Positions 1-32,986 of a stretch of DNA of 32,986 nt are shown one piece after another (the stretch's first letter is position 1; each line of letters opens with the position of its first letter). The DNA comes from an uncultured bacterium. Lineage in GTDB: Bacteria; Bacillota; Clostridia; Oscillospirales; Acutalibacteraceae. A program made the position numbers and the translations under genes. The DNA lies in assembly GCA_949293385.1 (NCBI GenBank), contig CASFDQ010000083.1, positions 1-32,986 on the forward strand, written 5' to 3'. The notes beneath the pieces were generated by a model that was not told the origin of the DNA, did not search any database, and saw only the letters and a list, made by a program, of their open reading frames with translations.

Positions 1-67
1 ACGATTGAACTGCTTGCTTCTTTAATTCTGCACTGTATTTCTTGTTCTTGTGCGTTCTTCTTGGCAT
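1..67 (-). CDS. IS3-family transposase OrfA, N-terminal fragment
   Basis: Reading the minus strand from the ATG at 67 gives MPRRTHKNKKYSAELKKQAV and continues off the window edge. A basic N-terminus followed by YSAELKKQAV is what the helix-turn-helix DNA-binding OrfA proteins of IS3-group elements (Pfam HTH_Tnp_1 type) look like at their start. A ribosome-binding site (AAGGGGATT on the minus strand, around 74-83) precedes it. Only about 22 residues are visible, so the family call rests on this short match and on the adjacent terminal inverted repeat. Whether the rest of the element is intact cannot be seen. Confidence 0.6.
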   Translation of the reverse strand, partial: MPRRTHKNKKYSAELKKQAVQS

Positions 68-72
68 AAATT

Positions 73-135
73 TAATCCCCTTAAAGTAGTCTTGAAAACT
101 TTTTGTTTTTTCAAGTGTCTACTCTAAGGGGATTA
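73..135. repeat. Long imperfect hairpin in the IS terminal/leader region
   Basis: TAATCCCCTTAAAGTAG (73-89) pairs with CTACTCTAAGGGGATTA (119-135) at 16 of 17 positions. Nested inside it, CTTGAAAA (91-98) pairs with TTTTCAAG (108-115). Together they form one extended stem between the IS edge and the transposase start codon. The inner copy covers the transposase ribosome site, so a transcript entering from outside would sequester it, a known protective arrangement in several IS families; that role is inferred here. Confidence 0.65.
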
Positions 136-169
136 TATCAAAACTTAGCGGCTTATTATTAGGTGATTT

Positions 170-1144
170 ATGAAAATACGTGAACCCGAATATTACTCTA
201 AATTTAAATGTATTGCAGACAGATGTCCCGATACCTGCTGCAGATATTGGCAGGACGAACTTAATGAGGGAGCATTTTCTACAGTATGCGCACATAAGAA
301 CGACTCAGATTTCCGTGAAGTAAAGGTAAAGGGGAGAAGGTCTAACGCCGTAATACTGCCGAATAAGAACGGAAACTGTCCGTTTCTTGAGGACTCGCTT
401 CTTTGTGGCTTATACAAAAAGGTCGGTCACGAAAATCTTCCCCGAACTTGTAGGCTCTATCCTCGTTTCATAAATACCTTCGGCGGTTACGAAGAAAGGG
501 GACTCTCTTTTTCCTGCCCGGCGGCCGCAGAGCTGATTTTTGAAAACAAGCTTAATTTTAATGAAACTATAAATGAAGAACCGATAACGTCGTTTACAGA
601 TGTTGATGCGGAGAGTTTTAAAACTGTCAAAGAAGTCCGCGATTACCTTATTGACTGTATTTCCTGCTCTGATTTACCGCTCAACGAACTTGTTTCGGCG
701 ATACTCGTATATGCAAAGAATATCCAATATAATTTAGAAAAAGGACAATTCAGCTCAGCCATAAATTTACGGATAACTGAGAATACCGAACCCTTTTATT
801 ACAGTAAAAAGCTTTTTAATAAAACAGTATCACTGCACCTGCGTAACAGTATTCTCAGAAACGAGTGGAAGAGCACTTTAATTTCGTCTTCATATGAAAT
901 CGGCTATGAAGATGTTTCTTCTTTTAAAACTTGGTTTAACTATTCAATATACCGTTATCTGATCCGTTGTGCCGATGAATTAGACTTTTTGTCGGTTATA
1001 AAGGCTGCCATCCTTTCTTATTTTTTAATTAGCAGGCTAGGGGAGGATCAACGTCTTTATATGCAACTTTACAGCAAAGAAACAGAACACAATCAAAGAA
1101 ACATTAAAAGATTGTTCGGTTTTGCAGAAAGAACAAAAATTTAG
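170..1144 (+). CDS. fliB: FliB-like (flagellin) lysine-N-methylase family protein
   Basis: This 324-residue protein matches the FliB lysine-N-methylase family, named for methylation of lysines on flagellin in enterobacteria and also found in many Clostridia. The family's Cys-rich N-terminus is complete: C14, C19, C23 and C24 (FKCIADRCPDTCC), then C70, C79, C94 and C116, with the typical contexts NGNCPF, PRTCRLYPRF and LSFSCP. Such a set suggests a metal or Fe-S centre. The rest is an unremarkable helical domain, and the ending LYSKETEHNQRN is usual for full-length members. The ATG at 170 follows AGGTG (160-164). No flagellar gene lies in this window, so the substrate is unknown. The gene starts only 29 bp after the inferred IS end, leaving little room for its original promoter. 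Confidence 0.75.
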   Translation: MKIREPEYYSKFKCIADRCPDTCCRYWQDELNEGAFSTVCAHKNDSDFREVKVKGRRSNAVILPNKNGNCPFLEDSLLCGLYKKVGHENLPRTCRLYPRFINTFGGYEERGLSFSCPAAAELIFENKLNFNETINEEPITSFTDVDAESFKTVKEVRDYLIDCISCSDLPLNELVSAILVYAKNIQYNLEKGQFSSAINLRITENTEPFYYSKKLFNKTVSLHLRNSILRNEWKSTLISSSYEIGYEDVSSFKTWFNYSIYRYLIRCADELDFLSVIKAAILSYFLISRLGEDQRLYMQLYSKETEHNQRNIKRLFGFAERTKI

Positions 1145-1151
1145 TTTTGTA

Positions 1152-1180
1152 TTGATAATCCGAAGCAAATAATATATAAT
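1152..1180 (+). promoter_or_regulatory. Sigma-A-type promoter for the first binding-protein gene
   Basis: TTGATA (1152-1157) and a perfect TATAAT (1175-1180) are separated by 17 bp, 28 bp upstream of the ATG at 1208. No terminator separates it from the preceding fliB-like gene. Confidence 0.8.
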
Positions 1181-1207
1181 AAGACCATAATCGTTTGGAG
1201 GATTATT

Positions 1208-1949
1208 ATGAAAAAAATTTTATCGCTTATAATGTGTAGCATTACTGCTTTGTTTTTGTTCATGTTCAAGCTCTGACCTTGCGTCGGTAATTAAAGACGG
1301 AGTGCTTGTTGTAGGTGTTACCGAATATGAGCCTATGGATTATCGTGACGGCGACGGTAATTGGGTAGGCTTTGACGCTGACCTTGCAAAGCTTACTGCC
1401 GAAAGACTTGGTGTAAAAGCGGAATTCGTAATAATCAACTGGGAAGAGAAGGTCGATAAGCTAACGGCTAAAGATATTGACTGTGTGTGGAACGGATATA
1501 CCGTAAACGATATTGATAAGGTAAGTTTTTCTGATGCTTATGCAAAAAATTCTCCGGTTCTCGTTGTACGCGGTGATAAGGCTGATGTAATCAAAGCTAC
1601 CGATGATCTTGACGGTCTTTCGGTCGCCTATGAAAAAGGTTCGTCATCCGAGAGGATTGCCGAAGATTTAAAATGTGATTTTAAAAAGCAGCCTCTCTCG
1701 CTACAAAAAGAAGCGCTCGATTCGGTAAAGAACGGAGAAGCTGACGCCTGTATCGTCGACAAAACTATTTTCGATTCCCTTGTTCACTCCGATTTAGTTT
1801 CGGTTTATACCTTTGAGAGCGAAAAATTTGCCGTTGGATTTAGAAAAGGCTCCGATCTCACAGAGGAGGTAAACCGAATACTGAAAGAACTTAAATCCGA
1901 GGGTATTCTTGATGCTTTGGCCGATAAATATAAAGTTGAATTAACCTGA
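1208..1949 (+). pseudogene. Amino-acid ABC transporter binding protein, canonical order, frameshifted in signal peptide
   Basis: A good ribosome site (GGAGG, 1197-1201) precedes the ATG at 1208, which opens MKKILSLIMCSITALF, a lipoprotein signal peptide that then runs into a TGA at 1274. In the +1 frame the sequence continues CSCSSSDLASVIKDG, a plausible lipobox Cys and mature N-terminus, and then a complete SBP_bac_3 domain to the TGA at 1949. Removing one base near the T5 run at 1253-1257 restores a normal lipoprotein of about 246 residues. Lobe order is canonical: LVVGVTEYEPMDY, GNWVGFDADLA, hinge VLVVRGDKAD, lobe II VAYEKGSSSERIA, GEADACIVD, return FAVGFRKGSDL. Where the family normally has an Arg binding the ligand carboxylate (TxxR before the PY motif), this protein reads TVNDIDKVSFSDAY, without Arg and shortened by about two residues. 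The GTG at 1302 could start a 215-residue form without a signal peptide. It may be a decaying gene or a sequencing error. Confidence 0.65.
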
Positions 1950-1953
1950 TAAA

Positions 1954-1983
1954 ACAAAAAGCAGAAATTTTTCTGCTTTTTGT
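1954..1983 (+). terminator. Intrinsic terminator after the first binding-protein gene
   Basis: ACAAAAAGCAGAAA (1954-1967) pairs with the downstream TTTCTGCTTTTTGT (1970-1983), giving a stem that ends in a T-run directly after the TGA at 1949. Its right arm touches the -35 box of the next promoter. Confidence 0.8.
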
Positions 1984-2011
1984 TGACTTTTGGGGATTTA
2001 TGATTTATAAT
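1983..2011 (+). promoter_or_regulatory. Sigma-A-type promoter for the permuted binding protein and transporter operon
   Basis: TTGACT (1983-1988) and TATAAT (2006-2011) are separated by 17 bp, 45 bp upstream of the ATG at 2057. It follows the preceding terminator immediately, so the second binding protein, permease and ATPase form an independent transcription unit. Confidence 0.85.
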
Positions 2012-2056
2012 TTAGTAAATCATCACTTTATCATACTAAACTGGAGGAGAAAATTT

Positions 2057-2836
2057 ATGAAAAAAATTATTTCTTTACTGATGGTTGCTGTTATGTGTTT
2101 ACTTTGCTTTGCGGGATGCGGATCTTCCGAGAAGATCGTTGTAGCCGAGAAGGGTTCTGCCGGTGAAACCGTCGCAAAGGATCTTGAAGGCTATTCCTAC
2201 ACCGCTGTTGACACGCAGAACAAGGCTCTTATCGAAGTTAAATCCGGAACCGCCGATGCTGCTATTGTTGACTACGTTCTTTCTATCGGTTCTATCGGTG
2301 AAGGTACCGACTTTGAAGACCTCAAGGTAGAGGGAGAGGGCTATAATTCCGAATACTACGGTATCGCTTTCAGAAAGGGATCTGACGTAACTGCTAAGGT
2401 CAACGAAGCTATCAAGACCTTAAAGGATAACGGTAAGCTTGCTGAGATCGCTTCTACATACAAGCTTCAGGATCGCATCGTCGCTACCGACTCTTTTGAT
2501 CCCTTTAAGCAGGACGAGGAAAACTCCGATTGGGAATACATCAAGAACAAGGGTGAGCTTATCATCGGAATCACTTACTTCGCTCCTATGAACTACGAAA
2601 ACGATAAGGGCGAGCTCGTAGGCTTTGAAACCGAATTCGCAAAAGCTGTTTGCGAGATACTCGGCGTGACCCCCAAGTTTGTTGAGATCAACTGGGGTGC
2701 AAAGGAAACCGAGCTTCAGGCAAAGAACATCGATTGCATTTGGAACGGAATGACCATCGATGAAGAAAGAAAGCAGAATATGAGTATTACCATTCCTTAT
2801 ATGGAAAATCAGCAGGTAATGGTTGTTAAAAAATAG
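2057..2836 (+). CDS. Circularly permuted amino-acid ABC transporter binding lipoprotein
   Basis: The ATG at 2057 is chosen over the in-frame ATG at 2000 because GGAGGAG (2043-2049) sits in front of it and it opens a lipoprotein signal peptide, MKKIISLLMVAVMCLLCFAG, with Cys21 as lipid anchor; the product is 259 residues. The mature protein holds every part of an SBP_bac_3 domain in rotated order. Lobe II comes first (about 26-90: KIVVAEKGSAGETVA, GTADAAIVD). Then the normally C-terminal segment (about 96-137: YNSEYYGIAFRKGSDV, NEAIKTLKDNGKLAEIA). Then a linker (138-165), and last the normally N-terminal half of lobe I (166-259: GELIIGITYFAPMNY, GELVGFETEFAKAV, NGMTIDEERKQ with Arg238, IPYMENQQVMVVKK). 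The stop falls where a normal protein would cross the hinge into lobe II. D72 and R238, the expected ligand amino and carboxylate contacts, are both kept. Codon use is biased as in well-expressed genes, arguing against decay. It is followed 15 bp later by the permease. Confidence 0.8.
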   Translation: MKKIISLLMVAVMCLLCFAGCGSSEKIVVAEKGSAGETVAKDLEGYSYTAVDTQNKALIEVKSGTADAAIVDYVLSIGSIGEGTDFEDLKVEGEGYNSEYYGIAFRKGSDVTAKVNEAIKTLKDNGKLAEIASTYKLQDRIVATDSFDPFKQDEENSDWEYIKNKGELIIGITYFAPMNYENDKGELVGFETEFAKAVCEILGVTPKFVEINWGAKETELQAKNIDCIWNGMTIDEERKQNMSITIPYMENQQVMVVKK

Positions 2837-2851
2837 TATCGGAGATTTTGA

Positions 2852-3505
2852 ATGTCAGGCCCATCCTTTCTAAACGTAACGATAGACCTGCTCACGGGAT
2901 TTCTCGATAACCTAGAACTGTTTGGTCTTACGCTGTTGTTTTCACTTCCGCTTGGACTTATTGTGACCTTTGGCTCTATGTCTAAATTTAAACCTTTAGC
3001 TTGGTTCACGAAGGTATTCGTCTGGATCATCAGAGGTACGCCTCTGATGCTCCAGATTTTTGTGGTATATTACGTACCGGGTTTGGTTTTTGAAGTGCCG
3101 ATGAGAGAAAGAATGCTTGCGGCCATTATAGCGTTTGTTATAAATTACTCCTGTTATTTCAGCGAGATATACAGAGGCGGCATCGAAAGCATCTCAAAAG
3201 GTCAATATGAAGCAGGTCAGGTTCTCGGAATGACTAAAACGCAGACCTTTTTCAGGGTCGTTCTGCTACAGGTAGTAAAGAGGATCCTGCCTCCGATGAG
3301 TAACGAAATTATCACCCTTGTCAAGGATACCTCTTTGGCAAGAATTATTGCCGTTCCCGAAATCCTTATGTGCGCAGAAAGATTTACGGGAAAGGGACTT
3401 ATCTGGCCGCTTTTCTACACGGCGGTATTTTTCCTTGTTTTCAATGGCGTTTTAACCTTACTTTTCGGATATCTTGAGAAGAAATTAAACTATTTCAGGA
3501 GTTAA
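2852..3505 (+). CDS. Amino-acid ABC transporter permease (HisM/GlnP family)
   Basis: This 217-residue membrane protein has the layout of polar amino-acid permeases: an N-terminal helix (FGLTLLFSLPLGLIVTFG), the family motif RGTPLMLQIF near residue 60, and the cytoplasmic EAA loop GGIESISKGQYEAGQVLGMT that docks on the ATPase. About five membrane helices are visible. It begins at ATG 2852 behind GGAG (2841-2844), 15 bp after the permuted binding protein, and ends 3 bp before the ATPase gene, so the three are co-transcribed. As a single permease gene it probably acts as a homodimer. The exact amino acid carried cannot be read from the sequence. Confidence 0.9.
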   Translation: MSGPSFLNVTIDLLTGFLDNLELFGLTLLFSLPLGLIVTFGSMSKFKPLAWFTKVFVWIIRGTPLMLQIFVVYYVPGLVFEVPMRERMLAAIIAFVINYSCYFSEIYRGGIESISKGQYEAGQVLGMTKTQTFFRVVLLQVVKRILPPMSNEIITLVKDTSLARIIAVPEILMCAERFTGKGLIWPLFYTAVFFLVFNGVLTLLFGYLEKKLNYFRS

Positions 3506-3508
3506 AAA

Positions 3509-4306
3509 ATGGCTTTATTTGAAGTTAAAAACATAATTAAAAGCTTCGGTAAAGCCGAGGTTTTAAAGGATATTTCCTTTGAGCAGGAGGAAGGCTCGGT
3601 TCTTTCGATAATAGGTTCATCCGGTAGCGGAAAAACTACGCTTCTCCGCTGTATAACCGGTCTTGAAACTGCAGACAGCGGTTTTATAAGGGTAGAAGAT
3701 CGAGTACTGTTCGATAGCTCTTCTACCGTCAAACTTACCGGTGAAGAAAAGAGACTTAATCAGCTTACTACCGGACTCGTATTTCAGTCTTTCAACCTTT
3801 TTCCGCAGTATACGGTTTTGGATAACGTAATGCTTGCCCGAAAGCTTACTTCTGTAAAAGAGTTAAAGAGAAAGAAGGCTAGCAAGGCCGAGATCGCCGA
3901 AGCTACCGAAATGCTCAAAGAGGAGGCTATATCCCTTATTGAAAGCGTCGGCCTGTCCGATAAGCTAACGTATTATCCCTGTGAGCTTTCCGGAGGCCAG
4001 CAGCAGAGAGTTGCTATTGCAAGAGCCTTGATGCTTTCTCCAAAAATTCTATGCTTTGACGAACCTACCTCCGCGCTTGATCCTCAGATCACCGTAGAAG
4101 TGCTTAAGGTTATAGCAAATCTTGCGAAGCAGGGCAGAACTATGGTCATAGTAACGCACGAAATGGGATTTGCCAAAGAGGTTTCTGACAAGATAATATT
4201 TATGGACGACGGAATCATTGCCGAGGAGGGTACACCCGAGCAGATTTTTGATAACCCTAAAACGCCCGCACTTCGTGCCTTTTTAAGTTCTATGATAAAA
4301 GTATAA
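3509..4306 (+). CDS. Amino-acid ABC transporter ATP-binding protein (GlnQ/HisP family)
   Basis: This 265-residue ATPase powers the importer. All nucleotide-binding motifs are present: Walker [10 protein letters not shown] (36-44), Q-loop Gln93, signature LSGGQQQR (160-167), Walker B ILCFDEP (180-186) and the H-loop His217 (VTHEMGF). GlnQ-type proteins are usually about 240 residues. The extra length is mostly a Lys/Glu-rich stretch at about 112-142, between the Q-loop and the signature, in the helical subdomain that touches the permease. The start follows AGGAG (3498-3502). A terminator closes the operon at 4314-4335. I infer import of a polar or acidic amino acid, or cystine. Confidence 0.92.
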
Positions 4307-4313
4307 GATCAAA

Positions 4314-4345
4314 CCCCGAGTTTTTTAGCTCGGGGTATATCATTT
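4314..4345 (+). terminator. Intrinsic terminator after the ABC transporter operon
   Basis: CCCCGAG (4314-4320) pairs with CTCGGGG (4329-4335) around an 8-nt loop and is followed by an AT-rich tract. Confidence 0.75.
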
Positions 4346-4395
4346 TTTATATTTTTTCATAAAATAGAACAGAGACGTTTTGCGGAGATGTTATT

Positions 4396-4611
4396 ATGAA
4401 AAATATAATCGTAACAGGAACCGTAACCTACGCCATAAGAGGTAGAGATATACTGAGAAAAAACGGTTTTAAAGCAACCGTAGAGCGAAACAGTTCGGGT
4501 CTCGGTCGACATGGATGCGGATACGGAATAGTAGTTATCGGAGATATTGATAATGCGTTGGAAATTTTAAAGATGAATTCAATTAAGATCATTGATGTAA
4601 ATAAGAAGTAG
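4396..4611 (+). CDS. Small Cys-containing protein, DUF3343 (Se/S carrier-like) family candidate
   Basis: The product has 71 residues. An initial beta strand (KNIIVTGTVTYAIRGRDIL), a helix, and a single Cys in RHGCGYGIVVIGDIDNALE resemble the DUF3343 'putative Se/S carrier-like' family, in which the central Cys may carry persulfide or perselenide sulfur. The neighbour supports this: a cysteine-desulfurase-like enzyme follows directly, a pairing known from Clostridia and from selenium-dependent molybdenum hydroxylase gene sets. I infer that the protein accepts sulfur or selenium from that enzyme. A hairpin with a T-run lies between the two genes. The family call is from memory of its pattern and is moderate. 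Confidence 0.6.
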   Translation: MKNIIVTGTVTYAIRGRDILRKNGFKATVERNSSGLGRHGCGYGIVVIGDIDNALEILKMNSIKIIDVNKK

Positions 4612-4615
4612 AACG

Positions 4616-4640
4616 GCGCACAGTATTCTGTGCGCTTTTT
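4616..4640 (+). terminator. Intrinsic terminator/attenuator between the carrier and desulfurase genes
   Basis: GCGCACAG (4616-4623), loop TATT, CTGTGCGC (4628-4635) and five Ts (4636-4640) form a textbook terminator. It sits 4 bp after the upstream stop codon and touches the ribosome site of the next gene (GAGGTG, 4641-4646). Confidence 0.8.
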
Positions 4641-4653
4641 GAGGTGTTTGTAT

Positions 4654-5787
4654 GTGATATATTTAGATAATGCCGCAACCGGTGGCAGAAAGCCTGATTC
4701 AGTCAAAAAAGCTGTAAACGATACTCTGAGCAGACTTTGCGCCAATCCCGGTCATAGCGGTCACAGACTGTCTGAGACGGCTGCTGAGGCTGTTTTTGAC
4801 GTCAGAAGCAAGATAAAGAAAATGGTTGGTGCTACGAGCGAAACGGAGGTTTGTTTTACTCAAAACTGCACTCACGCTATAAACGTTGTGCTAAGCGGAG
4901 TCTTGAACAGTCGCGACCACGTAATTATTTCTTCTCTTGAGCATAACGCGGTTTTACGTCCGCTTAATTATCTAAAGCTGCGGAATAACGTAGAGTTTGA
5001 TGTTGCGGAGGTATACGATACGGATGATGAATTAACTGTAAGGAGAATTGAAAAGCTGATAAATAAGAACACTAAACTCGTATTATTGACCGCAGCTTCA
5101 AACGTGACGGGAAAGAGACTTCCTCTTCGATCCGTTGGTGAATTGTGCCGTAGAAACGGTATTATGTTTGCCGTTGACGGGGCACAAGGCGTCGGTGTCT
5201 TACCGCTTGATATGAATGTAATGAATATCGATTATCTTTGCATCGCGCCTCACAAGGGGCTATATGCGCCGATGGGCGTCGGCGTTTTGGTTGCAAGAAA
5301 AAATATAGATAATATTTTGATCTCGGGTGGTACAGGCTCAGACTCTGCTAATCCGTATCAGCCCGAGGAGCTTCCTGAGAGAATCGAAAGCGGAACGGTC
5401 AATCTTCCCGGAATTATCGGCTGTGGCGCAGGAATCGATTTTGTAAATTCTTTAGGTTGCGAAAAGATCTATAAGCATGAAATTGATCTTTGTAAGGAAC
5501 TCTACAGAGAATTGGTAAAAATGGGCGCTGAATTATATTCTTGTGCTCCGGACATGTACAGGTATGCACCGCTCGTTTCGTTTAACCTTAAAGGTTACGG
5601 ATCTGACGAAGTCGGTAATTATTTATCAAAGCAGGGGATAGCGGTAAGAAGTGGACTTCATTGTGCTCCGCTTGCCCATAAAAGCATAGGAACCCTTGAT
5701 AGGGGAACGGTCAGAGTTTCTCCTTCGGTGTACAATTCCGAAAACGATATAAAAAAATTGATTTTTCTTATAAAAAGACTAATTTAA
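4654..5787 (+). CDS. Class V aminotransferase, cysteine desulfurase-like (EF2568/TIGR01977 type)
   Basis: This PLP enzyme of 377 residues (from GTG 4654) most likely releases sulfur or selenium from cysteine or selenocysteine. It opens with MIYLDNAATGGRKPDSV, the class V N-terminus. The PLP-binding Lys is K201 (APHKGL) and the catalytic Cys is C337 in VRSGLHCAP; DGAQGVG supplies the cofactor Asp and Gln. NPGHSGHRLS near residue 37 is typical of the EF2568-like subgroup. GTG 4654 is preferred because GAGGTG (4641-4646) lies 7 nt upstream; an upstream GTG at 4630 lies inside the terminator stem. The preceding small Cys protein is a possible acceptor. No iscU or sufU homologue is nearby, so a role in general Fe-S assembly is less supported than a dedicated S/Se role. 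Confidence 0.8.
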   Translation: MIYLDNAATGGRKPDSVKKAVNDTLSRLCANPGHSGHRLSETAAEAVFDVRSKIKKMVGATSETEVCFTQNCTHAINVVLSGVLNSRDHVIISSLEHNAVLRPLNYLKLRNNVEFDVAEVYDTDDELTVRRIEKLINKNTKLVLLTAASNVTGKRLPLRSVGELCRRNGIMFAVDGAQGVGVLPLDMNVMNIDYLCIAPHKGLYAPMGVGVLVARKNIDNILISGGTGSDSANPYQPEELPERIESGTVNLPGIIGCGAGIDFVNSLGCEKIYKHEIDLCKELYRELVKMGAELYSCAPDMYRYAPLVSFNLKGYGSDEVGNYLSKQGIAVRSGLHCAPLAHKSIGTLDRGTVRVSPSVYNSENDIKKLIFLIKRLI

Positions 5788-5790
5788 CTG

Positions 5791-5819
5791 TTGAATTAAG
5801 GTTACAGTTGTGATAAAAT
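5791..5819 (+). promoter_or_regulatory. Promoter of the cdaA-cdaR unit
   Basis: TTGAAT (5791-5796) and TAAAAT (5814-5819) are separated by 17 bp, 26 bp upstream of the TTG start at 5846. Confidence 0.7.
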
Positions 5820-5833
5820 AAATATAACTGTAA
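5802..5833. promoter_or_regulatory. Perfect inverted repeat spanning the -10 box of the cdaA promoter
   Basis: TTACAGTT (5802-5809) and AACTGTAA (5826-5833) are exact reverse complements 16 bp apart, with the TAAAAT -10 box between them. A third half-site, AACTGT, lies at 5786-5791, overlapping the start of the -35 box. The placement fits a repressor operator; the regulator is not identifiable here. Confidence 0.5.
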
Positions 5834-5845
5834 AAGGGGGAAGTA

Positions 5846-6730
5846 TTGTTGGAATTCTTTAATTCGCTGCTCGATTCGCTATACGTCTTTTGGAATCAGC
5901 TTATTCACGCGATTTTCAGTATATCTTTATTCGATATTATCGACATAATCATCGTTGCTTTTATTATTTATAAAGCGATAGAATTTTTGCGCGATACCCG
6001 TTCGGGTCAGCTTGTTAAAGGAATTGCCCTCCTCCTTACCGCCTCTTTCTTAGCGTCTGTTTTTAATCTTATTAGTCTTAAGTGGCTTCTTACTAAGGTT
6101 TTTGATTACGGTATTATTGCTCTCGCTATTATATTTCAGCCTGAGCTTCGCCGCCTCCTTGAGAAGGTCGGTCGAACCAATATAAACTTTATCGGAAAAC
6201 AGCAAAGCTACGACGAAGAAAACGAGCGGGTAAAGCATTGTATCGACTCGGTTTGCAAAGCGGTTAACGTTATGTCGGATAAGCGCATCGGCGCGCTCAT
6301 CGTTTTTGAACGAGAATCTGTTTTAGGCGAGATCGCAAATACGGGAACTCTGCTCAACGCAGAAGCCTCGTACGAGCTGATCGGAAATGTTTTCTTTCCT
6401 AAATCTCCTCTTCACGACGGTGCTCTTATTATTCGCAACGGAATGTTGTATTCTGCCGGCTGTATTCTTCCTCTTACCGCTAATAACGATATAAATTCTC
6501 AGCTTGGTACCAGACATCGCGCCGCTATAGGAATGAGCGAAAACTCAGATGCCGTTGTTCTCGTCGTGTCTGAAGAAACCGGTCAGATTTCAATTGCAAA
6601 AAACGGAATAATCGTAAGAGATTTTAATTCTGTAACTCTTAAGGAAGAACTTTATAACAATCTTCTGAAGAAAGACGACAGGAAAAAAGGTCTCTTTACC
6701 GATCTTTTCGGTAAGATCAAGAAGAAATAG
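5846..6730 (+). CDS. cdaA: Diadenylate cyclase CdaA (c-di-AMP synthase)
   Basis: The 294-residue membrane enzyme joins two ATP into the essential second messenger c-di-AMP, which controls potassium, osmolyte and cell-wall balance in Firmicutes. The N-terminus has three hydrophobic helices (about 25-95: ISLFDIIDIIIVAFIIYKAI, LVKGIALLLTASFLASVFNL, KVFDYGIIALAIIFQPELRR). The DisA_N catalytic domain follows, with DGA at 191-193 (SPLHDGALII) and RHR at 223-225 (GTRHRAAIGMSE), the two ATP-binding signatures. Start is TTG 5846 (or the next codon, TTG 5849) behind AAGGGGG (5834-5840). The regulator gene cdaR follows after 17 bp. The usual third partner, glmM, is missing from this locus. Confidence 0.95.
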   Translation: MLEFFNSLLDSLYVFWNQLIHAIFSISLFDIIDIIIVAFIIYKAIEFLRDTRSGQLVKGIALLLTASFLASVFNLISLKWLLTKVFDYGIIALAIIFQPELRRLLEKVGRTNINFIGKQQSYDEENERVKHCIDSVCKAVNVMSDKRIGALIVFERESVLGEIANTGTLLNAEASYELIGNVFFPKSPLHDGALIIRNGMLYSAGCILPLTANNDINSQLGTRHRAAIGMSENSDAVVLVVSEETGQISIAKNGIIVRDFNSVTLKEELYNNLLKKDDRKKGLFTDLFGKIKKK

Positions 6731-6747
6731 AAAGGATTGACTTTATT

Positions 6748-8073
6748 TTGAAGTTTTTTCAAAATTTTTCGATAAGAAAACTTTTATATAATAAAAATTT
6801 TGCCATATCTCTTTCTATTGTTGTTGCTTTTGTATTCTGGCTCATAATTTCTCTTGATCAGAACCCTGAGCGCGAGCGTTCGTTTTCCAGCGTGCCGATA
6901 ACCGTTTCGACGCAAGGTACTATATTGGCAGAGCAGGGTATAGATGCGGTAAACAAGGATTCTATTCTGCAAAGCGCTTCTGTTACGGTTTCGGGTCCTA
7001 ACTATATTGTAAGCTCTCTTAAGACTGACGATATAAAGATTTATGCCGATCTTTCCGGTGTAAGTAAACCGGGTACGTATACCATAAGTCTTACCGCGGT
7101 TAAGAATACTTCAAAAACCGGATTTAGCATTATAGAAGTGAGCCCCGAGACGATACAGGTCGATTTCGACTATTACGATACTAAAAAGTTTGACATTATC
7201 GCAAGAGCAGACGGCGTTACTACCTCAGACGGCTTAATTTCAGATCCCGCCAAGGTCACTAACGTAGATCAGCAGACTATTGAGATTCGCGGACCCCGTG
7301 CCGAAATAGAAAAGATCGGTTCTGTTGTTGCCTATTATAAGGGTGACGAGACCCTTAACACTACCGAAACTTTTGAAGGCGCTATTATCCTTTACGATAA
7401 ATCCGGAAATCAACTTGATATTAAAAAGTATGAGCTTCCCTACGAGAAGGTAGATATTTCGGTTCCCGTGTTCAAGGAGAAGGTCTTAAGCATAGTTCCT
7501 ACCTTCAGCAACGTTGAAAATGACCTTGTAACCGATTATTTAATTGACAATAATATAATATCATTAAGCGAAACCAAGGTAACCGTTTTTGGTCAGCCCG
7601 ATAAAATCGATTCGCTTCAGAAGGTAGAGCTTGCTCCTATAGACATTTCGTCGGTTTCAAAAGCGAATTTCAAATTCGATAATGTCTCGCTTTATCTTGA
7701 GGACGGAGTCGGAATAAGATCCGATTTCAGCACGGTAAACGTAAGCTTTGACCTTTCTAAATTTGCACACAAGGAGATCACTGTATCGAAGAATAATATT
7801 CAGTATGGCGATACCTTGGAAAGCAACATCAGAGCACAGTTTAAGGACAAGAAGATCGTTATTTGCGGACCAAGCTCGGTCGTTTCTAAAATCGATGCAA
7901 ATACTGCTAAGCAGTTTAAACTAAATGTTGATCTGAGCGGCAAGGTAGCAGGTAGTGAAACCGCACAGATTTACAACGTACCTTATTCGGTCGTATATCC
8001 GAGCGGCATTATTGCCTGGGAAATCGTAAGTTCTGATAATAAGACTATTCAGGTTTCTCTTTCCGAGAAATAG
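6748..8073 (+). CDS. cdaR: YbbR-domain regulator CdaR
   Basis: CdaR is a membrane-anchored extracytoplasmic protein that binds CdaA and adjusts c-di-AMP synthesis. The 441-residue product has a short cytoplasmic start, one membrane anchor (about 18-35: AISLSIVVAFVFWLIISL) and then repeated YbbR domains outside the membrane. Their recurring strand motifs are visible as SASVTVSGPNYIVSSL, QTIEIRGPRAEIEKIGSV, TKVTVFGQPDKIDSLQKV and KKIVICGPSSVVSKI, i.e. four repeats. Start is TTG 6748 with AAAGGA (6731-6736) upstream. A terminator follows at once, so cdaA and cdaR form a two-gene unit. Confidence 0.9.
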   Translation: MKFFQNFSIRKLLYNKNFAISLSIVVAFVFWLIISLDQNPERERSFSSVPITVSTQGTILAEQGIDAVNKDSILQSASVTVSGPNYIVSSLKTDDIKIYADLSGVSKPGTYTISLTAVKNTSKTGFSIIEVSPETIQVDFDYYDTKKFDIIARADGVTTSDGLISDPAKVTNVDQQTIEIRGPRAEIEKIGSVVAYYKGDETLNTTETFEGAIILYDKSGNQLDIKKYELPYEKVDISVPVFKEKVLSIVPTFSNVENDLVTDYLIDNNIISLSETKVTVFGQPDKIDSLQKVELAPIDISSVSKANFKFDNVSLYLEDGVGIRSDFSTVNVSFDLSKFAHKEITVSKNNIQYGDTLESNIRAQFKDKKIVICGPSSVVSKIDANTAKQFKLNVDLSGKVAGSETAQIYNVPYSVVYPSGIIAWEIVSSDNKTIQVSLSEK

Positions 8074-8080
8074 TATTCAT

Positions 8081-8110
8081 AAAAGGGGTTTCGTCAGAAA
8101 TCCCTTTTTT
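8081..8110 (+). terminator. Intrinsic terminator after cdaR
   Basis: AAAAGGGGTTTC (8081-8092) pairs with GAAATCCCTTTT (8097-8108) apart from one G-T wobble, with a GTCA loop and a T-run. Confidence 0.8.
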
Positions 8111-8137
8111 AGCAAAAATCTTCTTTTTTCATATACT
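8109..8137 (+). promoter_or_regulatory. Possible promoter for the small membrane protein-recD2-comF unit
   Basis: TATACT (8132-8137) is a fair -10 box. The best -35 with a 17-bp spacer is the weak TTAGCA at 8109-8114, which abuts the terminator tail. Confidence 0.35.
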
Positions 8138-8153
8138 GTACCGAGGTGATCGT

Positions 8154-8474
8154 GTGCAATATGTAATTTATATCATTTTTTTACTGGTTTCAGCTTTAGG
8201 TCTGGCGGAGCTTATTCACGCCGTCTGGTTGTTTTTATCAACGCAAAAGGGTAAAAACAATAAGCTCCTTATATGCTACCTTACGGGCGATAAACCCGAT
8301 CTGGAGCTAAGGTACGTTATCGAGCAGATCCGCTGGCAAGGCAGTAGGTACGCAGACAGAGTAGTAGCTATATCAAACATCGATGACTTGAAATTACTTA
8401 ATAAATGTACCGAAATTGCTTCAAAAAGCGACGTTTTATTTATAAACAGCGAATATATAAAATCGGAGAATTAA
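8154..8474 (+). CDS. Small membrane-anchored protein of unknown function
   Basis: I do not recognise this 106-residue protein. Residues 2-28 form one hydrophobic membrane helix (YVIYIIFLLVSALGLAELIHAVWLFL). The rest is a soluble domain of alternating strands and helices: KLLICYLTGDKP, ELRYVIEQIRWQGSRYADRVVAI, and a tail ending DVLFINSEYIKSEN. It starts at GTG 8154 with GAGGTGA (8143-8149) upstream, and its TAA abuts the recD2 ATG, so the two are translationally linked. The soluble part has a pattern like a small Rossmann-type fold (strand KLLICYLTG, helix, strand ADRVVAIS, helix, strand SDVLFIN), but no catalytic motif is evident. The position beside recD2 and comF may be only operonic convenience. 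Confidence 0.7.
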   Translation: MQYVIYIIFLLVSALGLAELIHAVWLFLSTQKGKNNKLLICYLTGDKPDLELRYVIEQIRWQGSRYADRVVAISNIDDLKLLNKCTEIASKSDVLFINSEYIKSEN

Positions 8475-10685
8475 ATGAACAACAGTTCTATTCAGGAAGA
8501 AATTAAAGGCATAGTCGATTCTGTTACATATAAAAACAAAGATAACGGCTATACCGTAATAAAGCTTAAGGTTGCAAAAGAGTTGCTTGTTGTAACAGGC
8601 TGTATGCCTTTTTTGTCGGAAGGCGACTCGGTTACTGTAACGGGCAGCTATGTTAATCACCCGTCCTACGGAAGGCAGTTTAAATGCGATTTTTGCGAGG
8701 TCTCTATGCCCGAAACCGAAGCGCAGATATTAAAATACCTTTCGGGCGGTTCGATAAAAGGTGTCGGTCCAGCTACGGCATTGAAAATAGTTGAGCTTTT
8801 TAAGGATGATACGCTTGACGTTATAGAGAATCGCCCCGAAGAGCTTACAAGAATAAAGGGTATCAGTGCAGAAAAAGCATATAGTATTTCCGAACAGTAT
8901 AAGCAGCAATTTGGTGTAAGGGATATTATGATAACCCTTTCAAGATATAATATAACCCCAAACGAAGCGTCTCTTATTTTTAAAACTCTCGGCGTGCAAA
9001 GTATCGATATAATCAATGAAAACCCATACGCGTTATGCTCCGAAGGTATCGGATTCGGATTTGACCGCGTAGATGAAATCGCCGAGAAGCTTTCGGTAGC
9101 GCCTGATAATCGCTTCAGGGTTTCGGCCGGCATAGAACACGTGCTTAGGGGAAATCTTTCTAACGGACACACCTGCCTTCCTAGAAATAAACTGGTTGAC
9201 GTTGCGACCCGTTTTCTAGAGGTAGATAAAGATATTATCGTCGAAAATTTAGACCTTCTTATTGGAGCAATGAGGATCGTTGAATTTATTATCGACGGTA
9301 AGCCATTCGATTTTTTACCCGATTATGCGGCCACTGAGGAATATATTGCGGCAAGGATCAAAAACATTCTTGGCAATAACATAGAGCTCCATAAAGTCTC
9401 AAATGCCGAGCTCGATTTCGTACAGGATCGACTAGGTATAAATTTCGATCCGATACAGATCGACGCCGTAAACGGTGTAATGAGTAACAACCTGTTCATT
9501 TTGACCGGCGGACCGGGTACGGGCAAGACCACGACGTTAAATGCTATTATTGAAATTTTCGACAGAAGAGATTTGTCGATCGCTCTTGCGGCTCCTACAG
9601 GACGCGCAGCCAAGCGAATGACCGAGCTTACGGGGCGAGATGCGTCAACTATTCATCGTTTGCTAGAAGTTGAATGGGGTCGTGATTCAAAGCCTTATTT
9701 TTCCAAAAATCAGAAGCATCCGCTTGAATATGACGTACTTATAGTCGACGAAATGTCAATGGTAGACGTTCAGCTTTTCAAAGCTTTACTAGAGGCAGTT
9801 AGAATAACAACAAGAATCATACTTGTCGGAGATTCCGAGCAGCTTCCGAGCGTTGGTGCAGGCAACGTGTTAAACGATCTTATTGCTTCGGATATGGTGC
9901 CTTACGTTAGGCTTGAAAAAATTTTCAGGCAGGCCGCACAGAGCTCTATCGTTTCTTTTTCACATGAGATTATACGAGGCTGCGTTCCCGAAAACTATGA
10001 AAAAGCCAACGACTTCTTTTTTATGAAGCGCGGTAACGTGTTTTCTACTTCAAATACCGTCGTCGATCTTTGCGTTAACCGTTTACCTGAAGCGTACGGT
10101 TTTTCTCCGACCGCCGATATTCAGGTTCTTTGTCCTTCGCGCAAAAAAGAATGCGGAACCGTAAACCTTAACAATATGTTGCAGGATACGCTGAATCCGC
10201 TTAAAAAAGGTGAGAGCGAGCTTCACTTTAAGGGTAATGCTTTCCGTGTAGGCGATAAGGTAATGCATATAAAGAACGATTACGATATAATTTGGCAAAC
10301 CGATGACGGCGAAATCGGCACGGGCGTCTTTAACGGAGATATCGGATATATTGAAAGTATCGACCATAAAGAACGCTTGCTCAAGGTAAGATACGATGAA
10401 AAGGTCGCCACTTATTACGACGAAGACCTCGGACTTATAGAGCTTGCCTATGCTGTTACCGTACATAAGAGTCAGGGTTGCGAATTCAACTGTGTCATAA
10501 TCCCGCTTTCGGAAACAACGCCTCTTCTCAGATACAGAAATCTTCTTTATACGGCCATTACCCGTGCGAAAAAGCTCATTATATTGGTAGGCGATACGTC
10601 GATATTTGAGGATATGATAGAAAATGACCGAAAGACCTTAAGATATACCGCTCTAAGGCACTTTTTATTGGGTAACGAAGTATGA
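8475..10685 (+). CDS. recD2: ATP-dependent DNA helicase RecD2
   Basis: RecD2 is a 5'-3' superfamily 1B helicase found in bacteria outside the RecBCD complex, with roles in replication-fork and mismatch-linked repair. The 736-residue product has an N-terminal OB-like region (EEIKGIVDSVTYKNKDNGYT), helix-hairpin-helix segments (GGSIKGVGPATALKIVELF and LTRIKGISAEKA), and a C-terminal helicase core. Walker A is GGPGTGKTT at 345-353, Walker B is VLIVDEMSM, and motif III is ILVGDSEQLPSVG. The C-terminal UvrD-like part carries AYAVTVHKSQGCEF and LYTAITRAKKL. These define RecD2 against the short RecD. Start ATG 8475 follows CGGAGA (8464-8469). The length is normal and comF overlaps its 3' end by 4 bp. 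Confidence 0.95.
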   Translation: MNNSSIQEEIKGIVDSVTYKNKDNGYTVIKLKVAKELLVVTGCMPFLSEGDSVTVTGSYVNHPSYGRQFKCDFCEVSMPETEAQILKYLSGGSIKGVGPATALKIVELFKDDTLDVIENRPEELTRIKGISAEKAYSISEQYKQQFGVRDIMITLSRYNITPNEASLIFKTLGVQSIDIINENPYALCSEGIGFGFDRVDEIAEKLSVAPDNRFRVSAGIEHVLRGNLSNGHTCLPRNKLVDVATRFLEVDKDIIVENLDLLIGAMRIVEFIIDGKPFDFLPDYAATEEYIAARIKNILGNNIELHKVSNAELDFVQDRLGINFDPIQIDAVNGVMSNNLFILTGGPGTGKTTTLNAIIEIFDRRDLSIALAAPTGRAAKRMTELTGRDASTIHRLLEVEWGRDSKPYFSKNQKHPLEYDVLIVDEMSMVDVQLFKALLEAVRITTRIILVGDSEQLPSVGAGNVLNDLIASDMVPYVRLEKIFRQAAQSSIVSFSHEIIRGCVPENYEKANDFFFMKRGNVFSTSNTVVDLCVNRLPEAYGFSPTADIQVLCPSRKKECGTVNLNNMLQDTLNPLKKGESELHFKGNAFRVGDKVMHIKNDYDIIWQTDDGEIGTGVFNGDIGYIESIDHKERLLKVRYDEKVATYYDEDLGLIELAYAVTVHKSQGCEFNCVIIPLSETTPLLRYRNLLYTAITRAKKLIILVGDTSIFEDMIENDRKTLRYTALRHFLLGNEV

Positions 10686-11377
10686 AACTGCTGAAAGCGC
10701 TTATAGATATGATATATCCTCCTCGGTGTGTTATTTGCGGAGAGGTCTTATATCATTCAGGATATTGTAGCCGCTGTGCGGGAAAAATGGAGAGAGTAGA
10801 AGGTGAACGGTGTTTTTCCTGTGGCCTTCCGGTGAAGATCTGCGACTGCAAATATCACGTTTATCACTTTGACGGGATTACCGCTCCTTACTATAATAAA
10901 GGGTTTGCGCAAGACGCTGTATATTCTTTGAAATTCGGAGGAAGATTCGCGCCGGTTGAGCCTATCGCCGACGAAATGGCCGATTTAGCAATTAAGACCT
11001 TTGGCAAAGAAAATATAGATATTATCTGCTTCGTACCTTCCGACAAGCGCTCGCTATATACAAGAGGCTTTAATCAGTGCGAGCTATTTGCAAAAAGAAT
11101 TTCCGAGAGAACGGGTATTCCGCTTAATAAACGCGTTCTGGCCAAAAGAGAGAAGGTCAAAACGCAACACGATATTTTGACGATGGAAGACCGTTTTATG
11201 AATGTCAGAGACGCGTATTATTACACCGAAAGAATCAGCGGTAAAAACGTTTTGCTTGTTGATGATATTAAGACAACGGGAGCGTCTCTTGATGAATGTG
11301 CAAGACAACTTAAGTTTGCGGGTGCAGAGCAGGTGCTTTGTGTGACTGCGCTTATCTCGGCAAGAAAAAAGAAATGA
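10682..11377 (+). CDS. comF: ComF-family phosphoribosyltransferase-like protein
   Basis: This 231-residue protein belongs to the ComF/GntX family, linked in Bacillus to handling single-stranded DNA during transformation. The N-terminus carries four-Cys zinc-finger-like groups: CVICGEVLYHSGYCSRC and CFSCGLPVKICDC. The C-terminal half is a type I phosphoribosyltransferase fold with the PRPP loop VLLVDDIKTTGAS and the conserved SLYTRGFNQCELFAK. It starts inside recD2 (ATGA overlap, 10682-10685), so translation is coupled. A dprA gene lies further along the window, but no comE-type uptake genes are here, so competence is not shown. Confidence 0.88.
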   Translation: MKLLKALIDMIYPPRCVICGEVLYHSGYCSRCAGKMERVEGERCFSCGLPVKICDCKYHVYHFDGITAPYYNKGFAQDAVYSLKFGGRFAPVEPIADEMADLAIKTFGKENIDIICFVPSDKRSLYTRGFNQCELFAKRISERTGIPLNKRVLAKREKVKTQHDILTMEDRFMNVRDAYYYTERISGKNVLLVDDIKTTGASLDECARQLKFAGAEQVLCVTALISARKKK

Positions 11378-11381
11378 AACC

Positions 11382-11410
11382 TTGAAAAACGAGCAAATAT
11401 TTAATATAAT
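11382..11410 (+). promoter_or_regulatory. Sigma-A-type promoter for the mreB-like gene
   Basis: TTGAAA (11382-11387) and a perfect TATAAT (11405-11410) are separated by 17 bp. The start codon is only 15 bp further on, so the 5' leader must be very short. Confidence 0.85.
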
Positions 11411-11425
11411 GTAAACGGTGATTTA

Positions 11426-12448
11426 ATGGCTATAGATATTGCAATAGATTTAGGAACATCCAAAACCGTAATTTTCGGCAATTCGCGGATCATTCTCGAG
11501 GAGCCTACGATCGTTACCGCTGACTCCGAAACGCTGGAGCCGGTGTATTTCGGTGGAGAGGCCAAAGAGACCTTAGGTCGAACTCCGGATACCTTAACCT
11601 GTATCCATCCTATCGAGCGCGGGTCGATCGCCGATTACGATTCGGCGTTTGAGATGCTTTCAAAATATATGCACGATGCGTTCGGAAGTAAAATAATCCG
11701 TCCAAGAGTAATGGCTTGCCTTCCTACAGGCCTTACCGAGCTTCAACACAGATTTATGGGAAAGGTAATAGAGGAGAGCGGCGGTCGTAACGTCACAGTT
11801 ATTGAAAGTCCTCTTGCTATTGCTCTCGGCGTCGGAGTCGATTTCTCTCAGGCGGAAGGAGTAATGGTCGTCGATATCGGTGCGGGTGTTACTGACATCG
11901 CCTCTATTTCTCTTGGTGGCATCGTTCAGTGCGACAGTGCTAAAATTGCTTCGGCAGATTTTGACGATGCAATTATCAAATTCGTAAGACGTACGTTCAA
12001 TATTGAAATAGGACCTCTCACCGCGGAGCATATTAAAAAGCAGGTCGGAACCGTAGTTCAGCGTCCCGTAGAGATAACTATGGTAGCTAAAGGAAGAAAC
12101 CTCAGAACGGGACTTCCTGAAGCTTTTGAGATTTCTTCTGCCCAGATATACGAGACCTTGTTTGATACCGCTGTAACGATCTGTAACGCCGTTAGAAAGG
12201 TTATCGAAAAGACCGATCCCGATATCGTTTCTGATATTATGAATAACGGAATTCATCTTACGGGCGGCGGCTCGCTCATCAACGGTATGGATCAGTTCAT
12301 GTCTGAATTTATCGGCGCAAGGGTCATTCCTGCTTCCGATCCGTCTCATAGCGTTATTAAGGGCGCGGCATACGCTCTTAAGCATCCTTCGGTGCTAAAA
12401 GATATGAATTATCAGGTTCGTTCTGTAAAAGAATTGATAATTGATTAA
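11426..12448 (+). CDS. mreB: MreB/Mbl-like actin homologue, divergent
   Basis: This bacterial actin, 340 residues and of usual length, would polymerise under the membrane and guide cell-wall synthesis. The actin-fold motifs are recognisable but altered. Phosphate 1 is IAIDLGTSKT (residues 5-14). Phosphate 2 is VVDIGAGVTDIASISLGG near 150, where MreB normally reads DIGGGTT. The segment normally containing VGGD reads ASADFDD. The adenosine loop HLTGGGSLINGMD is normal, and the Glu of IESPLAIALG is kept. No mreC or mreD follows; the next unit is infC. The start at ATG 11426 has only a weak ribosome site (CGGTGA, 11416-11421). It may be a second, specialised MreB paralogue. Confidence 0.85.
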   Translation: MAIDIAIDLGTSKTVIFGNSRIILEEPTIVTADSETLEPVYFGGEAKETLGRTPDTLTCIHPIERGSIADYDSAFEMLSKYMHDAFGSKIIRPRVMACLPTGLTELQHRFMGKVIEESGGRNVTVIESPLAIALGVGVDFSQAEGVMVVDIGAGVTDIASISLGGIVQCDSAKIASADFDDAIIKFVRRTFNIEIGPLTAEHIKKQVGTVVQRPVEITMVAKGRNLRTGLPEAFEISSAQIYETLFDTAVTICNAVRKVIEKTDPDIVSDIMNNGIHLTGGGSLINGMDQFMSEFIGARVIPASDPSHSVIKGAAYALKHPSVLKDMNYQVRSVKELIID

Positions 12449-12455
12449 AAAATGC

Positions 12456-12483
12456 TTGACAAATGAATTTTTTGGTGTATAAT
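12456..12483 (+). promoter_or_regulatory. Promoter of the infC-rpmI-rplT operon
   Basis: A perfect TTGACA (12456-12461) and a perfect TATAAT (12478-12483) lie 16 bp apart, the strongest-looking promoter in the window and suited to a ribosomal operon. It lies about 150 bp upstream of infC, leaving room for a structured leader. Confidence 0.9.
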
Positions 12484-12488
12484 AGCAT

Positions 12489-12612
12489 AGAAAACAAAGA
12501 AGAGCATACCGTTCTCACCCTCAGCTAAGCGAATGGGTCAATAAGTCGTTAACACTGTTTTTATAAGTGTTTGATTTGTTACGGACGGTTTATGCCGTCC
12601 GTTTTGTTTTAT
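12489..12612 (+). ncRNA. Probable L20-type (infC operon) leader with attenuator
   Basis: The leader between promoter and infC contains ACCC (12517-12520) pairable with GGGT (12535-12538) around CAGCTAAGC, then AACACT (12551-12556) with AGTGTT (12566-12571), then a strong terminator hairpin. This position and layout fit the Firmicutes L20 leader, where ribosomal protein L20 binds the mRNA and stops its own operon. I recognise the arrangement and the GAATGGGTC region but could not fold it or match it to a covariance model. Confidence 0.65.
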
Positions 12613-12617
12613 TTTTT
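12581..12617 (+). terminator. Attenuator terminator in the infC leader
   Basis: ACGGACGG (12581-12588) pairs perfectly with CCGTCCGT (12595-12602) and is followed by a T-rich tract directly before the infC ribosome site. It fits a regulated stop under leader control. Confidence 0.8.
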
Positions 12618-12630
12618 GGAGGTGTTAACC

Positions 12631-13149
12631 ATCAGCACAAAAGATATTCCTATCAACGAACAGATTACCTTTAAAGAGGTAAGAGTCATCGATGCAGACG
12701 GCTCTCAGCTTGGTATCCTTCCCATAAAGGACGCTCTTGAAGCCGCCTATTCAAAAGATCTTGACCTTGTAAACGTTTCGCCTAATGCCAATCCTCCCGT
12801 TTGTAAGATAATGGATTACGGTAAGTACCGTTTCGATATCGCAAAACGCGAGAAGGAAGCAAAAAAGAATCAGAAGGTTATCGAAACCAAGGAGATTCGC
12901 CTTGGCCTGAGCATCGATAAGCACGATTTCGAAACCAAAGGAAATCATGCGATTCAGTTCTTGAAGGCCGGAAACAAGCTAAAGGTTTCTATCCGTTTCC
13001 GCGGTAGAGAGCTTGGTCATCCCGAGATCGGTCTCGAGATAATGCAACGTTTTGCCGATTATTGTCAGGAATATTCTGTGGTTGAAAAGCCTGCAAAAAT
13101 GGAAAGCAGAAATATGCTTATGTTTCTCGCTCCTAAACCTGTAAAGTAA
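12631..13149 (+). CDS. infC: Translation initiation factor IF-3 (apparent AUC start)
   Basis: IF-3 binds the 30S subunit, blocks premature 50S joining and rejects wrong start codons. The 172-residue product has the N-domain (INEQITFKEVRVIDADGSQL) and C-domain (ETKEIRLGLSIDKHDFETK, VSIRFRGRELGHPEIG) with normal spacing. No ATG, GTG or TTG sits correctly after the strong GGAGGTG (12618-12624). The codon 8 nt beyond GGAGG is ATC at 12631, giving (M)STKDIPINEQ, just where IF-3 proteins begin. Rare AUU or AUC starts are a known hallmark of infC and allow IF-3 to repress its own translation. An in-frame ORF extends to 12571 but runs through the terminator stem. It heads the operon with rpmI and rplT. 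Confidence 0.93.
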   Translation: MSTKDIPINEQITFKEVRVIDADGSQLGILPIKDALEAAYSKDLDLVNVSPNANPPVCKIMDYGKYRFDIAKREKEAKKNQKVIETKEIRLGLSIDKHDFETKGNHAIQFLKAGNKLKVSIRFRGRELGHPEIGLEIMQRFADYCQEYSVVEKPAKMESRNMLMFLAPKPVK

Positions 13150-13170
13150 TTATTTTAAGGAGGATTTAAA

Positions 13171-13368
13171 ATGCCGAAGATCAAAACTCACAGTGGTGCT
13201 AAAAAGCGCTTCAAGCTTACCAAGACCGGTCAGGTTAAGCGTGCACACGCATTCAAGTCACACATTCTTAACAAGAAGACTACCAAGCGTAAGAGAAATC
13301 TGCGCAAGACTGTTATTGCTGACGTAACCAACGTAGCAAAAGTCAAGAAAATGATCCCTTATAAATAA
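13171..13368 (+). CDS. rpmI: 50S ribosomal protein L35
   Basis: A 65-residue, Lys/Arg-rich protein starting [16 protein letters not shown] and carrying the L35 core [16 protein letters not shown]. It is a normal-length component of the large ribosomal subunit and sits between infC and rplT as in most bacteria. AGGAGG (13159-13164) precedes the ATG. Confidence 0.97.
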
Positions 13369-13396
13369 GCAAAAGTAATCGAAGGAGGTAATAACG

Positions 13397-13756
13397 ATGG
13401 CACGTATTAAAGGTGCGTTAGCAACACGCAAAAGAAGAAATAAAGTATTAAAGCTTGCTAAAGGCTATTTCGGAGCCAAATCCAAGCTTTTCAAAACCGC
13501 TAAAGAAGCCGTAATGAAGTCCGGCAATTACGCCTATATCGGACGTAAGCAGAAGAAGAGAGAGTTCCGCAGACTTTGGATCACCCGTATCTCTGCCGCT
13601 GCAAAGATGAACGAGATGAACTATTCTACTCTTATGAACGGACTTAAGAAGGCAGGAATTGCCATTAACCGCAAGATGCTCGCTGACCTCGCAGTTAACG
13701 ATGCTGCCGGTTTTGCAACCCTCGCAAAGGCCGCTAAAAAGGCTTTAGAGAAATAA
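13397..13756 (+). CDS. rplT: 50S ribosomal protein L20
   Basis: At 119 residues this is a full-length L20: N-terminal basic extension [20 protein letters not shown] and conserved [36 protein letters not shown] and [15 protein letters not shown]. It is needed early in 50S assembly, and in Firmicutes is the autoregulator that binds the operon leader, consistent with the structured region at 12489-12612. GAAGGAGGT (13381-13389) is a near-ideal ribosome site. A terminator follows 11 bp after the stop. Confidence 0.97.
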
Positions 13757-13767
13757 TTTTTTAATAT

Positions 13768-13795
13768 GACCGAGGACTCCTCGGTCGTATTTTTA
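13768..13795 (+). terminator. Intrinsic terminator after rplT
   Basis: GACCGAGGA (13768-13776) pairs perfectly with TCCTCGGTC (13778-13786), followed by GTATTTTTATTTT. It separates the ribosomal operon from the trmH-like gene. Confidence 0.85.
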
Positions 13796-13813
13796 TTTTC
13801 AGTGGTGAAAATT

Positions 13814-14596
13814 ATGGCTGATTTTTTACGAATTACGAGTAAAGACAACCCTATTATAAAAGAAATTTCAAGTCTGCAAAAGTCTGCAAAAGGTCGTAAG
13901 GATGCAGGACTTTTCGTGCTTGAGGGTCTCAGACTTTGTCTGGATGCGGCGCTTAACGAATATAAACCCGAGGTCGTCATCGTATCCGAAAACGCTTACG
14001 ATAGATATCAGAAGGAAATCGAAAGCAACTTTAGCAGCGCCTTAAAAAAATATCTTATGCCCGATTCGTTGTTTTTGAAAATTTCCGATACAGTAAGCCC
14101 TCAGGGAATCTTATGTCTTTTTAAAATTCCTGAATTTGACGGATCGGTTATTAAAAAGGACGGTAGATATATCGCTCTGGAAAATATACAGGACCCCTCA
14201 AACCTCGGCGCCGTATCGCGAACGGCCGAGGCGCTCGGTATCGACGGAATGATCGTTTGCGGTGGTTGTGATATATATTCTCCTAAATCGCTAAGAGCGT
14301 CTATGGGCGCGCTTTTAAGAATACCCGTTATTGAGACCGATGATCCGTTTGAGCTGATAGACGGGTACGATTTTGCTACCTATGCGGCCGTCGTTAGCGA
14401 TGCCGATCTTACCGTCGGCAGTTTCGATTTTACCAAAGGATCCGTTGTATTTATCGGAAATGAAGCGAACGGTCTTACAAACAATATCATCGATAAATGC
14501 AGTAAGAAGGTCACGATACCTATGGCGGGCAAAGCCGAATCGCTTAACGCCGGAGTTGCTGCGTCTATTATTATGTGGGAGATGTGTAAATGTTAA
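13814..14596 (+). CDS. TrmH/SpoU-family RNA 2'-O-methyltransferase
   Basis: This 260-residue SAM-dependent enzyme methylates ribose 2'-OH in rRNA or tRNA. The N-terminal substrate-binding domain begins ITSKDNPIIKEISSLQ and contains GLFVLEGLRLCLDA. The C-terminal SPOUT knot has all three motifs: NIQDPSNLGAVSRTAEALG, VVFIGNEANGL and VTIPMAGKAESLNAGVAAS. It is close to the TsnR/RlmB-like group, often next to rplT in Firmicutes, but the RNA target cannot be assigned. ATG 13814 is preferred to the in-frame ATG at 13766 because the latter lies in the rplT terminator. Its ribosome site is weak and no clear promoter lies ahead. It overlaps dprA by 7 bp. Confidence 0.9.
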   Translation: MADFLRITSKDNPIIKEISSLQKSAKGRKDAGLFVLEGLRLCLDAALNEYKPEVVIVSENAYDRYQKEIESNFSSALKKYLMPDSLFLKISDTVSPQGILCLFKIPEFDGSVIKKDGRYIALENIQDPSNLGAVSRTAEALGIDGMIVCGGCDIYSPKSLRASMGALLRIPVIETDDPFELIDGYDFATYAAVVSDADLTVGSFDFTKGSVVFIGNEANGLTNNIIDKCSKKVTIPMAGKAESLNAGVAASIIMWEMCKC

Positions 14597-15789
14597 AGTA
14601 TTGGGTATGGCTATCTTATAGTTTAGAACCAGGATCCGCTCATCTTAAGCCGCTTCTTGAAAGGTTTAAGAGCGTAAAAGCTATATACGATGCCTCTATA
14701 AGCGACCTTAAAGCTTCATATATTCTCAGCCCGTCAGAGCTTAAACGTTTTAATAATAAAGCGCTCGATAAAGCGTTCAGGATCATTGACGAATGCAATG
14801 AAAGTAAAATAAATATAGTTTCGTTTGATGACAGTAAATATCCTGAAAGACTTAAAGAGATTCCCGATCCTCCGCCTTGTCTTTACGTCAAAGGTGTCCT
14901 GCAGGATTATCAGCACCATCCTATCGTTTGCATAGTCGGCACAAGAAAGATTTCCGACTACGGTAAGCTTGTTGCCTGGTCGCTTTCGGGCAGACTTGCC
15001 GCCGGCGGAATAACCGTACTCAGCGGCGGTGCTCTCGGTGCTGATACGGAAGCGCACGAGGGCGCTATGATAGCAAGCGGAAAGACTATTGCGGTAATTC
15101 CGTGCGGTCTTAACTACGACTATCTTAAATCAAATATGTTTTTACGGGGCTCGATACAGGACAAAGGATGCCTTATTTCTGAGCTACCGCCCGATACGCC
15201 TCTTCCGAGAAATGCATTTCAGATAAGAAACCGACTTATGTCGGCAATATCCTTAGGTGTAGTAGTTGTTGAAGCAGGTGAAAAAAGCGGTGCTTTAATA
15301 ACAGCAAGGCACGCGCTTGAGCAGGGAAGAGACGTTTTCGCGGTTACGGGCCGAGCAGGAGATAAAAATTACGTCGGATCGAATGCGTTGCTTCGTGACG
15401 GTGCAAAGCCTGTTTTTACCGCCGACGATATATTTTGTGAATACGAGCATCTGTATCCTAACATAATCAATGTTGAGAAAGCCAAGAAGGCCGACCTAAA
15501 TCTTCTTTACAGAATGTCACACTTCCCCAAAATGTTTGATACAGAGCCAAAAAAACTTGACGTAATTGCGGAAACAGAACCCGAAAATAAAAAAATTAAG
15601 AAAAAAATCAACGAAACTCTTCCAAAATACGCAGAAATAGTATATAATTATATAGATACAGATTTATTTACGGCCGATGATCTTATCAATTGCGGTCTGC
15701 CGTTTGAAGAAATACTCTCGGGTATCACACAGCTTGAGCTTTACGGCTATATTAAAGCGTTGCCCGGAGGAAGGTATACAATCATATAG
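14590..15789 (+). CDS. dprA: DNA-processing protein DprA (DprA/Smf)
   Basis: DprA protects incoming single-stranded DNA and loads RecA during transformation; it is also kept in many species not known to be competent. The 399-residue product has an N-terminal helical region, then the Rossmann-like core: CIVGTRKISDYGKLVA, VLSGGALGADTEAHEGA, IAVIPCGLNYDY, ISELPPDTPLPRNAFQIRNR, VVVVEAGEKSGALITARHAL and YVGSNALLRDGAKP. A C-terminal winged-helix domain (from about residue 340) ends the protein. It overlaps the preceding gene by 7 bp and is followed 16 bp later by topA, the classic Firmicutes order. Confidence 0.95.
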   Translation: MLKYWVWLSYSLEPGSAHLKPLLERFKSVKAIYDASISDLKASYILSPSELKRFNNKALDKAFRIIDECNESKINIVSFDDSKYPERLKEIPDPPPCLYVKGVLQDYQHHPIVCIVGTRKISDYGKLVAWSLSGRLAAGGITVLSGGALGADTEAHEGAMIASGKTIAVIPCGLNYDYLKSNMFLRGSIQDKGCLISELPPDTPLPRNAFQIRNRLMSAISLGVVVVEAGEKSGALITARHALEQGRDVFAVTGRAGDKNYVGSNALLRDGAKPVFTADDIFCEYEHLYPNIINVEKAKKADLNLLYRMSHFPKMFDTEPKKLDVIAETEPENKKIKKKINETLPKYAEIVYNYIDTDLFTADDLINCGLPFEEILSGITQLELYGYIKALPGGRYTII

Positions 15790-15805
15790 TAAGGAGTCAA
15801 CGAAT

Positions 15806-17887
15806 TTGTCGAAATTAGTTATTGTTGAGTCGCCGTCAAAAATTAAAACAGTTAAAAAGACCTTAGGCTCAGATTACGTCGTTATGGCCTCGAAAGGTCA
15901 CGTTCGCGATCTTCCTAAATCGAAAATGGGAATTGATATTGAAAACGATTTCGCCCCGAAATATATCGATATGGCAGACAAAAAGGAGCTTATTAAAGAA
16001 CTCCGCAATGCCGCTTCCGATTGCGATTCCGTCTATCTTGCAACCGACCCTGACCGTGAAGGTGAAGCGATCTCTTGGCACCTTGCTCAGCTTTTGGCTC
16101 TTAATCTGAACGAAGCTAACCGCGTTGCTTTTAATGAGATCACCGAATCCGGAATCAAGGCGGGTATGTCGAACCCCAGAAGAATAGATATGAATCTTGT
16201 CGACGCTCAGCAGGCGCGACGCGTTCTTGACCGAATCGTCGGCTACAATCTTAGTCCTTTCCTTTGGAAAAAGGTTAAGAGCGGCCTTTCTGCCGGACGC
16301 GTACAAACCGTCGCTTTACGACTTATAGTTGACCGCGAAAAGGAAATAGAAGCTTTTGTCCCCAGTGAATACTGGACCATTGATGCAAAGCTTTTAGCCG
16401 GAAGAAAGACCTTTACGGCCGCGTTTTACGGCGGCAAAAACGGTGACAAGATCGAAATTTCAAGCGGCGAACGGGCAGATGAGATTTTATCTTCCTTAAA
16501 TAAATCAGAATTTGTTGTTGAAAGTATTAAAAAAGGTACAAGAAATAAGCAGCCTGCCGCTCCTTTTATTACTGCGACGCTTCAGCAGGAGGCTTCCAGA
16601 AAATTAAATTTCGCCGGTCAAAAAACAATGCGCATTGCACAGCAGTTGTATGAAGGTGTTGACGTTTCGGGCGTAGGTTCTACCGGTCTTATTACTTATA
16701 TGCGTACCGACTCGCTCAGAATATCCGACGAAGCAAGAAACGCGGGAGTAAAGTATGTTTTAGGTAAATACGGAAGCAAGTATTTACCTAAAACTCCTCG
16801 AGTTTTTAAGACAAAAGGCGTTTCACAGGACGCTCATGAAGCAATTCGTCCTACCGACGTTTTCCTTACTCCCGACAGAGTGAAATCAAGCCTTACCTCC
16901 GATCAGTTTAAAATCTATAATCTCATTTGGTCCCGTTTTGTTGCTTCTTTGATGGCAAATTGCATACACGATACGGTCAGCGTAGACATTACAGCGGGGG
17001 ATTATCTCTTTAAAGCAAGCGGATATTCTGTTAAGTTTGACGGCTTTACCGCTCTTTATGAAGAAAGCAAGGATGTCGACTCCTCCGAAGGCTCAGCACT
17101 TCCTCCGATGAACGAAGGAGACCTGCTGAAGCTTAAATCGATTGAACCTAATCAGCATTTTACTCAGCCACCCGCACGTTATACCGAGCCCACCCTTATT
17201 CAGGCTCTTAAGGATAACGGTATCGGCCGCCCTTCGACCTACGCACCTATCATTACAAATATTCAGCAGCGCGAGTATATCGAGAAGGAAAAGAAATCCT
17301 TTAAGCCTACGTCGCTCGGACGTGTCGTATCCGATCTTATAGTCGAGCATTTTAAAAAGATAGTCGATATAAAATTCACGGCAGATATGGAGGACAATCT
17401 TGACAAAATCGGTTCCGGACAGCTTGTATGGACCGACGTTATGTCTGATTTCTACAAGGATTTTGAGGTTTCTCTCAAAAAGGCCGAGGATGATCTTACC
17501 GGAAAACGAATCAAGGTTCCTGACGTTGAGACCGATGTTATATGCGATAAGTGCGGTAAGAAAATGGTCATTAAGTCGGGAAGGTTCGGAAAGTTCCTTG
17601 CTTGCCCCGCGTATCCTGCTTGCAAAAACACAAAGCCTGTGCCCGAAGATGAGGTTACGACGCCATGTCCTAAATGTGGCTCGAAGCTTATTAAGAAAAA
17701 TTCAAGAAAGAGCGGAAAGAAATTCTACGGATGCTCTAATTATCCTGCCTGTGATTTTGCCTCACCAAACGTCCCGACCGGAGAGATCTGCCCCGAATGC
17801 GGCGGCTATATTCTAAGAGGTAAGGGCAGAAAATACTGTATGAACAGTGAGTGTCCTACAAGGGTAAAAGCCGCTAAGAAAAAATAA
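15806..17887 (+). CDS. topA: DNA topoisomerase I
   Basis: Type IA topoisomerase that relaxes negative supercoils through a covalent 5'-phosphotyrosine. The 693-residue product (from TTG 15806) has the TOPRIM domain (KLVIVESPSK at 3-12; DPDREGEA starting at D81), the catalytic Tyr298 in TYMRTDS, and three C-terminal zinc-finger repeats beginning near 579 (CDKCGKKM, CPKCGSKL, CPECGGYI). AAGGAG (15791-15796) lies 9 nt ahead of this TTG; the open frame reaching back to 15677 lies inside dprA and lacks family similarity. Length and domains are normal. trmFO starts 1 bp after its stop. Confidence 0.96.
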   Translation: MSKLVIVESPSKIKTVKKTLGSDYVVMASKGHVRDLPKSKMGIDIENDFAPKYIDMADKKELIKELRNAASDCDSVYLATDPDREGEAISWHLAQLLALNLNEANRVAFNEITESGIKAGMSNPRRIDMNLVDAQQARRVLDRIVGYNLSPFLWKKVKSGLSAGRVQTVALRLIVDREKEIEAFVPSEYWTIDAKLLAGRKTFTAAFYGGKNGDKIEISSGERADEILSSLNKSEFVVESIKKGTRNKQPAAPFITATLQQEASRKLNFAGQKTMRIAQQLYEGVDVSGVGSTGLITYMRTDSLRISDEARNAGVKYVLGKYGSKYLPKTPRVFKTKGVSQDAHEAIRPTDVFLTPDRVKSSLTSDQFKIYNLIWSRFVASLMANCIHDTVSVDITAGDYLFKASGYSVKFDGFTALYEESKDVDSSEGSALPPMNEGDLLKLKSIEPNQHFTQPPARYTEPTLIQALKDNGIGRPSTYAPIITNIQQREYIEKEKKSFKPTSLGRVVSDLIVEHFKKIVDIKFTADMEDNLDKIGSGQLVWTDVMSDFYKDFEVSLKKAEDDLTGKRIKVPDVETDVICDKCGKKMVIKSGRFGKFLACPAYPACKNTKPVPEDEVTTPCPKCGSKLIKKNSRKSGKKFYGCSNYPACDFASPNVPTGEICPECGGYILRGKGRKYCMNSECPTRVKAAKKK

Positions 17888-17888
17888 A

Positions 17889-19190
17889 ATGCCTGACGTT
17901 ATAGTAATTGGAGCAGGTCTTGCAGGCTGTGAAGCAGCTTGGAGACTTGCCGAAAAAGGTTTTTCTGTTGACCTTTTTGAAATGAAGCCAAACAGAAGAT
18001 CTCCCGCACATAAGCTCGATACCTTCGCCGAGCTTGTGTGCTCGAACTCGCTTAAAGCCGACAGAATTTCTTCTGCGGCAGGCCTTTTAAAGGCTGAAAT
18101 GCGTATATTCGGTTCTTTATGCCTTGAAGCTGCAAGCAACTGCTCGGTTGCTGCAGGCGGTGCTTTGGCTGTTGATCGTCACGCTTTTTCAAACTATATT
18201 ACCGATAAGATAAAATCACATAATAATATAAACGTTCGGTATGAAACTGTAGAGAAGGTTCCGTTGGACCTTCCTACGATCATTGCGACAGGACCGCTTA
18301 CTGACGGCAAGCTTGCGGAGGATATAAAGGCTTTGTGCGGCAAGGAAACGTTAAGCTTTTATGATGCTGCCGCACCCATAGTCACGGCCGAAAGCATAGA
18401 TATGTCGATAGCCTTCAAAGCGTCAAGATACGGAAAAGGCCATGACGATTATATCAACTGTCCGATGAACAGGGAAGAATACGAACGCTTTCACAGTGCT
18501 CTTGTAGAGGCTGAATCAGCCGAACTTCATTCCTTCGATAAAAAGGTTAACGTTTACGAAGGCTGTATGCCTATTGAAATACTGGCAAAAAGAGGGGAGG
18601 ACTCGATACGTTTCGGCCCTCTTAAGCCTGTTGGACTTATCGATCCGAGAACCGATCGGCGTCCGTGGGCGGTAGTTCAGCTTAGAAGTGAAAATAAAGA
18701 CGGAACGCTTTATAATCTTGTCGGCTTTCAGACTAATCTCAAATTTGCCGAGCAAAAACGTGTCTTTTCGCTTATTCCAGGACTTGAAAACGCCGAATTT
18801 ATAAGATACGGCGTTATGCACAGGAACTCTTTTATAAATTCTCCCGTTCTATTAAATAAGGACCTTAGCCTAAAAGCTAACGATAAGATATTTTTTGCGG
18901 GTCAGATGACGGGCGTTGAGGGTTATATGGAATCGGCTTCTTGCGGTATTATAGCTTCTGAGAATATGATAAGAAGATTAAGCGGCAAAGAACCGCTTGC
19001 TCTTCCCGATATAACGATGCTCGGTGCTCTTATAAAATATATTACCGACGATACTGTAACGGATTTTCAGCCTATGGGAGCAAATTTCGGCATAATTCCG
19101 TCGCTGCCCACTAGGATTAAAGAAAAAGCTGAACGCTATACCGCACTTTCTAAGCGTTCGCTTGAATGGTATTCTGATTACTTAAAATAA
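17889..19190 (+). CDS. trmFO: tRNA (m5U54) methyltransferase TrmFO, folate- and FAD-dependent
   Basis: TrmFO makes ribothymidine at position 54 in the T-loop of tRNA using methylene-tetrahydrofolate and FAD, replacing the SAM-dependent TrmA in most Firmicutes. The 433-residue protein opens with the FAD-binding GxGxxG motif VIVIGAGLAGCEAAW. Both functional cysteines of the family are present: C51 in AELVCSNSLKAD and C226 in VYEGCMPIEI. The C-terminal ADQMTGVEGY-type segment appears as FFAGQMTGVEGYMESA. Length is normal. It lies 1 bp after topA. Confidence 0.96.
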   Translation: MPDVIVIGAGLAGCEAAWRLAEKGFSVDLFEMKPNRRSPAHKLDTFAELVCSNSLKADRISSAAGLLKAEMRIFGSLCLEAASNCSVAAGGALAVDRHAFSNYITDKIKSHNNINVRYETVEKVPLDLPTIIATGPLTDGKLAEDIKALCGKETLSFYDAAAPIVTAESIDMSIAFKASRYGKGHDDYINCPMNREEYERFHSALVEAESAELHSFDKKVNVYEGCMPIEILAKRGEDSIRFGPLKPVGLIDPRTDRRPWAVVQLRSENKDGTLYNLVGFQTNLKFAEQKRVFSLIPGLENAEFIRYGVMHRNSFINSPVLLNKDLSLKANDKIFFAGQMTGVEGYMESASCGIIASENMIRRLSGKEPLALPDITMLGALIKYITDDTVTDFQPMGANFGIIPSLPTRIKEKAERYTALSKRSLEWYSDYLK

Positions 19191-19205
19191 ACACGGAGGT
19201 TCAAA

Positions 19206-20204
19206 ATGAGAATTGTAGTAGACGCATTCGGCGGAGACAACGCTCCGCTTGAGATCATAAAAGGCTCCGCAATGGCAGAAAAAGAATACGGCGTACATAT
19301 AATTTTGTGCGGCGACGAAGCTACTATAAAAAAGTGCATCGAAGAAAATAATATTGTGTTTAACGATCTTGAAATCGTTCATACTACCGATGTTATCTCG
19401 ATGCATGATGAACCGACCTCACTTTTAAAGGAACATAAAGAGTCGTCTATGGCCGTTGCTTTTAAGGTGTTGGCCGACGGAAAGGCGGATGCTTTTGTTT
19501 CGGCGGGCTCAACCGGTGCTGTCGTCGTAGGCGGAACTTTTATTGTAAAAAGAATTAAGGGTATCAAGAGACCTGCTCTTGCGGCAATTCTGCCTTCTCC
19601 CGACTCCAGATATATGCTAATGGACGTTGGAGCTAATGCCGAATGCCGTCCCGAAATGCTTCATCAGTTCTGCGTAATGGCTTCGACCTACCTTACCAAG
19701 GTCGAAGGGATAGATAATCCGACTATCGGTCTTCTTAATATCGGAACAGAGGACACGAAGGGCACCGAACTGCAAAAGGAAGCGTACAAGCTTCTTAAAA
19801 ACAGTGATCTTAACTTCATAGGTAACGTTGAATCCCGAGATCTGCCAAAGGGCGTTTGCGACGCAGTTATTTCCGACGGATACACCGGAAATATAGCCCT
19901 TAAGCTTATCGAAGGAACCGTTTCAACTCTGTTTTCTATGTTAAAGCCGGTCTTTTTAAAGAATATTCTTACTAAACTCTCTTACCTTACGCTTAAAAGC
20001 GGCCTTCGCGGAATAAAGAATAAAATGAATCCCTCTGAGGTTGGCGGAGCGCCTCTTTTAGGCACTAAAAAGCCCGTTTTTAAGGCTCACGGCAGCTCGG
20101 ACGCAGTTGCTTTTAAAAACGCAATACATAAAGCCGCTCTTTTTGCAGAAAACGGTGTTATTCCTATAATTGAGCAGGCTTTCAGCGAAAAGGAATCTTT
20201 ATAA
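19206..20204 (+). CDS. plsX: Phosphate acyltransferase PlsX
   Basis: PlsX converts acyl-ACP to acyl-phosphate, the donor for PlsY in glycerophospholipid synthesis. The 332-residue product shows the family signature IVVDAFGGDNAPLEIIKG, then SAGSTGAVVVGGTFIV, RPALAAILPS, MLMDVGANAECRPE, IGLLNIGTEDTKG and the C-terminal NPSEVGGAPLLG. ACGGAGG (19194-19200) precedes the ATG. The common neighbours fapR, fabD/fabG and acpP are absent, so the gene passes directly to rnc. Confidence 0.95.
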   Translation: MRIVVDAFGGDNAPLEIIKGSAMAEKEYGVHIILCGDEATIKKCIEENNIVFNDLEIVHTTDVISMHDEPTSLLKEHKESSMAVAFKVLADGKADAFVSAGSTGAVVVGGTFIVKRIKGIKRPALAAILPSPDSRYMLMDVGANAECRPEMLHQFCVMASTYLTKVEGIDNPTIGLLNIGTEDTKGTELQKEAYKLLKNSDLNFIGNVESRDLPKGVCDAVISDGYTGNIALKLIEGTVSTLFSMLKPVFLKNILTKLSYLTLKSGLRGIKNKMNPSEVGGAPLLGTKKPVFKAHGSSDAVAFKNAIHKAALFAENGVIPIIEQAFSEKESL

Positions 20205-20206
20205 TT

Positions 20207-20887
20207 ATGAGAAAATTTCAAGAAATACTCGGTTATCAGTTTGGTGATGTCGATCTGCTTAAAAACGCGCTGACTCATTCATCATACGCAAACGAATCGC
20301 ACGCATATTACGGCTCTAACGAGCGTCTGGAATTCTTAGGTGACTCAGTCCTTTCGATAATCGTTTCCGAGTATCTTTACTCGACCTATTCCGAGCTTCC
20401 CGAAGGCGAGCTCACTAAGCTGAGAGCTTCGCTTGTTTGCGAAAAAACTCTTAGCGTGTTTGCCCGTAAATTACACATTGGAGACTATCTTTTCTTAGGT
20501 AAGGGCGAGGCTCAGAATAAAGGAAACGAGCGCTCTTCCATTCTTGCCGACGCCTTTGAGGCGGTTCTTGCCGCGATATTCCTTGATGGCGGTATGGAGC
20601 CTGCAAGAATGCACGTTCTGCGCTTTGTAATTCCTGAGCTTAAAGAGAGGGATTTCGACCTCTTTAAAGATTACAAAACCGCCCTTCAGGAGGTTATACA
20701 GCGAAACCCCGAAGAGCGTCTGTCTTACGTTCTTACAGGCGAATCCGGTCCTGACCATGATAAAAGATTTACCGTTGAGGTTCATTTGAATTCAAACGTT
20801 ATCGGAACAGGTTCGGGCCGCAGTAAAAAGCAGGCTGAGCAGGCTGCTGCCAAGCAAGCGCTTCAGCTGATGGGAATCGACGAATGA
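20207..20887 (+). CDS. rnc: Ribonuclease III
   Basis: RNase III cuts double-stranded RNA in rRNA processing and mRNA decay. The 226-residue protein has the catalytic domain with NERLEFLGDSVLSIIVSEYL (metal-binding Glu and Asp), a second catalytic cluster SILADAFEAVLAAIFLDGG, and a C-terminal double-stranded-RNA-binding domain from about 155 (DYKTALQEVIQ, GTGSGRSKKQAEQAAAKQAL). It starts 2 bp after plsX and overlaps the radical SAM gene by 4 bp. Confidence 0.96.
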   Translation: MRKFQEILGYQFGDVDLLKNALTHSSYANESHAYYGSNERLEFLGDSVLSIIVSEYLYSTYSELPEGELTKLRASLVCEKTLSVFARKLHIGDYLFLGKGEAQNKGNERSSILADAFEAVLAAIFLDGGMEPARMHVLRFVIPELKERDFDLFKDYKTALQEVIQRNPEERLSYVLTGESGPDHDKRFTVEVHLNSNVIGTGSGRSKKQAEQAAAKQALQLMGIDE

Positions 20888-21870
20888 GTCACGCTAACAT
20901 AGCGATTTTCGTGCCCCATCTGGGATGCCCGCATCAGTGTGCCTTTTGTAATCAGAAGCATATTACGGGGTGCGTGGAGCAGCCCTCGACGCAAAGCGTA
21001 TATGCCGCCGTTCAGACGGCACTTGAAAGCGGACAATCACCCGAAAACTGTGAGATAGCTTTTTTCGGAGGAAGCTTCACCGCTATTGACAGAGAGTATA
21101 TGCTCGAGCTGTTATCTGCGGCGTCCGACTGTGTTGAAAGATACGATCTTAAGGGTATAAGGATCTCTACAAGACCCGACTGTATTGACGAAGAAGTTCT
21201 TACTTTACTAAAAGAATATCACGTAACGGCTATTGAGCTCGGAGCTCAAAGTATGGACGACGAGGTGCTTGCTTTTAACGAGCGCGGACATACATCTGAT
21301 GACGTAAGAAATGCTTCTGAGCTTATTAAAAAATTTGGATTCGAACTCGGACTTCAGATGATGACCGGACTTTATAAAAGCAGTTATAATATCGATCGTT
21401 ATACCGCCGAGGAGCTCATTAAATTAGCACCGCAAACTGTACGTATATATCCTACGGTAACCCTTAAAAACACAGCTCTTGAAGCCTTGTATTTAAGCGG
21501 TGATTACGTTCCGGATGATATTGAAAGCTCTGCAAAGCTCTGCTCTGAGCTTTTATCTGCATTTGAAACTTCGAATATTAAGGTCATCCGTCTCGGACTT
21601 CACTCGATCGACGACTCTTCGTACGTTGCAGGGCCGTGGCATCCTGCATTCAGAGAGCTTTGTGACTCTTATCGCTTTAGAAGTACAATAGAGCGTCAGG
21701 TCAGACCTTATAATCGCTACTGTATATCAGTAAATCCCGCTGACCTTTCCAAGGTCATTGGTCAAAAAAAATCAAACATTCTCTATTTCAGCGACAGAAA
21801 CGTAACTTTAAATATAATTCAGGATAAAGCGGTATCAAAGGGAACCGTTTTAGTTGAGGAAGTGAAATAA
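20884..21870 (+). CDS. Radical SAM protein, Elp3-like (COG1243 type)
   Basis: The 328-residue protein has the radical SAM cluster motif C15-x3-C19-x2-C22 (LGCPHQCAFC), which holds a 4Fe-4S cluster that cleaves S-adenosylmethionine. Further family features are AFFGGSFTAID, IRISTRPDCIDEE, AIELGAQSMDDEV and RIYPTVTLKNTALE. These resemble the radical SAM half of Elp3 tRNA-modifying proteins, but the acetyltransferase domain is absent; the C-terminus is a short different segment. Such stand-alone forms recur between rnc and smc in Clostridia, so a role in RNA modification is plausible but not shown. It overlaps rnc by 4 bp (ATGA) and smc follows after 1 bp. Confidence 0.85.
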   Translation: MSHANIAIFVPHLGCPHQCAFCNQKHITGCVEQPSTQSVYAAVQTALESGQSPENCEIAFFGGSFTAIDREYMLELLSAASDCVERYDLKGIRISTRPDCIDEEVLTLLKEYHVTAIELGAQSMDDEVLAFNERGHTSDDVRNASELIKKFGFELGLQMMTGLYKSSYNIDRYTAEELIKLAPQTVRIYPTVTLKNTALEALYLSGDYVPDDIESSAKLCSELLSAFETSNIKVIRLGLHSIDDSSYVAGPWHPAFRELCDSYRFRSTIERQVRPYNRYCISVNPADLSKVIGQKKSNILYFSDRNVTLNIIQDKAVSKGTVLVEEVK

Positions 21871-21871
21871 T

Positions 21872-24800
21872 ATGCTGCTTACATCTATTCAGATTCAGGG
21901 ATTTAAGTCCTTTGCCGATAAAACTGTACTGAAATTCGGCAGGGGAGTCACTGCTGTTGTCGGTCCTAACGGCAGCGGCAAGAGTAACATTTCTGATGCG
22001 GTCAGATGGGTGCTTGGAGAACAGTCGACAAAAAGTCTTCGCGGACAATCGATGGAAGACGTAATTTTCGGAGGTACGGCCGACAGAAAACCGCACGGTT
22101 TTTGTGAAGTCACTCTGAATATAGATAACGCGGATCGTGAGCTTAATTTTGACAATGATTTCGTATCCGTGACCCGCAGATATTACCGTTCACACGACAG
22201 CGAGTATCTTATCAACGGAAACGTTGTTCGTCTAAAAGACGTTCATGAGCTTTTCATGGACACCGGACTCGGACGCGACGGCTACTCTATGATCGGTCAG
22301 GGCAAAATTGACAGTATTATCAGCACAAAATCTCAGGAACGACGCGATATATTTGAAGAAGCATCGGGCATTTCGCGCTACAGATACAGAAAGACCGACG
22401 CTGAGCGTAAGCTTGTTGCGGCGGAAGATAATCTTGTGCGCCTTCTTGATATTCTTAAAGAATTAGAGTCGAGGATCGGACCGTTATCCGAACAGAGCAA
22501 GAAGGCAGAACGCTTTTTAGAGCTCGCCGCCTCGAAGAAAGAACTTGAGATCGGTCTTTGGCTTAACCTTCTTGAAAACTCTAAAAACAACCTCAACGCG
22601 CAGGATGATAAGATCGCGATCGCTCAGTCTCATTATAAAGAGATAGAGGAAAAGCTTATTGTTTTCGACGAGTTATCCGAGAAAAATTCTGCCGATTTTG
22701 CGCGTTTTTCTGCCGAAATTGACGATAGAAGAAGCAGAATTTCATCTTATAACGAAAACGTTGCTAAGATCCTCGGAGACATCTCCGTATATAATAACGA
22801 TATTCTTCATAACGAGCAGTCTATCGAGCGTCTGAGCGGCGATATTGAGGATATAAATTCTTCCTCAGAAACAAGCCTCAAAGAAATTACCGAAAAGCGT
22901 GCATCCGCGGAAGCTAAAAAGCTTGAATCCGACAGTTTGGAAACGCTTCTCGGCGATACCGAAAGAAAGCTTTCCGAGCTTCTTTTAAGCAGTGACGATA
23001 TTTCGAGAAGGATCGAGTCGGATATATCTGAGCTTAATGTTATCGGAGGGAAAATAGCTGATGCAAGGGTTGAACTCGTTTCGTCACAAACCTCTATTGA
23101 AGAGCTTGGAGCCCGCAAAAACACCCTTGATCAGTTGATCTCGGAGCAGGAAGAGCTATTTGAATCGCTATCTTCGGAATTTGCGGCCGTAAACGAACTT
23201 CTCGACAAGATAGAGGAAGATATCCTTTCTCAAGAAAACGCCTTAAAAGGTTATTTAATGCGTTTTGATACCAAAAAAGAAAAGTGTAACGAAGCAAAAG
23301 TTAAGCTTGATAAGATTCATCTTGAAATAGAAGCTAAAAAACATAAGGTTAATATTCTTAAAGATCTTGAAAAGAATATGGAGGGCTTTAATCACTCGGT
23401 AAAGACGGTCATGCAGGAAAGCAAGGACGGTCGACTCCGCGGTATTTACGGCCCTATACTAAGACTTATTAACGTAGACACAAAGTATTCTCTTGCTATC
23501 GAAACTGCGCTTGGAAATGCGGCTCAGAACGTTGTTGTCGATACTGAGAATACCGCTAAATACGCTATTGAGATGCTTAAGCGTTCTTCTTCGGGCAGAG
23601 CGACCTTTTTACCCGTTTCTTCAATAAAATCGAGAGAGTTTAAAGAGTCGGGATTCGAAAACGAATACGGCTATATAGGTATTGCGAACGAGCTTGTGTC
23701 CTGCGACGATAAGTTTGATGAGATCGTAAAATATCTTCTCGGAGGAACTGTTGTAGTAGAGGATATCGACTGCGCTATTTCAGTTGCAAAAAAGTTTAAA
23801 AACCGTTTTAAGGTCGTTTCACTCGACGGTCAGGTAATAAACGCCGGCGGATCGATTACAGGCGGTTCTACCGTTAAAAACGCAGGTCTTCTGTCTCGCG
23901 GTGCTGAGATAGATAAATTAAGTCGTGAAATTGAAGCGCTCGTTTCTAAAGAAAGCGAGCAGTCGGATAATTACGATTCTCTACTTGCCGATGCTGATAA
24001 ATGCGAAGCAGAAATGAATTCGGTAAGGGATATTATAAAGACTCTTAGCGAAGATAAGATAAGAGCTTTTGGAGAGCTTAAGAGAGTCGGCGAACTTAAA
24101 GAAACGTCTGAAAAGCAGCTGACTGAGCTCAGGGGCGAACTTGCAGGCTCAGCCGATAAGGTTACGCTTTTAGAAGAGACTATCGAAAAATCGAATTCAC
24201 TGATCGCCGAGCTTGAGGCTTCCAAAAATGAAATCGAGGCTAAGATATCTGAGCTCACGGGAGGAAGGGAAAACCTTTCTGCCGAGCGCGATAAGATCAC
24301 GGCCTCTATTACCGATATAAAGCTTAAAATTATTGAGACGAAGAAGGATATCGAAAATCTTCTAGCTTCGGCGGCAGCACTTGAACTAAGCGATCAAAGC
24401 AAGCTTGAGCGCATTGAAGCGATTAAACAAGAGATCGCCTCGCTTCATGCCGAAAATGAGGAAATCAACCTTAAGATCAGTGCGCTCAATAATGACATTA
24501 CCGCACTTCGCACGGCCTGCACTGAGTTTGAAGAAGAGATCGCTTCCTTCTCTGCCAGAAGGGATGAGATCGACAAATCCGCAACCGAGCTCAGAGCAGG
24601 AGAAAAAGAGCTCACTCTCGAACGCGAAAAAATCAGCGGCGAGCTTGCCCGCCTTTCGGAGCGCAGAGAAAATATGGTTAAAGAGTGCGACAACGTTATC
24701 CGTCAGCTCTTTGACGAATATCAGCTTACTAAAACCGAGGCCGAAGCTACGGGCATAAGGGTAGAAAATCCTTCCGAGGCAAAGAAAACTCTTGCTGAGG

Positions 24801-25450
24801 TTAAATCTAAGATCCGTTCTCTCGGAAACGTCAACGTTTCTGCAATAGAGGAATACAAAGAAGTCAATGAGCGCTATACCTTCCTTAAGGAGCAGGTCGC
24901 TGACGTTGAGAAGGCTCGTGACAAGCTGCATAAACTTATAGGTCAGCTTACCGAGCAGATGAAGGAGCTTTTCGTGATTGGATTTAATAAAATCGGAGAA
25001 AACTTCACTAAAACCTTTACAGACCTGTTTGGTGGCGGTACAGCTAAGCTCGTTCTTACCGATCCTAATAACGTTTTAGAAAGCGGTATTGATATCGTAG
25101 CCAAACTACCCGGTAAAAACGTACCGAGTCTCGACGGTCTTTCCGGCGGTGAGAAGGCGCTTATCGCGCTAGCTATCTATTTTGCGATCATGAGGGTCAA
25201 TGCACCTCCGTTCTGCTTCCTTGACGAAGTTGATACTGCTCTTGACGATATCAACGTTGACAGATTCGCCGATTATATGAGCAGATCGGAATTCTCTACG
25301 CAGTTTATCTGCATTACCCACAGAAGAGGCACTATGGAAGCCGCAGATATGCTTTACGGCGTGACAATGCAGGAAAAGGGTATCTCTAAGCTTCTTGAAC
25401 TCAACGTAGCAGAGCTCGAAAAACAATTAAACTTAGAAAACAGGAGATAA
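21872..25450 (+). CDS. smc: Chromosome segregation ATPase SMC
   Basis: SMC forms the bacterial condensin with ScpA and ScpB and extrudes DNA loops to separate sister chromosomes. The 1192-residue protein is full length: Walker A GPNGSGKSN (31-39), a first long coiled coil (about 165-500), the hinge (about 518-675; GIYGPILRLINVDTKYSLAI), a second coiled coil, then the C-terminal head with LDGLSGGEKALIALA near 1087 and Walker B PPFCFLDEVDTALDD near 1112. scpA and scpB are not in the window. It is followed 2 bp later by ftsY, the usual Firmicutes order. Confidence 0.97.
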   Translation: MLLTSIQIQGFKSFADKTVLKFGRGVTAVVGPNGSGKSNISDAVRWVLGEQSTKSLRGQSMEDVIFGGTADRKPHGFCEVTLNIDNADRELNFDNDFVSVTRRYYRSHDSEYLINGNVVRLKDVHELFMDTGLGRDGYSMIGQGKIDSIISTKSQERRDIFEEASGISRYRYRKTDAERKLVAAEDNLVRLLDILKELESRIGPLSEQSKKAERFLELAASKKELEIGLWLNLLENSKNNLNAQDDKIAIAQSHYKEIEEKLIVFDELSEKNSADFARFSAEIDDRRSRISSYNENVAKILGDISVYNNDILHNEQSIERLSGDIEDINSSSETSLKEITEKRASAEAKKLESDSLETLLGDTERKLSELLLSSDDISRRIESDISELNVIGGKIADARVELVSSQTSIEELGARKNTLDQLISEQEELFESLSSEFAAVNELLDKIEEDILSQENALKGYLMRFDTKKEKCNEAKVKLDKIHLEIEAKKHKVNILKDLEKNMEGFNHSVKTVMQESKDGRLRGIYGPILRLINVDTKYSLAIETALGNAAQNVVVDTENTAKYAIEMLKRSSSGRATFLPVSSIKSREFKESGFENEYGYIGIANELVSCDDKFDEIVKYLLGGTVVVEDIDCAISVAKKFKNRFKVVSLDGQVINAGGSITGGSTVKNAGLLSRGAEIDKLSREIEALVSKESEQSDNYDSLLADADKCEAEMNSVRDIIKTLSEDKIRAFGELKRVGELKETSEKQLTELRGELAGSADKVTLLEETIEKSNSLIAELEASKNEIEAKISELTGGRENLSAERDKITASITDIKLKIIETKKDIENLLASAAALELSDQSKLERIEAIKQEIASLHAENEEINLKISALNNDITALRTACTEFEEEIASFSARRDEIDKSATELRAGEKELTLEREKISGELARLSERRENMVKECDNVIRQLFDEYQLTKTEAEATGIRVENPSEAKKTLAEVKSKIRSLGNVNVSAIEEYKEVNERYTFLKEQVADVEKARDKLHKLIGQLTEQMKELFVIGFNKIGENFTKTFTDLFGGGTAKLVLTDPNNVLESGIDIVAKLPGKNVPSLDGLSGGEKALIALAIYFAIMRVNAPPFCFLDEVDTALDDINVDRFADYMSRSEFSTQFICITHRRGTMEAADMLYGVTMQEKGISKLLELNVAELEKQLNLENRR

Positions 25451-25452
25451 TA

Positions 25453-26361
25453 ATGGGCTTTTTTGATAAAATTAAAAACGGCCTTAATAAGACCAGAAAC
25501 GCTCTTGTAAACTCATTTAATTCGGTCATCAACTCTTTTACAAAAATCGACGAAGACCTTATTGAAGAGCTTGAAGAGATACTCATTATGTCGGATATCG
25601 GAGTAAGCACTGCTTCGGATATTTGCGACCGATTACGTGAGCGTATTAAGGAAAACAGGGTTACAGATCCTAATGAAGTAAAGAATCTGCTTAAAGAGAT
25701 CCTCTATGAGATGACCGAAGGTGATACGTCGCTTCACCTTGATACAAAGCCTTCTGTTATTATGGTAATAGGGGTCAACGGAGTCGGAAAGACTACAACT
25801 ATAGGTAAACTTTCGGCTCAGTTAAAGGCTGAAGGTAAGAACGTTATGTTGGCCGCAGCCGATACCTTCAGAGCCGCCGCTATAGATCAGCTTTCGCTTT
25901 GGGCCGAACGGGCCGGTGTTCATCTCGTTAAAAACGTTCCCGGTACCGATCCCGCTTCGGTAATATACGATGCTATAGCTTCCGCAAAGTCAAAAGGTGC
26001 AGACGTCCTTATCTGTGACACGGCAGGTCGTCTTCACAACAAGAAAAACCTTATGGACGAGCTTGCTAAGATGTATCGCGTTATCGGAAGAGAGCTTCCC
26101 GATGCCAGTGTCGAGGCTCTTATAGTACTTGATGCCGCAACAGGACAGAATGCCGTAAATCAAGCAAAGGAGTTTGCTTCGGTTACTGAGATTTCGGGTA
26201 TTGTACTCACAAAGCTCGACGGTACGGCTAAGGGCGGAGTTGTTATCTCGATAAATCACGACTTGAATATACCCGTTAAATATATCGGAGTAGGCGAGCA
26301 GATCGATGATCTTCAGCCCTTCGATAACAAAATGTTTGTTGACGCACTGTTTGAGGAATAA
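25453..26361 (+). CDS. ftsY: Signal recognition particle receptor FtsY
   Basis: FtsY is the membrane-associated GTPase that docks the signal recognition particle and its ribosome at the translocon. The 302-residue protein has the NG domain: N-domain helices, G1 GVNGVGKTTTIGKLS, the insertion-box motif DTFRAAAIDQLSLWAERAG, G3 DTAGRLHNKKNLMDEL, G4 TKLDGTAKGG and the C-terminal GVGEQIDDLQPFD. The long acidic A domain of proteobacterial FtsY is missing, as is usual in Firmicutes. AGGAGA (25441-25446) precedes the ATG. Confidence 0.97.
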   Translation: MGFFDKIKNGLNKTRNALVNSFNSVINSFTKIDEDLIEELEEILIMSDIGVSTASDICDRLRERIKENRVTDPNEVKNLLKEILYEMTEGDTSLHLDTKPSVIMVIGVNGVGKTTTIGKLSAQLKAEGKNVMLAAADTFRAAAIDQLSLWAERAGVHLVKNVPGTDPASVIYDAIASAKSKGADVLICDTAGRLHNKKNLMDELAKMYRVIGRELPDASVEALIVLDAATGQNAVNQAKEFASVTEISGIVLTKLDGTAKGGVVISINHDLNIPVKYIGVGEQIDDLQPFDNKMFVDALFEE

Positions 26362-26364
26362 ATA

Positions 26365-26952
26365 ATGAAACTGTTTTTAGCTTCTAAAAACAAACACAAG
26401 ATCTTAGAGTTTAAACGTATACTTGCGCCGCTCGGTATTGAGCTTGTTTCCGAAGATCAGCTTGAAAAGCCATTAACTGAAGTCGATGAAACGGGAACTA
26501 CTTTTGAAGAAAACGCGTACCTGAAGGCTTCGGCAGCGCTTAAGGAGACGGGTCTTCCCTCTATTGCCGACGATTCCGGACTTTGCGTCGACTACCTTAA
26601 CGGCGACCCCGGTATATATTCAGCGCGTTTTGCGGGAGAGCCGGTAGATAATGATAAAAATAACGAAAAGCTTCTGAATCTGCTTAAAGGCGTTCCAAAA
26701 GAAGAAAGATCCGCTCGCTTTGTTTGTTCAATTGTTTGCGTTTTTCCCGACGGTAATAAGATAACTGCCATGGGAAGCTGTGAGGGATATATAGATTTTG
26801 CTCCCAAAGGAAATAACGGCTTCGGATACGATCCGTTGTTCGTTTCGGAAATAGGATCTTTTGGTGAGATATCCGATGCTGAGAAGGATTCGGTCAGCCA
26901 CAGAGGCAGAGCGCTTGAAGATTTTTCGAATAAAATTACTAAATTCTTATAA
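26365..26952 (+). CDS. rdgB: XTP/dITP diphosphatase (RdgB/HAM1)
   Basis: House-cleaning pyrophosphatase that removes non-canonical purine triphosphates (XTP, dITP) before they enter nucleic acid. The 195-residue protein shows the HAM1 signatures LFLASKNKHKILEFKRIL, SIADDSGLCVDYLNG, PGIYSARFAG, GFGYDPLFV and SHRGRALEDF. Length is normal. It lies 3 bp after ftsY and 10 bp before yhbY. Confidence 0.95.
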   Translation: MKLFLASKNKHKILEFKRILAPLGIELVSEDQLEKPLTEVDETGTTFEENAYLKASAALKETGLPSIADDSGLCVDYLNGDPGIYSARFAGEPVDNDKNNEKLLNLLKGVPKEERSARFVCSIVCVFPDGNKITAMGSCEGYIDFAPKGNNGFGYDPLFVSEIGSFGEISDAEKDSVSHRGRALEDFSNKITKFL

Positions 26953-26962
26953 GAGGTATATT

Positions 26963-27256
26963 ATGCTTAATTCCAGACAGAGAGCACAGCTTCGTGGGCT
27001 CGCAAACACTATGGAAACAATATTTCAGATAGGTAAAGGCGGAATAGGCGATCAGCTTATTAAACAGGTTTCGGAAGCTTTGGAGGCTAGAGAACTTATT
27101 AAGCTTCGTGTTCTTGAAACCTCGCCCGTTTCGTCACGTGAGGCGGCTGACGAGATCGCGAAAAAGACGGGAGCTGACGTCGTTCAGGTTATCGGCTATC
27201 GATTTGTTTTATACAAAGAAAGCAGTGAACACAAGACGATCCTTTTAGTTAAATAA
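26963..27256 (+). CDS. yhbY: YhbY-family (CRM domain) RNA-binding protein
   Basis: A 97-residue CRM-domain protein associated with pre-50S ribosomal particles. It begins MLNSRQRAQLRGLANTMETI and carries the GxxG loop in IFQIGKGGIGDQLI and LIKLRVLETSPVSSREAA, all family hallmarks. ATG 26963 is preferred over in-frame upstream starts because AGAGGT (26952-26957) lies before it and YhbY proteins start here; upstream codons overlap rdgB. The genes yhbY, nadD, yqeK and rsfS form a conserved Firmicutes cluster. Confidence 0.93.
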   Translation: MLNSRQRAQLRGLANTMETIFQIGKGGIGDQLIKQVSEALEARELIKLRVLETSPVSSREAADEIAKKTGADVVQVIGYRFVLYKESSEHKTILLVK

Positions 27257-27257
27257 T

Positions 27258-27872
27258 ATGGGAATTATTGCTGTATTCGGCGGTACCTTTAACCCAATTC
27301 ATTTAGGACACCGTGAGATTATCGAAGAAATACTGAAGATAGACGGTGTTGAAAAGGTTATTGTTATTCCGACTAAGATCCCTCCTCATAAAACTGTAAA
27401 CTATATGGCGAGCGAAGCTGATCGCATTACTATGTGTAGGCTTGCTACCGAAGGATTAGAGCGAGTTGAAGTAAGCGATCTAGAGCTCAAAAGAGCAGGG
27501 AAGAGCTATACTGTAGATACGGTTAAGACGTTATGTAATCAATACCGAGATAAGGATATCGCAATTACCATCGGTGCAGATATGGTCGTAACCTTTGACG
27601 AGTGGAAGGATTATAAAACTATCGTGTCACTTGCAAAAATCATAACCTTTTCACGTGCCGGTACCGATTCGGAAGACTACGCCAAAGGAATAAATTTTCT
27701 CAAAGACATAGGTGCATCTATTTATAACGTAGATAAGAAGATATCTGATATATCCTCTTCTATGGTTCGCGATGCTTTGGCTGACGGAAAAGATCTCAAC
27801 GATCTTCTTTCTGATCGTGTTTTAGAATATATTATCGAAAACAAGCTATATGGAGTAAATAATGACCGATAA
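27258..27872 (+). CDS. nadD: Nicotinate-nucleotide adenylyltransferase NadD
   Basis: NadD adenylates nicotinate mononucleotide to give deamido-NAD, the shared last part of NAD synthesis. The 204-residue protein has the nucleotidyltransferase start AVFGGTFNPIHLGH (with the HxGH active site), IPTKIPPHK, the ITIGADMVVTFDEWKDY region and the ISSSMVRDAL motif. No ribosome site is visible before the ATG, which lies 1 bp after yhbY, so coupled translation is likely. It overlaps yqeK by 11 bp. Confidence 0.95.
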   Translation: MGIIAVFGGTFNPIHLGHREIIEEILKIDGVEKVIVIPTKIPPHKTVNYMASEADRITMCRLATEGLERVEVSDLELKRAGKSYTVDTVKTLCNQYRDKDIAITIGADMVVTFDEWKDYKTIVSLAKIITFSRAGTDSEDYAKGINFLKDIGASIYNVDKKISDISSSMVRDALADGKDLNDLLSDRVLEYIIENKLYGVNNDR

Positions 27873-28452
27873 GTTAAAGGGTATTATTCGAGAAAAACTT
27901 GATGATTACCGCTATAATCACTCGCTTTGTGTCGCGGATGAAGCCCGCCGCTTAGCGAACAAATACGGCTCAGACGCCGATAAAGCGTACGTAGCAGGTC
28001 TTTTGCACGACATAACCAAAAATTTTTCTACAGAAGAACACTTGAAGTTAATAGATGATTTTGGTATAATACTATCCGACGCCGAAAAGGGTTCTGCAAA
28101 GCTGTGGCACGCTATAACGGGTTCTGTCTACGTAGACAAAATTCTCAACATAGCAGATAAAGATATTATATCTGCCATACGCTATCATACTACCGCAAAG
28201 TCGGATATGACGTTATTTGAAAAGATTATATATCTTGCTGATTTTACCTCAGCCGACAGAAATTACCCTGACGTTGGAGTTATGAGGGAGCTTGTAGATA
28301 TCGATCTTCACAAAGCAATGGCGTATTCGCTCGGTTATACGATAAGGGACCTTGTCGAAAAGAAGTCTGTAATACACCCCGATACCTTTTCAGCCTATAA
28401 TCAAATTATGCAATTAGTTAAAGAGGAGAATAATCCTAATGAAGTTAAATAA
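27862..28452 (+). CDS. yqeK: YqeK-family HD-domain hydrolase (Ap4A symmetrical hydrolase)
   Basis: A 196-residue HD-domain phosphohydrolase. YqeK proteins of Firmicutes cleave diadenosine tetraphosphate (Ap4A) symmetrically to two ADP. Metal ligands are visible as H19 in NHSLCVADEARRLA, the HD pair in VAGLLHDITKNFS, and later HAITGSVYV, IRYHTTAKSDMTLFEKIIYL and ADFTSADR. It lies between nadD and rsfS with overlaps on both sides (11 and 14 bp), fixing its place in the operon. Confidence 0.93.
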   Translation: MTDKLKGIIREKLDDYRYNHSLCVADEARRLANKYGSDADKAYVAGLLHDITKNFSTEEHLKLIDDFGIILSDAEKGSAKLWHAITGSVYVDKILNIADKDIISAIRYHTTAKSDMTLFEKIIYLADFTSADRNYPDVGVMRELVDIDLHKAMAYSLGYTIRDLVEKKSVIHPDTFSAYNQIMQLVKEENNPNEVK

Positions 28453-28807
28453 AATTATCGAAACTGCCGTAAACGCGCTTAACGATAAAAAGGCTATGAA
28501 TATTTCAGCAATTCAGGTAGGGACTCTTACCGTGATCGCTGATTATTTTATAATTGCAACCGCAACCTCATCTACCCACGTAAGAGCTCTTGCCGACGCT
28601 GTAGAAGAAAAGCTTTCTAAGGCAGGTTTTGAGCCTAATCACGTAGAAGGAAAGGCTACCGGTTGGATACTGCTTGATTATCTTGGTGTCGTAATTCATA
28701 TATTTACGAGAGATACGAGAGATTATTACAATCTCGACCGTATGTGGGACGACGGTACCAAGCTTGATTTAGACGAAATTTTAACATCTGCCAGGGAGGA
28801 AGATTAA
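28439..28807 (+). CDS. rsfS: Ribosome silencing factor RsfS
   Basis: RsfS binds ribosomal protein L14 and blocks subunit joining when nutrients are short. The 122-residue product has the family core [35 protein letters not shown] and [18 protein letters not shown] (28422-28428) lies ahead of the ATG inside yqeK. It is followed 2 bp later by leuS. Confidence 0.95.
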
Positions 28808-28809
28808 AA

Positions 28810-31215
28810 TTGAAATACGATTATCCGAAAATTGAAAAAAAGTGGCAGGATATATGGGATAAAAACCATACCTTTGCCGCAAAAAAAGATTATACTTTAC
28901 CGAAATTCTACGGTCTTGTAGAATTTCCCTATCCTTCGGGTCAGGGCCTTCACGTCGGACATCCCCGTTCCTATACCGCCCTTGATATTATTGCCCGTAA
29001 AAAGCGTTTACAGGGCTATAATGTCCTTTATCCTATGGGCTGGGACGCCTTTGGTCTTCCTACCGAAAATTTTGCAATAAAGAACCATATTCATCCTTCT
29101 ATCGTTACCGAAAAAAACGTTGCAAACTTTAAAAAGCAGCTTAAGAGTCTCGGTTTTTCCTTTGATTGGGACTCTGAGCTCAATACTACCGATCCTTCTT
29201 ACTATAAATGGACTCAGTGGATATTCTTAAAGCTTTTCGAGAACGGACTTGCCTATAAGAAAAAGATGCCGGTCAACTGGTGTACTTCCTGTAAATGCGT
29301 TCTTGCAAACGAAGAGGTAGTAAACGGAGTTTGCGAGCGTTGCGGAAGCGAAGTTCTGCGCAAAGAAAAAAGTCAGTGGATGCTTAAAATTACCGATTAC
29401 GCAGAAAAGCTTTTAAACGGACTTGATGACGTTGACTTTATTGAACGCGTTAAGATACAGCAGAGAAACTGGATCGGACGCTCAACCGGAACTCAGATCA
29501 AATTCTCTACTACTGCAGGTGACGTTTTAGAAGTATTTTCTACCCGCGCCGACACCCTTTTCGGAGCTACATATATGGTTATGTCTCCCGAGCATCCCTT
29601 GCTTGAGACCTGGGCTGAAAAGCTTAACAACGTTGAAGAGATCAAGGAATATCAGATCGCATCTTCTAAAAAATCAGATTTTGAGCGTACCGAACTTGCG
29701 AAGGAAAAGACGGGAGTTAAGCTTGACGGCGTTATGGCTATCAACCCTGTAAACGGTAAGGAGATCCCGATATTTATTTCTGACTACGTTCTTATTTCCT
29801 ATGGTACAGGTGCGATTATGGCAGTTCCTGCTCACGATACCCGTGACTGGGAATTTGCAAAGAAGTTCGATCTTCCCATTATTGAGGTCGTTGCAGGCGG
29901 CAATCCCGAAGTTGAAGCATATACCGAGTGTTCTTCGGGTAATATGGTAAATTCCGGTTTCCTTAACGGTCTTAGCGTTGACGAGGCTAAAAAAGCTATC
30001 ACTGAGTGGCTTGCTGAGCGCGACCTCGGTGAACTTAAGGTCAACTATAAGCTTCGCGACTGGGTCTTCTCTCGTCAGAGATATTGGGGCGAGCCTATCC
30101 CGATCGTTCATTGTGAAAAGTGCGGTTACGTACCGCTTCCCGAGAATGAACTTCCCCTCATTCTTCCTAATGTTGATTCCTATGAGCCTACCGATAACGG
30201 AGAATCTCCTCTTGCTAAGATGACCGACTGGATCAACACAACTTGTCCCAAATGCGGAGGTGCCGCTATGCGCGAAACCGATACAATGCCGCAGTGGGCA
30301 GGTTCTTCCTGGTACTTCCTTCGCTACTGCGATCCTCATAACGACAAGGAAATCGCTTCTAAAGAAGCTCTTGATTACTGGATGTCTGTTGACTGGTATA
30401 ACGGCGGAATGGAGCATACAACGCTGCATCTCCTTTATAGCCGCTTCTGGCACAGATTCCTTTACGATATCGGCGTAGTCCCCAATCCCGAGCCCTACGC
30501 AAAGCGTACCAGTCACGGTATGATCCTCGGTGAAAACGGCGAAAAAATGTCGAAATCTCGCGGTAACGTAGTTAATCCCGACGATATAGTACGCGATTAC
30601 GGTGCTGATACTATGCGTCTTTACGAGATGTTTATCGGTGATTTCGAAAAGGCTGCGCCTTGGAAGTCTGATTCTATTAAAGGCTGTAAGCGTTTCCTCG
30701 ACAGAATTTGGGCTCTTTCCGATACCGTATCGGAAGGGGAGACCTATTCTAAGGAACTTGAAGCCTCTATTCACAGAACCGTTAAAAAGGTTACTGAAGA
30801 TATAGAGGTTCTCAAGATGAACACCGCTATTGCCGCTCTTATGGCGCTTCTTAACGACGTAACTTCCGCAGGCAAGATCAACAGAGCGGAGTTTAAAACC
30901 CTTCTCATTCTCTTAAATCCCTTTGCTCCGCATATTACCGAGGAACTTTGGGTATCCTGTGGTTATGAAGGAATGCTCAACGAGACGTCTTGGCCGACCT
31001 TCGACGAATCCAAGTGTGTCGATGCAACCGTTGAGATAGTAGCTCAGATCAACGGTAAAATTAAGGCGCGTCTCAGTATTCCCGCAGAGATCTCTGCCGC
31101 AGACGCTATTACTCTTGTAAAATCAGAGCCTGCGATCAGTGCCGAGATCACAGGAAAAACGGTTGTTAAAGAGTTTTATGTTCCTAAAAAGCTTGTTAAT
31201 ATCGTTGTAAGATAA
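28810..31215 (+). CDS. leuS: Leucyl-tRNA synthetase
   Basis: Class I synthetase that charges tRNA-Leu. The 801-residue protein has the HIGH motif as HVGH at 48-51 in [16 protein letters not shown], the zinc-binding [14 protein letters not shown] and CERCGSEV, the CP1 editing domain ([20 protein letters not shown] and [19 protein letters not shown]), a second zinc ribbon (CEKCGY and CPKCGG), and KMSKS at 579-583. A C-terminal anticodon-binding region and small tail complete it. Start is TTG 28810 behind GGGAGGA (28793-28799). It is complete and ends the long operon. Confidence 0.97.
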
Positions 31216-31221
31216 TTTAAA

Positions 31222-31255
31222 TATGCAGAAGCCCAAAAATTTGGGCTTCTGCATA
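31222..31255. repeat. Perfect 16-bp hairpin after leuS
   Basis: TATGCAGAAGCCCAAA (31222-31237) and TTTGGGCTTCTGCATA (31240-31255) are exact reverse complements around a 2-nt gap. It starts 6 bp after the leuS stop. The bases beyond are AAAATAATG, so the U-tract of a normal terminator is lacking. It could still end transcription inefficiently or cap the mRNA 3' end. Confidence 0.8.
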
Positions 31256-31265
31256 AAAATAATGC

Positions 31266-31294
31266 TTGACATTTAGATATATTGTTGATATAAT
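31266..31294 (+). promoter_or_regulatory. Promoter of the tRNA-Lys gene
   Basis: A perfect TTGACA (31266-31271) and a perfect TATAAT (31289-31294) are separated by 17 bp, 16 bp upstream of the mature tRNA 5' end. Confidence 0.92.
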
Positions 31295-31310
31295 GTCATA
31301 GTCGCGATTT

Positions 31311-31386
31311 GATCTATTAGCTCAGCCGGCAGAGCACTTGACTTTTAATCAAGGTGTCCGGAGTTCGAATCTCCGATAGATCACCA
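31311..31386 (+). tRNA. tRNA-Lys (anticodon UUU), CCA encoded
   Basis: A 76-nt cloverleaf: acceptor arms GATCTAT (31311-31317) and ATAGATC pair completely; the D arm follows as GCTCAGCCGGCAGAGC; the anticodon stem TTGA/TCAA encloses CTTTTAA with anticodon TTT; the T arm reads CCGGAGTTCGAATCTCCG; discriminator A and an encoded CCA end the gene. It reads AAA and AAG codons. It is a single-gene unit with its own promoter and terminator. Confidence 0.97.
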
Positions 31387-31392
31387 CGATCA

Positions 31393-31419
31393 AGACCCGC
31401 TTTCAGCGGGTCTTTTTTT
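31393..31419 (+). terminator. Intrinsic terminator after tRNA-Lys
   Basis: AGACCCGC (31393-31400), loop TTTCA, GCGGGTCT (31406-31413) and seven Ts follow the tRNA within 7 bp. Confidence 0.92.
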
Positions 31420-31459
31420 ACTTTAGATAATTAAGGGAATGCCTAATTTAATAAGGTTT

Positions 31460-31474
31460 AACCGTCTTACGGTT
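31460..31474. promoter_or_regulatory. Palindrome overlapping the gltA -35 box
   Basis: AACCGT (31460-31465) and ACGGTT (31469-31474) are perfect inverted repeats 3 bp apart; the right half enters the TTGACA -35 box. A second near-palindrome, CCTAATTTAATAAGG, lies just upstream at 31442-31456. Both could be regulator sites. Confidence 0.45.
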
Positions 31475-31502
31475 GACATAAGCGGTAGGTATTTGTTATA
31501 AT
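31473..31502 (+). promoter_or_regulatory. Promoter of the citrate synthase gene
   Basis: TTGACA (31473-31478) and TATAAT (31497-31502) are separated by 18 bp, 28 bp ahead of the ATG at 31531; AGGAGCGA (31519-31526) provides the ribosome site. Confidence 0.88.
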
Positions 31503-31530
31503 ATATAGAAATATAAATTAGGAGCGAATC

Positions 31531-32895
31531 ATGTCATCCAAAAAGTTTTCTACTATTACCCCCGAAATTGAACAGTTATCAAAGCTATGTTCTCAAAATG
31601 ATAAAATACCGCCGGAGCTCTTTGTTGAAAATAAGGTCTTCCGCGGTCTTCGTGACCCGCAGGGAAAAGGTGTCCTTACAGGTCTTACCGAAATTTCAAC
31701 AAGCTATTCTTCCCGTGAGATAGACGGTTTAGTAACCCCTATTGAAGGTGAACTTTATTACCGCGGAATCGATATCAACGAGCTTGTAGACGGATTTTTA
31801 TCGGAGGATCGTTTTGGATTTGAGGAAACGGTCTATCTGCTTTTATTCGGCGAGCTTCCCGACGAGGATCAGCTGAAGGATTTCAACAAGCTTCTTGCCG
31901 CAAACCGTGAGTTGCCGAGAAATTTCGTTCGCGACGTTATTATGAAGGCCTCTAACGGCGATATTATGAATTCTCTTGCCCGTAGCGTTCTGACTCTTTA
32001 TTCTTATGATGATATGGCAAACGATACCACTGTTCCAAACGTACTTAAGCAGTCTATTCGTCTTATCTCGACCTTCCCTTTAATGGCAATATACGCTTAT
32101 CACGCTTATATTCATTTTCGTAAGGGTAAGCCGCTTGTGATCCATAATCCTAATCCCAAGCTTTCGACCGCAGAGAATATTCTTTCGATGCTCAGACCCG
32201 ATAATAAATATACGAAGCTTGAAGCAAAGATTCTTGACCTTGCTCTCGTACTCCATGCCGAGCACGGCGGCGGTAATAACTCAACTTTCACCGACCGAGT
32301 AGTAACCTCATCGGGCACCGACACCTATTCTGCCATTGCCGCGTCTCTTTGCTCTCTTAAGGGTCCGAAGCACGGCGGAGCTAATATAAAGGTTTGTCAG
32401 ATGTTCGACGCTATGAAGAAAGAGATCCGTGATTGGACCGACGAGGAAGAGATCCGTGACTATCTGAGGCGTATGCTTAACCGTGAAGCCTTCGATAAAT
32501 CAGGCCTTATCTACGGAATAGGACACGCGGTTTATACCGTGTCCGACCCGAGATGCAATATCTTCAAGAAATTCGTTGAGCAGCTTGCAGTGGAAAAGGG
32601 AAGACGCAAGGAATTCGTTCTCTATTCAAATATTCACAGAATTGCTCCCGAAGTCGTTGCAGAGCACAAAAAAATGCAGAAAAAGGTTAGTGCTAACATT
32701 GACTTCTACAGCGGATTCGTTTATTCAATGCTAGACCTTCCGCAAGAACTCTATACTCCTATATTTGCAATCGCCCGTATTGCAGGTTGGAGCGCACACC
32801 GAATTGAAGAGCTTGTTAACTCAAGTAAGATCATTAGACCTGCATACCTTAGCGTTCAGCCCGAACGTCCTTACGTTAAACTTGACGACAGATAA
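31531..32895 (+). CDS. gltA: Citrate synthase (type II-like, Gram-positive form)
   Basis: Condenses acetyl-CoA and oxaloacetate to citrate. In anaerobes this usually feeds 2-oxoglutarate and glutamate synthesis. The 454-residue protein keeps the three catalytic positions: His281 in GPKHGGAN, His332 in GIGHAVY and Asp391 in NIDFYSGF, plus the HAEHGGGN motif near 242-249. An N-terminal extension of roughly 60 residues precedes the GLVTPIEGELYYRGIDI start of the core, making it longer than the short forms. It is monocistronic, with its own promoter and two hairpins after the stop. Specificity could be citrate or 2-methylcitrate; no propionate genes nearby favour the latter. Confidence 0.92.
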   Translation: MSSKKFSTITPEIEQLSKLCSQNDKIPPELFVENKVFRGLRDPQGKGVLTGLTEISTSYSSREIDGLVTPIEGELYYRGIDINELVDGFLSEDRFGFEETVYLLLFGELPDEDQLKDFNKLLAANRELPRNFVRDVIMKASNGDIMNSLARSVLTLYSYDDMANDTTVPNVLKQSIRLISTFPLMAIYAYHAYIHFRKGKPLVIHNPNPKLSTAENILSMLRPDNKYTKLEAKILDLALVLHAEHGGGNNSTFTDRVVTSSGTDTYSAIAASLCSLKGPKHGGANIKVCQMFDAMKKEIRDWTDEEEIRDYLRRMLNREAFDKSGLIYGIGHAVYTVSDPRCNIFKKFVEQLAVEKGRRKEFVLYSNIHRIAPEVVAEHKKMQKKVSANIDFYSGFVYSMLDLPQELYTPIFAIARIAGWSAHRIEELVNSSKIIRPAYLSVQPERPYVKLDDR

Positions 32896-32900
32896 AATAA

Positions 32901-32930
32901 AAGCCGATGTATCGCTTGATACATCGGCTT
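32901..32930. repeat. Perfect 13-bp hairpin after the citrate synthase gene
   Basis: AAGCCGATGTATC (32901-32913) and GATACATCGGCTT (32918-32930) are exact reverse complements around GCTT. No T-run follows; a second hairpin starts 2 bp later. Confidence 0.8.
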
Positions 32931-32932
32931 CA

Positions 32933-32968
32933 GACCGCTGACAAAGGTAAGTCAGCGGTCATTTTTTT
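32933..32968 (+). terminator. Intrinsic terminator closing the citrate synthase unit
   Basis: GACCGCTGAC (32933-32942) pairs perfectly with GTCAGCGGTC (32951-32960), followed by ATTTTTTT. It is the second of two stacked hairpins. Confidence 0.9.
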
Positions 32969-32986
32969 GTAAAAACAGGTGAAAAA

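Follow-up and report, generated by a model that had tools for sequence, protein, structure and literature searches.

Natural circular permutation of a lipid-anchored ABC transporter binding protein has already been described for TpMglB-2 (Tp0684) of Treponema pallidum, for which the designation 'Type Ic' was proposed (PMC4990184). TpMglB-2 is a Type I (Cluster B) glucose binder that is permuted inside its N lobe, with the strand order of the C lobe unaffected, and its homologues come chiefly from treponemes and from Gram-positive bacteria, with many gut commensals among them (PMC4990184). Binding and conformational change were shown in vitro, and the authors raise a link with membrane anchoring (PMC4990184). 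The protein encoded at positions 2057-2836 of the window (the whole stretch of 32,986 nucleotides that we analysed) shares with TpMglB-2 a circular permutation and a lipid anchor, the latter being predicted here from a lipobox. It differs in being of the family-3 amino-acid type and in belonging to a family whose cuts map to lobe II, at several sites and with likely repeated origins. It matches Pfam SBP_bac_3 (PF00497) alone and no Type I sugar-binding family, and its cut maps to lobe II next to hinge 1 rather than inside the N lobe. With TpMglB-2 known, a permuted ABC binding protein is not new in itself; what appears to be new is the occurrence in family-3 binders, and the surprise is recurrence at few sites. 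We recognised no report of natural permutation in family-3 amino-acid binders in the literature searched, a weak negative as few subscription papers were covered.

With canonical SBP_bac_3 or Type II binders (GlnH, HisJ, ArgT, TmArgBP) the window protein shares PF00497, both halves of the family, the Arg/Asp pair, a permease and an ATPase and, in the relatives studied here, a lipobox, whereas it differs in the order of its segments and in a predicted anchor on lobe II. GlnP-type permeases carry fused substrate-binding domains. A comparable arrangement was seen at L141, where a family-3 binding domain is followed in one chain and one ORF by a confirmed permease domain, and the ORFs of L139 and L140 are of similar length. 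All three (L139 1663-3246, L140 958-2457 and L141 1408-2940; 499-527 residues) begin with a GlnH-like domain permuted at hinge 1, lobe II first, whereas the window gene is unfused; the genome of L141 belongs to the window's own family.

The features of the locus are as follows.

1302..1949, forward strand: upstream SBP_bac_3 gene in canonical order (Pfam); its signal-peptide ATG at 1208 lies in a different frame than the body
1983..2011, forward strand: promoter-like site 5' of the permuted gene, matching the consensus at 11 of 12 positions (consensus match)
2057..2119, forward strand: signal peptide and lipobox, with Cys21 (codon 2117-2119) as predicted lipid anchor (sequence pattern)
2132..2485, forward strand: lobe II and then the C-terminal half of lobe I, residues 26-143 (profile, PDB alignments, secondary structure)
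2270-2272, forward strand: codon of D72, inside the segment of residues 26-143
2486..2509, forward strand: join of the old C-terminus and the old mature N-terminus, residues 144-151 (between two profile matches)
2510..2833, forward strand: N-terminal half of lobe I up to and including the hinge-1 strand, residues 152-259 (Pfam, phmmer, profile)
2768-2770, forward strand: codon of R238, inside the segment of residues 152-259
2852..3505, forward strand: ABC permease, BPD_transp_1 (Pfam PF00528; same gene order in relatives)
3509..4306, forward strand: ABC ATPase (Pfam PF00005; same gene order in relatives)
4313..4336, forward strand: terminator-like hairpin 3' of the ATPase (consensus match)

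The gene at 2057-2836 (forward strand, ATG to TAG) encodes 259 residues, and a longer ORF in the same frame starts at an upstream ATG at 2000. PF00497 was the sole Pfam family at E <= 0.001 and scored 106.4 bits against a curated cut-off of 26.4, with residues 169-259 matching positions 2-92 of 132, i.e., the front of the profile lies at the end of the protein. A phmmer search against PDB sequences found both halves in swapped order within single chains, e.g., 3hv1, whose residues 148-255 align with 39-146 of the window protein and whose residues 12-115 align with 157-259. Using a 267-position profile made from 30 canonical relatives, we mapped residues 26-143 to positions 145-266 and residues 152-259 to positions 25-132; the hinge positions 133-144, about a dozen, are absent. 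Both halves are therefore present once, as phmmer and the profile agree, and the protein reads signal peptide, lobe II, C-half of lobe I, N-half of lobe I in place of the canonical N-half, lobe II, C-half, which makes it a permuted variant and not a canonical member. The swapped order supports the natural circular permutation of an SBP_bac_3 protein, each segment occurring once, that the original prediction had put forward. The predicted join of the old termini was also found, although it is about 8 residues long (144-151) and not about 28 (138-165), the longer figure having counted in both ancestral tails. No NCBIfam model reached its cut-off for the protein, the best being TIGR01096 with 94.9 against 256.35 bits.

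Cys21 is invariant in 26 of 26 aligned sequences (the window protein and 25 homologues), and so are the proposed ligand contacts R238 and D72, which had been expected to be kept. In canonical members of the GlnBP/LAO kind the Asp binds the amino group of the ligand and the Arg its carboxylate. Across the wider alignment, Asp occupies profile position 194 in 118 of 119 rows, the remaining row having a gap, and Arg occupies position 111 in 31 of 37 canonical rows and, for the three permuted types defined below, in 38 of the 41 rows of type A, 19 of the 22 of type B and 5 of the 19 of type C. The other 14 of the 19 C rows, e.g., L078, L081 and L094-L097, mostly have Ile or Val in place of the carboxylate-binding Arg, which suggests a different ligand or binding mode. 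Pairwise dN/dS over seven pairs per type was, where finite, 0.05-0.11 for A, 0.07-0.24 for B, 0.075-0.24 for C and 0.09-0.20 for canonical genes, values to be read with dS about 1 or higher in many of the pairs; by the same measure the join between the halves is mostly faster-evolving.

The permease and ATPase genes lie close behind the permuted gene, in agreement with the operon originally proposed. A permease and an ATPase also follow in all 37 rows of type A and all 22 of type B, in 10 of the 12 C rows and in 28 of the 37 canonical ones; the C rows L090 and L102 have neither within the available stretch, and some of the canonical genes counted here head a series of SBP genes. The expression-type codons noted earlier were likewise recovered, as the G/C-ending share of two- and threefold codons is 0.62 in the permuted gene and 0.33-0.45 in seven other genes of the window; the highest share of the eight genes compared would fit high expression of a binding protein. 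Promoter-like sites numbered 8 in the region against 6.6 expected, and terminator-like hairpins 7 against 3.1, so that the two sites listed above count as consensus matches only.

An AlphaFold model computed from the alignment of 26 sequences gave one confident chain (pLDDT 89.9, pTM 0.82), and the permuted protein is predicted to fold into the usual two-lobed domain, as had been anticipated. In sequential structure searches the matches listed were amino-acid binders superposed over one lobe (82-89 columns, 1.2-2.0 angstrom, 30-38% identity), and whole-chain matches had a query TM of at most 0.48 among the 50 listed. For a permuted chain whose order none of the listed chains shares, a low whole-chain TM is to be expected; it is no proof of the fold. 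The top VIA-align match was PfVFT1 (5jkq, a Plasmodium Venus flytrap protein), with Z 13.1 over 141 residues (model 106-251). The match runs as if lobe I of this eukaryotic protein also went from C-half to N-half, which we treat as a putative lead. Taken together, we consider it probable that 2057-2836 encodes a predicted SBP_bac_3 lipoprotein with permuted halves and two lobes, likely the binding protein of the adjacent importer, with its anchor likely on lobe II.

Homologues with the same order, whose complete absence would have pointed to a one-off rearrangement, proved common. Of the 7,997 candidates that a protein search scored, 7,667 had E <= 0.001, and the best 120, which are 69-100% identical over 94-100% of the query, were examined: all 120 are permuted. 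In 80 loci taken from 509 confirmed relatives, the window-like permutation was found in 30, a second site in 18, a third in 2 and canonical order in 30; the locus titles are mostly Clostridia and Oscillospiraceae MAGs, many from ruminant gut. The original prediction had thus named one of several permutations, as three cut sites occur in at least two subfamilies. In type A, that of the window, the cut is at the hinge-1 strand (profile start/end 131-146/131-139 in the tree rows, with L088 at 152/141 and L098 at 136/125 as outliers). Type B is cut at 160-169/158-163, in the loop between the first helix and the second strand of lobe II, and type C at 194-210/201-203, between the third helix and the last strand of lobe II, shortly before hinge 2. 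These placements combine profile ranges with the secondary structure of the type A model, and their assignment to lobe II partly rests on the hinge positions of GlnBP, which we assume to carry over through the PDB alignments. Every cut seen maps to lobe II and none to lobe I, where a cut near the old C-terminus would shift only a short segment that profiles could miss.

A second subfamily came to light at L019, which carries a type A gene together with a GlnH-like SBP cut at the type C position. Searching 391 genomes of the class with the latter also retrieved 17 GlnH-like proteins cut at hinge 1 (L125-L141), so that this subfamily contains both A and C cuts. As for type A, the best-listed homologues of type C and of GlnH-like type C were permuted in 120 of 120 cases each. 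To estimate frequency in an unselected sample, we searched the window's genome and 25 others drawn evenly from the class (26 in all) with PF00497, and merged 71 rows over the cut-off into 65 genes. Eight of the 65 (the window gene, L156, L157, L153, L090, L130, L154 and L155), in 5 of the 26 genomes, are permuted; leaving out the window's genome, 7 permuted genes remain in 4 of 25. Order was called by close inspection of 16 stretches and for the rest, as canonical, from a forward profile match, with two genes (G018:C7 and G026:C7) of partial profile match left uncalled. L157 1016-1855 is a very divergent SBP_bac_3 protein on a long branch, seemingly lobe II-first although its first segment matches weakly (22 bits), and possibly represents a third subfamily with permutation.

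We built trees after restoring the segments to canonical order and excluding the columns at the cut sites. A 100-row tree contains 13 changes among the labels canonical, A, B and C, and a 91-row joint tree with the GlnH-like proteins (hand-picked rows) contains 19; in the latter, well-supported branches alone force at least 6 changes for A, 6 for C and 2 for B. A tree of permease and ATPase (80 rows), genes that are not rearranged, likewise shows 13 changes and forces at least 5 for A, 3 for C and 2 for B. A change may reflect the gain or loss of a permutation or a switch between orders, and genes can be swapped between operons, so the number of changes should not be read as the number of origins. 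Support is weak for many of the deep branches, and some rows are long-branched. In both SBP trees canonical rows (window 1302-1949 and L005 5164-5898) are nested in a mostly permuted group. In AU tests a single clade was rejected for the A core (p 0.0033, without three A rows on long branches), for C (p 0.0081) and for all permuted rows (p 0.0006); for B it was not rejected (p 0.318). Judged from these sequence trees, the order has likely been swapped repeatedly in the family.

How far could other explanations account for these observations? The assembly behind the window is a draft in 149 contigs, and a misassembly or one-off rearrangement, possibly of a dead gene, would have been conceivable. 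The order common to the 120 of 120 best-listed homologues makes this extremely improbable, as do permuted relatives in many assemblies, including the single-contig genomes G222, G348 and G193 (GlnH-like C-type L116, L119 and L120), and low pairwise dN/dS argues against a dead gene; shared order and low dN/dS together rule out chance or misassembly at 2057-2836. A single ancient permutation followed by shifts of the cut site and reversions to canonical order, in place of repeated permutation, deserves more weight, since a rejected single clade is not the same as a rejected single origin followed by losses, B as one clade was not rejected, and rows of all four labels (canonical, A, B and C) are close neighbours in one region of the trees, making direct switches or reversions possible. 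We nevertheless regard it as unlikely: the AU tests rejected one clade for the permuted rows as a whole as well as for C and the A core, the A and C cuts of the GlnH-like proteins stand apart from the window's subfamily, and the nearest canonical relatives of the A-type subgroups partly differ.

A plausible route to such proteins would begin with neighbouring SBP gene copies fusing in frame, the old C-terminus of one to the old mature N-terminus of the next; the outer halves would then be lost while the signal peptide and lipobox of the first copy were retained. Almost all of the old C-terminus and of the old mature N-terminus is retained at the join, as expected from such a fusion. SBP genes stand next to each other in the window and in L005, L009, L064 and L036 (three in the last), and no fusion intermediate was seen among the loci examined. 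As the old termini would lie together on lobe I, a loop of lobe II could be opened, and a cut there would put the anchor on lobe II instead of lobe I. Median leader lengths were 19 residues in canonical rows (n=36), 5 in A (n=37), 9 in B (n=22) and 5 in C (n=12), and 4 in the best-listed 120 A homologues; the Cys was located with a simple lipobox pattern, which puts it in the wrong place in some proteins (leader lengths in A range from -15 to 32). With a short leader and a moved anchor, the protein may sit nearer to its otherwise ordinary permease or face it in a different orientation, and we infer that the moved anchor may change docking or be selected. We give slightly less than an even chance to a broader reading in which family-3 binders of Clostridia keep being re-permuted (a dozen or more changes at three loops, always in lobe II, with the anchor moved and the leader shortened) along a selected route. 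That permutation is neutral is a serious possibility too, though less likely than not: tandem duplication and deletion would often produce it, the fold would tolerate it and the moved anchor would be inconsequential. Consistent with neutrality, the permeases are ordinary relatives of those serving canonical SBPs, and the ligand residues (in A and B) and selection resemble the canonical state; cuts confined to lobe II and a short median leader are not obviously predicted by it, though fold tolerance alone might produce them.

To our knowledge, natural circular permutations are usually reported singly. Here one family in one bacterial class offers several orders at few sites and has close canonical relatives to compare them with (the best identity over the N-half is 67-83% in the 12 A rows listed), so that the origin of a permutation, the tolerance of loops for new ends and the side of anchoring in ABC importers become directly testable. 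Profile annotation labels the permuted proteins as ordinary binders, as the source names of the homologues illustrate, and they provide natural permuted scaffolds for biosensors. If true, recurrent selected permutation would be a way to change how a binding protein is seated over the permease, and nature's equivalent of the circular-permutation scans done in the laboratory.

Some of the neighbouring and related SBP genes have features of their own. The SBP gene upstream of the permuted gene (1208-1949) looks broken or misread: the first residues of its signal peptide are out of frame, the frame of the body has no ATG, GTG or TTG before 1302, and there is a gap at the position of the ligand Arg, where the counterpart in L005 has Asp. 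L064 4784-5809, in canonical order, has about 40 extra residues inserted between positions 186 and 188 of the profile. At L036 5581-8050, from Spirochaetales, three canonical family-3 SBP genes stand in a row before one permease and ATPase.
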